This document shows positions 1 through 64,000 of a DNA stretch of 64,000 nucleotides, piece by piece; position 1 is the first letter of the stretch; the number at the start of each line of letters is the position of its first letter. The notes under the pieces are model-generated. The model worked only from the letters and a program-made list of their open reading frames with translations. It ran no database searches and was not told the origin of the DNA. The position numbers were made by a program, and so were the translations under genes. The stretch is from assembly GCF_024158125.1 (NCBI RefSeq), contig NZ_JAMZFT010000001.1:806001-870000 (forward strand), written 5' to 3'. The DNA comes from Futiania mangrovi. Lineage in GTDB: Bacteria; Pseudomonadota; Alphaproteobacteria; Futianiales; Futianiaceae.

Positions 1-162
1 GGCAGGCAAGGGTGGCCGAAGCGGTCGCGCCGGGGCTGGCGGGAGAAGGCAGGTTCCGGTGACACGGACAGCGGGAGGGCGGCCGCCAGCCGCTGTCTGG
101 GCCTCTCCCGTCCGCTCTTCCCGCTGTGCCGGCTTCGCAATGCGCCTTTTGGAGGGCGAGGG
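1..162. other. Window edge and leader before the first gene
   Basis: No complete gene is visible here. A forward frame is open from the left edge to a TGA at 60-62 and could be the last codons of a gene lying mostly outside the window, but this is too short to judge. A perfect 8-bp inverted repeat (GACAGCGG at 67-74 and CCGCTGTC at 90-97, 15-nt loop) follows it and could be a terminator, although no T-run follows. The segment ends in a strong purine-rich ribosome binding site (GGAGGGCGAGGG) directly before the ATG at 163. Confidence 0.3.
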
Positions 163-564
163 ATGAAAGGAAGTGTGCTGATCGTCGACGACGACAGCCT
201 GGTCCGGGCAACCCTTCGGTTGTTCCTGGAGGGAGACCGGTGGGAGGTGATCGACGCGCGTAACGGAAAGCAGGCGCTCGACCAGCTCCGCGCCCGGGCG
301 TTCGACGCGATCGTGACCGACCTGATGATGCCCGAAATGGAGGGGATCGAGACGATCCTGAAGATCCGGCAGTCGGGCATAAAGGCCCCGATCCTCGTGA
401 TTTCCGGGGGCTTCTCCGTGCGGCAGGCGCCGGACGGCTCCGGCGTCGCGGATCTGCTGAGGATGTCGCGGGAGCTTGGCGCGACCGAGACCCTGGCCAA
501 GCCGTTCAAGGCGGCTGAATTCCTGGAACGCATCAACCGTCTGACGGGGGTCGCCGCGTCATGA
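163..564 (+). CDS. Stand-alone response regulator receiver protein
   Basis: This is a single CheY-like receiver domain of 133 residues with no output domain. The acidic pocket is Asp9/Asp10, the predicted phosphorylated residue is Asp53 (in VTDLMMP), the switch residue is Ser81 and the conserved Lys is Lys113 in AKPF. It probably relays phosphate from a histidine kinase by protein-protein contact. Its stop codon overlaps the next start as ATGA, so it is translationally coupled to the XRE-receiver gene. A large hybrid kinase lies convergently downstream at 1527-4574. The partner kinase is inferred from neighbourhood only. Confidence 0.9.
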   Translation: MKGSVLIVDDDSLVRATLRLFLEGDRWEVIDARNGKQALDQLRARAFDAIVTDLMMPEMEGIETILKIRQSGIKAPILVISGGFSVRQAPDGSGVADLLRMSRELGATETLAKPFKAAEFLERINRLTGVAAS

Positions 565-1484
565 GCCATCCCGCAAAGAAGACCCGCGGCCCGATCCGGA
601 AGGATGCAGGGCACCCGGCGCAGCCGCGCCCCATTCGATCCGGCAGGATCGCACCGGAGGGCATGGGCATGACGACGAGCACGGATCGTCTCGACAAGAA
701 GGCGCATCCCTTCGACATCTTCGTGGGGACGAAGATCAAGTTGCTCAGGAAGAAGAAGGGGCTGAGCCAGACGGCGCTGGCGCGGGCCCTGGGCATCACG
801 TTCCAGCAGGTGCAGAAGTACGAACGCGGCGACAACCGCGTCAGCGTCAGCAGGCTCTACGACATCTCGAAGGTGCTGGACGTGTCGCTTGCGGTCCTCG
901 TTTCCGGTTTCGACGTGCTGGAAGCGGGGATGCTTGGCACCGGCGCCGAGAAGGAGGAGGTCGAGAACCTGCTGGACCAGCTCAGGTCGGACGAGATCCT
1001 CCGGCTGATCGAGCATTACTCCGAGATCGAGGATCCGGGCGTTCGCAGGTCCATCGTCTCCCAGGTGGAGGCGCTTGCACGGGCGGCGATGAAGGAACGC
1101 CGCGGATCCGAGCGGGTTCTCGTCGTCGAGGACGACCCGCTGGTGCGCAACCATGTCGCAGCGACGCTGGAGACGCTCGGCTATGGCGTCAGGACATGCG
1201 TCGCGGCCGAGGACGCCATGTCGGTTGCGCGCGGCGACGAGCCGTTCGACCTGCTGTTCACCGACATCGTCCTGCCAGGCCGGATGAACGGGATCGAGCT
1301 GGCCAGCGAGATTCGCACCCTGCGCCCCAACGTGCGCGTGCTGTTCACGACGGGATTTGCCAACGACGCCGTGAACCATGAGACGCTGACTGGCAGCAAA
1401 GCGATCCTTCTCCTCAAGCCCTATCGAAAGCGGAAGCTGGCCGACATGGTGCGCATCGCGCTGGAGGATTGGCCGGGGGCGTGA
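561..1484 (+). CDS. XRE-family DNA-binding protein fused to a C-terminal receiver domain
   Basis: Residues about 55-115 form a Cro/C1-type helix-turn-helix (RKKKGLSQTALARALGIT, then QVQKYERG). A helical segment typical of alphaproteobacterial XRE regulators follows (about 135-175). Residues about 185-305 are a full receiver domain with Glu190/Asp191/Asp192, phospho-acceptor Asp235, Thr263 and Lys286 in KPYRK. This reverses the usual receiver-then-output order. The start at 561 overlaps the preceding stop (ATGA). A second ATG at 663 (residue 35) would drop a charged, unconserved-looking leader and is possible. Its receiver ends in the same KPYRK element as the receiver of the hybrid kinase at 1527-4574, which suggests one pathway. 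Confidence 0.85.
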   Translation: MSHPAKKTRGPIRKDAGHPAQPRPIRSGRIAPEGMGMTTSTDRLDKKAHPFDIFVGTKIKLLRKKKGLSQTALARALGITFQQVQKYERGDNRVSVSRLYDISKVLDVSLAVLVSGFDVLEAGMLGTGAEKEEVENLLDQLRSDEILRLIEHYSEIEDPGVRRSIVSQVEALARAAMKERRGSERVLVVEDDPLVRNHVAATLETLGYGVRTCVAAEDAMSVARGDEPFDLLFTDIVLPGRMNGIELASEIRTLRPNVRVLFTTGFANDAVNHETLTGSKAILLLKPYRKRKLADMVRIALEDWPGA

Positions 1485-1526
1485 CCGCCCGACGGGCGCC
1501 GAGCGCTCGCGGGGGGCCTTGCCCGG

Positions 1527-4500
1527 CTATTGCCGAAGCGTGCGTCTGATCCGCGCCAGAAGCTCGTCCTTCCGATAGGGTTTCGGCAGGATCTCGAACT
1601 GGGGCTGCGTGCCTGCGTGCCGCGCGAGACGGGGATCGGCATATCCGGTCGTGAGCAGGACCTTGAGGCCGGGATGCAGCCTGCGTCCTTCCTCCGCCAG
1701 TTCGAGGCCGCTTACCCCGCCGGGCATGACGATGTCGGTGAACAGCAGGTCGACGTCGTCGTTCGCCTCCAGGAACGCCAGGGCGTCGCTGCCCTTCTGC
1801 CGGCTGCTGACACGGTAGCCGTGCGCGGCAAGCTGGGCTGCGAGATGCCCGCGCACGAGGTCGTTGTCCTCGACGACCAGGATATGCTCCGAACCGCCCT
1901 CCGGCAGCGGGGTGCGGCTGCCGTCTCCGGTATCGGGAACGCTGCGCGGGGAGCAGGGCAGGCGGATCACGACGCGCGTGCCGGCGCCCGGCTCCGACGC
2001 CAGCCGCACGTGCCCGCCGGACTGCGTCACGAAGCCGAACACCATGCTGAGGCCGAGGCCGCTGCCCTTTCCGGGCTCCTTGGTGGTGAAGAACGGCTCG
2101 AACGCGCGCGCCAGGGTGTCGCGATCCATGCCGGCGCCCGTGTCGGTGATCGTTATCGTCGCGTAGCGGCCGGGAGCGGCACCGTCCTGGCCGGCGGCGG
2201 CATGGTCGTCGAGCACCGCATTGGCCGTCTCGATCCGCAGCGTGCCACCCTCGGGCATGGCGTCGCGGGCGTTGATGGCGAGATTGAGGATGGCGACCTC
2301 GAGCTGGCTCGGATCGGCCTCGACGGGCCAGAGATCCGGCGCGCCGGCAACCTCGATCTCGATGGCCTCCGGCAGGGTCCGCCGCAACAGGCCGTCCATG
2401 CTGGCGATCATGGCGTTCAGGTTCAACGGGCGCGGCTGAAGCGTCTGTTTGCGGGCAAAGGCGAGCAGGCGGCTCGTCAGCTCCGCGCCGCGTTCGGCCG
2501 CCTTCAGTGTCATCTCCGCCATCAAGCGAAGCTGCGGGTCGCGGGCGAGCTTGTCGGTGAGTTCCTCGGCGTTTCCGACGATTACGGTGAGCAGGTTGTT
2601 GAAGTCGTGCGCGACCCCGCCGGTGAGCTGTCCGATGGCTTCCAGCTTCTGCGATTCCCTGAGCCGGTTCTCGAGATCGCGCTGGTCCGTCACGTCGATC
2701 ATGCTGCCGATGATGCGCAAGGGGACTCCGCTGCCGTCGCGCAGCACGAAGCCGCGATCCGTCACCGTGGCAAAGCTGCCGTCGGCGCGCATGGCCCGGT
2801 ACTCGCGCGTCCAGTTTTCCTCGCCCGCGTCCATCGCCCGCCGGATGCAGGCGGATGCTGCCGCGCGGTCGTCCGGGTGGATGCGTTCGAGCCATGACCC
2901 GGGTCCATCCTTCAGGGCCTCCGGCGCCAGTCCGAAGACCGTCTGGAGGTTGTCGTTCCACCAGACCTTGCCCGTCTCCAGGTCCCAGTCCCAGATGACC
3001 TCGTTCGTTGCCCTGGCGAGCAGGCGAAAGCGTTCCTCGCTCAGGCGGATGCGCTCCTCGGCGCCCTTGCGCTCCGTGATGTCGCGCTGCACCGCGACGA
3101 AATGCGTGATCCGGCCCGAAGCGTCGGCGATCGGCGCGATGTCGATCTCCAGCCAGAACGCCGTGCCGTCCTTGCGGTAGTTCACCAGTTCGGCCCGTAC
3201 CGGGCGACGCGCGGCAAGCGCCGCGCGTATGCGGTCGAGTTCCGTGCGGCTTGTCCGGGGGCCTTGGAGGATCCGGGGCGTCCTGCCCGTCACCTCCTCG
3301 CGCGCATAGCCGGTCAGCCGTTCGAAGGCGTCATTCACGTACACGACGCGCGGCCCGCAGGGTCCGTCGATCGGCGCCGCCTCCGTGATCAGCACGATGT
3401 CGTTCTGGCGCGCGACCGCCGTTTCCAGCAGGCGCAACTGCTCGGTCCGGGCGCGCTCCTCCGTGACGTCCCGGAAATAGACCGCAAGCCCCTTGGCAAA
3501 CGGGTGGGCGCCTACCTCGAACCATTTGTCGAGGGGCGGGAAATACGCCTCGAAGCGGGCCGTCTGTCCGGTTTCCGTCGCGCGGGTGTATTCGGCCTGG
3601 AAGGCAGTGCCGGCGGCCTCGGGAAACTCCTGCCAGATGTTCCGGCCGATCAGGTCATGCCGGTCGCGCTCCAGCAAGTCCTGGGCGCGGCGGTTGAGGA
3701 ACGAGAAGCACCAGTTCCGGTCGAGGGTGAAGACAGCATCGGAGACGCTTTCGAGTGTCTGCATCCGCGCCCGGTCGGCGGCGGCTGCCCGTTCCTCGGC
3801 GGCGCGAAGTTCGCTGATGTCCTGGAAGGCGCCCTGGATCGCGGCCACCTTGCCGTCCGCGCCGGGCAGCGCGCTTCCGATGGCGCGGACCCAGATGTGC
3901 CGTCCGTCCGCCGTGATCAGGGCGCAGACCTCGTCGAAGGGTTCGCCCGTTGCCGCGCACCGCTCGAACGCGCGGTAGATCCGCGGCCTGTCTTCCGGCG
4001 CATAGAAGGCGAGGGCTTCCTCCGGCGTCGGTTCGTAGCTTGCGGGCTTGCCGTGGATGGCCGCAGTTTCGGGCGTCCAGATCACGCGCACCGGATCGAG
4101 CTCTACCCGCCAGCCGCCGAGCCGGACCTTCTCCCCTGCGAGGCGAAGCAGTTGCTCGGCTTGCGACAGGTTCTGGCGTGCCCGGGCGAGTTCGGTCACG
4201 TCCCTGGCCGTGGCGAGCACGGCGTCCCTTCCCTCGAAGGCGACCCGCCGCCAGTGGATCCAGGCTTCGAGAGCCCGGCCATCGCGCGTGTTCAGGCGCC
4301 ACCAGCCGGCGTCCCCGTCTTCGGCGGTGAAGTTCGCAAGCGTCCGGCGCAAGGCAGGGCGTTCCTCTGCCGGTCGGAGGTCCTCGATGGTCATCGACGA
4401 GAGGGTTGCGCGCGGGTAGTCGAGCCACGCGCACGCTGCGGAATTGATGACGAGAATCTTCAGTGTTTGGCGATCGAAAATCCAGATCGGGTCAGGGAGA

Positions 4501-4574
4501 AGATCGAACCTGTGAAACGCGCGGCGGTTGATTATTTCCGCGCCGGAAGTTGCGTCCTGCACGCCACCATTCAT
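1527..4574 (-). CDS. Multi-PAS hybrid sensor histidine kinase
   Basis: A 1015-residue cytoplasmic-looking kinase with no clear membrane segment. The N-terminal two-thirds carries about five tandem PAS domains, several closed by the usual D(V/I)TE-type motif. The fourth resembles a LOV domain but has Pro where the flavin-binding Cys would be (GRTPRILQG), so a covalent flavin photocycle is unlikely. The phospho-acceptor His656 lies in GGVAHDFNNLL. The ATP-binding core has an N-box (LNLAINARDAMP), DTGAGMD and GSGLGLSMV. The C-terminal receiver has Asp947 in LLFTDIVMPG. The gene is convergent with the XRE-receiver gene, 42 bp apart. The signal sensed cannot be read from the sequence. Confidence 0.92.
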   Translation of the reverse strand: MNGGVQDATSGAEIINRRAFHRFDLLPDPIWIFDRQTLKILVINSAACAWLDYPRATLSSMTIEDLRPAEERPALRRTLANFTAEDGDAGWWRLNTRDGRALEAWIHWRRVAFEGRDAVLATARDVTELARARQNLSQAEQLLRLAGEKVRLGGWRVELDPVRVIWTPETAAIHGKPASYEPTPEEALAFYAPEDRPRIYRAFERCAATGEPFDEVCALITADGRHIWVRAIGSALPGADGKVAAIQGAFQDISELRAAEERAAAADRARMQTLESVSDAVFTLDRNWCFSFLNRRAQDLLERDRHDLIGRNIWQEFPEAAGTAFQAEYTRATETGQTARFEAYFPPLDKWFEVGAHPFAKGLAVYFRDVTEERARTEQLRLLETAVARQNDIVLITEAAPIDGPCGPRVVYVNDAFERLTGYAREEVTGRTPRILQGPRTSRTELDRIRAALAARRPVRAELVNYRKDGTAFWLEIDIAPIADASGRITHFVAVQRDITERKGAEERIRLSEERFRLLARATNEVIWDWDLETGKVWWNDNLQTVFGLAPEALKDGPGSWLERIHPDDRAAASACIRRAMDAGEENWTREYRAMRADGSFATVTDRGFVLRDGSGVPLRIIGSMIDVTDQRDLENRLRESQKLEAIGQLTGGVAHDFNNLLTVIVGNAEELTDKLARDPQLRLMAEMTLKAAERGAELTSRLLAFARKQTLQPRPLNLNAMIASMDGLLRRTLPEAIEIEVAGAPDLWPVEADPSQLEVAILNLAINARDAMPEGGTLRIETANAVLDDHAAAGQDGAAPGRYATITITDTGAGMDRDTLARAFEPFFTTKEPGKGSGLGLSMVFGFVTQSGGHVRLASEPGAGTRVVIRLPCSPRSVPDTGDGSRTPLPEGGSEHILVVEDNDLVRGHLAAQLAAHGYRVSSRQKGSDALAFLEANDDVDLLFTDIVMPGGVSGLELAEEGRRLHPGLKVLLTTGYADPRLARHAGTQPQFEILPKPYRKDELLARIRRTLRQ

Positions 4575-4639
4575 CCCTAAATAATTGTAATTCTAATAAA
4601 AATACTGATTCTGGATCCGTTTTCTCGCTGCCTATATGG

Positions 4640-4649
4640 TGTAATTACA
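4640..4649. promoter_or_regulatory. Perfect 10-bp palindrome upstream of the hybrid kinase
   Basis: TGTAATTACA is a perfect palindrome in an unusually AT-rich leader (about 4575-4650) between the permease and the kinase start. It sits about 70 bp upstream of the kinase ATG, where an operator would be expected. The protein that might bind it is unknown. Confidence 0.3.
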
Positions 4650-4693
4650 TCGTTGGCCCCGGGTCAAGTCTGCAGGTCCCGCTCCCCCGGGTG

Positions 4694-5899
<1,206 letters not shown>

Positions 5900-6073
5900 G
5901 TGGCGTCCCCCTGGCCTCCCCATGCTGCGGACCGCCCAGGGTCAACGCGGGGGCGTGCGATGCGTTCCGGGGCGTTCCGGGAACCTTCGGCGGGTTCCGC
6001 TGCTTGACACCCCGGCGCGATTGCGGGACGCCTTGAGCGTCGGGAGCGGCCGGCCATCGCGTGCACGAACCAG

Positions 6074-7075
6074 GTGACCAAGGACATGCCCATCGCCAGA
6101 TGTACGCTTTCCGCCCTTGCGGTCCTGTCCGTTCTCCTTGCGGCGCCGGGCGTGCGTGCGGGCGAGAACGGCACGCTCAGCTTCGTGCTGGAGAACGATC
6201 TCTTCTACGATGCCGACCGGCACTACACGAACGGCGTGCGTGCCACCTGGCTCTCGCCCCGGCGCGAGCGGTCGAGCCTCGCCGTCCGCGCTGCCCGTCT
6301 CTTTCCGCTCTTTCCGCTGTCCGGCGCGGTGCGAACCGAATACGCGGTCGGCCAGAACATGTACACGCCGACCGACATCACGCTGGCCAATCCGCCGCTC
6401 GACGACCGCCCCTATGCCGGCTGGACCTACGCCAGTGTCGGACTGGTCGCGGAAACCGGCCGCCGGCTGGACCAGTTGTCGCTGAGCCTTGGCATCGTGG
6501 GGCCGGCCTCGCTGGCAGACGAGACGCAGCGGATCGTGCACGAGATCACCGGTGCCGACACCCCGCGCGGCTGGCATACGCAATTGCGCAACGAGCCTGC
6601 GGTGTTGCTCGCCTATCAGCGCAGCTGGCGGGGGTATGTCTCCGACACCTTCCACGGGCTCGGCGTGGACGTGACGCCTCACCTCGGAGTGGCCCTCGGC
6701 AATGTGTTCACCTATGCGAACGGGGGGCTGACCGTGCGGTTCGGCGAGCGCCTGCCGCTCGACTACGGTCCGCCGCGGATCCAGCCGAGCCTGCCGGGCT
6801 CCGGCTTCTTCATCCCGTCCGGAGGGTTCTCCTGGTACCTGTTCGCAGGGGTCGAGGGGAGGGCCGTCGCGCGCAACATCTTCCTCGACGGGAACACGTT
6901 CCGCGACAGCCGGAGCGTCGACAGGAAGGTGCTGGTGGGCGACCTGCAGTACGGCCTTGCCGTGATGTGGGACGGCGTCCGCCTGGCCTATACCCACGTC
7001 ATGCGCACCAAGGAGTTCGACGGACAGGACACGCCGACGGATTTCGGGGCGTTCAGCGTGTCGGTTGCGTTCTGA
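6074..7075 (+). CDS. LpxR-like outer-membrane lipid A deacylase family protein
   Basis: Up to 333 residues with an N-terminal Sec signal peptide ending near GVRAG. It matches the DUF2219/LpxR family of outer-membrane beta-barrels that remove acyl chains from lipid A. The family signature FVLENDLFYDADRHYTNG is at the mature N-terminus. The body alternates short hydrophobic strands as in barrels and ends in an aromatic residue (SVAF), the usual outer-membrane insertion signal. The start could be this GTG or the in-frame ATG at 6086; neither has a convincing ribosome binding site. The 3' end overlaps the convergent cyclase gene by 23 bp. Deacylase activity is a family inference. Confidence 0.8.
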   Translation: MTKDMPIARCTLSALAVLSVLLAAPGVRAGENGTLSFVLENDLFYDADRHYTNGVRATWLSPRRERSSLAVRAARLFPLFPLSGAVRTEYAVGQNMYTPTDITLANPPLDDRPYAGWTYASVGLVAETGRRLDQLSLSLGIVGPASLADETQRIVHEITGADTPRGWHTQLRNEPAVLLAYQRSWRGYVSDTFHGLGVDVTPHLGVALGNVFTYANGGLTVRFGERLPLDYGPPRIQPSLPGSGFFIPSGGFSWYLFAGVEGRAVARNIFLDGNTFRDSRSVDRKVLVGDLQYGLAVMWDGVRLAYTHVMRTKEFDGQDTPTDFGAFSVSVAF

Positions 7076-8201
7076 TGGCGGGCCCGCGCCCAGGCTCGAC
7101 CGGCTGATCTGTCGCCGGCGGGCCGTGGCGGACCGGGCGGATGCCGAGGGGGCGCCCGCTGCCAAGTTCCTCCGAGCCCGTGAGGCGGTGCAGCCGCTGG
7201 CGCCCGAACCCCTTGATGTCGGCGAGGCCGATCTCCTCGGTCCGGAAGATGTCCGGCAGCTTCTCCCGCGTCGTGTCGCAGATGACGATCTCCATCGCTT
7301 CAGCGTGGGATTCCATGCGCGCCGCCAGGTTCACGCCTGGCCCGAAGACATCGTAGACGTACTTCTGGATGCCGACGATGGAGCCGACGACCGGTCCCGT
7401 CGCCACGCCGATGCGCGCCCGCCACTGATGCTGGTGGGTCTCGTTGCGGCGCTCGAGGAAGTGCAGCATCCGCAACGCGACGCCCGCGATGTTGGCGGCG
7501 TGCTCGGGCGTTTCCTCCGGCATCCCGGAGACCGCGAGATAGGCGTCGCCGATGGTCTTCAGCCGCTCGCAGCCGAACTGCTCCACAATCCGGTCGAAGG
7601 CGGTGAAGATGTCGTTCAGTTCCTGGATCAGGGCGGGCGGGTCGGCGGTCACGGCCATGTCGGTGAAGCCCACGAAGTCGAGCATCAGGATCGTGACATG
7701 GTCGAAGCGGCGCGGCGTGGTCACGCCGAACTGGCGCCACTCCTCGTAGACGGTCTTGGGCATGATGTTGAGCAGCACGCGCTCGACCCGTTCCTTCTCC
7801 TTGCGCAGGTCGCGGTTCTGCTTCTCCACCATCGTCGAATAGGACTGGATCATGTATTCCAGCTCCCGCAGCTTGGAGACGTTCTGGCATTCGACCAGCA
7901 GGACGGTGCCGCCCTCGCGCGCCTCCTCGGTGACCTGGGCGGCGACGCTGATCCGCTTGCGTCCCGCCTGGATCTCCGTCTCGAAGGCGTAGTGGCGTCC
8001 CGCGGCGAGGCGGGCGGACATCCGCTCCGGATCGAAGCCGGACAGCAACGCCGGCAGGTGCGCGGCGGCCGCTCCGTCGAGCCCGAACCACTCCCTGAAG
8101 CGGGAGTTGGCGAAGATGACGCGCAAGTCTCCCGGCTCGGCGACGGCGAGGCCGACACCTACGGAATCGAGCAGCAGCGTGTGCAGGCGGTCCATGTCCA
8201 T
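7053..8201 (-). CDS. PAS-domain class III adenylate cyclase
   Basis: A 382-residue soluble protein: PAS-like sensor (about 10-110), coiled-coil linker (about 112-147, rich in E/K/R), and class III nucleotide cyclase domain (about 165-345). All catalytic residues are present: metal-binding Asp175 (MLDFVGFTD) and Asp219, base-selecting Lys215 (RLKTIGDAYL) and Asp284 (YDVFG), and transition-state Asn291 and Arg295 (GVNLAARMES). The Lys/Asp pair is the ATP-selecting type, so cAMP is the predicted product rather than cGMP. The start was placed at 8201, since an upstream extension would run through the globin gene. It follows the globin by 19 bp. A 40-residue Arg/Gly/Pro-rich tail overlaps lpxR. 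Confidence 0.9.
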   Translation of the reverse strand: MDMDRLHTLLLDSVGVGLAVAEPGDLRVIFANSRFREWFGLDGAAAAHLPALLSGFDPERMSARLAAGRHYAFETEIQAGRKRISVAAQVTEEAREGGTVLLVECQNVSKLRELEYMIQSYSTMVEKQNRDLRKEKERVERVLLNIMPKTVYEEWRQFGVTTPRRFDHVTILMLDFVGFTDMAVTADPPALIQELNDIFTAFDRIVEQFGCERLKTIGDAYLAVSGMPEETPEHAANIAGVALRMLHFLERRNETHQHQWRARIGVATGPVVGSIVGIQKYVYDVFGPGVNLAARMESHAEAMEIVICDTTREKLPDIFRTEEIGLADIKGFGRQRLHRLTGSEELGSGRPLGIRPVRHGPPATDQPVEPGRGPAIRTQPTR

Positions 8202-8220
8202 CGGACTGTCTCCCCGAAAC

Positions 8221-8616
8221 TCAGCCCTGACCCTGCGCGACGACGAGCGTGCGGCGGCTGACGAAGGCATGCAGCACCGTATCGACGTCGGCGGGGTCGA
8301 GGTCGAAGTCCTCCAGCGTCTCGCGCAGCAGGACGGCCATCTCGTCGAACGCCTCCCCGCTGATGCCGAGCCGGGCATGCACGCGGCGCAGCGTCTCGTC
8401 GTTGAAGCTCGCGGGGCCGCCCATCATCGATGCGAAGAACTTCGTCTGGTGGTCGATGAGGCGCGCCATGTCGATCTCCTCGAAATAGGGCGCGAGGAGA
8501 TCGCTCTCGCCGACGCGGTCATAGAAGCTCATGACCATGCGGCTGACCCTTGCGAAGCCGCCGCATCGGTCGAAGACGGCAGGGCCTGCGGGGGGCGTGT
8601 GTGCGGTCGCGTTCAT
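8221..8616 (-). CDS. Group 1 truncated hemoglobin
   Basis: A 131-residue 2-on-2 globin resembling mycobacterial HbN. It has the GG motif between A and B helices (CGG, residues 18-20), B10 Tyr32 (SFYDRV), the EIDMARLIDHQ..F E-helix region, GGP at 66-68, and the proximal heme-ligating His80 in RRVHARLGIS. Group 1 globins bind O2 and NO and often detoxify NO. The start overlaps the SCO stop by 4 bp (ATGA), and the stop lies 19 bp before the adenylate cyclase, so all three are probably one message. The cyclase next door has its own PAS domain; whether the globin feeds a gas signal to it is inference. Confidence 0.9.
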   Translation of the reverse strand: MNATAHTPPAGPAVFDRCGGFARVSRMVMSFYDRVGESDLLAPYFEEIDMARLIDHQTKFFASMMGGPASFNDETLRRVHARLGISGEAFDEMAVLLRETLEDFDLDPADVDTVLHAFVSRRTLVVAQGQG

Positions 8617-9338
8617 TGGCGTGGGTCTCCTTGCCTGGTTCTTGCGGCGGGGGACGTGCCGCCAATCAGGGTCAGCACGTCGTTCAGCACCAGGCGCGGG
8701 TCGAGGAAGTCGGCGCTGTAGATGTTCCTGACCTGGCCGGCGTCGTCGATCAGCATCACCCGCAGCAGATGGCTGTAGGGGCCGGAGGGATCGGCCGGAT
8801 TTGCCTTCGCCATCACGGGCTGGTCGTAGGCGTCGAGCACCGGTTCAATCGTCTCCTCGTCCGGCGCGGTCAGGAACAGCCAGCGGGGCGGCCTGGCGTC
8901 GTCGGCGCGCAGGTGGCGCGCGTATTCCCCCATGCGGGCGGGCGTGTCGTGGGCGGGGTCGAAGCTGACCGAGACCAGCTGCAACTTTCCCGCCACCTCC
9001 GGCATCTCGCCCGCCAGCGCCTGAAGGTCCGTCATCCGCATCGCCGCGACCGGGCAGATGTTGCCGCAGCGGGTGTACATGAACGCCATCACCGTGATCC
9101 GGTCCCGGAACAGCCGGGCGAGATGGTGGGCCGCGCCGAACTCGTCCAGCAGGAGGGCATCGGCCGCCGGACGGATGCGCGGCAGGGAATAGGTGCCGGG
9201 GGCGGCGAGGGCGAAGGCGTAGCCGTCGGCGGGGCCCGTGACGGTGTGCGTGGGGTTCGCGGCATCGTCGTGGGCGATGGCAGGCGCTGCCAGCAGAAGC
9301 GTGGCGAGGGCCGCCAGCAGGGGTGCATTGCGGGTCAT
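8613..9338 (-). CDS. SCO1/SenC-type copper chaperone
   Basis: A 241-residue exported thioredoxin-fold protein with a cleavable signal peptide (to about residue 22, APAIAH). The copper site is complete: CxxxC at Cys91 and Cys95 (YTRCGNICP) and the distant His in GPYSHLLRVMLID. SCO proteins deliver Cu(I) to cytochrome oxidase CuA or other copper proteins. Here it follows the methanethiol oxidase gene by 72 bp in the same direction, as in described mtoX clusters, so it probably loads copper into that enzyme. It is coupled by ATGA overlap to the globin. The ribosome binding site is GAGGACAAGGACC. Confidence 0.92.
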   Translation of the reverse strand: MTRNAPLLAALATLLLAAPAIAHDDAANPTHTVTGPADGYAFALAAPGTYSLPRIRPAADALLLDEFGAAHHLARLFRDRITVMAFMYTRCGNICPVAAMRMTDLQALAGEMPEVAGKLQLVSVSFDPAHDTPARMGEYARHLRADDARPPRWLFLTAPDEETIEPVLDAYDQPVMAKANPADPSGPYSHLLRVMLIDDAGQVRNIYSADFLDPRLVLNDVLTLIGGTSPAARTRQGDPRQ

Positions 9339-9410
9339 GGTCCTTGTCCTCGGAAGGGGCGGTTGCGCGGGGCCGCGAACGGGCGCGGCGCCGCGCGTGG
9401 CTGCCGGAGT

Positions 9411-10727
9411 TCAGCTTCCGTAGAGATCGCGGGAGCCGAACCGCATCAGGTGCGGGCGGCCCAGCCCCTCCGCCAGGAAGTCGATCTCGAAGCGGGGCAC
9501 CAGTTCCTTGCCGGTCCAGTCGTAGGCCTTCAGGAACTGCTCGTTGTCCGCCCCCGTCTTGTCCCAGTTCGCGAGCAGCGAGCTGGTGTAGTAGACGCGC
9601 TCGCCGTCCCAGCTTTGCGAGACCATGTTCACCTGCGCGCCGATCTTCTTCTCGTGGATCAGCTTCGGGGCGAACGGGTCGGTCACGTCGTAGATGCGCG
9701 TCATCCCGTCCATGAAGCTGTCTACGAACAGCGTGCTGTCGTCGGCGCTGAGGCTGATGTCGACCGGCAGCGGCATCTTGGAGGGATCGCCCACCTCGCC
9801 GACCTTCCGGGCGTGCCATTCCTGGTTCTCGTCCTCGTGGATCAGCCAGATCTCGGAGGTGAGCGCCGTCGTGGTGAAGGCGTAATTGTTGTTCTCGCCC
9901 CAGGCCCAGCGGATCTCGAGGGGGACGCCCGGCACCTCGAACACCTTGCGCGGCGTGCGGGCATGGAAGTCCCACAGCACCATGGTGCCGCCGAACGCCT
10001 TCATGGCTTCGGGATCGTTCACCACCTCGCCCAACGGCCGCATGTAGTTGTCGAGCCCCGTGAAGGAGGACGTGAGCATCACGTTCCGGCGGGGCAGCAC
10101 CCGGGCGTCGTAGCCGTAGCCGTCGGCCTTGGCCGCGTTCTCCGCGCCGCGCGGCTCCTCCGCAGTCGGCATCCAGTGCGTCGCGATGTACTCGCCGTCG
10201 TTCGTATACTCGACGAGGCCGGTCCGGCCGGTTCCGTCCGTGTTGGACAGGCCCGAGATCATCATGCGCCCGGGCAGGGCGTATGCGCCATGCGGGCCGA
10301 CGACGCCGCCGCTCTTCTCCACGAAGTCGTCGATGGTGCGGACGAGCTTCGGGTTCGCCGGATCGGTGGCGATGTCGAAGATCCAGATCATGCTGGTGTC
10401 GAGGCCCTGCACCCAGAAGTGCCGGCGGTCGTCGGTCAGGCCGCCGTGGTGTGCCTCGTGCTGGCCGCCGACGGAGTCGACGTCGATCACCTGCCCGAAG
10501 GTCGGCGAGCCCGAGCGCACGTCCACCGTGACGACCTTGTCGGAGCCGTCTCCGACCCCGTCCATGCCGAGCGTCCAGACATAGACGAACTCCTCCTCGC
10601 CGGTGATCTTGGCCATATAGGGGGACTGGCATGTCTCGTCGGCCAGGGCGGGAGCGGTGGCCGACGCCGCGATTGCCGTTGCCGACACGGTGGCCAGAAG
10701 CCAGGCGTTTGCATGCTTGCGGAACAT
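9411..10727 (-). CDS. mtoX: Methanethiol oxidase (selenium-binding protein 56 family)
   Basis: A 438-residue protein with a Sec signal peptide (cut near APALA, about residue 29), so it is periplasmic. It is a full-length SBP56/MtoX-family beta-propeller, with the His-rich metal site GGQHEAHHGG, PHGAY, and the C-terminal signature GRPHLMRFGSRDLYGS. The enzyme converts methanethiol, O2 and water to formaldehyde, H2S and H2O2 using copper. The following SCO chaperone supports this assignment. The start at 10727 is set by a GGAGG site 7 nt upstream and by the signal peptide. A winged-helix/TPR regulator diverges from it. Some SBP56 proteins have other or unknown roles, so the substrate is inferred. 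Confidence 0.88.
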   Translation of the reverse strand: MFRKHANAWLLATVSATAIAASATAPALADETCQSPYMAKITGEEEFVYVWTLGMDGVGDGSDKVVTVDVRSGSPTFGQVIDVDSVGGQHEAHHGGLTDDRRHFWVQGLDTSMIWIFDIATDPANPKLVRTIDDFVEKSGGVVGPHGAYALPGRMMISGLSNTDGTGRTGLVEYTNDGEYIATHWMPTAEEPRGAENAAKADGYGYDARVLPRRNVMLTSSFTGLDNYMRPLGEVVNDPEAMKAFGGTMVLWDFHARTPRKVFEVPGVPLEIRWAWGENNNYAFTTTALTSEIWLIHEDENQEWHARKVGEVGDPSKMPLPVDISLSADDSTLFVDSFMDGMTRIYDVTDPFAPKLIHEKKIGAQVNMVSQSWDGERVYYTSSLLANWDKTGADNEQFLKAYDWTGKELVPRFEIDFLAEGLGRPHLMRFGSRDLYGS

Positions 10728-10823
10728 CTCTTGCCTCCAATGCACTGGAATATGCCAGCTGTACCGGCCGCGGCTTTCCGCGGCGGGCAGTGACGATCCG
10801 ACACTAGGGCGTGCCCGGCGCCC

Positions 10824-10866
10824 TTGCTTGGAGGCTGTCTGGAGATTGCTTGGAGAAGTGCTGGAT
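10824..10866. promoter_or_regulatory. Direct repeats with 11-bp period (probable winged-helix operator)
   Basis: In the divergent gap between mtoX and the winged-helix regulator, TTGCTTGGAG (10824-10833), CTGTCTGGAG (10835-10844) and TTGCTTGGAG (10846-10855) recur every 11 bp. A weaker fourth unit (core TGGA, 10862-10865) keeps the same phase. Tandem repeats of one helical turn are the usual target of OmpR/PhoB-type winged-helix proteins, and the adjacent gene encodes such a domain. Confidence 0.6.
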
Positions 10867-10905
10867 TCCGGCAATACTGCCCGTGAGGGAGGCGCCGGCA
10901 TTGCC

Positions 10906-12513
10906 ATGATCCACGCCTTCGAGGATATCACGCTCGATACGGCGTTGTTCGAATTGCGCCGCGCGGGAGACGTGGTGCCGGTCGAGCCGCAGGTGTTCGA
11001 GCTTCTGGCCCTCCTTGTGCGCGAGCGTGGCCGGGTCGTCACCAGGGACGAGATCCTCGATGTGGTCTGGAACGGCCGGATCGTCTCGGACGCCGCGCTC
11101 AGCAGCCGGATCAAGGCCGCACGCCGTGCCATCGGCGACGACGGCGAACGCCAGCGGCTGATCCGGACCGTGCGCGGGCGGGGCTTCCGTTTCCTGGGCG
11201 ACGTGCGGGTCGCGGCGCTCCCGGCGGCGGTTGCCGCACCAGCGTTGCCGCCGGAGGGGGAGGGCGATGGGGCCGATCCGGCCCGCGCGGCCGAGGCGCT
11301 CTCACTGCCCTTGCTCGACCGGCCCGCCATCGCGGTCCTGCCGTTTTCCGATGCGACCGGCGACGGGCAGGACAACTATCTCGCCGACGGCCTGACGGAC
11401 GAGGTGATCGCCGCCCTGTCCGCCTGGCGGGTCTTTCCCGTCATCTCGCGCAATACCGCCTTCCGCTTCCGCGGCGCGGGCCAGACGGCGCAGGAGGCGG
11501 GCAGTGCCACCGGCGCGCGGTACCTCGTTACGGGCCGTCTCGTCCGCGATGGTCCGCGGGTCCGGCTCTGGGCGGCGCTGATCGATGCGGCGGAGGACCG
11601 CCAGCTCTGGAGCGGCCGCTTCAACCGCGCCGCCGACCAGATCTTCGACCTTGAGGAGGAATTGGCAGCCGAAGTGGTGAGTGTCCTCGAGCCGGAAATG
11701 CACAATGCGGAGTTCCAGCGCGTGATGCGCAAGCGGCCGGAAAACATGACGGCCTGGGACCTGGCGATGCGGGCCGCCTGGCATGTCAACCGGATGACAC
11801 CGGCCGATCTCGACGCGGCCGACGACCTGGCGCGGCGGGCGGTCGACCTCGATCCGGCCTGGAGCTATCCGCACGCGCTGATCGCCGTCGCCGCCTTCCA
11901 GCGGGCGATGCGGGCATGGTCGGGCGCGGCGGCGGAAACGGCCTTCGTGGAGACCCTGGCCGAGGCGCAGCGGGCGCTGGAGGTCGACCGCAATCTCTGG
12001 ATGGCGCACGCGCTGGCCGGTGTCGGAGAGTTGTGGACGCACCGTCACTACGACCGGGCGCTCGCCCATGTCTACCGGGCGATCCAGCTCAACCCCAGCG
12101 CGGCGTGGTGCTATCACTTCTGCGGCTGCATTGCCGGTTTCGCGGGCGATCTCGACGTTGCGCTTGCACAGGGGCGGCGGGTCTTCCGCGTCGATCCGGC
12201 CTACCCCTACACCGCCGTGGTGGAAGCCGATCTCGCGCTCTGGTCCATGCTGTCGGACGATCTGGGCGAAGCGAGCCTGCATATCGAACGTGCGCTGCAG
12301 TGGGATCCCGACTATGGGCGCGGCTGGCAGCGCTATGTTGCGCTTCACGGCTTGCGGGGCGACCGCGAGAGCAGCGGCCGGGGCATTGCCCGGCTGCGCG
12401 CGCTCGATCAGCCGGTCAGCCGGGACTATCTCGCCTCGACCTATCCGTTCCGGAACCCGGAACATGCAGCGGTCTTCTTCACCGGGCTGCGCCGGGCGGG
12501 CGTCAATGTCTGA
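10906..12513 (+). CDS. Winged-helix transcriptional regulator with TolB-like and TPR domains
   Basis: A 535-residue protein. Residues about 1-100 are an OmpR/PhoB-type winged helix (VEPQVFELLALLVRERG, then GRIVSDAALSSRIKAAR and a GRGFRF wing). About 145-290 is the TolB-N/FlgO-like region starting IAVLPFSDATGD. About 300-535 are helical tetratricopeptide-type repeats. No transmembrane helix is obvious, unlike CadC. Proteins with this TolB-TPR tail often carry a nucleotide cyclase domain at the front; here a DNA-binding domain replaces it. The ATG at 10906 begins the winged helix. It is divergent from mtoX and probably controls it through the 11-bp repeats between them. The inducer is unknown. 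Confidence 0.85.
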   Translation: MIHAFEDITLDTALFELRRAGDVVPVEPQVFELLALLVRERGRVVTRDEILDVVWNGRIVSDAALSSRIKAARRAIGDDGERQRLIRTVRGRGFRFLGDVRVAALPAAVAAPALPPEGEGDGADPARAAEALSLPLLDRPAIAVLPFSDATGDGQDNYLADGLTDEVIAALSAWRVFPVISRNTAFRFRGAGQTAQEAGSATGARYLVTGRLVRDGPRVRLWAALIDAAEDRQLWSGRFNRAADQIFDLEEELAAEVVSVLEPEMHNAEFQRVMRKRPENMTAWDLAMRAAWHVNRMTPADLDAADDLARRAVDLDPAWSYPHALIAVAAFQRAMRAWSGAAAETAFVETLAEAQRALEVDRNLWMAHALAGVGELWTHRHYDRALAHVYRAIQLNPSAAWCYHFCGCIAGFAGDLDVALAQGRRVFRVDPAYPYTAVVEADLALWSMLSDDLGEASLHIERALQWDPDYGRGWQRYVALHGLRGDRESSGRGIARLRALDQPVSRDYLASTYPFRNPEHAAVFFTGLRRAGVNV

Positions 12514-12718
12514 CCGAACCGCCTGGCAGAAGCGCTGCCGGGAACAGGCGCCGCGCCGCGCGTGACAGGCAGTGGCTGCCGGCTGCGAGCGCGCGACGAG
12601 ACCGCGAGGCCAGGCGCCATGCGGCGGCGCTGCGGCGGACCTGTCCCCGCGCGATGTAATGGCGCGTGTCGATGGCGCCGTCGGGGCTGCGTTGAATGTC
12701 GGATGGCATGCCGGTCAT
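12503..12718 (-). CDS. Small basic hypothetical protein
   Basis: A 71-residue ORF starting MTGMPSDIQRSPDGAIDT, then rich in Arg and Ala with a helical, basic C-terminal half. An AAGGA ribosome binding site sits 7 nt before the ATG. The N-terminal pattern (short polar lead, DGxID, then a basic helix) resembles small uncharacterised alphaproteobacterial proteins, but I cannot name a family with confidence. It overlaps the end of the TPR regulator on the other strand by 11 bp and diverges from the hydrolase-fusion gene at 12866. It may equally be a chance ORF in GC-rich DNA. Confidence 0.45.
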   Translation of the reverse strand: MTGMPSDIQRSPDGAIDTRHYIARGQVRRSAAAWRLASRSRRALAAGSHCLSRAARRLFPAALLPGGSVRH

Positions 12719-12865
12719 GGCGGGGTCCTTTCCGTGTTGGCGTGCCGACATGCTGACGTGGCCCGGCGGCTCCCGCTTGGGGACAGGCTTGCCGTTTCCT
12801 GGTGAAGTTGTGGATTTTCCCGTGTGGCGGGGCGCGGGCTGAAGAAGCGTGCTAGGCTCATTTCC

Positions 12866-14089
12866 ATGATCTACCGGTTCGGCACATGCGAGTTGCGTGT
12901 CGGAAGCCATGAACTGATCGTCGACGGCGTCCCCATTCCCGTCGAGCCGATGACGTTCGACCTGCTGCGCGTCCTTGCGTCCCGCCCCGGGGAATTGCTC
13001 TCGCGGGACTGCCTGATCGCGGAGGTCTGGCGCGGAAGGATCGTCTCCGACGCCGCTGTCGCCTCGCAGATCGCGGCAGCCCGCGCCGCAATCGGCGATG
13101 ACGGCGCACGTCAGGCGCTGATCCGCACGGTGCCGCGCCGCGGAATTCGTTTTTTGCCCGAGGTGACGGCAACGGCGGAGGGGGAAGCGCCCGCGCCTGG
13201 CCCCGACCTGGGCCCCGACCGGGCCCCCTGCACGGGCCCCGAGAGTGGCCCGATGCGGCAGGTGGTGCGCTTCTGCCGGTCCGCCGACGGCACGGCAATC
13301 GCCCATGCGGCCTTCGGGTCCGGTCCCCACCTCGTCCGGGCAGGGCATTGGCTGACCCATCTGGAGCATGACTGGCAGAGCCCGCTCTGGCGGCCGTTTC
13401 TCGATGCGCTGGGGGCGCGTTTCACCGTGACCCGCTACGACCAGCGGGGCAACGGGCTCTCGGATTGGGATGCAGCGGACTTCACGCTCGACCGCTGCGT
13501 CGAGGATCTCGAGGCTGTCGTCGATGCACAGGGGCTCGACCGCTTCGTGCTCTACGGCACGTCCCAGGGCGCGCCCATCGCCGCGGCCTATGCCGCCCGG
13601 CACCCCGACCGGGTCAGCCGCCTGGTCCTCCACGGCGGCTACCGGCGGGGCCGCCTCGTGCGCGCGAACGCGGAGGAGCGGGCACAGGGGGAGGCCCTGC
13701 TGACGCTCATCCGCCACGGCTGGGGCAAGTCCGGCAGCAGCTTCATCCAGGCCTTCGCCTCGATGTTCATTCCGGGAGGCTCGCGCGAGCAGGTCCTCAG
13801 CCTGACCGACCTGCAGCGCCGGACCACCTCGCCGGAGAACGCCGCGCGGCTGAGGGAAGCCATCGACAGGTTCGACGTGACCGGGGCTCTGGGCACGATC
13901 TCGGTGCCGACCCTGGTCATGCACGCCCGCGACGACAGCGTCCAGCCGTTGGAGCAGGGGCGCAAGCTCGCCGCATCGATCCCGAACGCCCGGTTCCAGA
14001 TGCTGGAGAGCGAGAACCACGTCGTGCTGCCGCAGGAACCGGCATGGGAGGCGTTCTTCACGGCGCTGGCAAGGTTTGCGGAGGAGTGA
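12866..14089 (+). CDS. Winged-helix domain fused to an alpha/beta hydrolase
   Basis: A 407-residue two-part protein. Residues about 1-100 are an OmpR/PhoB-type winged helix (VEPMTFDLLRVLASRPGELL, RGRIVSDAAVASQIAAAR, RRGIRFLPEV) closely like that of the regulator at 10906. After a Pro-rich linker, about 135-407 form an alpha/beta hydrolase with nucleophile Ser in YGTSQGAP, acidic residue in MHARDDSVQP and His in SENHVVLP. The oxyanion-region motif is HWLTHLEHDW. The hydrolase may be a ligand-binding or signal-degrading module. The start was set at the ATG beginning the winged helix. It stands alone, convergent with the NfeD gene. Confidence 0.85.
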   Translation: MIYRFGTCELRVGSHELIVDGVPIPVEPMTFDLLRVLASRPGELLSRDCLIAEVWRGRIVSDAAVASQIAAARAAIGDDGARQALIRTVPRRGIRFLPEVTATAEGEAPAPGPDLGPDRAPCTGPESGPMRQVVRFCRSADGTAIAHAAFGSGPHLVRAGHWLTHLEHDWQSPLWRPFLDALGARFTVTRYDQRGNGLSDWDAADFTLDRCVEDLEAVVDAQGLDRFVLYGTSQGAPIAAAYAARHPDRVSRLVLHGGYRRGRLVRANAEERAQGEALLTLIRHGWGKSGSSFIQAFASMFIPGGSREQVLSLTDLQRRTTSPENAARLREAIDRFDVTGALGTISVPTLVMHARDDSVQPLEQGRKLAASIPNARFQMLESENHVVLPQEPAWEAFFTALARFAEE

Positions 14090-14123
14090 GTCCCAGGCGC
14101 ACCGCGGCGGCGGTGTGCGGGCG

Positions 14124-14573
14124 TCAGGCGGTGCGCTTCACGACCTGCGGGCGCCCGTCGGCAATCGCCACGACTTCCACGAGGTCGCCTTCGGCGATCT
14201 CCTCGTCGCTTATGGCCGCGAAGCTCGAATCCTGAACCTTGATGCGGCCGCGGCCCGCGGCGAAGGGCGTGATCGCGACATAGCGCCGCCCGATCATCGC
14301 CTGAAGCTCGTGGTTGAGAAGCTGGGTCTCGGGCGTCCGGTTGCTCTGCCTCTGGATCATGAAGCCGAGGCCGAGCGAGGAGAGCATCAGCACCGCGAAG
14401 AACAGCGCCTGCCAGGCGAACGGCAGGTCGGGGAATAGCGCCAGCACGACGCCCGTCGCGATGGCACCGAGACCGATCCACATGAGGAAGACGCCGGGGA
14501 TCGCGATCTCCAGCCCGGCGAGGATCAGCCCGCCGATGATCCAGCCCCACGTCAGGTCGAAGAGGTTTTCCAT
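14124..14573 (-). CDS. NfeD family membrane protein
   Basis: A 149-residue protein with two to three N-terminal hydrophobic segments (to about residue 70) followed by a soluble OB-fold domain ending in IADGRPQVVKR. Short NfeD proteins of this type work with SPFH/stomatin-like proteins in membrane microdomains. The gene is 27 bp downstream of the SPFH gene in the same direction, the standard arrangement. The molecular role in this organism cannot be read further. Confidence 0.88.
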   Translation of the reverse strand: MENLFDLTWGWIIGGLILAGLEIAIPGVFLMWIGLGAIATGVVLALFPDLPFAWQALFFAVLMLSSLGLGFMIQRQSNRTPETQLLNHELQAMIGRRYVAITPFAAGRGRIKVQDSSFAAISDEEIAEGDLVEVVAIADGRPQVVKRTA

Positions 14574-14600
14574 CGCCAGACCCTCCCCCGCCAGGCGAGC

Positions 14601-15533
14601 TTAGCGCGCCGCCTGTCCTGTGCCCATGGACTTCACCAGTTCGCCCACGCCCGCGATGGCGCCGGTGACGCCCGCGGCCTCGAGCGGCATGAGCACGAGC
14701 TTGGAGTTCGGCGAGGAGCCGATCGTTTGCAGCGCCTCGACATATTTCTGGCCGAGGAAGAACTGCACGGCCTGGATGTCGCCCTCCGCAATGGCGCGGG
14801 AGACCATGGTGGTGGCCTTGGCGTCGGCTTCGGCGGCGCGCTCGCGTGCTTCGGCCTCGAGGAAGGCCGCCTCGCGCAGGCCCTGGGCGCGCAGGATCTC
14901 GGCTTCCTTCTGTCCTTGCGCCTTTAGGATCTCGGCTTCCCGCAGACCGTTCGCTTCGGTCACCGAGGCGCGGCGGCGGCGTTCGGCGGTCATCTGCAGG
15001 TTCATGGCGTCCTGCAGTTCGTCCGACATGCGCAGGTCGCGGATCTCGATCCGCATGATCTTGACGCCCCAGGGGTTGGTCGCCTCGTCGATGATGCCCA
15101 TGAGGATCTCGTTGATCTCCGCCCGCTTCGACAGCGTGTCGTCGAGGTCCATGGAGCCGATCACCGAGCGCAGGTTCGTCGTCGTGAGATTGACGATGGC
15201 ATCGTGCAGGTTCTGCACCTGGTAGGCGGCGCGCGCCGTGTTGTCGACGCGGAAGAAGACGACGCCGTCTGCGATGACTGCGGCGTTGTCCTTGGTTATG
15301 ACGGTTTGCTCGGGCACGTCGAGCACCTGCTCCATGATGCTCAGCCGCTTGCCGACCTGGTCGACGAAGGGGACGATCACGCGCAGGCCGGATTCCAGCG
15401 TGCGGGTGTAGCGGCCGAACCGCTCCACCGTCCATTGCTCGCCCTGCGGAACGGTCTTGATGCCCGCGTAGATGATCGCGACGGCGATGACCGCGACGAT
15501 CAGGGTGGCGATCATGAAGGGCGTGACGATCAT
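14601..15533 (-). CDS. SPFH/band 7 (stomatin-like, QmcA-type) protein
   Basis: A 310-residue protein: an N-terminal membrane anchor (about residues 5-25), the SPFH domain (GIKTVPQGEQWTVERFGRY to about residue 180), and a long Ala/Glu/Arg-rich coiled-coil with the repeat LREAEILKAQGQKEAEILRA. It ends in a hydrophobic Gly/Ala-rich tail. Such proteins assemble into large membrane rings and scaffold proteases or lipid domains. The ATG at 15533 is preferred because GGGAGAGG lies 8 nt upstream and the membrane anchor starts there; an upstream in-frame ATG adds 21 charged residues. It is followed by its NfeD partner. Confidence 0.92.
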   Translation of the reverse strand: MIVTPFMIATLIVAVIAVAIIYAGIKTVPQGEQWTVERFGRYTRTLESGLRVIVPFVDQVGKRLSIMEQVLDVPEQTVITKDNAAVIADGVVFFRVDNTARAAYQVQNLHDAIVNLTTTNLRSVIGSMDLDDTLSKRAEINEILMGIIDEATNPWGVKIMRIEIRDLRMSDELQDAMNLQMTAERRRRASVTEANGLREAEILKAQGQKEAEILRAQGLREAAFLEAEARERAAEADAKATTMVSRAIAEGDIQAVQFFLGQKYVEALQTIGSSPNSKLVLMPLEAAGVTGAIAGVGELVKSMGTGQAAR

Positions 15534-15645
15534 GGGCGGTGCCTCTCCCTTGGCAAGACGGCGGCGCATGGACCCCTTGCGGTCCGCAACCGGCATCGAT
15601 TCTCTTGCCCCGAGTGTATCTAAGGAAGCCTTAAACCCTCACGCG

Positions 15646-15680
15646 AAAACGCCGCCCGGAGCCTGAGCCCGGGGCGGCGT
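15646..15680 (-). terminator. Rho-independent terminator of the nitrile-hydratase-family operon
   Basis: Reading leftward, ACGCCGCCC pairs with GGGCGGCGT (9 bp, 14-nt loop), followed at once by TTTT. It begins 26 bp after the stop of the alpha/gamma subunit gene and separates that operon from the SPFH gene. Confidence 0.75.
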
Positions 15681-15705
15681 CCTGTTCCGGGCGGGAGAGG
15701 AGCCG

Positions 15706-16365
15706 TCAGGCGGCCTCGTCGCGTTTGACCGCGGGGTCGGGAAGGCCCGTGCCGATCATGCAGTCGCGGGTGACGATGGCGGCCAGTGCCTCCTCGCTCC
15801 AGCCCTCGGTACCCTCGGGCCGCGCCGGCAGCACGAGGAAGCGCAGGTCGGCGGTCGAATCCGAGACGCGCACCTCCTGGGCATCCGGCAGGGTCACGCC
15901 GAACTCCGCCAGCACCGCGCGCGGTTCCCGCACCACGCGGGAGCGGTAGTCGACGGCCTTGTACCAGGCCGGCGGAATGCCGAGCAGCATCCGCGGGTAG
16001 CAGGAGCACAGCGTGCACACGACGACATTGTGCACCTCGGGCGTGTTTTCCAGCACCACGAGTTCGAGCGGCGTGGTCATGTCCATGCCGAACGTGTCCT
16101 GGATGGTCTTCAACGGATGGGCGAGCAGCCGTTCCTTGAAGTCCGGGTCGGTCCACGCCCGCGCCACGACGCGCGCGCCGAGCGCGGGGTTGCGGCTGTC
16201 GACGATGTCGATCTGGCGGTGCACGTCCTCCGCCGAGATGACGCCCTTCTCGATCAGAAGTTCGCGGATCGCGGTCTCGAGGATGCGATCCTCGATGGGC
16301 GCTGCTGCCACTTCCTCGATGGGCGCATGGTCATGGTCATGGTCGTGATGATGATGGTCACCCAT
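15706..16365 (-). CDS. Cobalt-type nitrile hydratase family alpha subunit (thiocyanate hydrolase gamma-like)
   Basis: A 219-residue subunit carrying the metal claw VCTLCSCYP with ligand Cys117, Cys120 and Cys122. Thr118 marks the cobalt type. Arg125 follows the claw, where classical nitrile hydratases have Trp; as I recall, thiocyanate hydrolase has Arg there (gamma Arg136) in its anion pocket. The N-terminus is a metal-binding-like run (residues 4-13, all His or Asp). It overlaps the preceding subunit gene by 8 bp. The predicted reaction is hydration of thiocyanate (to carbonyl sulfide and ammonia) or of a small nitrile to an amide. No separate activator/cobalt chaperone gene is seen next to it. 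Confidence 0.88.
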   Translation of the reverse strand: MGDHHHHDHDHDHAPIEEVAAAPIEDRILETAIRELLIEKGVISAEDVHRQIDIVDSRNPALGARVVARAWTDPDFKERLLAHPLKTIQDTFGMDMTTPLELVVLENTPEVHNVVVCTLCSCYPRMLLGIPPAWYKAVDYRSRVVREPRAVLAEFGVTLPDAQEVRVSDSTADLRFLVLPARPEGTEGWSEEALAAIVTRDCMIGTGLPDPAVKRDEAA

Positions 16366-16681
16366 GGGAGGACTCCCCGGTATCGCTCCCGTCTGCGGGC
16401 AGGAGCCAGTGTTCGTAGATGTCGGCGGCGACGCTGTCGGGGCTGCCGGACACGCCCTCCCACACGTCGTCCTGGCGGAAGCAGACGCGGTAGAGCGGGA
16501 TCACCGGCAGGCCGGGCTTGTGGAAGGCGAGCAGCGACGGGTTGCGGTAGGCGCCGGTGACGGACATCACGACGCCCGGCTTGCCGCGCAGGTAGCTGGG
16601 GGTGCGGCAGTGCCGCTCCGCCGGTTGCTGCGCCACCCGGACACGGTCGCCGGGCTTGTAGCGATAGGGCACCTCAAGCAT
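16358..16681 (-). CDS. Nitrile hydratase beta C-terminal-half protein (thiocyanate hydrolase alpha-like)
   Basis: A 107-residue SH3-barrel-like protein equivalent to the second half of a standard nitrile hydratase beta subunit. It opens with YKPGDRVRV and has the conserved Arg stretch in CRTPSYLRGKPGVV, the family position that contacts the oxidised cysteines, followed by PLYRVCF and VWEG. In usual nitrile hydratases this half is fused to the N-terminal half; here it is a separate gene, overlapping its neighbours by 8 bp on both sides. A split beta subunit in this order is the arrangement of the thiocyanate hydrolase genes scnB-scnA-scnC. Confidence 0.87.
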   Translation of the reverse strand: MLEVPYRYKPGDRVRVAQQPAERHCRTPSYLRGKPGVVMSVTGAYRNPSLLAFHKPGLPVIPLYRVCFRQDDVWEGVSGSPDSVAADIYEHWLLPADGSDTGESSHG

Positions 16682-17006
16682 GGGCCTCTGCCTCCATCCG
16701 CTTGCGGACGTCCGCCATCTTCGCCTCGATCTCGTCCTCGGTCAGCACCGCTTGCTCGACGAGAAGCTGGCGCACCGCCTTCAGCCATTTCGAGTAATAG
16801 CCGAGGCTCGCGTACTCCTGCGGCGTGTTCTCCTCGATGGCGCGGCGCAGCGAGTCGACCGTGAAGGCCCCGATGCGCGGATTGACCATCAGCATCACCA
16901 GTGCGTCGACGCGCTTCTCGTGCAGCGTGTTGGCGTGTTCGTGCAGGTCGATGGGCCCGCCGGGCAGGCCGCCCACGTCGTTGACCTTGCGTTCGTTGTC
17001 GCTCAT
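16674..17006 (-). CDS. Nitrile hydratase beta N-terminal-half protein (thiocyanate hydrolase beta-like)
   Basis: A 110-residue helical protein equivalent to the first half of a nitrile hydratase beta subunit. It starts with NDVGGLPGGPIDL, as beta subunits do, and has the WEKR-like element LHEKRVDALV, whose Arg corresponds to the residue near the active site. The segment YYSKWLKAVRQLLVEQAVLTEDEI matches the accessory/beta helical domain. It is the first of three overlapping enzyme genes and starts 28 bp after the ABC ATPase stop, with an AGGGAGG ribosome binding site. Nitrile hydratase activators share this fold, so it might also help cobalt insertion. Confidence 0.86.
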   Translation of the reverse strand: MSDNERKVNDVGGLPGGPIDLHEHANTLHEKRVDALVMLMVNPRIGAFTVDSLRRAIEENTPQEYASLGYYSKWLKAVRQLLVEQAVLTEDEIEAKMADVRKRMEAEAHA

Positions 17007-17034
17007 GGCGTCCTCCCTTCGTTTTTTCTTCGGC

Positions 17035-18111
17035 TCAGGATGCCTCGACGAGGATCAGGTGGCGAGAGGGCAGGTGCAGGCGCACGGGCGCGCCGCGCGC
17101 AACGCCGGCATCTGCCAGCCGCGCGGGCTCGGTGCGCACATGGAAGCGCCGCCCCGTGCCGGAGAGCGCGATGACGTCCGCGAAGGCGCCCTTGTAGACG
17201 ATCTCCTCGACCTGCGCGTCGACGGCGTTCTCGCCCGCGTCGGCGTCCGCGGGCAGAAGGGCGATATGCTCCGGCCTTATGCCGAGCGTGACCGCCCGGC
17301 CTGGCCGCAATCCCTCGATGTGCGCGGAAAGCCGCGTGCCGCAGTCGCAGGCAATGGCGACGCTGTCGCCCGCGGCCTCCGCGGTCCCGGAGAGCGTGTT
17401 GACCGCGCCGAGGAAGTCCATGACGCGGGCGCTGTCGGGCGCTTCGTAGAGCCGGTCGGGCGCGTCGAGCGCGTGCAGCCGCCCGTCGAACATGACCGCG
17501 ATCCGGTCGGAGAGGGAGAGCGCCTCCTCCTGGTCGTGGGTGACGATGATCGTGGTGATGCCGAGGCTGCGCTGAAGCTGCTTCAGTTCCACCTGCATGG
17601 CGTCGCGCAGCTTGCGGTCGAGCGCGCCCAGCGGCTCGTCCAGCAGCAATATGTCGGGCCGGATCACGATGGCGCGGGCAAGCGCCACTCGCTGCTTCTG
17701 CCCGCCCGAAAGCTGCTGCGGGTAGCGCCTGCCGAAGTCGCCGAGCCGGACGAGGTCGAGGGCTTCCGCCACGCGGCCCTCGCGTTCCGCCTTCGCCACC
17801 CCGCGCATCTCGAGGCCGTAGGCCACGTTCTCCGCCACCGTCATGTGCGGAAAAAGCGCGTAGTCCTGGAACACGATGCCGACATTGCGCTTGTTCGGGG
17901 CCACGCGCGCGATGGAGGCGCCGCCGACGCGCACGTCGCCCGTGTCCGGCTGGATGAAGCCCGCGACCGTGCGCAGCGTCGTGGTCTTGCCGCACCCCGA
18001 TGGACCCAGCAGCGCGATGCACTCGCCCTCCTCGACGGTCAGGGACAGGTCCTGCAGGACGTGGTTGCCCCCCAGCCAGACGTTCACGCGGTCGAGTTCG
18101 AGACGGGCCAT
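17035..18111 (-). CDS. ABC transporter ATP-binding protein, polyamine/Fe3+-type (PotA-like)
   Basis: A 358-residue ATPase with Walker A GPSGCGKTT (about residue 36), ABC signature LSGGQKQRVALARA, Walker B LLLDEPLGALD, a switch His in IVTHDQEEAL, and a C-terminal TOBE domain (about 280-358). It powers the import system encoded by the three genes upstream. It starts 7 bp after the second permease gene. Because the enzyme subunits follow directly, the transporter probably imports the enzyme's substrate or a related small molecule. Confidence 0.92.
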   Translation of the reverse strand: MARLELDRVNVWLGGNHVLQDLSLTVEEGECIALLGPSGCGKTTTLRTVAGFIQPDTGDVRVGGASIARVAPNKRNVGIVFQDYALFPHMTVAENVAYGLEMRGVAKAEREGRVAEALDLVRLGDFGRRYPQQLSGGQKQRVALARAIVIRPDILLLDEPLGALDRKLRDAMQVELKQLQRSLGITTIIVTHDQEEALSLSDRIAVMFDGRLHALDAPDRLYEAPDSARVMDFLGAVNTLSGTAEAAGDSVAIACDCGTRLSAHIEGLRPGRAVTLGIRPEHIALLPADADAGENAVDAQVEEIVYKGAFADVIALSGTGRRFHVRTEPARLADAGVARGAPVRLHLPSRHLILVEAS

Positions 18112-18118
18112 CTGGACC

Positions 18119-18922
18119 TCACGAGCGGGGAATGGACAGCGACATGATGCGGTAGCGGTACTCTGCCGCCGCGATCACCACGCTGATGACGAGGATGTAG
18201 ACGGTCGAGAACGCCGCCGGTGTCGGGTCGAAATTGTTCGAGATGTAGTTGAACACCTCGATGGGCATGGTGGTCAGGTCGCCGCGCACCAGGAACACGC
18301 TGATCGGGTAGTTGTCGAAGCTGATCAGGAAGGCGAACAGGAATCCGCTGACCATGCCGGGTTTCAGCTGCGGCAGCGTCACCGTGCGGAAGGCCGTCCA
18401 GCGCGAGGCGCCGAGCGAGCGGGCGGCGTCCTCCAGCGAGGTGTCCGACAGCGTCAGCGAGGCGACCAGCGTGCGCACCGGGTAGGCGATCACCAGCACG
18501 ACATGGCCTGCGGCGAGGCTCCACCAGGTGAACGCCGCGTCGATGGCGATGAAGAACTGAACGAGCGCGATGCCGATTGCCACCATGGGCAGCGTCACCG
18601 GCGACAGCAGGAAGGCCGTGATCGCTGGCTTGGCGGGGAAGGGATGACGCGCGATGGCCAGCGCCGCCCCGAGCGCCAGCACCGTCGCCAAGGCCGCCGC
18701 CGCGACCGCGATGGTCAGCGAGATCAGCGTCGCCTCCCCGATACGGTGGATCGCGGCGATGTTCTCGTACCAGCGGAAGGAAAACGCCTTGGGCGGAAAC
18801 TCGATAAAGAAGGAATCGTTGAGCGAGACGACCGCCGTCAGGATCACCGGAAAGACGAGGAACGCCATCGACGCCCAGGCGAGGGCGGCGAGCGCGATGC
18901 GGAAGGGGCTCCTCTCAGACAT
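18119..18922 (-). CDS. ABC transporter permease (PotC-like)
   Basis: A 267-residue inner-membrane permease with six predicted transmembrane segments and the EAA loop (LEDAARSLGASRWTAFRTV) that contacts the ATPase. The start at 18922 overlaps the stop of the first permease by 8 bp; a start 11 codons earlier is less likely. It forms a heterodimer with the 18915-19835 product. Confidence 0.9.
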   Translation of the reverse strand: MSERSPFRIALAALAWASMAFLVFPVILTAVVSLNDSFFIEFPPKAFSFRWYENIAAIHRIGEATLISLTIAVAAAALATVLALGAALAIARHPFPAKPAITAFLLSPVTLPMVAIGIALVQFFIAIDAAFTWWSLAAGHVVLVIAYPVRTLVASLTLSDTSLEDAARSLGASRWTAFRTVTLPQLKPGMVSGFLFAFLISFDNYPISVFLVRGDLTTMPIEVFNYISNNFDPTPAAFSTVYILVISVVIAAAEYRYRIMSLSIPRS

Positions 18923-19835
18923 CGACCCGGAACACCTTTCGCACGGCCAGTGCATAGAGCACGACGATGGCGAGCGTCACGACCGTCAGCGTCGTCATGA
19001 TCGCCGAGCCCCAGGCGAAGTTGAGCTGTACGAGAAGCTGCTCGGCGGCGACCTGCGAGACCATGGCGGTCGAGGGCGAACCCAGCATCAGCGGGGTGAC
19101 GAACGCGCTCATCGACACCGCGAAGACGAGCATGGTGCCACCGAACACGCCCGGCATGGAGAGCGGCAGGATCACCCGCCACAGCGTGCGCATGCTGGTT
19201 GCGCCCAGAGATTGCGACGCCTCCCAGAACGACGAGGGGATACGCAGCAGCGAGCCGTAGATCGGCAGGATCATGAACGGCATCCCGTAATGGACGAGCG
19301 CGGTGATGATCGCGCCCTCCGAATAGGTCAGCCGCAACGGAAACTCGGTGAGGCCCAGCGCGATCAGCAGGTTGTTGACCGGGCCGCCGTCGGCGAGGAC
19401 GACGAGCCAGCCGTAGTTCCGCACGATCAGGCTGGAGGCGAGCGAGATGAACACGACGAGCAGCACGCCCGTGCGCAGCTTCCGGCCCGCGAACAGCAGC
19501 CACAGCGCGATGGGGTAGCTCAGCAGGAAGCAGATCGCCACGGACAGGAGCGAGATGCGGAAGGTCCGGACAATGGACCCGGTTGCCCGGCTGCTCTCCA
19601 GCGTCTTTTCGTACTGGTAGAGGGTGGGGGTCGCCTTGTCCTCCACCGCGTCTCCCGACCAATAGGTCAGACTCTCGCCCACCATCTGGCCGATGGGGAT
19701 GAGGTAGAAGATCAGCATGAACGCCATGAGCGGCGCCAGCAGCAACGCCGCCGGCGCATGGCGCTGCCACCGCCCGCCGCGGGGGCGGACGGCGGCAGGT
19801 GTCACGGCGGGCGCCGTCGCTGTCATGCCAGGCAA
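18915..19835 (-). CDS. ABC transporter permease (PotB-like)
   Basis: A 306-residue inner-membrane permease with six hydrophobic segments, a large periplasmic loop after the first (about 55-95), and an EAA motif (FWEASQSLGATSMRTLWRV). It begins 31 bp after the substrate-binding protein gene. The first start is at 19835; an ATG at 19826 is also possible. Length and layout fit the spermidine/putrescine-type importer family, a family that also transports many other compounds. Confidence 0.9.
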   Translation of the reverse strand: MPGMTATAPAVTPAAVRPRGGRWQRHAPAALLLAPLMAFMLIFYLIPIGQMVGESLTYWSGDAVEDKATPTLYQYEKTLESSRATGSIVRTFRISLLSVAICFLLSYPIALWLLFAGRKLRTGVLLVVFISLASSLIVRNYGWLVVLADGGPVNNLLIALGLTEFPLRLTYSEGAIITALVHYGMPFMILPIYGSLLRIPSSFWEASQSLGATSMRTLWRVILPLSMPGVFGGTMLVFAVSMSAFVTPLMLGSPSTAMVSQVAAEQLLVQLNFAWGSAIMTTLTVVTLAIVVLYALAVRKVFRVDV

Positions 19836-19866
19836 CTCCCGAAGGCGCGGGAGGGGCGGGTGCCCC

Positions 19867-20973
19867 TCAGCCGAAGACCTCGTTCCACTTCTCCGTGATC
19901 ATGGGCCGGTTCTTCGACAGGAAGGCCCAGTCGGCATAGAGCGTGTTGTTCGGGTCGCCGATCAGTTCGAGCGTGCGGGCCGACGGCTCCACCTCCTTGT
20001 GGCCGCAGCGGGCGTGCAGCACGCTGTCGATCTTCGCCTGGAACTCCTTCTCCAGGCTGAGGTTCACGTACACCTCCGCCAGTTCCACGTTCGGCGCGTT
20101 CACCGGCATGTTGAGGCCGACGATCTCGCCGTGCGTGCCCTCTGCGAGATTGGGCGCCGGCGCGATGGGCGCACCCTGCGCGATCAGCGGGTTCACGAAG
20201 GCACCGTAGAAGGGCACCAGCGGGATCTGCCCGCTTTGCATCATCTGGATCGCCTGCGGCGCGCCCGTGTAGACGGTGACGCCGTTGTCCTTCAGTTCGG
20301 CCAGCTTGGCGATGCCCGCCTCGATCTCGTACTGGGCGTCCTTGAAGGGCTTGCCGGTGGCGATCTGCGCCGCCGTCGTCACCATGCGCACGCCGTTGTT
20401 CCAGGTCACCGGCGGCATCGCGATCAGGCCCTTGTTGGCCGGATCCCAGAGGGCAGCCCAGCTGGTCGGCGCCTCCTTCACGCGCTGCGTGTTGTAGTGG
20501 ATCGTGTGCATCGCGTCGATGCAGCCGGCGGAGTAGTTGTCGGCCATGTTGAAGGCCGGGCGCAGCATCGCGAAATTCGGGATGTTCGCGGTGTTGTGCT
20601 GGCGCAGCAAGCCCTGCTCGGCGGCGATGAAGACGCCGGCTTCGGAGAACTGCATCAGGTCCGGCGGATTGTCCTTCTGCGTCTTGAGCATCGCCAGCAT
20701 GTTGGACGTCACCGACTGCTGGACGTTCAGGCTGGCGCCCGTCAGCTTCTCGAACTTCGGGTTCAGTTCGTCGATCCAGAGCTTGGCGAGCAGGCCCTGG
20801 TTCAGGACGATGTTGAGCGTGCCGGCGGCGCGCGCCTTCGTGGTGACCCAAGGCATGGCGATGGCGACCGCGCCGGCCGCGGCGGTCGTCTTGAGGAAGC
20901 CGCGGCGCGTGGTCCCGGCGGACGCGGCGTCGCTGCGCGTGGCGGACTGAGTGCCCTTGTCGGAGCGTGTCAT
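19867..20973 (-). CDS. Periplasmic substrate-binding protein of the ABC transporter (Tat-exported)
   Basis: A 368-residue family 1 (PotD-like) extracellular solute-binding protein. The N-terminus has a twin-arginine signal (TRRGFLKTTAAAGAVAIAMP) ending near KARA. The mature part has the usual two-lobe features (PPDLMQFSEAGVFIAAEQGL; WAALWDPANKGLIAMPP). An upstream open extension was rejected: AGGGAAGG sits 7 nt before the ATG at 20973 and the Tat signal starts there. It is the first gene of the seven-gene operon. The Tat route suggests folding before export. The ligand is unknown; a thiocyanate- or nitrile-related substrate is inferred from the downstream enzyme. Confidence 0.9.
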   Translation of the reverse strand: MTRSDKGTQSATRSDAASAGTTRRGFLKTTAAAGAVAIAMPWVTTKARAAGTLNIVLNQGLLAKLWIDELNPKFEKLTGASLNVQQSVTSNMLAMLKTQKDNPPDLMQFSEAGVFIAAEQGLLRQHNTANIPNFAMLRPAFNMADNYSAGCIDAMHTIHYNTQRVKEAPTSWAALWDPANKGLIAMPPVTWNNGVRMVTTAAQIATGKPFKDAQYEIEAGIAKLAELKDNGVTVYTGAPQAIQMMQSGQIPLVPFYGAFVNPLIAQGAPIAPAPNLAEGTHGEIVGLNMPVNAPNVELAEVYVNLSLEKEFQAKIDSVLHARCGHKEVEPSARTLELIGDPNNTLYADWAFLSKNRPMITEKWNEVFG

Positions 20974-21194
20974 GGTGAAACCTTCCCTGTTCGGCCATTG
21001 GCTGGCGCGTCTTGCCGTGGTGGCGCGTCTCGAGGGCGGGGACGCACGGCCCATCCCCCGCCCGCTCGCCGGCGCGATTTCCCTCCGTCCAGGCGCACCG
21101 GTTGATCCGGCTTTTGCGGCGTCCCGCGGTCTGCGGCGGTTTCGCCTTTTGGGTGCAAGATTCAGGGCCTTCCGTGGAGACGGGCAGCCCCGAC

Positions 21195-21206
21195 ATTGCA
21201 TACAAT
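21195..21206. promoter_or_regulatory. Operator-like site 1 (ATTGCATACAAT)
   Basis: A near-perfect 12-bp palindrome with ATTG/CAAT arms, about 220 bp upstream of the substrate-binding protein gene. It resembles operators of FCD-type GntR regulators. An inverted copy lies at 21301-21312. No GntR gene is in the window. Confidence 0.5.
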
Positions 21207-21300
21207 AGGGTCAGTCTGTGGCCCCTTCGGGCGTGGCGTCAAGGCTAAAAACATCGCGTGAGGGGGTAGATCCCTGATTTCAGCGCGCTTGGCGAACAGG

Positions 21301-21312
21301 TTTGTATGCAAT
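21301..21312. promoter_or_regulatory. Operator-like site 2 (TTTGTATGCAAT)
   Basis: Its last 11 bases are the reverse complement of the first 11 bases of the site at 21195. The two centres are 106 bp apart, about ten helical turns, which would suit DNA looping by one dimeric repressor bound at both sites. Confidence 0.5.
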
Positions 21313-21331
21313 CTATTGCCGGTTGTGCGGT

Positions 21332-21349
21332 CTTGCCTGCGCAGGCAAG
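21332..21349. repeat. 18-bp perfect palindrome
   Basis: CTTGCCTGCGCAGGCAAG reads the same on both strands with no spacer. It could be a protein-binding site or a short hairpin in the tamA leader. It stands 20 bp after operator-like site 2. Confidence 0.45.
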
Positions 21350-21495
21350 GCCATTGGCGTCGCTGCCCGCAGATGGGATAGCCTCACCGCTGGGCGGACG
21401 GCTGCGGATGCGTGCTGCTGGCCGGGGTCCGTTTGCATGTTAGGTGTTGGTGCGAGGTGCTGTCCGATTTGCGGGAGTGGTGCGGTCCGGTGACG

Positions 21496-23445
21496 GTGAG
21501 GCATATCTTCAGGGCAGCCGTGCTCATGGCAGCGGCATTGCTGTTGCCGGGCTGCGGATTGTTCGGCGGTGGGGACCAGCGTGCCGGCTTCCTCGCGCCC
21601 GAGGTCGAGGGCGGCATCGTCTACGAGACCCGTATCGAGGGCCTCGACGACCCCGCGCTGGTGGAACTGGCGGAGGATTCCCTGCGCCTCTACACGCTCG
21701 CGGCCCGCAGGCCGCAGAGCCTTGCGCGGCTGAGCAGGCGTGCGGAGGCGGATGCGGAGACGCTCGCCGCGATTCTCCGCTCGCGCGGCTATTACCAGTC
21801 GAAGGTCACGGTCGAAGTGACGGATACGGGCGAACGTGTTCGTCCGCCCGACGGTGCGTCGGAGGTGGAGGACGTCCGCACCGGCACGAGCGTCCCGGTC
21901 CGCGGCGACGCGGAGGCAGAACAGACCGGCGCCTCCCAGACCGACCCGACGGCGCAGGTGGTTCTGAGCGTGACGCGCGGGCCGCTGTTCCGGCTGGCCG
22001 AGGTGGCCTACCCGCTGCCCGACGGCTACCGGGGCCCCGCCTTGCCGAAGCAGGCGCGGCTCGGCATTCCCTTAGGCCATCCCGCCATCGCGGAGGACAT
22101 CGTGGCCGCGGAGGGAGCGGTGCTCGTCTTCCTGCGGGAGCGCGGGCACCCATATGCGCGTGCGGGCAAGCGCACCGCGCTGGCCGATCCGGAGGCGCAG
22201 ACGATCACCGTCTCGACCCTGATCGACCCCGGGCCGCGCGTGAGCTATGGCGAGACGCGGGTGGAGCGGCTGGACAGCCTGGAGCCGGACTATGTCGCGG
22301 GCTTTGCCGAGTGGGAGGCGGGCGCACTCTCCGACCAGCGCGATCTCTCCGATGTGCAGCGCGCGCTCGCCGCATCGCGCCTGTTCGACGTGGTGACCGT
22401 CCGCCTGCCGGAGGAGGCGCCGGCGGGCCTGGGCGCGGGCGACAGCGTCACGCTTCCCGTCACCATCAGGGCGGAGGAAGCGCCCCATCGCACCATCGGC
22501 GGCGGCTTGCGCTATTCGACCGACGGCGGGCCGGGCGTGCGTGCCTATTGGGAGCACCGCAATCTCTTCGGGCGGGGCGAACGGTTCCGCACCGAGCTCG
22601 ACGCCGACCTCGTCGCCCAGACGCTGGAGAACCGCTTCGTCAAGCCGCGCTTCCTGCGGCCCGACCAGGACCTCTTGGCGGGCCTCGCGTTCGAGCGGGA
22701 AGACGACGACGCCTATGAACTGATCGGCGCGACGGCGAGCATCGGCCTGGAGCGGCGGGTGTCGGCCCGCTGGATCGCAGGCGCCGGCGTGCTGGGCGAG
22801 GTTCAGGAGATCACGGACGATACCGGACGGCGGATGAGCTATCTCGTCGGCCTGCCGCTCTTCGCCGCCTACGACAGTTCCGACAATCTTCTCGACCCGA
22901 CGCAGGGCGCGCGGGCGCGGGCGACGGCGACGCCGTTCGCGGGCGTGTCGGACGGCGTGGCGCTGAGCTTCCTCGTGCTCGACGCGACGGCTTCCACCTA
23001 TTGGGCGCTCGACGACGACGACCGCTACATCGCCGCCTTCCGGGGGCGGATCGGAAGCATCCTCGGCGCCTCGCGTGCAACCATTCCGGCACCGCGGCGC
23101 CTCTATTCGGGCGGCGGCGGGTCCGTGCGCGGCTACCAGAGCCGGTTCATCGGCCCGCTCGACGCCAACAACGATCCGCTCGGCGGCCGCTCTGTCGTGG
23201 AGTTCGGCATGGAGATGCGCGCGCGCGTCACCGACACCGTCGGCGTCGTGCCCTTCGTGGACATGGGCTCGGTCAGCACGACGGAGTACCCCGACTTCAA
23301 CGAGGGGCTGCAATATGCGGCAGGCCTTGGCCTGCGTTACTACAGCCCCATCGGCCCGATCCGCGCTGACGTCGCGGTCCCGCTCAATCCGCGCGACGCG
23401 GACAATGCGTTCGAGTTCTACATCTCCATCGGGCAGGCATTCTGA
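21496..23445 (+). CDS. tamA: Autotransporter/translocation assembly module outer-membrane protein TamA
   Basis: A roughly 649-residue Omp85-family protein. It has an N-terminal signal with a possible lipobox (LLLPGC), POTRA domains (about residues 30-290) and a C-terminal 16-strand barrel starting near IGGGLRYSTDGGPG. The Omp85 signature SVRGYQSRFIG lies in lid-loop position, and the C-terminus FYISIGQAF ends in Phe. With TamB it moves lipids or helps insert proteins between the inner and outer membranes. The start is uncertain: this GTG begins the signal peptide, while ATG codons further upstream give an unlikely leader. The stop overlaps tamB by one base (TGATG). Confidence 0.9.
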   Translation: MRHIFRAAVLMAAALLLPGCGLFGGGDQRAGFLAPEVEGGIVYETRIEGLDDPALVELAEDSLRLYTLAARRPQSLARLSRRAEADAETLAAILRSRGYYQSKVTVEVTDTGERVRPPDGASEVEDVRTGTSVPVRGDAEAEQTGASQTDPTAQVVLSVTRGPLFRLAEVAYPLPDGYRGPALPKQARLGIPLGHPAIAEDIVAAEGAVLVFLRERGHPYARAGKRTALADPEAQTITVSTLIDPGPRVSYGETRVERLDSLEPDYVAGFAEWEAGALSDQRDLSDVQRALAASRLFDVVTVRLPEEAPAGLGAGDSVTLPVTIRAEEAPHRTIGGGLRYSTDGGPGVRAYWEHRNLFGRGERFRTELDADLVAQTLENRFVKPRFLRPDQDLLAGLAFEREDDDAYELIGATASIGLERRVSARWIAGAGVLGEVQEITDDTGRRMSYLVGLPLFAAYDSSDNLLDPTQGARARATATPFAGVSDGVALSFLVLDATASTYWALDDDDRYIAAFRGRIGSILGASRATIPAPRRLYSGGGGSVRGYQSRFIGPLDANNDPLGGRSVVEFGMEMRARVTDTVGVVPFVDMGSVSTTEYPDFNEGLQYAAGLGLRYYSPIGPIRADVAVPLNPRDADNAFEFYISIGQAF

Positions 23446-26400
23446 TGCGGCATGCGGCGATCCTTCTGGCCCTCGTGGGCATGCTGCTGCTTCCGGCGGG
23501 GCCGTCGGCGGCCTTCCTGTCGTTCGAGGGGGTGACGAACAGCTTCATCCAGTTCGTCATCCGCCAGATCAACGTGCCGGGCGAGTTCGAACTGACGGTC
23601 GGCAATCTGATCGAGGGGGAGGACGGCTTCACGACGCTCGAAGGCTTCTCGGTCGCCGACCGCGAGGGGGTGTGGCTGTCGGCGGAACGGGTGGCGCTCG
23701 ACTGGTCGCCCTCCGCGCTGCTGCGCGGCGAAATCAACCTGTCGCTGCTGCGGCTGGAGGACGTCGACCTGAAGCGGCTGCCCGTGACGGGCGATGCGCC
23801 TGAGAACGGGGGCGGTGACGAGGCGGCGGGCGGCATCCGCTGGCCGCGCGCACCGCTCGGCGTGGAAATCGCCGAGCTTGTGCTGACCCGGCTCACCGTC
23901 GCCGACACGATCCTGCCAGAGGCCGCGACGCTCACCGCCGCCGGTGCCTTCCGCGACATCGGCGACGTGCAGTCGATCCGGCTGGAGGCGGAACGGACCG
24001 ACGGGGTGGGTGCGACGCTCGACCTTGACATGACGCGGGACTTCGTCGCCGACACGCTGAAGGCGCGCGTGCGTTTCGCCGAACCGCAAGGGGGGCTCGT
24101 CGCCCGGCTCGTGGGACTGCCCGATGCGCCGGCGGTGTCGCTGGCGCTCGACGCCGACGGTCCCCCGACGGACTGGGGCGGGGCGCTTGCGGCAAGCGTC
24201 GAGGGATACGGGGCGGTCGACGGCACCGCGTCCGCGGCCTGGGCCGGCCCCTTGTCGGTCGCTGCCGACGTGACGCTGACGCCGGGGGACCGGCTTGCCC
24301 CGGAGATCGCCGCGGCGATCGGCCAGGCCGCACACCTCGACATCGCCGCGCGCGAGGGCGGGGACGGGCGCGTCGCGCTGGAGCGGGCGCGGTTCCGCCT
24401 CGCCGCGGGCCGCCTCGACGCGCGGGGCGATTTCGCACGGACCTTGAACGACATCGCCATCGACATGCGCGCCGATGTGCCGGAGGAGGGTGCCCGTCTG
24501 CTCGATCCCTTCCTTGCGCCCGCGACGGTGAAGGGCGCGGGTCTCGACATCGCGGTGCGCGGATCCGCCGCCGCGCCCCGTTTCTCGGTTCAGGGCCGGG
24601 TCGAGGAGGTAGCGACGCCGGATGCCGCCGCGGCCTCCCTCGACCTCGATGCCCGTGTTGCGGTCTCGGGAGGCGCCGTGGAAGGCGACGCAAGCCTGGT
24701 CGCGCGCGGTCCGGGACTCGCCGGCCGGCCCGACCTGACCGCCTTGCTCGGCCCGGAGATCGCGGTGGAGGCAGAAGGGCGGTACGCGGCCGGTATCGCC
24801 GAGGTCGCCCGCTTCTCGGTCGCCTCGCGCGTGGTCGAGGCACGTGGGGAGGGCCGCTTCGACACCGGCGCGGGAGAGGCAAGCGGGCGGCTGCGCATCG
24901 CGGCGACGGATCTTGCCCCGCTGGCAGCGTTCGCCGGGCAGGATCTCCGGGGTGGGGCGACGCTGACTGCGGACGTGCGCCGCGCGCGTCTCGATGGCGC
25001 GCTCGATGCCGACGTGCAGCTTGCCGGACGGGGGCTCGACAGCGCGGACGCGCTGATCGCGGCGGTTCTCGCGGGGCGCGTGGATGCGGTGGCGACGGTG
25101 CGGACGGACGATGCGCGCGTCGTGCGGCTTTCGCCCGCGCGGATCGAGACGGGCGCGCTGACCGCCACGGCGGAGGGCGAGGCCGATCTGGAAGCGCAGC
25201 GGGGCGACCTCGACTACACCCTCTCGGTGCCCGACGTGGCGGGGATCGCGGGCGCCGCGGGCGCGGATGCGCGCGGGGCGCTCTCGGCAGAGGGCCGTGT
25301 CCGCGGCCCCCTCCTGGCCCCGGCGGCGGTTGGCGAGGTGCGCCTCGCGGAAGCCCGTATCAACGGTGCGCAGCTGGGGCGCGTGAGCCTTGCCCATGAT
25401 GTTGCAATGGAAGACGGGGGCCCCAGGGGTTCGGTGCGCCTGGAGGTCGCGGGCAGCCAGCTTGGCGACGGTGCGGGTGAGGCGCGTTTCCGGACCGTGG
25501 ACGGGGTTCTCGACCTTGCGCGGATCGAGGCGTCGCTGCTCGGCCTCGCAGCGAGCGGAAAGGCCCGGGTTCCACTCGATGGGCGGCCGGCAACGGGCAG
25601 CCTCGCGCTCACCGCGCGCGATCTCGGGGGAGTGGGACGGCTCGCGGGCCTCGACCTCGCGGGGACGGGCCGGGCGGACTTGCAGCTGGCAGCCAACGGA
25701 CGGGCGCAGGCGGCGCGCGTGGTCGTGGATGCACGCGACGTGCGCAGCGGCGCGGCGGAGATCGCCGGGCTGAGGGCGGCAATGCGCGTGGGCGACGTCG
25801 GGACCATGTCCGGCATCGATGCGGTCGTCACCGCCGACAGCGTGTCGCTGCCGCGCGCCGGGTTCTCGCGGGTGACGGCAAGCGCGGACGGCCCGCTCGC
25901 CGGGCTCGTGTGGGAGGTGGCGGCGGACGGGCGGACCTCGGCGCCGGTGGCGGCGCCCCTTCTGGTCTCCGGGGGCGGGACGGCCGACCTCGCGGGAGAC
26001 GCGCCCCGGGTGGAGGTGCGCCGGCTCGACGTGCGCTATGCGGAGGAGCATTTCGCGCTCGCCGACGCGCTCGACGTGAGGCTCGGCGGCGGTCAGACGC
26101 GGTTGGAGGGGCTCGATCTGCTGGCTGCAGAAGGGCGGATCCAGGGCCAGCTTTCGGCCGGCGCGCGCGCCATCGCCGCGGACCTTGCGCTGGAGGGGGT
26201 GCCGCTGCGGCTGGTGCGGGCGGCGTCTGGGCGCACGGGTCTTGCGGGCACGCTCTCGGGCCGCGTGGACGTGCGTACCGGCGGGCGCGACGCTGGCGGG
26301 ACGGTCAGGCTTGCGACCGACGGGCTGAGCGCGGGCGGCGCGGGGGACGGCGGCCTCGACCTCGCGCTGGAGGCGGACTGGGACGGGCGCATGCTGGGCG

Positions 26401-27791
26401 CGGGACTGACGGCCAGGGCGGGGGAGGCAGCACCCGTGCGCGGGCGGCTTTCGCTGCCGCTCGTCCCCGGGCGCAGAGGTCCGGTGCCTGTTGTCGTGCC
26501 GAAGGGGGCGGAGATCGACGGAGCGCTCGACTGGCAAGGCGACGTCGCGCCGCTGTGGGCGCTTGCCCCCCTGCCGGACCATATCCTCGAGGGGCAGGGC
26601 GTCATCGACCTGAAAGTGGCGGGCAGCATCGAGACACCGCGGGTTTCCGGTCAGGTGCGTCTGGCCGACGGAGTCTACGAGAACCTCGTCTCGGGCACCT
26701 ATCTGGCGGACCTGCGGCTCGAGACCGACCTTGCCGGTACCGATGCCGTATCGTGGCGGCTGACGGGAACCGACGGCGCGAAGGGCCGCGTCGAGGGGGA
26801 GGGGCGCCTGACACTCGGCGGGGAGGAGGTTTTCACCCTCGACACCGGTCTCCGGTTCGACAATGCGCTTCTGGTGCGCCGGGACGAGGCCGTGGCGCAG
26901 ATGACGGGGGAGGTGCGCGCTTCGGGCGACGGGCGCGAGCTGGCCGTGACCGGCAGGCTTGCCGCCGACTTCGTGGAAGTGCGTCTGCTGAACAAGCTTC
27001 CGCCCAGCATCGTCACGCTGGACGTGCGCTTCCCCGGCGATCCGCCCGAGGCAGAGGGCCGTGCCCGCCAGGACCGTGCCATCCGCGTGCCGCTCGATAT
27101 CGCCGTGGAGATGCCCCAGCGGGTGTTCGTCCGCGGGCGCGGGCTCGAAAGTGAGTGGGGCGGGGCGCTGAAGATCGGTGGCACCGCTGCGGCGCCCCGC
27201 GTCGTCGGCACGATCGAGGCGCGCCGCGGCTATCTCGACTTCATCGGGCGCAGCTTCGAGATCGAGCGGGGCGAAGTGCGCTTCTCGGGCGCGACCCCGC
27301 CGTCGCCCGCCGTGGATCTTGTGCTGACCCGGGAGGCGAACGACGTGACGGGCCGGATCGAGATCTTCGGCACCGCGACCGCGCCGGAAATCGCGTTTTC
27401 CTCCACCCCCGGCCTGCCGGAGGACGAGGTGCTGCCCCGGGTCCTGTTCGGCAAGTCGGCACAGTCCATGAGCGCGCTGGAGGCGCTGCAGCTTGCCTCG
27501 GGCGTGGCCACGTTGCTGTCTGGGGAGGCGGGGGTGATCGACAGCCTTCGCGGCGCGCTGGGAGTGGACGTGCTGCGGGTCGAGGGCGGCGAGGCCGAAG
27601 GCGAGGCGGCAAGCGTCTCGGTCGGGAGCTATGTCGCCGAAGGCGTGTTCGTCGGCACCAAGCAGCCGCTCGACGGGCGCGGCGGTTCGGTGCTCGTCGA
27701 GGTGGAGATCACCGACCGGATCACGGTTGACACCGAGGTGGGCCAGGAGGGCAACACCAGCGCCGGCGTCAACTGGCGCTACGACTATTGA
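23445..27791 (+). CDS. tamB: Translocation and assembly module protein TamB (AsmA-like, DUF490)
   Basis: A 1448-residue protein: a single N-terminal signal/anchor (about residues 1-25), a very long beta-strand-rich periplasmic body of repeating short strands, and the conserved C-terminal TamB domain (about 1080-1448) with GTIEARRGYLDFIGRSFEI and EVLPRVLFGKS. It spans the periplasm as a hydrophobic groove thought to carry phospholipids to the outer membrane, docking on TamA. It is translationally coupled to tamA by a one-base overlap. Length is typical of the family. A very long open frame on the opposite strand here is a GC-bias artefact. Confidence 0.93.
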   Translation: MRHAAILLALVGMLLLPAGPSAAFLSFEGVTNSFIQFVIRQINVPGEFELTVGNLIEGEDGFTTLEGFSVADREGVWLSAERVALDWSPSALLRGEINLSLLRLEDVDLKRLPVTGDAPENGGGDEAAGGIRWPRAPLGVEIAELVLTRLTVADTILPEAATLTAAGAFRDIGDVQSIRLEAERTDGVGATLDLDMTRDFVADTLKARVRFAEPQGGLVARLVGLPDAPAVSLALDADGPPTDWGGALAASVEGYGAVDGTASAAWAGPLSVAADVTLTPGDRLAPEIAAAIGQAAHLDIAAREGGDGRVALERARFRLAAGRLDARGDFARTLNDIAIDMRADVPEEGARLLDPFLAPATVKGAGLDIAVRGSAAAPRFSVQGRVEEVATPDAAAASLDLDARVAVSGGAVEGDASLVARGPGLAGRPDLTALLGPEIAVEAEGRYAAGIAEVARFSVASRVVEARGEGRFDTGAGEASGRLRIAATDLAPLAAFAGQDLRGGATLTADVRRARLDGALDADVQLAGRGLDSADALIAAVLAGRVDAVATVRTDDARVVRLSPARIETGALTATAEGEADLEAQRGDLDYTLSVPDVAGIAGAAGADARGALSAEGRVRGPLLAPAAVGEVRLAEARINGAQLGRVSLAHDVAMEDGGPRGSVRLEVAGSQLGDGAGEARFRTVDGVLDLARIEASLLGLAASGKARVPLDGRPATGSLALTARDLGGVGRLAGLDLAGTGRADLQLAANGRAQAARVVVDARDVRSGAAEIAGLRAAMRVGDVGTMSGIDAVVTADSVSLPRAGFSRVTASADGPLAGLVWEVAADGRTSAPVAAPLLVSGGGTADLAGDAPRVEVRRLDVRYAEEHFALADALDVRLGGGQTRLEGLDLLAAEGRIQGQLSAGARAIAADLALEGVPLRLVRAASGRTGLAGTLSGRVDVRTGGRDAGGTVRLATDGLSAGGAGDGGLDLALEADWDGRMLGAGLTARAGEAAPVRGRLSLPLVPGRRGPVPVVVPKGAEIDGALDWQGDVAPLWALAPLPDHILEGQGVIDLKVAGSIETPRVSGQVRLADGVYENLVSGTYLADLRLETDLAGTDAVSWRLTGTDGAKGRVEGEGRLTLGGEEVFTLDTGLRFDNALLVRRDEAVAQMTGEVRASGDGRELAVTGRLAADFVEVRLLNKLPPSIVTLDVRFPGDPPEAEGRARQDRAIRVPLDIAVEMPQRVFVRGRGLESEWGGALKIGGTAAAPRVVGTIEARRGYLDFIGRSFEIERGEVRFSGATPPSPAVDLVLTREANDVTGRIEIFGTATAPEIAFSSTPGLPEDEVLPRVLFGKSAQSMSALEALQLASGVATLLSGEAGVIDSLRGALGVDVLRVEGGEAEGEAASVSVGSYVAEGVFVGTKQPLDGRGGSVLVEVEITDRITVDTEVGQEGNTSAGVNWRYDY

Positions 27792-27822
27792 GCGTGCCCG
27801 CCCGTCCGCAGCGGCCCTGCCG

Positions 27823-28623
27823 TCAGCGCCCCTTGTAGACCGGCGGCCGCTTGGCCAGGAAGGCGGCGACGCCCTCGGCGAAATCGTCCGTGTTGCCCGC
27901 GGACTTCTGGGCCACCCGCTCGTGATGAAGCTGCGCTTCGTAGCCGTTCTCGAGGCTCGCCCAATAGGCCTTGCGGATCAGCCCCAGTGCAACGGTCGGC
28001 CCCGCGGCAAGCTGGCGGGCGAGTGCGGTTGCCTCCTCCCGCAGCCGCGCATCCGGCACGACGCGCGTGACGAGGCCCCATTCGCGGGCGGTCCCGGCGG
28101 GCAGCTTTTCCCCCAGCATCGAAAGCTCCAGCGCGCGCGCCCGTCCGACGAGGCGCGGCAGAAGCCACGTCGCCCCGCCGTCGGGGACGAGGCCGATGTG
28201 CCGGAACGCCTGCAGGAAATAGGCGCTTTCGGCGGCGATCACGATGTCGCCCATCAGCGCGAAGCTCATGCCCACACCGGCGGCGGCCCCGTTGACCGCG
28301 GTGACGACTGGCATCGGCAGGTCGCGCAGCCTGAGCATGAGGGGATTGTAACAGCGTTCCAGCACCTGGCCGACGTCGCGGCTGCCGTCGGGGCCGGGCG
28401 CGATGAGACTGGCGTCGGAGAGATCGGCGCCCGCGCAGAACCCGCGGCCCTCCCCCGTCAGCAGCAGACAACGCACGCCTGCCGCGGGGTCGGCGATCTG
28501 CCTGAGCGCCTGATCGAGGTCGTCGAGCATCTGGCGGTTGACCGCGTTCATCGCCTGCGGGCGGTTGAAGGCGAGCACGGCGAGGCCGTCCTCGATGGCG
28601 AGCGTCAGCGTGGAATAGGTCAT
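27823..28623 (-). CDS. Enoyl-CoA hydratase/isomerase family protein (PaaG-like)
   Basis: A 266-residue crotonase-fold enzyme. The CoA-binding and oxyanion residues lie in GRGFCAGADLSD and NGAAAGVGMSFALMGD. The second catalytic position is Asp in GLVPDGGATWLLPRLVG rather than the Glu of true hydratases, which is the pattern of PaaG-type isomerases and related decarboxylases. It could take part in phenylacetate degradation or general beta-oxidation, but no other pathway genes are nearby. The start at 28623 is the ATG that begins the fold (MTYSTLTLAIEDG). It lies downstream of the diguanylate cyclase gene on the same strand. Confidence 0.9.
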   Translation of the reverse strand: MTYSTLTLAIEDGLAVLAFNRPQAMNAVNRQMLDDLDQALRQIADPAAGVRCLLLTGEGRGFCAGADLSDASLIAPGPDGSRDVGQVLERCYNPLMLRLRDLPMPVVTAVNGAAAGVGMSFALMGDIVIAAESAYFLQAFRHIGLVPDGGATWLLPRLVGRARALELSMLGEKLPAGTAREWGLVTRVVPDARLREEATALARQLAAGPTVALGLIRKAYWASLENGYEAQLHHERVAQKSAGNTDDFAEGVAAFLAKRPPVYKGR

Positions 28624-28717
28624 GGCCGCGGCGTTCCCCCTTGCGTGGCCGCAAGGGTGCGGGCAAGCGCGCCGGGCGGTCAAGCAGGGACGGGGGCAGA
28701 TACCTGCGAAGGCCGGC

Positions 28718-29806
28718 TCAGGCGGCGCCCCGGACCGATGCGGAAGCCGGGGGCGGAACGGTCGCGTCCTGGCCCAGTTCGTCCTCGCCGACGGTGATGT
28801 TGCGGCCGCGCATCTTCGCCACGCGCAGGGCACGCTCGGCCCGCTGCAGCATGTCGCCCATCCGTTCGCCCGCGTGGTACTCGACCGCGCCGAAGGACAT
28901 GGTGATACGCCCCAGGGTCTCGCCGGTCGATTTCTTGACGATCTTCTTGCGTTCGACGGTCTGGCGGATGTGGTTGGCGACGATGCGCGCACCCTTCAGC
29001 CCCGTCTGCGGGAAGATCACCGCGAATTCCTCGCCGCCGAAGCGTGCGGCGATGTCGCGGCCCTTCACGTTCTCGCTGAGACAGCCGCCGACGAGCCGCA
29101 GTACCTGGTCGCCGGTCAGGTGGCCCCAGGTCTCGTTGAAGGCGTTGAAATGGTCGATGTCGCCAAGGATCAGAGACAGCTGCTGCTTGTTCTCGACGGC
29201 CTCGCGCACGGCGCGCTGCAGCTTTTCCTCGAAATAGTGACGGTTGGCAAGGCCGGTCAGGGTATCGGTGGTGGCCTCGCGCTTCGTTGTCTCCAGCGTG
29301 TCCCGCAGGCGCTTGATCTCGGTGACGGAGGTCTCGAGTTCGGTTTCGAGCGCGCGCGACTTGGCTTCCATCTTGCGGGACGCATCGACGAGGCGGGCGA
29401 CCACGGTGCGCAGGGCGGCAGGGTCCGTTTCCCCCTCCACCGAGCTTGTCACGCCTTCCAGCGCATTGCTGAACGCATTGGAATCGTGAGCCGCCCGCTC
29501 GAGGTGCTCGACGATCCGGTCGATGTGCCCGGCCATCTGCTCCGAGGCCTGCTCGATCGCCTCGTTTGTCGCATGGCGGCCGCAATACTGGCGCCACAGC
29601 GTCTCCGAGACCTCGCCGGTGATGGCGTTGCCGTTCTTCTGCAGGTGGTTGTCGATGGCCCGCGTCAGGTCGGCATTGGTGCCGGCGGCATAGGTGTACC
29701 ACACCTCGTAATGGACCGGGTGCGGATCGATGCCGAACCGTGCCATCAGGGCCATTGCCCGCGAGCAATAATCGACCGTCTTGCCGATTTCGTCGATGTC
29801 CGTCAC
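28718..29806 (-). CDS. Diguanylate cyclase (GGDEF)
   Basis: A 362-residue soluble protein. The first 110 residues are a conserved helical input domain (HYEVWYTYAAGTNADLT) found in front of many alphaproteobacterial GGDEF proteins. A coiled coil (about 125-190) leads into the GGDEF domain with active-site GGEEF (RFGGEEFAVIFP). The usual inhibitory RxxD site is altered to KGRD, so product inhibition may be weak. It makes the second messenger c-di-GMP from two GTP. No EAL domain is present. It sits downstream of the helicase gene, 103 bp apart. Confidence 0.92.
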   Translation of the reverse strand: MTDIDEIGKTVDYCSRAMALMARFGIDPHPVHYEVWYTYAAGTNADLTRAIDNHLQKNGNAITGEVSETLWRQYCGRHATNEAIEQASEQMAGHIDRIVEHLERAAHDSNAFSNALEGVTSSVEGETDPAALRTVVARLVDASRKMEAKSRALETELETSVTEIKRLRDTLETTKREATTDTLTGLANRHYFEEKLQRAVREAVENKQQLSLILGDIDHFNAFNETWGHLTGDQVLRLVGGCLSENVKGRDIAARFGGEEFAVIFPQTGLKGARIVANHIRQTVERKKIVKKSTGETLGRITMSFGAVEYHAGERMGDMLQRAERALRVAKMRGRNITVGEDELGQDATVPPPASASVRGAA

Positions 29807-29821
29807 CGCCAGCCTCGTTGA

Positions 29822-29889
29822 TCATGACAGATTGCAGTGCAACTGCACGTCATGAGTGTGGAGGTGCGTTGGTAAAGAATGCCTTTACC
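29822..29889. repeat. Nested inverted repeats between the helicase and the diguanylate cyclase
   Basis: TCATGAC (29822-29828) pairs with GTCATGA (29849-29855), enclosing GCAGT-GCA-ACTGC (29834-29846). A separate hairpin GGTAAAG-AATGC-CTTTACC occupies 29871-29889. The latter could be a helicase terminator, although no T-run follows on either strand. The former is placed just upstream of the cyclase start and could be an operator. Confidence 0.45.
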
Positions 29890-29909
29890 GTGCGCGGCGG
29901 TTCATCCGC

Positions 29910-31631
29910 TCAGCTTTCGCTGGCAGCGTCGGCAGCCTTCTTCGTGCGCCGGGCAGCAGGCTTGCGCGCGGGAGCCTTCTTCTTCGCGGCGGGTGCGGTG
30001 TCGTCGCCGGCGGCCGCGGGTGCTTCCGCCCCCTCTGCCTTCGCGGCCTTTGCGGGCTTGGCCGCCTTGGCGCGGGACGGCTTGGCTGCCTTCGCAGATG
30101 CCGTCCGTGCCGGCGCCGCCTTCTCCGCAGGCTTCTCCTTCTCCGAAGACGCGGTCGGGAAGACGGGCCGCAGCAGGAAGTCCGGAACGTGGTCGCCCAG
30201 ACCCTTCACCGGTTCGTCGCGGTCGCGGTCGCGGTCACGGCCGCGGTCGCGGTCGCGCCCACGATCGCGCCGGTCGCCCTTGCGGTCCTGCTGCCGGTCC
30301 TGCTGCGTGGGCGCCTCGCGCCGGGGCTCGCGCGCAGCGGGTGCCGCCTCCTCCCGCGGTTCCGGCTGCCGGGCGGGTGCAGCGGTGTCCTGGACGGGCT
30401 TGCTGCCTTCGCCCCTGCGGCCCTTGCGCCGGTCCTTGCCCTTGTCGGCGCTCTTCTCGGCAGGCGTCTCGCCGGCGGGGGAGGGCTCTTGTCCGGCGGC
30501 CTTGTGCGCCGGGGCGGGTTTGCTGCCCTCGCGCGGGATCTCGCGCTGGATCAGCTTCTCGATACGGTCGACGTACTTCGCCTCGTCCTCGGTCGCGATG
30601 GTGATCGCCTTGCCGGACTTTCCCGCCCGGCCGGTGCGGCCGATGCGGTGGACGTAGTCCTCCGGGTGGATCGGGACGTCGTAGTTGACGACATGGCTCA
30701 CCGCCGGGATGTCGAGGCCGCGCGCGGCCACGTCGCTGGCCACAAGGATCTGGATCTGGTCGGTCTTGAACTGGTCGAGCACCTTCATCCGCACGCTCTG
30801 GTCGAGGTCGCCATGAAGCGCGCCGGCGGTGAAGCCGGCCTTCTCCAGCGACTTGGCCAGCGTGCCGACATCGCGCTTGCGGTTGCAGAAGACGATGGCG
30901 TTCTTCACGTCCTCCGCCTTCAGCGCCTCGATCAGCTTGCCACGCTTGGCGGTGCGCGTCGTCTGGATGAGCGACTGGGCGACCGTTTCCGCGGTCGTGG
31001 AGGCGCGCGCCACCTCGATCTTCACCGGGTTCGTCAGGAAGGCGGAGGTGATGCGCTGGATCTCCGGCGGCATGGTCGCGGAGAAGAACAGCGTCTGGCG
31101 CGTGAAGGGGGTCAGCTTGCAGATGCGCTCGACATCCGGGATGAAGCCCATGTCGAGCATCCGGTCCGCCTCGTCCACGACGAGAACCTGCACACCCGTC
31201 AGCAGGACCTTGCCGCGCTCGAAATGGTCGAGCAGGCGGCCGGGCGTGGCGATCAGCACGTCGACGCCGCGGTTCAGCTTGGCTTCCTGGTCGGCGAAGG
31301 ACACGCCGCCGATGAGAAGCGCCATGGTCAGCTTGAGGTGCTTGCCGTAGACCTCGAACGATTCTGCGACCTGGGCGGCCAGTTCCCGCGTCGGCTCCAG
31401 GATCAGCGTGCGCGGCATGCGTGCCTTGGAGCGGCCCTGCGCGAGGATCGTCAGCATCGGCAGCGTGAAGGATGCGGTCTTGCCCGTGCCCGTCTGGGCG
31501 ATGCCCAGAACGTCGCGGCCGGCGATCACCTGGGGGATCGCCTGCTCCTGGATGGGGGTGGGCTTTTCGTACCCGGCCTCGCGGACCGCGCGAAGAACCT
31601 CGGGGTGGAGGCCGAGAGTGTCGAAACTCAT
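29910..31631 (-). CDS. DEAD-box RNA helicase (RhlE-like)
   Basis: A 573-residue ATP-dependent RNA helicase. The motifs appear in order: Q motif (EKPTPIQEQAIP), motif I AQTGTGKT, PTRELAAQ, VDEADRMLD (DEAD), SAT (FFSATMP), and VI HRIGRTGRAG. The core covers about residues 1-375. The C-terminal 200 residues are low-complexity, with an Arg-Asp repeat block (RDRDRGRDRDRDRDEP) and a Lys/Ala-rich end (KKKAPARKPAARRTKKA), typical RNA-binding tails. It remodels structured RNA, for example in ribosome assembly or cold growth. The start at 31631 gives the canonical MSFDTLGL beginning. A good -35/-10 pair lies about 120-145 bp upstream. Confidence 0.93.
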   Translation of the reverse strand: MSFDTLGLHPEVLRAVREAGYEKPTPIQEQAIPQVIAGRDVLGIAQTGTGKTASFTLPMLTILAQGRSKARMPRTLILEPTRELAAQVAESFEVYGKHLKLTMALLIGGVSFADQEAKLNRGVDVLIATPGRLLDHFERGKVLLTGVQVLVVDEADRMLDMGFIPDVERICKLTPFTRQTLFFSATMPPEIQRITSAFLTNPVKIEVARASTTAETVAQSLIQTTRTAKRGKLIEALKAEDVKNAIVFCNRKRDVGTLAKSLEKAGFTAGALHGDLDQSVRMKVLDQFKTDQIQILVASDVAARGLDIPAVSHVVNYDVPIHPEDYVHRIGRTGRAGKSGKAITIATEDEAKYVDRIEKLIQREIPREGSKPAPAHKAAGQEPSPAGETPAEKSADKGKDRRKGRRGEGSKPVQDTAAPARQPEPREEAAPAAREPRREAPTQQDRQQDRKGDRRDRGRDRDRGRDRDRDRDEPVKGLGDHVPDFLLRPVFPTASSEKEKPAEKAAPARTASAKAAKPSRAKAAKPAKAAKAEGAEAPAAAGDDTAPAAKKKAPARKPAARRTKKAADAASES

Positions 31632-31750
31632 GTGGGTCTTACGTGCTCCATGCGCCGCCCCGGACATTCCGGGGAACTGGTCGTCGGTCCAGGCGGCAGA
31701 TCCGGCGCGCGCGACGATTGCCTCCGGATCTCTCCGGCTGAACCGCCCGC

Positions 31751-31778
31751 ACCATATTGCTTTTCCCTATATTGTCAA
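31751..31778 (-). promoter_or_regulatory. Sigma-70-type promoter of the helicase gene
   Basis: On the minus strand, a perfect -35 TTGACA (31778-31773) and TATGGT (31756-31751) are separated by 16 bp in a locally AT-rich patch. Transcription would start near 31744, giving a leader of about 110 nt before the helicase ATG, long enough for post-transcriptional control. Confidence 0.55.
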
Positions 31779-31871
31779 ATCGTTCCAATCTTGCGCCCAA
31801 GTTGCGGGTTGACCGGCCCCGGAATTCGGTGTCTGCGTTGCCCGCCACAGGACATGAACGGACTATTCGGG

Positions 31872-32570
31872 ATGGATCGACAGAACCTTGTGCTGGTGCC
31901 CGGCCTGATCTGCACGGACGCACTCTATGCGCCGCAGATCGATGCGCTCTCGCCCTATGCCGACATCATGGTGGCGGACCACCGCCGCCACGACAGCATG
32001 GCCGCGATCGCCGCCGCGATCCTGGAGGAGGCGCCGCGCTTCTTCGCGCTGGGGGGCTTGTCCATGGGCGGCTACATCGCCTTCGAGATCATGCGCCAGG
32101 CGCCGGAGCGGGTGACGAAGCTCGCTCTCATGGACACATCCGCCCGGCCCGACACCGACGAGCAGCGCAAACGCCGCGCCGGCCTGATCGACCAGGCCGA
32201 CCACGGGAAGTTCAAGGGCGTCACCCGCGGGCTCCTGCCGCTCTTCATCCACGAGGACCGGCTGCACGATGCCCCGCTGGTCGAGACGATCATGCAGATG
32301 GCGAAGGACACCGGCCGCGAGGCGTTCAAGCGGCAGCAGACCGCGATCATGGGCCGCGCCGACAGCCGCCCGCTGCTGCCGTCGATCCAGTGCCCGACAG
32401 TCGTCGTCTGCGGCCGGCAGGATGCGCTGACGCCGCTGTCGCTGGCCGAGGAGATGGCGGACGCCATCCCCACGGCGCGGCTGGAGATCGTCGAGGACTG
32501 CGGCCACCTGCCGACGCTGGAGCGGCCGGAGGCGGTGAACGCCATCCTCAAGGACTGGCTGGTCGGCTGA
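31872..32570 (+). CDS. Alpha/beta hydrolase
   Basis: A 232-residue alpha/beta-hydrolase-fold protein. It has the early strand and oxyanion region LVLVPGLICTD, nucleophile Ser in LGGLSMGGYIAF, acid Asp in VCGRQDALTP and His in EDCGHLPTLERPE. It has a small cap region. An in-frame ATG at 31854 is an alternative start. It is divergent from the helicase and convergent with a lipoprotein gene. The substrate is unknown; the family includes esterases and MenH- or PcaD-like enzymes. Confidence 0.85.
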   Translation: MDRQNLVLVPGLICTDALYAPQIDALSPYADIMVADHRRHDSMAAIAAAILEEAPRFFALGGLSMGGYIAFEIMRQAPERVTKLALMDTSARPDTDEQRKRRAGLIDQADHGKFKGVTRGLLPLFIHEDRLHDAPLVETIMQMAKDTGREAFKRQQTAIMGRADSRPLLPSIQCPTVVVCGRQDALTPLSLAEEMADAIPTARLEIVEDCGHLPTLERPEAVNAILKDWLVG

Positions 32571-32591
32571 TCCCCGTCAGGGGTGTCGCCT

Positions 32592-33125
32592 TCAGTCGTT
32601 CCACTCCCGCCCGTCAAGCTCGATATGCGGATTGACCGCGGGCATCATCGCCACGAACACGTCGCGCATGCTCTGCGCGTAGCCGGGCGCGCCAGGACCG
32701 GGAACGGCGCTGTTGGTCACCATACCGTGCGCATAGGCGAACCCGCCGTAGCACAGCACGGCCGTCACCTTCAGCCCGCCGTCGCGGGCCGCCACCGGCG
32801 CATCGCCGAGGCAGATCGATTTCTCGTTGGCGGGCCGCGCCGGGTTGAACACCAGGACGAGGCGGTTCTTGACCGTGCCGGGCTCGACGGGGCGGAGGCC
32901 CGCGCCGCCCACATAGGCCGGAAGCGTCAACCCTTGCGTGGCCGCAACCGGGTCTGCGCCGATCACCTCGGTCGGCATGCCGCCGACGGACGCCGTCCTC
33001 ACCAGGCCCGGCGAATAGAAGGTGTCCCAGTCGACCCGGCTGACCGTCGACATGCCTGCACATCCTGCGAGAAATGCACCGCCAGCCACGGCCAGAACCG
33101 CCGACCTGATCCCCGACATGCCCAT
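32592..33125 (-). CDS. Predicted lipoprotein of unknown function
   Basis: A 177-residue protein with a lipoprotein signal peptide (lipobox LAGC, Cys about residue 22). The mature protein is small and Gly/Ala/Pro-rich, with two further Cys residues (ICLGDAP and VLCYGG) that could form a disulfide. I do not recognise the family. The ribosome binding site GGGAGAGG precedes the ATG at 33125. It is on the same strand as parE but 80 bp downstream of its stop, and convergent with the hydrolase. Confidence 0.7.
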   Translation of the reverse strand: MGMSGIRSAVLAVAGGAFLAGCAGMSTVSRVDWDTFYSPGLVRTASVGGMPTEVIGADPVAATQGLTLPAYVGGAGLRPVEPGTVKNRLVLVFNPARPANEKSICLGDAPVAARDGGLKVTAVLCYGGFAYAHGMVTNSAVPGPGAPGYAQSMRDVFVAMMPAVNPHIELDGREWND

Positions 33126-33205
33126 GTTCGCCTCTCCCGCCTGAAAAGCGTTGGTGTTCCCGTTTCAGCGAATATGGGAGCACGCAAGCGTCTTGGGGAG
33201 AGGGG

Positions 33206-35185
33206 TCAGATGTCGATGTCGGTCACGAAGGCGGCGTTTTCGGAGATATAGGCGAAGCGCCGCTCCGCCTTCTTGCCCATCAGCTGCTCGACAAGCTCGC
33301 CCGTGTCCATGCGCTCCGCCATCGGGATGGTGACGCGCAGGAGGGAGCGGGTCTTCGGGTCCATCGTGGTTTCGCGCAGCTGGGCGGGCATCATCTCGCC
33401 CAGGCCCTTGAAGCGGCTGACCTCGACCTTCGTGCTGCCCTTGAACTCCTGCGCGACGATCTCGTCCCGGTGCGCCTCGTCGCGGGCATAGAAGCTGCGC
33501 CCGCCCTGGCTCAGCCGGTAGAGCGGCGGGATCGCGAGATAGAGGTGGCCCTGGTCGATCAGGCTGCGCATCTCCCGGTAGAAGAAGGTCATCAGCAGCG
33601 AGGCGATGTGTGCGCCGTCGACGTCGGCGTCGGTCATGATGATGACCTTGTCGTAGCGCAGGTCGTCCTCGCGGTATTTCGTCCCGGTGCCGCAGCCCAA
33701 GGCCTGCACGAGGTCCGAAAGCTCCCGGTTGGCGTCGAGCTTGCCCGCGCCCGCGCTCGCCACGTTCAGGATCTTGCCGCGCAAGGGCAGGACGGCCTGG
33801 TTCGCCCGTGCGCGCGCCTGCTTGGCCGACCCGCCGGCGGAATCGCCCTCGACGATGAAGATCTCGGTCCCCTGGCGCTCCGCGGCGGTGCAATCGGCGA
33901 GCTTGCCCGGAAGCCTGAGCTTGCGCGTGGCCGTGCGGCGGGAGACCTCCTTCTCCGCGCGCCGTCGTGTGCGCTCCTCCGCCCGGTCGATGACCCATTC
34001 CAGCAGCGCGTCCGCCATCGCCGGATGGCCGGAGAGCCAATGGTCGAAATGGTCGCGCACCGCATTCTCGACGACGCGGGCGACCTCGGCGGTCGCGAGC
34101 TTCTCCTTGGTCTGGCCCTGGAACTCCGGCTCCCGGACGAAAACGGAAATGAGGCCCGCGACCGTGCCCATCACGTCGTCAGGCTGGACGATGCCCGCCT
34201 TCTTGACGTTCTTCAAAGCGCCATAGGCCTTGAGCCCCTTGGCGAGCGCGGCGCGCAGGCCCTGCTCGTGCGTGCCGCCCTGCGGCGTGGGAACCGTGTT
34301 GCAGAAGGAGGAAAGCCCCGCCTCCACGTCGAGCGTCCACGCGACCGCCCATTCGACCGAGCCCGGCCGGTCGGCGAACTTCACCACGCCCGAGAACGGC
34401 TCCGGCGTGACGGTGCGCGCATCCTCAAGCTCGACGGCGAGGAAGTCGGCAAGCCCGCCGGGGAAGTGGAAGCTGTCCGTCTCCGGCGGCCCGTCCTTGC
34501 CCGCCAGCAGTTCCGGCGCGCAGGTCCAGCGGATCTCGACCCCGCGATAGAGGAAGGCCTTCGACCGCGCCATGCGGTAGAGGCGGGCAGGGCGGAAGCG
34601 CGCTGCCTCCCCGAAGATTTCCGGGTCCGGGTGGAAGCGGACGAGCGTGCCGCGCCGGTTCTGGATCGGTCCCTTGTCTTCCAGCGCGCTCGTCGGGTGG
34701 CCGCGCGAATAGGTCTGGCGCCACAGGCGGCGGTCGCGCACCACCTCGACCTCCAGCCTGTCGGACAGCGCGTTCACGACCGAGATGCCGACGCCATGAA
34801 GGCCGCCCGACGTCTCGTAGGCCTTGCTGGAGAACTTTCCGCCCGCGTGCAGCGTGGTCATGATGACCTCGAGCGCGGAGGTGTCCGGGTGGCGTGGGTG
34901 CGGGTCGATCGGGATGCCGCGTCCGTTGTCCCGGATGGCAAGCGTGCCGTCGGCGGAAAGCTCGATCTCGATGCGGCTCGCATGGCCCGCGACCGCCTCG
35001 TCCATCGAGTTGTCGAGCACCTCGGCCGCCATGTGGTGATAGGCGCGCTCGTCGGTGCCGCCGATGTACATGCCCGGGCGGCGGCGGACGGGCTCCAGCC
35101 CCTCCAGCACCTCGATGTCGCGGGCGGTGTAGCTGCTGCCCGTGTCCGCGGATGGATCTGCGAAAAGATCGACGTCGCTTGCCAT
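33206..35185 (-). CDS. parE: DNA topoisomerase IV subunit B
   Basis: A 659-residue type IIA topoisomerase ATPase subunit. The GHKL ATP site has EVLDNSMDEA and DNGRGIPID, with GGLHGVGISVVNALS. The transducer domain follows, then the Toprim domain with EGDSAGGSAKQAR and the metal-binding DADVDGAHI. The C-terminus ends LVEQLMGKKAERRFAYISENA, as in ParE/GyrB. ParE length and the RRPGMYIG start distinguish it from GyrB, which is longer. With ParC (not in the window) it unlinks daughter chromosomes. A strong hairpin lies about 75-110 bp upstream of the start. Confidence 0.95.
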   Translation of the reverse strand: MASDVDLFADPSADTGSSYTARDIEVLEGLEPVRRRPGMYIGGTDERAYHHMAAEVLDNSMDEAVAGHASRIEIELSADGTLAIRDNGRGIPIDPHPRHPDTSALEVIMTTLHAGGKFSSKAYETSGGLHGVGISVVNALSDRLEVEVVRDRRLWRQTYSRGHPTSALEDKGPIQNRRGTLVRFHPDPEIFGEAARFRPARLYRMARSKAFLYRGVEIRWTCAPELLAGKDGPPETDSFHFPGGLADFLAVELEDARTVTPEPFSGVVKFADRPGSVEWAVAWTLDVEAGLSSFCNTVPTPQGGTHEQGLRAALAKGLKAYGALKNVKKAGIVQPDDVMGTVAGLISVFVREPEFQGQTKEKLATAEVARVVENAVRDHFDHWLSGHPAMADALLEWVIDRAEERTRRRAEKEVSRRTATRKLRLPGKLADCTAAERQGTEIFIVEGDSAGGSAKQARARANQAVLPLRGKILNVASAGAGKLDANRELSDLVQALGCGTGTKYREDDLRYDKVIIMTDADVDGAHIASLLMTFFYREMRSLIDQGHLYLAIPPLYRLSQGGRSFYARDEAHRDEIVAQEFKGSTKVEVSRFKGLGEMMPAQLRETTMDPKTRSLLRVTIPMAERMDTGELVEQLMGKKAERRFAYISENAAFVTDIDI

Positions 35186-35578
35186 ATGCTGCCCACGCGC
35201 CAGGGAATCGCTCGGTGAAGTCTAGGACGCGGGGTATCGCACGCCAAACCCGGAAACGGCAATGCCGGCCGGGAGGGGGACCGGCCGGCATTGCGCGCCT
35301 TGCGGAGGAGGTCGAGGGTCGCGCCCTGTGCGGGGGACGCGGCCTGGAGAGGAGAGAGACCTCGTGGAAATGGTATTGCGAGGAGCGTGCCAAACTCCCG
35401 GCTCCGGATGGCACGGCCGCGAGGTGTTAAATATACTCATGTAAATCAGTGGGTTGCCTGTTTGCGACACGGTTGCGAATTCCCAACGCTGCGGGCGTGA
35501 TCTATGTTGTAAGGCAGGAATGTGCCGCGTGAGTACATGCCGCTATCGGGCCGCTTGTGCCGAAGGGAGACAGGTCGC
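35186..35578. other. Intergenic region between parE and a small lipoprotein gene
   Basis: No credible protein-coding gene is seen in these 393 bp. It contains a perfect 12-bp GC-rich hairpin at 35259-35294 and an AT-rich patch at about 35428-35450 (TTAAATATACTCATGTAAAT) that could hold a promoter. The forward lipoprotein gene's ribosome binding site AAGGGAGA is at the right end. An unannotated small RNA running leftward into the hairpin is possible but unproven. Confidence 0.5.
35259..35294. repeat. Perfect 12-bp GC-rich hairpin upstream of parE
   Basis: GCAATGCCGGCC pairs perfectly with GGCCGGCATTGC around a 12-nt loop. Read leftward it is followed by CGTTTCC, a weak terminator tail. It may end an unrecognised transcript or act as an attenuator in the parE leader. 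Confidence 0.6.
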
Positions 35579-36037
35579 ATGAGGATCGTGGGTGCACTGG
35601 CCGCGGCAGCAGCCGCCATCGTTCTTTCGGGATGCGAATCGACGGCGCAAAAGGAAACGCTCGCCGCCCAGTCCCTGCTTGTCGGGATGCCCAAGACGAC
35701 ACTGCTGGAATGTGCAGGTGCGCCGACCGCGACGGCGGCAGCGGACGGGCTGGAGTATTACACCTACGAGCTTTCGGGCTACGAGACCTGGGGCAGCCCG
35801 AGCGTCGGGGTGGGCGTCGGCAGCGTGTTCGGCGACCGGCGCAGCTTCGGCGCGTTCGGACTGGGCTTTCCGCTCTATGGCTACGACCGGGTGGACAGTG
35901 CCGTTTGCCGGACGACCTTCGTGCTGGAGCGGGACCGGGTGAAGGCCGTTCGCTATTCCGGCGCCGGGCCGACCTATGAGCGCACGCGCCTCTGCCACGC
36001 GATCGTTGCGCCCTGCCTGCCGCGCCCGGCGAACTAG
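35579..36037 (+). CDS. Small lipoprotein of unknown function
   Basis: A 152-residue protein with a lipoprotein signal (AAAIVLSGC, Cys about residue 19). The mature N-terminal part resembles the SmpA/BamE-like or DUF-type pattern AAQSLLVGMPKTTLLECAGAP, in which a short helix is followed by beta strands. A Gly-rich middle follows, then two or three Cys near the end. The function is unknown. The ribosome binding site AAGGGAGA lies about 9 nt before the ATG. The gene is convergent with glnA across a shared bidirectional-looking terminator. Confidence 0.75.
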   Translation: MRIVGALAAAAAAIVLSGCESTAQKETLAAQSLLVGMPKTTLLECAGAPTATAAADGLEYYTYELSGYETWGSPSVGVGVGSVFGDRRSFGAFGLGFPLYGYDRVDSAVCRTTFVLERDRVKAVRYSGAGPTYERTRLCHAIVAPCLPRPAN

Positions 36038-36060
36038 GGGCACGCAGTCGGGGCAGAACG

Positions 36061-36091
36061 GCAAAGACCGCCCCGGTTGCCCGGAGCGGCC
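36061..36091 (-). terminator. Terminator of glnA (possibly bidirectional)
   Basis: Read leftward, an 11-bp stem (GGCCGCTCCGG with CCGGGGCGGTC, two G-U pairs) closes a GCAA tetraloop and is followed by TTTGC. It lies 40 bp beyond the glnA stop. Read rightward it ends in TTCCT and could also stop the lipoprotein message. Confidence 0.7.
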
Positions 36092-36130
36092 TTCCTCATA
36101 CGCGCATCCTGCGTGCGATCCGGCGAGGGA

Positions 36131-37540
36131 TCAGACGCTGTAGTACATCTCGAACTCGACCGGGTGCGGCGTGTGCTCGAAGTTGTACACCTCTTCCATC
36201 TTCAGCTCGATGTAGGCATCGATCTGGTCGTCGGTGAACACGCCGCCCTTCTTCAGGAACTCCCGGTCGCCGTCGAGGGCTTCCAGCGCCTCGCGCAGGC
36301 TGCCGCAAACGGTCGGGATGTCCTTCAGCTCTTCCGGCGGCAGGGCATAGAGGTCCTTGTCCATCGGGTCGCCCGGATGGATCTTGTTCTCGATGCCGTC
36401 GAGGCCCGCCATCATCAGCGCCGTGTAGGTCAGGTACGGGTTGCCCGAGGGATCGGGGAAGCGGCACTCGATCCGCTTGCCCTTCGGCGAGGGCGAGTAG
36501 GGGATGCGGATCGACGCCGAGCGGTTGCGCGCGGAGTAGGCCAGCAGCACCGGCGCCTCGAAGCCCGGGATCAGGCGCTTGTAGGAGTTCGTCGAGGCGT
36601 TCGAGAAGGCGTTGATCGCGCGGGCGTGCTTGATGATCCCGCCGATGTAGTAGAGGCACGTCTCCGACAGGTCTGCGTAGCCCGAACCCGCGAACAGCGG
36701 CTTGCCGTCCTTCCAGATCGACTGGTGCACGTGCATGCCCGAGCCGTTGTCGCCCTTCACCGGCTTCGGCATGAAGGTCGCCGTCTTGCCGTAGGAGGCC
36801 GCCACCTGGTGGATGGCGTACTTGTAGATCTGCATCATGTCGCCGCAGCGCGTGAGCGTGGAGAACTTGAAGCCCAGCTCATGCTGCGAGGGCGCCACCT
36901 CGTGGTGGTGCTTCTCGACCTCGACGCCCATCTCGGCCATGGCCGAGAGCATCTCGGAGCGGATATCCTGGGCGCTGTCGACCGGCGGGACAGGGAAGTA
37001 GCCGCCCTTGATGCGCGGACGGTGGCCGAGGTTGCCCGGCTCCATCATGCGGTCGGTGTTGTAGGGGCCCTCGTCGCTGTCGATCTCGACCGCGACCTTG
37101 TTCATCGCGACCTTCCAGCGGATGTCGTCGAACATGAAGAACTCGGCTTCCGGGCCGCAATAAACGGTGTCGCCGACGCCCGAGGCCTTCAGGTAGGCTT
37201 CCGCCTTCTTCGCGGTCGTGCGCGGGTCGCGGCCATAGGCCTCGCCCGTGAACGGCTCCAGCACGTCGCAGGTGATCGACATGGTCGTCTGCGCGAAGAA
37301 CGGGTCGATGAACGCCGTCGCCGTGTCAGGCATGAGGACCATGTCCGACTCGTTGATCGCCTTCCAGCCGGCGATGGACGAGCCGTCGAACATCTGGCCG
37401 TCCTCGAAGAACGACTCGTCGACCATGCCGACGTCGAAGGTGACGTGCTGCCACTTGCCCTTGGTGTCGGTGAAGCGCAGATCGACGTACTTGACGTCCT
37501 TGTCCTTAATTTCCTTCAGAAGCTTCTCAGCCGAGCTCAT
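36131..37540 (-). CDS. glnA: Glutamine synthetase, type I
   Basis: A 469-residue GSI that makes glutamine from glutamate, ammonia and ATP, the main ammonia-assimilation enzyme. Recognisable are the catalytic-loop segment [16 protein letters not shown], the metal site [13 protein letters not shown], the ATP-binding [16 protein letters not shown], and the regulatory adenylylation Tyr in [11 protein letters not shown]. The length equals typical proteobacterial GSI. The start at 37540 gives [13 protein letters not shown]. It follows glnB on the same strand after 211 bp, so both probably share the sigma-54 promoter upstream of glnB, with a possible second promoter in the gap. Confidence 0.97.
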
Positions 37541-37751
37541 TGATCCATCGCCCTTTTTCGGTTCGAGTTGCTGGTTCTTGTCATCGTTGGGGCTGTCGCC
37601 CCGGACCTGGTCCGGTTTCCGCGTCCCGCGAGGGGGTGCGGCGTCCGGCCCGGCCTGTCCGCGTGCGGCCGGTCGCCCCGCCGCCCGCGAAGTTCCTCGA
37701 TCTCTCTCTGCCCGCCCGTGCGCCCGCGCGTGGCTTGCGCGGCGGGCCCCT

Positions 37752-39999
<2,248 letters not shown>

Positions 40000-40027
40000 T
40001 ACTCCCACGCCCCGGAGTGGTCATGTT

Positions 40028-40112
40028 GCGGGCGTGGCGGAACTGGTAGACGCGCCAGGTTTAGGTCCTGGTGCCGCAAGGCGTGGGGGTTCGAGTCCCT
40101 CCGCCCGCACCA
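40028..40112 (+). tRNA. tRNA-Leu (UAG)
   Basis: An 85-nt class II tRNA. The acceptor stem GCGGGCG pairs with CGCCCGC, followed by A and an encoded CCA. The anticodon arm CCAGG-TTTAGGT-CCTGG reads TAG. A long variable arm follows and the T-arm contains GTTCGAGTC. It sits between nnr and the trigger factor gene. Confidence 0.96.
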
Positions 40113-40166
40113 TCGGGGAGCGCGCGGCGCGCCTCACCCGATTTCGCCCCCGTTCCGCAAGGGGGC

Positions 40167-40195
40167 TTGAGACGCGCGCGCCATCCTTATAGATA
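40167..40195 (+). promoter_or_regulatory. Possible sigma-70 promoter of the trigger factor gene
   Basis: TTGAGA (40167-40172) is followed after 17 bp by TAGATA (40190-40195); a TATAGA at 40188 overlaps with 15-bp spacing. The match is moderate. It lies 45 bp upstream of the tig start, beyond the tRNA-Leu 3' end. Confidence 0.35.
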
Positions 40196-40237
40196 GGCGG
40201 CTCGATTTTCCTCACACCGAACGGATGCAAGGGCGCC

Positions 40238-41620
40238 ATGGACGTCAAGGAACTGAACCGCGAAGGCCTGTCCCGCGAATATGCGGTGACGATTCCGGCC
40301 ACCGAACTCGACGCGCAGATGAACGGCCAGCTCGAGGAGCTTGCGGCCAACGTCCGCATGAAGGGGTTCCGCCCCGGCAAGGTGCCCTTGGCGCTGCTGC
40401 GCAAGCAGTACGGCCGCCAGATCATGGGCGACGTGATCCAGAAGTCGGTGACCGAAAGCTCGCAGAAGCTGCTGAGCGACGAGGGCATCCGCCCGGCCGG
40501 CCAGCCCTCGATCGAGGTCACGAAGTTCGAGGAAGGCGGCGACCTCGAGTACAAGATCGCGATCGACGTGATGCCCGAGATTCCGGAGAAGGACTTCGGT
40601 ACGCTGAAGCTGGAGCGTCCGACGCTGAAGGACGCGGACCTCGACCAGGAGGTCGAGGCGACGCTCAAGCGGCTCGCCGAATCCAACACCGCGTTCGAGC
40701 CGCGCGGCAAGACGGCGCAGGCAAAGTCGGGCGACCAGGTGCTGATCGACTTCGTGGGACGCATCGGCGGCGAGGCGTTTGAGGGCGGCGCGGCGGACGA
40801 CTATGAGCTGACGCTCGGCTCCGGCGCGTTCATTCCCGGCTTCGAGGACCAGCTGATCGGCAAGAAGACCGGCGCCAAGACCGACGTGACCGTCAGCTTC
40901 CCGGAGAACTACGGCGCGAAGGAACTGGCCGGCAAGGAGGCCGTGTTCGAGGTCACCGTGAAGGAGGTGCGCGCGCCCAAGCCGGTCGACGTGGACGATG
41001 CCTTCGCCACGCAGTTCGGCGCGAGCGACCTCGAGAACCTCAAGCAGATGATCCGCGACCAGCTGTCGCGCGACTTCGGCGGGGTCTCGCGCGGGCGCCT
41101 GAAGCGCAAGCTGCTCGACGCGCTCGACGATCTCTACGATTTCGAGCTGCCGGCCCGGATGCTGGAGAACGAGGCGAAGGACGTCGCCCGCCAGCTGACA
41201 CCGCAGGAAGAGCACAGCCACGATCACGATCACGATCACGATCATGATCACGACCATGACCACGATCACGACCATGCGCACGAGGCGAAGGAGCCCGAGG
41301 TTACCGAGGAGCACCGCAAGCTCGCCGAGCGGCGCGTGCGCCTCGGCCTCGTGCTGGCCGAGATCGGGCAGAAGAACGCCATCACCGTCTCCGACGAGGA
41401 GGTGAACCGCCTGATCATGCAGGAGGCGCGGCGCTTCCCCGGCCAGGAGCAGCAGTTCCTCGACTACGTGCGCCAGAACCCGCAGTATGCGGCGCAGTTC
41501 CGCGCACCTCTTTTCGAGGACAAGGTCGTGGACTATCTGCTGGAGCGGGCCGAGATCACCGACAAGCCCGTCTCCAAGGACGAGCTGATGTCCGACCCGG
41601 ACGAGGACGGCGAGGGCTGA
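40238..41620 (+). CDS. tig: Trigger factor (ribosome-associated chaperone and prolyl isomerase)
   Basis: A 460-residue chaperone that meets nascent chains at the ribosome exit. The ribosome-docking motif GFRPGKVP is at about residues 45-52, the FKBP-type prolyl isomerase domain at about 155-245 (GDQVLIDFVG, GSGAFIPGFEDQLIG, VTFPENYGAKELAGK-like), and the helical chaperone arms follow. Unusual: between about residues 325 and 350 there is an uninterrupted His-Asp alternation of ten or so repeats, encoded at 41213-41283. It may bind metal ions. The gene heads a tig-clpP-clpX-lon cluster, the usual protein-quality-control order. Confidence 0.95.
   Translation: MDVKELNREGLSREYAVTIPATELDAQMNGQLEELAANVRMKGFRPGKVPLALLRKQYGRQIMGDVIQKSVTESSQKLLSDEGIRPAGQPSIEVTKFEEGGDLEYKIAIDVMPEIPEKDFGTLKLERPTLKDADLDQEVEATLKRLAESNTAFEPRGKTAQAKSGDQVLIDFVGRIGGEAFEGGAADDYELTLGSGAFIPGFEDQLIGKKTGAKTDVTVSFPENYGAKELAGKEAVFEVTVKEVRAPKPVDVDDAFATQFGASDLENLKQMIRDQLSRDFGGVSRGRLKRKLLDALDDLYDFELPARMLENEAKDVARQLTPQEEHSHDHDHDHDHDHDHDHDHDHAHEAKEPEVTEEHRKLAERRVRLGLVLAEIGQKNAITVSDEEVNRLIMQEARRFPGQEQQFLDYVRQNPQYAAQFRAPLFEDKVVDYLLERAEITDKPVSKDELMSDPDEDGEG
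41213..41283 (+). repeat. Hexanucleotide repeat encoding a His-Asp tract in trigger factor
   Basis: Imperfect CACGAT-type hexamers (about ten to eleven units with synonymous changes such as CATGAC) encode alternating His and Asp. Codon variation shows the peptide pattern, not just the DNA, has been kept, although repeat slippage could change its length between strains. Confidence 0.85.
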
Positions 41621-41783
41621 GAGGCGGCCCCGGCGGGGCATGCCGCGCGCGGCCCTCGCGGATTAACCGGCTCTTTTCCGGTCGCGTGGCAAGGTCCGGC
41701 CAGAACGGCGGCGTGCGGGGCGGTTCGATATCGCCCCGCGGCGCAGTTAAAGAACAGGTCAAGCAAGAGGCGGGCGCGTTGCC

Positions 41784-42434
41784 ATGAGAGACCCCATCGA
41801 CACCTACATGAACACCCTGGTCCCGATGGTGGTCGAGCAGACCAGCCGCGGCGAGCGGGCGTTCGACATCTATTCCCGCCTCCTGAAGGAGCGGATCATC
41901 TTCCTGACGGGCCCGGTGGCGGACGGCGTGTCCAGCCTTATCGTGGCGCAGCTTCTCTTCCTCGAGGCGGAGAACCCGAAGAAGGAAATCAGCTTCTACA
42001 TCAACTCGCCGGGCGGCGTGGTGACCTCGGGCATGGCGATCTACGACACCATGCAGTACATCAAGCCGAAGGTCTCGACGCTGTGCATCGGGCAGGCGGC
42101 GTCCATGGGCTCGCTGCTGCTGGCAGCCGGCGCTCCGGGGATGCGTTTCGCGCTGCCGAACGCGCGCGTGATGGTGCACCAGCCGTCGGGCGGCTTCCAG
42201 GGCCAGGCCTCCGACATCGAGCGGCACGCCCGCGAGATCCTCGAGCTGAAGAAGCGCCTCAACAATGTCTATGTGGAGCACACCGGCCGCACCATGGAGG
42301 AGATCGAACGCGCGCTCGACCGCGACACCTTCATGACCGCGGACGAGGCCAAGGCCTTCGGCATCGTGGACGAGGTCGTCACCCAGCGCCCCGGCAAGGC
42401 CGAGGACGAGGGCGACAAGTCCAAGTCCTCCTGA
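41784..42434 (+). CDS. clpP: ATP-dependent Clp protease proteolytic subunit
   Basis: A 216-residue serine peptidase that forms the two-ring ClpP14 chamber. The catalytic triad is Ser107 (QAASMGS), His132 ([13 protein letters not shown]) and Asp181. It starts with [20 protein letters not shown], a short propeptide, as in proteobacterial ClpP. It works with ClpX, encoded 256 bp downstream, and is followed by its own strong hairpin terminator. The C-terminal tail is Lys/Asp-rich and variable. Confidence 0.97.
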
Positions 42435-42441
42435 CGGGACC

Positions 42442-42487
42442 GGGGCGGCCCGTGCGGCACGGTTCCGCCCCGTCCGCCCCTTGTTTC
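42442..42487 (+). terminator. Terminator after clpP
   Basis: GGGGCGG (42442-42448) pairs with CCGCCCC (42465-42471), enclosing an inner CCGTG-CGG-CACGG stem. A T-rich stretch (TTGTTTC, 42481-42487) follows after a short spacer. It lies 8 bp beyond the clpP stop, so clpX probably has its own promoter in the remaining 200 bp. Confidence 0.6.
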
Positions 42488-42690
42488 GGGCCGGTAATGG
42501 CTTATTGATCCTAGTGTGACTATCGTGCTCGTATTGGCCGACGGTGACTCGGACGGCCCGGTGCGGCACGGATCGTGCATCGGACCCGGCAAGGGCCACG
42601 GAAGACGACGCGAAGCGTCCGCCGGATCGGCCGCGGGATGACAGAAGCCCCCGGCAACATGCAGGGCGCGCAGGGGTGTAAGGAGTGAGC

Positions 42691-43983
<1,293 letters not shown>

Positions 43984-44033
43984 GGCTGACGGGCACAAGC
44001 ACTGGCTTGTCGCGCGCGGACTTGATCCCACAT

Positions 44034-44060
44034 CTTGTCGATACCACGTCATCCCCCAGG
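44034..44060 (+). promoter_or_regulatory. Possible heat-shock (sigma-32) promoter of lon
   Basis: CTTGTCG (44034-44040), a 13-bp spacer and CCCCAGG (44054-44060) resemble the sigma-32 consensus CTTGAAA-N13/14-CCCCATNT. Transcription would begin near 44067, about 50 nt before the lon ATG. lon is a classic heat-shock gene, which supports the reading. Confidence 0.4.
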
Positions 44061-44115
44061 ATGACTGAACCGGTCGCCCATCCGGGGGCCGGACCCCTCC
44101 AGATGCGAGTTCGCC

Positions 44116-46530
44116 ATGACTGAACAGTACGAAGCGACTTCTGGCGTCTACCCGGTGTTGCCGCTCAGGGACATCGTTGTGTTTCCGCACATGATCGTGC
44201 CGCTCTTCGTGGGGCGCGACAAATCCGTGCGGGCGCTCGAGGACGTGATGAACAACGACAAGCAGATCCTGCTTGCGACCCAACGGGATGCCTCGAACGA
44301 CAATCCGCAGAAGGGCGACATCTTCGACGTCGGCACGATCGCGTCGGTCCTGCAGCTTCTGAAGCTGCCGGACGGCACGGTGAAGGTGCTGGTCGAGGGG
44401 GTCAAGCGCGCCCGCGTCACAGGCTATCTGGAGAACGAGGAGTTCTTCGAGGCCGAGGCCACGCCGCTCGACGAGCCGGCGGAGGACGCGCGCGAGATCC
44501 AGGCGCTGATGCGCACGGTCTCAACGCAGTTCGAGCAGTATGTGAAGCTGAACAAGAAGGTGCCGCCGGAGGTTCTGGTCACGGTCAGCCAGATCGACGA
44601 GGCCTCCAAGCTCGCCGACACCGTCGCGGGCCACCTCGCGGTCAAGATCGCCGAAAAGCAGGCGCTCCTCGAACTGCCGACCGTGAAGGAGCGGCTGGAG
44701 AAGGTGCTCGAGCTGATGGAGGGCGAGATCGGCGTCCTCCAGGTGGAGAAGCGTATCCGCAACCGCGTCAAGCGGCAGATGGAGAAGACGCAGCGCGAGT
44801 ACTACCTCAACGAGCAGATGAAGGCGATCCAGCGCGAGCTGGGCGAGGGCGAGGACGGCCGCGGCGAGCTGGACGAGTTGGAAGAGAAGCTGGCCAAGGC
44901 CAAGCTCAGCAAGGAAGCGCGCGAGAAGGCCGACCAGGAGCTGAAGAAGCTCAAGCAGATGAGCCCGATGTCGGCCGAGGCGACGGTGGTGCGCAACTAC
45001 CTCGACTGGATCGTGTCGCTGCCGTGGAAGAAGCGCGCGAAGCTGAAGAAGGACATCCACCTGGCCGAGGAGGTGCTGGACACCGACCATTACGGCCTGG
45101 AGAAGGTGAAGGAGCGGATCGTCGAGTACCTCGCGGTCCAGAGCCGGATGAACAAGCTGAAGGGCCCGATCCTGTGCCTCGTCGGCCCGCCCGGCGTGGG
45201 CAAGACGTCGCTCGGCCGCTCTATCGCGCGGGCCACGGGACGCGACTTCGTGCGCGTGTCGCTGGGCGGCGTGCGCGACGAGGCGGAGATCCGCGGCCAC
45301 CGGCGCACCTACATCGGCTCGATGCCCGGCAAGATCATCCAGTCGATGAAGAAGGCGAAGTCGTCGAACCCGCTGTTCCTGCTCGACGAGATCGACAAGA
45401 TGGGCCACGACTTCCGCGGCGATCCCTCCGCGGCGCTGCTCGAGGTGCTGGATCCGGAGCAGAACGCGACCTTCAGCGACCATTACCTGGAGATCGACTA
45501 CGACCTGTCCGACGTGATGTTCATCACGACGGCGAACACGCTCAACATGCCGCAGCCGCTGCTCGACCGGATGGAGATCATCCGCATCCCCGGCTACACC
45601 GAGGACGAGAAGGTCGAGATCGCGCGCCGGCACCTCATTCCCAAGCAGCTCAAGAATCACGGGCTGAAGGAAGGGGAGTGGGAGGTCAGCGACACCGCGC
45701 TCCGCGACCTGATCCGCTACTACACGCGGGAGGCGGGCGTGCGTAACCTCGAGCGCGAGATCGCCAACCTCTGCCGCAAGGCGGTTAAGAAGCTGGTGGC
45801 GGGCGAGGTTCTCGATGTCAAGGTGACGCCGGAAAACCTCGGCGACTTCGCGGGCGTGCGCAAGCACCGCTTCGGCGAAGTGGAGCGCGAGGACCAGGTG
45901 GGCGTCGTCACGGGCCTCGCCTGGACCGAGGTCGGCGGCGACCTGCTGCAGATCGAGGCGGTGACCCTGCCCGGCAAGGGCAAGATGAAGACCACCGGCA
46001 AGCTCGGCGACGTGATGCGGGAATCGATCGAGGCCGGCTCGTCGCTCGTGCGCGCCCGCGCGGTGTCCCTCGGTATCCGCCCCGACGTGTTCGAGAAGCG
46101 CGACATCCACGTCCACGTCCCGGAAGGGGCGACCCCGAAGGACGGCCCGTCGGCCGGCGTGGGCATGGTGACGGCGATCGTCTCGGTCCTCACCGCCAAC
46201 CCGATTCGCCGCGACGTGGCGATGACGGGCGAGATCACGCTGCGCGGCCGCGTGCTCGCGATCGGCGGCCTGAAGGAGAAGCTGCTCGCCGCGCTGCGCG
46301 GCGGCATCACCACCGTCGTGATCCCGAAGGAGAACGAGAAGGACCTGGCCGACATCCCCGACAATGTGAAGGAGGGGTTGAAGATCGTGACGGCCGAGGG
46401 AATCGACGACGTTCTCAAGGTCGCCCTGACCCGTCCCCTCGTGCCCATCGAGTGGGACGAGGAGAAGGAGGAGGCCGCCCCGCGCGAGGACAAGGCGGAA
46501 GACGGCTCGAACACGCTCATCACCCACTGA
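44116..46530 (+). CDS. lon: ATP-dependent protease Lon
   Basis: An 804-residue Lon (LonA) protease. The N-terminal substrate-binding domain starts [20 protein letters not shown], followed by a coiled coil (about 190-280), the AAA+ module with [15 protein letters not shown] and LLDEIDKMG, and the C-terminal peptidase with catalytic Ser in [11 protein letters not shown] and Lys in [11 protein letters not shown]. It degrades misfolded and short-lived regulatory proteins. The length is normal. A strong terminator follows, separating it from HU. Confidence 0.97.
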
Positions 46531-46547
46531 GCGACGCATTGATCTGT

Positions 46548-46590
46548 GGAAAAGCCGCGGGAATCGGGCGATTCGCGCGGCTTTTCCTTT
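46548..46590 (+). terminator. Rho-independent terminator of lon
   Basis: GGAAAAGCCGCG (46548-46559) pairs perfectly over 12 bp with CGCGGCTTTTCC (46576-46587), which contains and is followed by T-rich sequence. It starts 17 bp after the lon stop. Confidence 0.85.
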
Positions 46591-46661
46591 GACCTGTCCG
46601 CGCGGGCGCGCCTACACTCCCTGCGCGTTTTGTAGTCTCACACGTCTAGCGGGGAGAAGCT

Positions 46662-46934
46662 GTGAACAAGAACGAACTCGCTTCGGTCGTCTCGGACAAG
46701 ACCGGGCTGACCAAGGCCGATGCAGCGAAGGCTGTTGACGCCGTGTTCGATGCCATCACCGACGCCCTCAAGCAGGGGGACGAGGTTCGCCTCGTCGGGT
46801 TCGGGTCCTTTGCCGTCGCGGCGCGCGAAGCGAAACAGGGCCGCAACCCGCAGACCGGGGCGACCATCACGATCCCCGCGTCGAAGCAGCCGAAGTTCAA
46901 GGCTGGCAAGGGCCTGAAGGACGCGCTGAACTAA
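46662..46934 (+). CDS. hup: DNA-binding protein HU
   Basis: A 90-residue histone-like protein of standard length. It begins MNKNELASVVSDKTGLTKAD and has the conserved core VRLVGFGSFAVAAREAKQGRNPQTG, with the DNA-bending Pro in the arm (RNPQTGATITIPASK). It compacts and bends DNA as a dimer. The start codon is GTG with a GGGGAGA ribosome binding site. It lies after lon and before tRNA-Val. Confidence 0.97.
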   Translation: MNKNELASVVSDKTGLTKADAAKAVDAVFDAITDALKQGDEVRLVGFGSFAVAAREAKQGRNPQTGATITIPASKQPKFKAGKGLKDALN

Positions 46935-46965
46935 GCGCGCCACGGCGGCACGCCTCTCAGATCGT

Positions 46966-47002
46966 ACGGCTGCATTCTGCAGGAAGCGCAGGGTGCAGCC
47001 GT
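46966..47002 (+). terminator. Hairpin after hup
   Basis: ACGGCTGCA (46966-46974) and TGCAGCCGT (46994-47002) form a perfect 9-bp stem about 30 bp after the HU stop. No T-run follows, so it is a stabilising hairpin or a weak terminator. The 116 bp between it and tRNA-Val hold no gene. Confidence 0.45.
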
Positions 47003-47118
47003 TCGTGTATCATGCAGAAATTCCAGGCCGGGACAGGCCAGGCCATTCCGCGGGATGGCGTCCCTGCCGCGCGTGTCCGTTCGCGGGCACGTCGACTGGC
47101 GCATCATGCAGCGTGCAT

Positions 47119-47193
47119 GGGCGATTAGCTCAGTGGTAGAGCGTCTCGTTTACACCGAGAGGGTCGGAGGTTCGAATCCTTCATCGCCCACCA
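47119..47193 (+). tRNA. tRNA-Val (UAC)
   Basis: A 75-nt tRNA. The acceptor GGGCGAT pairs with ATCGCCC, then A and an encoded CCA. The anticodon arm CTCG-TTTACAC-CGAG reads TAC. The T-loop is GTTCGAATC. Confidence 0.96.
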
Positions 47194-47262
47194 TTTGCAT
47201 CCCGGACGGATCCGCAAGCGGTCCCGGTGCGTAGAGACTGACAGGCAGCATCGGAGCAGGTC

Positions 47263-48306
47263 ATGAGCGCCGTCATCTCTCCGGACATGGGATCTGTTCT
47301 CGTCACGGGAGCGTCCGGCTTCATCGCCCGGCATGTCGTCCTCCAGTTGCTCGAGGCGGGATACCGCGTGCGCGGCACCGTCCGCTCGGCATCGAAGGGG
47401 GAGGATTTGCGCGGCGCACTGGCCGGGCAGGGCGCGGATGCCGCGCGGTTCTCATTCTGCGAGGCCGATCTCGACCGCGAGGACGGCTGGGCCGAGGCGG
47501 TTCGGGGCTGTGTGGCAGTCCTGCACGTGGCGTCGCCCTTTCCGCTCGGCAATCCGCGCGACCGCGAGGCGCTTGTGGGCCCCGCGCGCGCCGGTACGCT
47601 GCGTGTCTACGAGGCCGCGATGGCAGCCGGTGCCGCGCGCTTCGTGGCAACGTCCTCAATCGTGGCAATGGTCTACAGGGCGAACCGCCCGGCAGAGATG
47701 AGGTTCGGGGAGGGCGACTGGACCGACCCGGAATGGGCGCCGCTCACGGCCTATGCGGTCTCGAAGACGAGGGCCGAGCAGGCGTTGTGGGCGCAGGCGC
47801 GCAGCGACGGCACCCTCGAGCGCATCACCACGGTCAACCCGGGCTTCGTTCTCGGGCCCGCGCTCGACGGCGTGTTCGGAACCTCGCTCGAGGTGATCGG
47901 CATGATTCTCACAGGCAAGTATCCGGCCGTGCCTCCGACCGCCTATCCGGTTGCGGACGTGCGTGATGTGGCAGGCGTCCACGTGCGCGCCCTGCAGACG
48001 GGGGAGGCGGCGGGGCGCCGGTTGCTCGCGGCGGGTGAGACGCTTTCGCTGAAGGAAATGGCGGAGACGTTGCGCGCTGCCTTCCCTGGCCGTGCGCGGC
48101 GGATTCCGCGGCTGCAACTTCCGGTCTGGGCCGTGCGGGCGCTGGCGGTTGCCGATCCCGCCCTGCGTGCGGTGCGGGCGGATTTCGGCGTGCGGCCGTT
48201 GGCCGATGCCGCCTATGTCACGGAGATGACGGGCGTGCGCTTCCGCCCCTCAGGCGAGGCGGTCGTCGCGGCGGCGCAATCGCTGATCGACACGGGCAAG
48301 GTCTAG
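47263..48306 (+). CDS. NAD(P)-dependent reductase (dihydroflavonol/aldehyde reductase-like extended SDR)
   Basis: A 347-residue extended short-chain dehydrogenase. The nucleotide-binding motif is TGASGFIARHVV near the N-terminus, with Arg after the second strand (RGTVRS) suggesting NADP preference. The catalytic pair is YAVSKTRAE (Tyr-x3-Lys), preceded by the Ser in VATSSIVAM. It resembles proteins annotated as dihydroflavonol-4-reductase or aldehyde reductase, which reduce assorted carbonyls in bacteria. The start at 47263 has GGAGCAGG upstream; ATG at 47287 is possible. It stands alone between two tRNA genes. The substrate is unknown. Confidence 0.88.
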   Translation: MSAVISPDMGSVLVTGASGFIARHVVLQLLEAGYRVRGTVRSASKGEDLRGALAGQGADAARFSFCEADLDREDGWAEAVRGCVAVLHVASPFPLGNPRDREALVGPARAGTLRVYEAAMAAGAARFVATSSIVAMVYRANRPAEMRFGEGDWTDPEWAPLTAYAVSKTRAEQALWAQARSDGTLERITTVNPGFVLGPALDGVFGTSLEVIGMILTGKYPAVPPTAYPVADVRDVAGVHVRALQTGEAAGRRLLAAGETLSLKEMAETLRAAFPGRARRIPRLQLPVWAVRALAVADPALRAVRADFGVRPLADAAYVTEMTGVRFRPSGEAVVAAAQSLIDTGKV

Positions 48307-48368
48307 GAGCCGGATCGGGACGGGTGGGCGGCAGGGCGCATCGGCCCCGCCGCCGTGTGGTCCATGCG

Positions 48369-48926
48369 TCAGGCCATCCGGCGCCGGCGCAATCCGCCGA
48401 GCGCGAGGCCCGCAAGCCCGAGACCCATGAGCCCGGCCATCGACGGTTCGTCGACGCGCGCGCGTGCCGTCTCGAACTCCGACGCCGCCATCGAGACGAA
48501 ATAGCTGTCGACGTTCGCCACGCTGTACTGGAAGGCGATAGGCATGCCCGTCGCCGGGTTCCAGGACAGGATGAAGTCGTCCACGCCGCCCGGCGTCGAC
48601 AGCGCGCCGCCCGGGATGCCGCCGACGACCGACTCGCCGACGAGATTCTGGAAGGTCACTTCCGAGATGTCGTACGTCTTGCCTGCGATTGTCAGGGTAA
48701 TGGACACGAGCGCATCGATCGGCGAGGTCGCGGAAGCCCCCTCCCAGACGACGAGACCGCTCACCGGATCCTGCGGAACGGCCGGGCAGATTCCGCCGGG
48801 GCAGAGGCCCACATCAAAGGCCTCGAAGGTAAACGCGGTCTCGAAAACGGCCGCGTTGGCCCCGCCTGCGAGGCCGGCCGTCATGGCCGCACCCGCGACG
48901 GCCGCGAGAAGATGACGTCGTTTCAT
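48369..48926 (-). CDS. Secreted protein with PEP-CTERM-like sorting signal
   Basis: A 185-residue exported protein. An N-terminal signal peptide (RRHLLAAVAGAAMTAGLAGGANA) leads to a beta-rich, Gly-poor mature domain with two Cys (LCPGGICP). The C-terminus has a tripartite sorting signal: DEPSMAG, a hydrophobic stretch (LMGLGLAGLALGGL), and an Arg cluster (RRRR). Such signals are processed by exosortase/archaeosortase-type enzymes, which send proteins to the envelope or an extracellular matrix. No exosortase gene is in the window. The start at 48926 gives the signal peptide directly. Confidence 0.75.
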   Translation of the reverse strand: MKRRHLLAAVAGAAMTAGLAGGANAAVFETAFTFEAFDVGLCPGGICPAVPQDPVSGLVVWEGASATSPIDALVSITLTIAGKTYDISEVTFQNLVGESVVGGIPGGALSTPGGVDDFILSWNPATGMPIAFQYSVANVDSYFVSMAASEFETARARVDEPSMAGLMGLGLAGLALGGLRRRRMA

Positions 48927-49106
48927 GATACTCAACTCCCATGTTGCGCAACAATGCGCGCAGGACGAGCAAGGACCGTGCCGCAAGCGCCGCGCGCCAC
49001 AGCAGCGCCGTCCGCGGGCGGGGTGCACTTTGGCCGTCTGCGGGTGCTTGACAGGCCGGGGCGCGTCGAATACTTACCCCTCACCGCGCGAGACGCGGTC
49101 GCCCGC

Positions 49107-49183
49107 GGGGGTGTAGCTCAGTTGGTTAGAGTGCCGGCCTGTCACGCCGGAGGTCGCGGGTTCGAGCCCCGTCACTCCCGCCA
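49107..49183 (+). tRNA. tRNA-Asp (GUC)
   Basis: A 77-nt tRNA. The acceptor GGGGGTG pairs with CACTCCC (one G-U), followed by the Asp-specific discriminator G and an encoded CCA. The anticodon arm CCGGC-CTGTCAC-GCCGG reads GTC. The T-arm contains GGTTCGAGCC. Confidence 0.96.
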
Positions 49184-49377
49184 TTTTCTCCTTTCAGTCC
49201 AGTGCCGTTTACGGCCTGCGCCCAGGCAGGGCGCGGTGCATTTGGCCGCGGTGCGGTGCCGCACGGGGGTGGCCGTGCAACCATGGACGCTTTAGGGTGT
49301 CCAGGTGCGGCAAGGGGCGTTTTCCTGCAATGCGGGAAGAGCCCACAGCGCCATGCAGATTTCGCAGGCGAGGCGGA

Positions 49378-49405
49378 TTGCGTTTTGAAGGCATCCGCCT
49401 ATGAT
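49378..49405 (+). promoter_or_regulatory. Possible sigma-70 promoter of the nuo operon
   Basis: TTGCGT (49378-49383) and TATGAT (49400-49405) are separated by 16 bp. Transcription would start near 49412, about 60 nt before nuoA. The 289 bp between tRNA-Asp and nuoA hold no gene, so the operon promoter is expected here. Confidence 0.45.
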
Positions 49406-49472
49406 GCCGCCGACTTCGGACAGGCGGGTGCCGGACGATCAGGTCCGGTCCGCGGGCAGCAAGGGGCGATCC

Positions 49473-49838
49473 ATGGACGGTCTGCTCGTCGAATATCTTC
49501 CGATCCTGATCTTTCTCGGCCTCGCGCTGGTGCTGGGGATTGCGCTCATGGCGGCCGCCTGGCTCGCCGCGCCGCAGATGCCCGACGCGGAGAAGCTGTC
49601 GGCCTACGAGTGCGGCTTCAACGCCTTCGACGACAGCCGCATGAAGTTCGACGTGCGATTCTATCTTGTGGCGATCCTGTTCATCATCTTCGACCTGGAG
49701 GTCGCGTTCCTCTTCCCCTGGGCGATCACGCTGGGCGAGGTCGGGCTCTTCGGCTTCTGGTCGATGATGGTGTTCCTGGGGATCCTGACTATCGGCTTCA
49801 TCTACGAGTGGAAGAAAGGGGCGCTGGAATGGGAGTGA
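49473..49838 (+). CDS. nuoA: NADH-quinone oxidoreductase subunit A
   Basis: A 121-residue membrane subunit with three transmembrane helices. The conserved loop [31 protein letters not shown] contains the Cys that shifts during the active/deactive transition in mitochondria. It sits at the junction of the membrane arm and peripheral arm of complex I. The start at 49473 follows AAGGGGC and gives the usual short N-terminus. The last 10 bp overlap nuoB. Confidence 0.95.
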
Positions 49839-50377
49839 CGACACCCGCGGCGGCCACCGCGGCCGGCGCCGCCCAGCCGCACGACGACGCCTATTTCCGC
49901 CAGATCTCGGACGAGTTGGCGGACAAGGGCTTCCTCGTCACCAGCCTCGACGACGTGATCACCTGGGCGCGCACCGGCTCGCTGTTCTGGATGACGTTCG
50001 GCCTGGCGTGCTGCGCGGTGGAGATGATGCAGGCCTCCATGCCGCGCTACGACCTGGAGCGGTTCGGCACCGCTCCGCGGGCCAGCCCGCGCCAGTCCGA
50101 CCTGATGATCGTGGCCGGCACGCTGACCAACAAGATGGCGCCGGCGCTGCGCAAGGTCTACGACCAGATGCCGGAGCCGCGCTACGTGATCTCGATGGGG
50201 TCGTGCGCGAACGGCGGCGGCTACTACCACTATTCCTACTCGGTCGTGCGCGGGTGCGACCGGATCGTGCCGGTGGACGTCTATGTCCCCGGCTGTCCGC
50301 CCACGGCTGAGGCGTTGCTCTACGGCATCCTCCAGCTGCAGCGGAAGATCCGGCGCACCGGCACGATCATCCGCTGA
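49829..50377 (+). CDS. nuoB: NADH-quinone oxidoreductase subunit B
   Basis: A 182-residue peripheral-arm subunit carrying the terminal iron-sulfur cluster N2, which passes electrons to quinone. The four ligands are the adjacent pair in [11 protein letters not shown], Cys in MGSCANGGG and Cys in [14 protein letters not shown]. The N-terminal 15 residues are a variable Ala/Thr-rich leader. The gene overlaps the end of nuoA by 10 bp. Confidence 0.97.
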
Positions 50378-50397
50378 ACCGGGCGACGGGGACAGGC

Positions 50398-51003
50398 ATG
50401 GACGACCAGCTTCACGAGCTTGGCGAGCACATCGCCACGTCTCAGGACACCGCGGTGATCGGCTACTCGGTCGCCCATGGCGAATTGACGGTGACGGCGC
50501 ATGCCGACTTCATCGGACGCCTGCTGACCTTCCTGCGCGACGATTCCTCGTGCCAGTTCAAGCAGCTGATCGACGTGACCGCGGTCGACTGGCCGGAGCG
50601 GGGCAAGCGATTCGACGTGGTCTATCACCTTCTGTCGATGCACCAGAACCAGCGTGTCCGCGTGAAGGTCGAGGCGGACGAGGAGCACCCGGTCCCCAGC
50701 GTCATCGGCGTCTTCCCGACCGCCAACTGGCTGGAGCGGGAGGTGTTCGACATGTTCGGCGTCCTGTTTTCCGACCATCCCGACCTGCGCCGGATCCTGA
50801 CGGACTATGGCTTCCGCGGCTATCCGCTGCGCAAGGACTTCCCGCTGACGGGCCATGTCGAGGTTCGCTACGACGAGACCGCCAAGCGCGTGGTGTACGA
50901 GCCCGTCCAGCTCGCGCAGGAGTTCCGGAGTTTCGATTTCATGAGCCCGTGGGAAAGCGCCGAATACATCCTGCCGGGCGACGAGAAGGCGGGGGGCGCC
51001 TGA
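50398..51003 (+). CDS. nuoC: NADH-quinone oxidoreductase subunit C (30 kDa)
   Basis: A 201-residue peripheral-arm scaffold subunit with the signature [29 protein letters not shown] and [10 protein letters not shown]. It is separate from nuoD, unlike the fused NuoCD of enterobacteria, a common alphaproteobacterial and mitochondrial-like state. It starts 20 bp after nuoB and ends 3 bp before nuoD. Confidence 0.97.
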
Positions 51004-51006
51004 ACC

Positions 51007-52194
51007 ATGGCCGAGCAGCGCATCCGCAACTTCAACATCAACTTCGGGCCGCAGCACCCGGCCGCGCACGGCGTTCTCCGCCTGGTGCTGGAGCTGGACG
51101 GCGAGGTCGTCGACCGTGTCGACCCGCACATCGGCCTGCTGCACCGCGGCACCGAGAAGCTGATCGAGTACAAGACCTATCTCCAGGCGATCCCGTACTT
51201 CGACCGGCTCGACTATGTCGCGCCGATGAACCAGGAGCATGCATTCTGCCTCGCCGCGGAGCGTCTCCTGGGGATCGAGGTGCCGCGCCGCGGGCAGCTG
51301 ATCCGCGTGCTCTATTCGGAGATCGGGCGGCTTCTTTCGCACCTTCTCAACGTGACCACGCAGGCCATGGACGTCGGCGCGCTCACGCCCCCGCTCTGGG
51401 GCTTCGAGGAGCGCGAGAAGCTCATGGTCTTCTACGAGCGGGCGAGCGGCAGCCGGATGCACGCGGCCTATTTCCGCGTCGGCGGCGTGCACCAGGACCT
51501 GCCCGAGGAACTGGTCGACGATATCGACGCCTTCTGCGACAGCCACCCGGCGGTGCTCGACGACATCGAGGGGCTGCTGACCGACAACCGCATCTTCAAG
51601 CAGCGCAACGTCGACATCGGCATCGTGCCGCCGGAGGACGTGTTCGCCTGGGGTTTCACCGGCGTCATGGCGCGGGGATCGGGCCTCGCGTGGGACCTGC
51701 GCCGCGCGCAGCCCTACGAGTGCTATTCGGAGATGGAGTTCGACGTTCCCATTGGCAAGAACGGCGACTGCTACGACCGCTATCTCATCCGCATGGAGGA
51801 GATGCGCCAGTCCCTGCGCATCATGAAGCAGTGCATCAAGGGCCTGCGGGAGACGAAGGGCCAGCCCTTCTCGGCGGTGAACAACAAGGTGGTGCCGCCC
51901 AAGCGGGGCGAGATGAAGCGCTCGATGGAGGCGCTCATCCATCACTTCAAGCTCTACACCGAAGGCTTCCACGTGCCGGCGGGGGAGGTCTATGCCTGCG
52001 TCGAGGCGCCGAAGGGCGAGTTCGGCGTCTACCTCGTGTCCGACGGCACCAACAAGCCCTATCGCTGCAAGATCCGCGCGCCCGGCTTCGCGCACCTGCA
52101 GGCGATGGACCACCTGACCCGCGGGCACATGCTGGCCGACGTTTCGGCCGTGCTGGGTTCGCTTGACATCGTGTTCGGGGAGATCGACCGCTAA
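51007..52194 (+). CDS. nuoD: NADH-quinone oxidoreductase subunit D (49 kDa)
   Basis: A 395-residue subunit forming much of the quinone site. It begins with [20 protein letters not shown], whose His and the Tyr in the later ECYSEMEFD region contact the quinone head group, and ends [11 protein letters not shown], the [NiFe]-hydrogenase-related C-terminus with its metal site lost. The length is standard. The stop overlaps the nuoE start by one base. Confidence 0.97.
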
Positions 52195-53225
52195 TGGCTC
52201 TTCGCCGTCTCCATCACGAGCAGCCCGAAAGCTTCGCCTTCACGGCGGAGAACAAGGACTGGGCCGCCGGCCAGATCGCCAAGTACCCGGAAGGGCGCCA
52301 GGCGTCGGCCATCATTCCGCTTCTGTGGAAGGCGCAGGCGCAGGCGGGCGGCTGGCTGCCCCGCCCGGCGATCGAGCACGTGGCGGACATGCTGGGCATG
52401 CCCTACATCCGCGCGCTCGAGGTTGCGACCTTCTACTCGATGTTCAACCTCGCGCCGGTGGGCAAGTTCTTCGTGCAGGTCTGCGGCACGACGCCCTGCA
52501 TGCTGCGCGGGTCGGACGACGTGATCGCGGTCTGCAAGGACAAGATCGGGCCGGAGGGCAAGGTGTCTGCCGACGGCACCTTCTCCTGGCTGGAGGTCGA
52601 GTGCCTGGGCGCCTGCTGCAACGCGCCGATGGTGCAGGTCAACGACGACTACTACGAGGACCTGACGCGGGAGAATTTCTCCGAACTCCTCGACGACCTG
52701 AAGGCAGGCAAGGCGCGCACGCCGGGCTCGCTGATCGGCCGGAAGACGTCGGAGCCGGTGGGCGGGCTCACCTCCCTGACCGATCCCGCGGTCTACAACG
52801 GCACCGCGACGGCCACGAAGGCGGCCGGCCCGAAGGCCGACGATCAGGCGCCGAAGAAAGCCGCCAAGCCGAAGCCGCAGGCCCAGGAAGGCGCACCTGC
52901 GCTGAAGGATCCGGGCGAGGGGGCGGCGGCGGAGGCCGCGCCCGAACTGCTGAAGGCGCCGAAGGGCGAGGCGGACGATCTCAAGAAGATCAGCGGCGTA
53001 GGCCCGAAACTTGAGACGCTTCTGAACGAGATGGGCTTCTGGCACTTCTCGCAGATCGCGGCGTGGACGCCGGAGAACGTGGCTTGGGTCGACGCCCGGC
53101 TGAAGTTCAAGGGCCGGATCGAGCGGGACGACTGGATCGGCCAGGCGAAGATCCTCGCCGGGGGCGGCGAGACGGAGTTTTCGAAGCGGGTGGAGAAGGG
53201 CGACGTCCCCTCCAGCAAGGACTGA
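52194..53225 (+). CDS. nuoE: NADH-quinone oxidoreductase subunit E with C-terminal extension
   Basis: A 343-residue protein. The first 200 or so residues are the 24-kDa thioredoxin-like subunit with [2Fe-2S] cluster N1a ligands in CGTTPC and CLGACC. An Ala/Lys/Pro-rich linker (about 210-265) then leads to a helix-hairpin-helix-like domain ([21 protein letters not shown], about 262-330). The core subunit alone is about 160-220 residues, so the extension is extra. Similar long NuoE proteins occur in alphaproteobacteria; the role of the tail is not known to me. nuoF follows after 51 bp. Confidence 0.93.
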
Positions 53226-53276
53226 TGCGCGCACGGGCGCGCCGGACCGGCGGCCGTCGATTGAAGGACTGAAGGC

Positions 53277-54572
53277 ATGCTGTCAGACAAGGACCGCATT
53301 TTCACAAACCTCTACGGGTTCGGCGATCCGGGCCTTGCGGGGGCGCGCGCACGCGGCGACTGGGACGGCACCAAGGCGCTGATCGAGAAGGGCCGCGACT
53401 GGGTCATCTCCGAGATGAAGGAGAGCGGTCTGCGCGGGCGCGGCGGCGCGGGCTTCCCGACCGGCCTCAAATGGTCCTTCATGCCGAAGGAGAGCGACGG
53501 GCGCCCGCACTATCTCGTCGTCAACGCCGACGAGTCGGAGCCCGGCACCTGCAAGGACCGCGAGATCATGCGCGGCGATCCGCACAAGCTGATCGAGGGG
53601 TGCCTGATCGCCTCGTTCGCGATGGGCGCGCACGCCTGCTACATCTACATCCGCGGCGAATACATCGCCGAGCGCAAGGCGCTGCAGCGCGCGGTGGACG
53701 AGGCCTACGAGGCCCGCCTGATCGGCAAGAACAACGTCCACGGCTGGGACTTCGACCTCTACGTCCATCACGGCGCGGGCGCCTATATCTGCGGCGAGGA
53801 AACGGCGCTGCTGGAAAGCCTCGAGGGCAAGAAGGGCATGCCGCGCCTCAAGCCGCCGTTCCCGGCGAACGTCGGCCTCTACGGCTGCCCGACGACGGTC
53901 AACAACGTTGAATCGATCGCGGTCGCGCCGACCATCCTGCGCCGCGGCGCGTCCTGGTTCGCGGGCTTCGGCCGCCCGAACAACACCGGCACCAAGGTGT
54001 TCTGCATCTCCGGCCATGTGGAGCGGCCCTGCAACGTCGAGGAGGCCATGTCGATCCCGCTGCGCGAGCTGATCGAGAAGCATTGCGGCGGCGTGCGCGG
54101 CGGCTGGGACAATCTGCTGGCGGTCATTCCGGGTGGCTCGTCCGTCCCGCTGATCCCCAAGGAGATCTGCGACGACGTGCTGATGGACTTCGACGCGCTG
54201 CGCGAGGTGAAGTCGGGCCTCGGCACCGCGGCGGTCATCGTCATGGACAAGTCGACCGACGTGATCCGCGCCATCGCCCGGCTCGCCCGCTTCTACAAGC
54301 ACGAGAGCTGCGGCCAGTGCACGCCCTGCCGCGAGGGCACGGGATGGATGTGGCGCGTCATGGAGAAGCTGGTGCGCGGCGAGGCCGAAGTCAGCGACAT
54401 CGACATGCTGCTCGACGTCACGACGCAGGTCGAGGGCCACACCATCTGCGCCCTCGGTGATGCGGCGGCGTGGCCCATCCAGGGCCTGATCCGGCATTTC
54501 CGCCCGGTGATCGAGGAGCGTATCCGCTCCACGAAGACGCGGGTGGCCGTTCCGGCCGCAGCGGCAGAGTAA
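53277..54572 (+). CDS. nuoF: NADH-quinone oxidoreductase subunit F (51 kDa, NADH/FMN site)
   Basis: A 431-residue subunit that oxidises NADH through FMN. The nucleotide and flavin sites are [19 protein letters not shown] and [18 protein letters not shown] with [19 protein letters not shown]. Cluster N3 ligands are in [15 protein letters not shown] and, further on, [12 protein letters not shown]. The length is standard. nuoG starts 11 bp later. Confidence 0.97.
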
Positions 54573-54583
54573 GGGGAAGGGCG

Positions 54584-56683
54584 ATGAGCGATACCCGCAA
54601 GGTCGTCGTCAACGAGACCGAGATCGAGGTTCCGGCCGGCTACACGCTGCTGCAGGCGTGTGAGGCGGCGGGCGTCGACATTCCGCGTTTCTGCTACCAC
54701 GAGCGGCTGTCGATCGCCGGCAACTGCCGCATGTGCCTCGTCGAGGTGCCGGGCACGCCGAAGCCGCAGGCGTCGTGCGCGCTCGGCGTGCGCGACCTGC
54801 GCCCCGGCCCGAACGGGGAACCGCCGCGCATCCTGACCAACACGCCCGCCGTCAAGAAGGCGCGCGAGGGCGTGATGGAGTTCCTGCTGATCAACCATCC
54901 GCTCGACTGCCCGATCTGCGACCAGGGCGGCGAGTGCGACCTGCAGGACCAGGCGATGGCCTTCGGCGTCGACCACACGCGCTATGCGCTCAACAAGCGC
55001 GCGGTCGAGGACAAGGAGATGGGGCCGCTCGTCAAGACGATCATGACGCGCTGCATCCATTGCACGCGCTGCGTCCGCTTCGCGACCGAGGTTGCGGGCG
55101 TGCCCGAACTGGGCGCGACGGGCCGCGGCGAGAGCATGGAGATCACGACCTATCTGGAGCAGGCTCTGACGTCGGAGCTTTCGGGCAACGTGATCGACCT
55201 GTGCCCGGTCGGCGCGCTGACCTCGAAGCCCTACGCCTTCACCGCGCGGCCCTGGGAGCTGAAGAAGACCGAGAGCGTCGACGTGATGGACGCGCAGGGC
55301 GCCAACATCCGCGTCGACAGCCGCGGGCGCGAGGTCATGCGCATCCTGCCGCGCCTCAACGAGGACGTGAACGAGGAGTGGATCTCCGACAAGTCGCGCT
55401 TCGTCTGGGACGGGCTGAAGCGCCAGCGTCTCGACCGCCCTTATGTGCGCGAGAACGGCAAGCTGCGCCCCGCAAGCTGGGACGAGGCGTTCGCCGTCGT
55501 CGCCGACAAGCTCGCGGGCACCGCGCCGGAGAAGGTCGCGGCCATCGCCGGCGACCTGTGCGACACCGAATCCATGTTCGCGCTCAAGGGGCTGCTCGAA
55601 AGCTTCGGGGTCACGAGCCTCGACTGCCGTCAGGACGGGGCGAAGCTCGACCCGGCGAACCGGTCGTCGTGGCTCTTCAACTCCGGCATCGCTGCCATCG
55701 AGCAGGCGGATGCGCTGCTGCTCGTCGGCACCGATCCGCGCGCCGAGGCTTCGGTTCTGAACGCGCGCATCCGCAAGCGCTGGCTCGCCGGGCCGTTCCC
55801 GGTGGGCGCCATCGGTACCGTCGGCGACCTCACCTATGAGGTGGAGCGCCTGGGGGCCGGCCCCGACACGCTCGCGGAACTCGCGGCGGGCAAGCATTCC
55901 TTCTTCGAGACGCTCAAGAAGGCCGAACGGCCGATGATCGTCGTCGGGCAGGGCGCGCTCGCCCGAGCCGACGGGGCCGCTGTCTGGTCGGCGGTCGCCA
56001 AGCTGGCTGAGGCCGTGGGGGCGGTGACGGACGGCTGGACCGGCGTCAATGTGCTGCACACGGCGGCCGCGCGCGTGGGCGGGCTCGAGGTCGGCTTCGT
56101 GCCGGGCGAGGGCGGCCGCGACCGCGACGCGATCCTCGCCGGCGCGCAGTCGGGCGAGGTCGAGGTGGTGTGGCTGCTCGGCGCCGACGAGATTCCGGGC
56201 GACCGTTTTGGCAAGGCCTTCGTCATCTACCAGGGCAGCCACGGCGACCGCGGCGCGCACCGCGCCGACGTGGTCCTGCCGGGCGCGGCCTATACGGAGA
56301 AGGACGGCCTCTACGTCAACATGGAAGGCCGCCCGCAGCTCGGCTTCCGGGCGATCTTCCCGCCGGGCGACGCGCGGGAGGACTGGGCCATCGTGCGGGC
56401 GCTGTCGGCGGTCGCGGGCAAGACGCTTCCCTACGATTCGCTGCGCCAGCTTCGTGCGAAACTGTTCGAGGCGGTGCCGCACCTGGCGGAGATCGACACG
56501 GTGCACGCCGCCCCGTGGCAGGCGCCGCAGGGCGGGGGTGACATGAGCGCGGAGCCCTTTGCAAATGCGGTCGAGGACGTGTACCTGACGAACCCGATCG
56601 CGCGCGCAAGCCGCGTGATGGGCGAATTGTCGGCGCTGAAGGCGGCGCGGGCCAAGGCGGGGGCGACGGGGACCCATGGGTGA
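54584..56683 (+). CDS. nuoG: NADH-quinone oxidoreductase subunit G (75 kDa)
   Basis: A 699-residue iron-sulfur subunit. The N-terminal [2Fe-2S] domain has [21 protein letters not shown]. The HxxxCxxC-type region and two [4Fe-4S] sites follow, with [15 protein letters not shown], and [19 protein letters not shown] with a later Cys in [11 protein letters not shown]. The remaining C-terminal two-thirds are the inactive molybdopterin-oxidoreductase-like domain. The start at 54584 has AAGGGGAAGGG upstream. The end overlaps nuoH by 8 bp. Confidence 0.97.
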
Positions 56684-57719
56684 GGCGATGGCGGACGCTG
56701 GTATCTGGACGACCTATGGCTGGCCGCTCCTGGTGATCGTGGCGCAATGCCTTGCGCTCACCGTCGGGCTGCTCGTCTCGCTGGCGTTCCTGCTCTACGC
56801 CGACCGCAAGGTCTGGGCGGCGGTGCAGATGCGCCGGGGCCCGAACGTGGTCGGCCCCTTCGGCCTGCTGCAGTCGTTCGCCGACTTCATCAAGTTCATC
56901 GTCAAGGAAACGGTCGTGCCCGCGGGCGCGGACAAGATCGTGTTCCTAGCGGCACCGCTCATCACCTTCGTGCTGGCGCTGATCGGCTGGGCGGTGGTGC
57001 CGGTCGCGGACGGCTGGGTGATCTCCGACATCAATGTCGGCATTCTCTACCTCTTTGCGATCTCCTCGCTCGGCGTCTACGGCATCATCATGGGCGGCTG
57101 GGCGTCGAACTCGAAATACCCGTTCCTCGGCGGCCTGCGGTCGGCGGCGCAGATGGTCTCCTACGAGGTCTCCATCGGCTTCGTGATCGTGACCGTGCTG
57201 ATGGTTGTGGGCTCGCTCAACCTCTCCGACATCGTGCGCGCGCAGGAGGGATCCTGGGGCCTGTTCTCCTGGTTCTGGCTGCCGCTCTTCCCGATGTTCG
57301 TGGTGTTCTTCGTCTCGGCGCTGGCGGAAACGAACCGCCCGCCCTTCGACCTGCCGGAAGCGGAATCGGAACTCGTTGCCGGCTACCAGGTCGAGTATTC
57401 GTCCGTTCCCTACCTGCTCTTCATGATCGGCGAGTACATGAACATCGTGCTCATGTGCTCCATGCTGACGATCCTGTTCTTCGGCGGCTGGCTGCCGCCC
57501 GTTCCGGGGCTCGACTTCGTGCCGGGGATCGTCTGGTTCATCGTGAAGGTCTGCTTCTTCTTCTTCCTGTTCGCGATGGTGAAGGCGATCGTGCCGCGCT
57601 ACCGCTACGACCAGCTCATGCGGCTCGGCTGGAAGGTGTTCCTGCCCCTGTCGCTCGCCTGGGTGGCGGTGACGGCGGGCGTCCTCGTCGCGTTCGATCT
57701 CGCGCCGAAGCTCGGTTGA
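56676..57719 (+). CDS. nuoH: NADH-quinone oxidoreductase subunit H
   Basis: A 347-residue membrane subunit with eight or so helices that links the quinone chamber to the proton path. Conserved elements are [20 protein letters not shown], the acidic loop [26 protein letters not shown] and the [18 protein letters not shown] end. The ATG at 56676 overlaps nuoG; an ATG at 56688 is an alternative. nuoI follows after 13 bp. Confidence 0.96.
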
Positions 57720-57732
57720 GGGAGGCATTGCC

Positions 57733-58221
57733 ATGACCAGCCTCGCACGCTCCGCACGCCAGTTCCTGCTGGCCGATTTCGTCGGCGGCTTCTTCCTGGG
57801 CCTGAAGTATTTCTTCAGGCCGAAGGCGACGCTCAACTATCCCTTCGAGAAGGGACCGCTGTCGCCGCGTTTCCGGGGCGAGCACGCGCTGCGCCGCTAT
57901 GCCAACGGCGAGGAACGCTGCATCGCCTGCAAGCTGTGCGAGGCGATCTGCCCGGCGCAGGCCATCACGATCGAGGCGGAGCCGCGCGCCGACGGCAGCC
58001 GCCGCACGACGCGCTACGACATCGACATGGTGAAGTGCATCTATTGCGGGTTCTGCCAGGAGGCGTGCCCGGTGGATGCGATCGTCGAGGGACCGAACTT
58101 CGAGTTTGCGACCGAGACGCGCGAGGAACTGCTCTACGACAAGGAGAAGCTGCTCGCCAACGGCGACCGGTGGGAGCGGGAGATCGCGAAGAATCTGGAA
58201 CTCGACGCGCCCTATCGCTAA
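57733..58221 (+). CDS. nuoI: NADH-quinone oxidoreductase subunit I (two [4Fe-4S] clusters)
   Basis: A 162-residue ferredoxin-like subunit carrying clusters N6a and N6b. The two motifs are [16 protein letters not shown] and [16 protein letters not shown]. An amphipathic N-terminal helix (about 5-30) anchors it to the membrane arm. It has the length of the mitochondrial-type subunit. A 135-bp gap with no recognisable gene separates it from nuoJ. Confidence 0.97.
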
Positions 58222-58356
58222 AAGGGCGGCGCCTCGCGGGGGCGGGGTTCCAGGGACGAGGGAGAGGGCGGGCGCTCGTTTGCGCCGGCCCGACATGAAC
58301 GTGTTTCGGGCGCGGGATGCCGTGCCCGCCGGGACGCATCTGAGGGGGCAACCCGC

Positions 58357-58968
58357 ATGATCGAGGCGCTGGCCTTCTATCTCTTCTCCGGAATCGCCGT
58401 GGCCGCGGGCCTGATGGTGATCGCGGCGCGCAACCCCGTGCACTCGGTGCTGTTCCTGATCCTCGCCTTCTTCAACTCGGCGGGGCTCTTCGTCCTCCTG
58501 GGGGCGGAGTTCCTGGCGATGATCCTGGTCGTCGTCTATGTCGGCGCGGTCGCGGTGCTGTTCCTGTTCGTCGTGATGATGCTCGACGTCGACTTCGCGC
58601 GGCTGCGCCAGGGCTTCCTGAACTATCTGCCCATCGGCGCGACCATCGGCCTGATCCTGCTGATCGAGATCCTGCTTGTGGTGGGCGGCTGGGCCATCGC
58701 GCCGGAGGCGGTGGGCCAGGCGGCCGCGCCCATCCCGGATCCGTCGCAGATCACCAACACGCACGCGCTCGGCCTCGTGCTCTACACGCGCTACGCCTAC
58801 TTCTTCCAGGCCGCGGGCGTGATCCTGCTGATCGCGATGATCGGGGCGATCGTGCTGACGCTGCGCCACCGCGAGGGGGTGCGCCGGCAGAACATCTCGG
58901 TGCAGGTCCTGCGCCGCCGGGAAGAGGCGGTCGAGCTGAAGAACATCAAGCCCGGCCAGGGGATCTGA
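58357..58968 (+). CDS. nuoJ: NADH-quinone oxidoreductase subunit J
   Basis: A 203-residue membrane subunit with five hydrophobic helices. It includes the pi-bulge helix region [19 protein letters not shown], which moves as complex I turns over. The C-terminal 35 residues are charged and cytoplasmic. It starts after a 135-bp gap, the widest inside the operon, with a GAGGGGGC site upstream, and is followed by nuoK after 13 bp. Confidence 0.96.
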
Positions 58969-58981
58969 GGGGGACTATCGG

Positions 58982-59290
58982 ATGGAAATCGGACTGGGCC
59001 ACTATCTGACGGTCGCCGGGATCCTGTTCACGCTGGGCATCTTCGGCATCTTCCTGAACCGGAAGAACGTGATCGTCATCCTGATGTCGATCGAGCTGAT
59101 GCTGCTGGCGGTGAACATCAACCTCGTGGCCTTCTCGGCCTTCCTGAACGATCTCGTCGGGCAGGTGTTCGCGCTGTTCGTGCTGACGGTCGCAGCCGCC
59201 GAGGCAGCGATCGGGCTTGCGATCCTCGTCACCTATTTCCGCAACCGCGGCACGATCGCCGTGGCCGACATCAATCTGATGAAGGGCTGA
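58982..59290 (+). CDS. nuoK: NADH-quinone oxidoreductase subunit K
   Basis: A 102-residue membrane subunit with three helices and the two buried Glu residues needed for proton pumping (in [15 protein letters not shown] and [11 protein letters not shown]). Its length is standard. It sits between nuoJ and nuoL with 7 bp to the next start. Confidence 0.97.
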
Positions 59291-59297
59291 GGCGGGC

Positions 59298-61247
59298 ATG
59301 TACTCTCTCATCGTATTCCTGCCGCTCGTCGGGGCCATCGTCGCGGGGCTGTTCGGCCGGCTGATCGGCGACCGTGCGGCCATGGGCGTGACCACAGGCG
59401 GCGTGATCGTCTCCGCGGTGCTTTCGGCCGTCGCCTTCTTCACGGTGCCGGGGGGCGAGACGCAGATCGTGCCCGTCCTGCCCTGGATCGCGTCGGGCGA
59501 GTTCGTGGTGGACTGGAGCCTGCGGATCGACACGTTGACGGCGGTCATGCTGATCGTGGTCAACGGGGTCTCGGCGCTCGTCCACGTCTACTCCATCGGC
59601 TACATGAGCCACGACCCCCACCGGGCACGGTTCTTCGCCTATCTGTCGCTCTTCACCTTCGCCATGCTGATGCTGGTGACGGCGAACAATCTGCTGCAGA
59701 TGTTCTTCGGCTGGGAGGGCGTGGGCCTCGCGTCCTACCTGCTGATCGGTTTCTGGTACACGCGGCCCTCGGCCAACGCGGCCGCCATGAAGGCCTTCAT
59801 CGTCAACCGGGTCGGCGACTTCGGCTACGCGCTCGGCATCATGGCGATCTTCTTCATGTTCGGGTCGATCGAGTTCGACGCGATCTTCGCTGCCGCTCCA
59901 GACATGGCGGATGCGACCTTCACCTTCCTGTGGATGGAGGTGCACGCGCTCACCGCGATCTGCGTGCTGCTGTTCATCGGCGCGATGGGCAAGTCGGCGC
60001 AGCTTTTCCTGCACACCTGGCTGCCGGACGCGATGGAGGGCCCGACGCCCGTCTCCGCGCTGATCCATGCCGCGACCATGGTGACCGCGGGCGTGTTCCT
60101 CGTCTGCCGCATGTCGCCGCTGTTCGAGATGGCGCCCTACGCGCTGGCGATGGTCGCCTTCATCGGGGCGACGACGGCGTTCTTCGCGGCGACCATCGGC
60201 CTCGTGCAGAACGACATCAAGCGGGTGATCGCCTATTCGACCTGCTCGCAGCTCGGCTACATGTTCTTCGCCGCGGGCGTTGGCGCCTACCAGGCGGCGA
60301 TGTTCCACCTGTTCACGCACGCCTTCTTCAAGGCGTTGCTGTTCCTGTGCGCGGGCTCGGTGATCCACGCCCTGCACGACGAGCAGGACATGCGCCGGAT
60401 GGGCGGCATGCGGAAGGTCATTCCGCACACTTTCTGGCTGATGGTGATCGGCACGGTGGCGCTGACGGGTATCGGTATTCCGGGCACGCCCATCGGCCTT
60501 TCGGGCTTCTTCTCGAAGGACATGATCGTCGAGGTGGCGTACGCGAGCGAGAACGCCTTCGCCAACTATGCCTTCTGGCTGGGGGTGATCGGCGCGGGCT
60601 TCACGTCCTTCTATTCGTGGCGCCTGATTTTCATGACCTTCTTCGGGGAGTACCGGGGCGACCCGCACGCCATGGAGAAGGCGCACGAAAGTCCGGCCGT
60701 CATGCTTGTGCCGCTCTACATCCTTGCGGTCGGCTCGGTCCTGGCGGGCGGGCTGTTCTGGGGCCGCTTCGTCGGCGTTGAGGAGCAGGTGCACCACTTC
60801 TGGAACGCGGCGATCGCGGGCGGGCTGGAGGTGCTGGAGGCAGCGCACCACGTGCCCTTCTGGGTGAAGGCCGCGCCGTTCGTGGCGACGATGATCGGGC
60901 TCGCGCTCTCCTGGCAGTTCTATATCCGCAAGCCGGAGATCCCGGTGCGCCTCGCGCGCGAGCAGGACATTCTCTACCGCTTCCTGCTCAACAAGTGGTA
61001 CTTCGACGAGATCTATGACGCGCTGATCGTGCGCCCGGCGCTCTGCCTCGGCCGGCTGCTCTGGAAGGGCGGCGACGGGCGGATCATCGACGGGACGATC
61101 GACGGTATCTCGATGCGGATCGTGCCCTACATCACCGGCCGCGCGGTCCGGCTGCAATCGGGTTACGTCTACCACTACGCCTTCGCCATGCTGATCGGGG
61201 TTGCCGTGCTCGTCAGCTTCTTCCTCATGACCTCGGGAGGCCACTGA
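59298..61247 (+). CDS. nuoL: NADH-quinone oxidoreductase subunit L (antiporter-like)
   Basis: A 649-residue distal membrane subunit with about sixteen helices, related to Mrp-type Na+/H+ antiporters. Conserved are the [17 protein letters not shown] segment with its pumping Glu, the Lys-containing [25 protein letters not shown] and the broken-helix [16 protein letters not shown] region. The C-terminal part forms the long lateral helix along the membrane arm. The stop overlaps the nuoM start by one base. Confidence 0.97.
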
Positions 61248-62776
61248 TGGGCATGGGGCTTCTGACCCTCACCACGTTCCTGCCGCTGCTGGGGGCGCTG
61301 ATAATCCTCCTGATCCGCTCCAATGACCCGGAGCAGGAGCGGCGGAACATCCGCAACATGGCGTTGTGGACGACGGTGGCGACCTTCATCGCCTCGCTGT
61401 TCGTGTGGCGGGCGTTCGATCCGGCCAACCCGGGCTTCCAGCTTGTCGAGGAGAGCGCCTGGCTGGGCGAGACGATCCGCTACAAGATGGGCGTGGACGG
61501 CATCTCGATCCTGTTCGTGCTGCTGACGACCTTCCTCATGCCGCTGTGCATCCTGGCCAGCTGGGAGGTGAAGAAGCGCGTCAAGGAATACATGATCGCC
61601 TTCCTCGTGCTGGAGACGCTGATGCTCGGCGTGTTCTGCGCGCTGGACCTCATGCTGTTCTACCTGTTCTTCGAGGGCGGCCTCATCCCGATGTTCCTCA
61701 TCATCGGCATCTGGGGCGGCGCGCGGCGCATCTACGCGAGCTTCAAGTTCTTTCTCTACACGCTGCTCGGCTCCGTCCTGATGCTGGTCGCGCTGATCGC
61801 GATGTACTGGGACGCAGGGACGACCGACATCCCGACGCTGATGGCGCACGGCTTCGATCCGCGCTGGCAGGTCTGGCTGTGGCTGGCGTTCTTCGCGTCC
61901 TTCGCGGTGAAGATGCCGATGTGGCCGGTGCACACCTGGCTTCCCGACGCGCACGTCGAGGCGCCGACCGCGGGCTCGGTCATCCTGGCGGCGATCCTGC
62001 TTAAGATGGGCGGCTACGGCTTCCTGCGCTTCTCGATCCCTATGTTCCCCGTTGCGACGGAGATGTTCGCGCCGATGGTCTTCGCGCTGTCGGTAGTGGC
62101 GATCGTCTACACCTCGCTGGTGGCGATCGTGCAGCAGGACATGAAGAAGCTGATCGCCTATTCCTCGGTCGCGCACATGGGCTACGTGACCATGGGTCTG
62201 TTTGCGCTGAACGTGCAGGGCCTGCAGGGCGGCATCTTCCAGATGATCAGCCACGGCATCGTGTCGGGCGCGCTGTTCCTCTGCGTGGGCGTCGTCTACG
62301 ACCGGATGCACACGCGCGAGATCTCGGCCTATGGCGGCCTCGTGCAGCGGATGCCGGTCTATGCGGCCGTGTTCATGCTGTTCACGATGGCCAATGTCGG
62401 CCTGCCGGGGACGAGCGGTTTCGTGGGTGAGTTCCTGACGCTGCTGGGCGTCTTCCAGGTCAACACCTGGGTTGCGGCGCTCGCGGCCACCGGCGTGATC
62501 CTTTCGGCGGGCTATGCGCTGTGGCTCTACCGGCAGGTGGTGTTCGGCGCGCTGACCAAGGACACGCTGAAGGCCATCACCGACATGAACGGGCGGGAGG
62601 TGCTGACCTTCGCCCCGCTGGTGGCGCTCACCATCCTGTTCGGCGTCTACCCGATGCCGGTGCTCGATGCGTGTGCGGCCGCCGTCGACCAGCTTGTCGC
62701 CAATTACGAGCAGGCGATCACCGCCTATCACGCCGGCGCCGGCGGGCAGTCGCTCGCCGCGCTCGTGCTGCGCTGA
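61247..62776 (+). CDS. nuoM: NADH-quinone oxidoreductase subunit M (antiporter-like)
   Basis: A 509-residue membrane subunit with about fourteen helices. It shares the antiporter core with NuoL and NuoN: a Glu in [18 protein letters not shown], a Lys in [25 protein letters not shown] and a further broken helix [17 protein letters not shown]. It starts one base inside the nuoL stop and ends 15 bp before nuoN. Confidence 0.97.
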
Positions 62777-62791
62777 GGGGGAGGAGTACCC

Positions 62792-64000
62792 ATGGATCCC
62801 GCGACCTTCGTCTTCGCGCTGCCCGAGATCGTGCTGGCGCTGGGCGCGATGGCGCTGCTGATGGTCGGCACCTTCCGGGGGGAGGGGTCGGCGCGCTTCG
62901 TCGGCATCCTGGCCGTGGCGCTGGTAATCGTGGCGCTGGTGATCACCCTGTCGCTGCAGGGCACCGCCAGCGTGTTCGACGGCGCCTTCACGGTCGACGG
63001 CTTCACCCGTTTCGTGAAGGCGCTGATCCTGATCGGCGTCATCGGCTCCATCGTGATGATGCTGGGCGAGATGCAGTCGGACAGCGGCCTCAACCGGTTC
63101 GAGATGCCGGTGCTGCTGGTTCTGGCCACGCTCGGCATGTGCATGATGGTGTCGGCGGGCGACCTGATCGCGATCTACCTCGGTCTCGAACTGCAAAGTC
63201 TGGCGCTCTACGTGATCGCGGCGCTGAAGCGCGATAGCGCGCGGGCGAGCGAGGCGGGCCTGAAGTACTTCGTCCTCGGCGCGCTGTCGTCCGGCATGCT
63301 GCTCTATGGCATGACGCTGATCTACGGCTTTACCGGCACCGTCTCGTTCGAGGGGATCGCTGCGCACGTGGCGGCGAACGGGTCTGGCCTCGGCCTGCTG
63401 GTGGGCCTCGTGTTCCTCACCGCGGGTCTTGCCTTCAAGGTTTCCGCCGTGCCCTTCCACATGTGGACGCCGGACGTCTACGAGGGGGCGCCGACCCCGG
63501 TCACCGCCTTCCTGGCGGCGGCCCCCAAGGTTGCGGCGCTCGCGCTCTTCGTGCGCGCGGTGATCGAGCCGTTTGCCGAGATCACGGGTGACTGGCGGCA
63601 GATCCTGAGCTTCCTTGCCGTTGCCTCCATGCTGCTCGGCTCCTTCGCGGCGATCGGCCAGACGAGCCTTAAGCGCCTGATGGCCTATTCCTCGATCGGC
63701 CACATGGGCTTCGCGCTGGTCGGCCTCGCGGCGGGCACGGTGGCGGGCGTGCAGGGCGTGCTGATCTACGCGACGATCTATCTCGCCATGACGCTCGGCA
63801 CCTTCGCGGTGCTGCTGGCCATGCGCCGTCCGGAAGGCCCGGTCGACACCATCGCCGACCTCGCGGGTCTCGCCCGCACCCGCCCCCTGATGGCGCTTGC
63901 GCTCGGCATCCTTATGTTCTCGCTGGCGGGTATCCCGCCGCTCGCGGGCTTCTTTGCGAAGTTCTACGTCTTTGCGGCGGCGGTGGAGCAGGGGCTCTAC
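62792..64000 (+). CDS. nuoN: NADH-quinone oxidoreductase subunit N (cut by the window edge)
   Basis: The first 403 residues of the third antiporter-like subunit; the gene runs off the right edge without a stop. Seen are [19 protein letters not shown] with the conserved Glu, the Lys in [26 protein letters not shown] and [19 protein letters not shown] full NuoN is about 480 residues, so roughly 80 are missing. A GGGGGAGGAG site precedes the ATG. Confidence 0.95.

Follow-up and report, generated by a model that had tools for sequence, protein, structure and literature searches.

The intergenic region between mtoX, the predicted gene for a methanethiol oxidase, and a regulator gene with an OmpR/PhoB-type winged helix in Futiania mangrovi contains a short array of direct repeats spaced at 11 bp. 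The questions raised by this locus are which protein recognizes the array and which of the two flanking genes it serves. A sequence-only reading had claimed that the repeats are the operator of the neighbouring regulator and that regulators of this class control sulfur-C1 metabolism. All coordinates given here refer to the window, that is, the whole stretch of 64,000 nucleotides that was analysed.

The array and the adjacent regulator

The 11-bp repeats first noticed at 10824-10866 are real. TTGCTTGGAG starts at 10824 and again at 10846, with CTGTCTGGAG between them at 10835, as originally described, and the TGGA core said to continue in phase past the third repeat is present and represents a fourth unit. 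Read in the register that relatives conserve, the predicted operator array comprises four 11-bp units, GCTTGGAGGCT, GTCTGGAGATT, GCTTGGAGAAG and TGCTGGATTCC (10826..10869, forward strand), three of which are strong and one weaker. Tandem Repeats Finder reports a single array in the intergenic region (10824-10856, period 11). The regulator does start shortly past the array, although its ATG at 10906 lies 36 bp after it and not 40 bp as had been stated.

By itself the repeat is just modestly improbable: in 3000 dinucleotide shuffles of the 178 bp between the two genes, its lag-11 self-match was attained 10 times (~0.003), and this leaves some room for a chance repeat in GC-rich intergenic DNA. 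It is the comparative tests, with a foreign-trained matrix and a sequence profile, that are decisive for the reality of the array. A weight matrix derived from other genomes only places it at rank 1 among ~128,000 window positions, and a profile search of the whole genome finds it with E = 1.2e-6. Chance can be virtually discounted, since independent models built from other genomes, and all the comparative results described below, refute it.

The regulator (10906..12513, forward strand) consists of an N-terminal OmpR/PhoB-type winged helix (wHTH), a linker, a CadC/TolB-like α/β part and TPR helices. The sole domain matched by Pfam is Trans_reg_C (PF00486) at residues 23-96, with 61.9 bits against a cut-off of 26.2; neither a receiver nor a BTAD domain is found by Pfam. 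The AlphaFold2 model, for which 24 homologues were aligned, has a mean pLDDT of 87.5 and shows the winged helix at residues 1-104 and a low-confidence linker at 105-134, followed by the α/β part and the TPR helices. Foldseek searches with this model return TPR proteins and the periplasmic domain of CadC (3ly7) over 313 columns. In NCBIfam the protein lies nearest to CadC, HilA/EilA and PhoB, all far under the family cut-offs: the best match of the winged helix is CadC (72 bits vs a cut-off of 400), while the HilA/EilA model gives 61.7 bits (cut-off 589). A sequence search of solved structures places the winged helix closest to PhoB (2.5e-14). A hydropathy scan and the linker sequence reveal no membrane segment (19-residue maximum 1.46), so the regulator is taken to be soluble. 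Pfam, AlphaFold2, Foldseek and NCBIfam agree with the earlier description of a winged helix that has TolB-like and TPR regions in place of a receiver.

One homologue (L002/L066, G001:C42) is ~51% identical to the window regulator in its TolB/TPR part and has a SARP-like N-terminal DNA-binding part instead, the DNA-binding domain having apparently been swapped. It adjoins a methyltransferase and a globin gene.

Arrays across the regulator class

A search of the genome contigs with the full-length regulator gave no matches, and the comparison set was obtained by alignment of the winged helix only. It consists of 80 named loci from GTDB genomes encoding a homologous winged helix, each with its 150-bp upstream region. 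Autocorrelation over these upstream regions peaks at lag 11 (z 7.2) and again at lag 22 (z 3.5). De novo expectation maximization for three tandem units in 73 non-redundant upstream regions recovers YYTGGAGATT at a period of 11 only, with a log-likelihood of 357; periods of 8-10 and 12-14 reach at most 124, and shuffled sequences reach 33-47 at periods of 10-12. Arrays of three to five units occur at ~45 of the 80 loci. These are mostly alphaproteobacterial, with some in gammaproteobacteria, betaproteobacteria, Myxococcota and one actinobacterial MAG. No array is detectable at the other ~35 loci, which include fused cyclase-wHTH proteins and actinobacterial ones, and the homologue on pSymB of Sinorhizobium meliloti has a degenerate three-unit array only.

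Within the window the foreign-trained matrix places arrays at 10826 and 12775 at ranks 1 and 2. The profile R1, built from 28 foreign arrays, finds two sites only in the 3.39-Mb F. mangrovi genome at E<=10, one before each of two adjacent regulators of the class. Among 385 genomes of the taxonomic class, 17 of the 20 that bear a site belong to the 38 with this wHTH class (hypergeometric P = 1.6e-16). In a search of 20 genomes at E<=0.1, 17 of the 20 sites found are directly upstream of a regulator gene of the class. Weak matches in small genomes devoid of the winged helix (G105, G320, G349) were treated as chance.

The array could in principle be bound by a different OmpR-family protein, such as a two-component response regulator: repeats of 11 bp are typical throughout the wHTH superfamily, SARPs being an example, and response regulators with a winged helix are common in these genomes. 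Against this, the sites are found almost only in genomes that encode the present wHTH class, beside its genes, and binding by another family member is accordingly very unlikely. The same co-occurrence favours the earlier proposal that the repeats are the operator of a receiver-less OmpR/PhoB-type winged helix, and the array is very probably the docking site of the adjacent regulator.

The -10 element and the direction of the array

Alignment of 55 non-redundant arrays by their first unit (GCTTG) brings out conserved columns of T and A on the side of the array away from the regulator. Read in the direction of divergent transcription, they form a -10 hexamer. YAnnnT is present 19 nt from the array, on the divergent side, in 29 of the 55 cases, against a mean of 0.9 at other gaps (Poisson 2e-33); the strict motif is missing at this gap in the other 26, some of which have it shifted by one base. 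Of 13 arrays that come from genomes of the taxonomic class outside the R1 training set, 12 have TA or CA at gap 19. Alignment on the far end splits the -10 peak into 11-bp steps, and the promoter-proximal unit is therefore the anchored one. Relative to the -10 element this nearest unit spans roughly -32 to -42, which is the -35 position, and the further units reach upstream to ~-75. Most array loci have, 27-155 nt past the -10, the beginning of an ORF that has an ATG start codon and a sequence resembling a ribosome-binding site.

In the window the predicted -10 element of the mtoX promoter is TAGTGT (10801..10806, reverse strand), separated from the array by the 19-nt gap (10807..10825) and situated 73 nt before the mtoX ATG. 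There is no -35 hexamer, the first array unit occupying that place, and a consensus scan of the mtoX-regulator intergenic region detects no consensus sigma-70 promoter. A combined model of array, gap and -10 that was trained without this genome recovers the window promoter with E 9.5e-10, the second best of 38 genomes. Sequence comparison shows the array, its 11-bp period, its link to the wHTH class, its polarity and a predicted -10 at a fixed distance, an arrangement repeated in dozens of unrelated bacteria.

A lesser -10 count on the regulator side, at gap 46 (8 of 55), was rejected, part of it being coding sequence and part coming from a single lineage. A few weak secondary matches (L105, L129, L070:875) break the -10 rule and may be chance. 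At three loci (L135, L145, L147) GGTATYCT stands a few nucleotides before the regulator ATG, which suggests that the regulator transcript of that lineage is nearly leaderless.

Several arrays are situated away from regulator genes, and these are informative because just one gene can be the target there. They are found behind an SCO4226-like gene (L199), an OsmC gene (L077) and a cupin gene (L193), and at ECF sigma genes (L096, L117, L088) identified by eye from the translation; all of them read away from their gene. So do the arrays at L090 and L097, which precede a cysteine-synthase gene, the first gene of an operon that also contains a cyclase-wHTH regulator. Most of these arrays show TA or CA where the -10 is expected, with the register of L097 shifted by one unit. 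As the geometry is that of the mtoX side, the divergent gene can be argued to be the target, with autoregulation secondary. At L090, L097 and G092:C75 the gene that follows the cysteine-synthase gene encodes a cyclase-winged helix-TolB/TPR fusion, and the two apparently form one operon.

The possibility that the array is solely an autoregulatory operator, its position beside mtoX being incidental, has to be weighed at this point. In most loci the array is found immediately before the regulator gene and reads towards it, and the pairing with mtoX is not conserved. The conserved -10 at fixed spacing nevertheless points the other way, no comparable fixed element exists on the regulator side, and the arrays at non-regulator genes are oriented as a divergent target would predict. 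Given the alignment around the -10 and the orientation of the secondary arrays, we regard a purely autoregulatory array as quite unlikely. Autoregulation is possible alongside control of the divergent gene, and is not required, because the regulator gene lies on the other side without fixed promoter spacing.

The second array in the window (12775..12818, forward strand; GCTTGGGGACA, GGCTTGCCGTT, TCCTGGTGAAG and TTGTGGATTTT), recovered by both the foreign-trained matrix and R1, is weaker and is arranged similarly. A -10-like CAGCAT (12750..12755, reverse strand) lies across a 19-nt gap. On the other side is the second regulator of the class, a winged helix fused to an α/β hydrolase according to Pfam and NCBIfam (12866..14089, forward strand). 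The predicted target is a small ORF of 71 residues (12503..12718, reverse strand), which begins MTGMPSDIQRSPDGAIDTRHY, contains the motif PDGAIDTRHY and has no match in Pfam or NCBIfam. A similar small ORF faces similar regulators in ~10 other genomes (e.g. L079, L137, L138, L141, L145, L147, L181, L203), and this protein of 60-90 residues with the motif PDGSIDxxHY mostly accompanies regulators of the winged-helix/α/β-hydrolase type.

Probable mtoX control and the predicted targets of the class

The predicted target, mtoX (9414..10727, reverse strand, the start codon ending at 10727), encodes a methanethiol oxidase (SBP56) according to the NCBIfam equivalog NF052453 (709.8 bits vs a cut-off of 650). 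It is followed with operon-like spacing by genes for an SCO1/SenC copper chaperone (8613..9338, reverse strand) and a truncated-haemoglobin-like globin (8221..8616, reverse strand), the latter overlapping the end of the SCO1 gene, and the three are probably one operon. A PAS-nucleotide cyclase-like gene (7053-8200, reverse strand) comes after the globin gene and may extend it. The cluster differs from most described mtoX operons (PMC5739008) in that no MauG gene is seen directly in it. Of the mtoX homologues detected in the 385 genomes, none is adjacent to a regulator of the window type, and the weight matrix finds no convincing array upstream of other mtoX genes. At L057 (G094) a gene at 1158-1457 resembling the SCO4226-like (PF14026) protein of L199 stands directly before mtoX in another family, and in G358 a gene resembling this protein has its own array next to a regulator.

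The evidence makes it likely that the array is bound by the adjacent soluble CadC-like activator, replaces the -35 element and turns on the divergent mtoX-SCO1-globin operon. Several winged-helix domains would bind head to tail on the same face of the DNA, one per 11-bp unit. The mtoX-proximal unit would stand in for the -35 element of a promoter running away from the regulator, with TAGTGT 19 nt from the array, and the bound regulator would recruit RNA polymerase in a class II-like manner, switching on the operon. The signal would probably be sensed by the CadC/TolB-like and TPR part. We infer binding by the adjacent regulator, activation over repression, mtoX as the target in vivo and the signal.

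Repression of the divergent gene, relieved by the signal, would place the regulator over the polymerase site. The array does overlap the -35 position, also a place where repressors bind; the regulator gene apparently has no array-linked promoter, as would suit a constitutively made repressor; and a fixed -10 is compatible with a repressor that blocks polymerase. The lack of a -35 hexamer under the array, with the -10 at one exact distance, speaks for activation instead, and arrays of three to five units reaching ~-75 have the geometry of PhoB/SARP-type activation. Repression is thus unlikely, and activation is the preferred reading.

Control of sulfur-C1 metabolism, as first proposed, is probable in the case of mtoX, given that the conserved -10 at the fixed 19-nt gap points to the divergent gene. 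It is not supported as a generality, because methyltransferases lie opposite the nearest orthologues and the class as a whole faces a variety of other genes. The mtoX-regulator pairing is a single occurrence. SAM-dependent methyltransferases are the commonest divergent genes, and the closest orthologues of the window regulator (46-53% identical; L109, L115, L132 and G153) face them. The remainder include genes for OsmC, peroxiredoxin, tautomerase, α/β hydrolases, DUF1326, cysteine synthase, a MauG-like cytochrome, a glutathione-dependent formaldehyde-activating enzyme and the small uncharacterised PDGSIDxxHY protein. Several of these would fit the handling of thiols, sulfide, formaldehyde or peroxide, as a suggestive pattern only; the same compounds are the substrate and products of methanethiol oxidase.

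Relation to known regulators

The regulator would work most like the SARP activators, yet it is not a SARP. AfsR and PimR of Streptomyces bind two or three heptamers spaced at 11 bp, cooperatively and with one monomer per repeat, at the -35 of the promoter they activate or close to it; in related clusters the PimR operator lies between regulator and target genes (PMC10936776, PMC5930380). The window array has the 11-bp spacing too, and like SARPs the window regulator combines a winged helix of the OmpR type at its N terminus with TPR or TPR-like parts, but Pfam finds no BTAD domain in it. The SARP 3' repeat is 8 bp from the -10, and the window array, at 19 nt, stands approximately one helical turn further away. 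The repeats differ, being TGGCAAG/CGGCAAG for PimR and CTCCAAG in the window in target orientation.

In the pho box, too, direct repeats of 11 bp occupy the -35 position, as they do in the window array, and among solved structures the winged helix is nearest in sequence to that of PhoB. In contrast to PhoB/OmpR-type response regulators, the window regulator has no receiver (Pfam), and the arrays of its class have three to five units rather than two, another repeat sequence and another -10 distance. It resembles the CadC/ToxR one-component regulators in its best NCBIfam match and in the fold of its C-terminal part, which is like the CadC periplasmic domain, but unlike CadC it is soluble, with no transmembrane segment, and scores far under the family cut-off. 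With HilA/EilA it shares a winged helix followed by TPR-like helices and the absence of a receiver, again at a score far under the cut-off. The operator and targets of HilA differ from those of the window regulator.

Among alphaproteobacteria (rhizobia, roseobacters), OmpR-type regulators that lack a receiver and have TolB/TPR or hydrolase parts are common; they are present in other phyla as well, and the open full-text literature searched yielded no described operator for them. It is somewhat more probable than not that the arrays mark an undescribed and widespread promoter class, in which soluble CadC-like or wHTH-α/β-hydrolase activators would each control one divergent neighbour through three to five 11-bp CTTGGAG units 19 nt from the -10. 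Regulator, array and promoter would travel as a module in which the target is exchanged (methyltransferase, OsmC, tautomerase, DUF1326, cysteine synthase and, here, methanethiol oxidase).

In Ruegeria an upstream IclR-family gene is involved in the regulation of mtoX (PMC5739008), and a different candidate activator can now be named for this gene. The receiver-less class as a whole gains a concrete, testable DNA target, and owing to the fixed array-to-promoter geometry the predicted target gene may be read directly from sequence.
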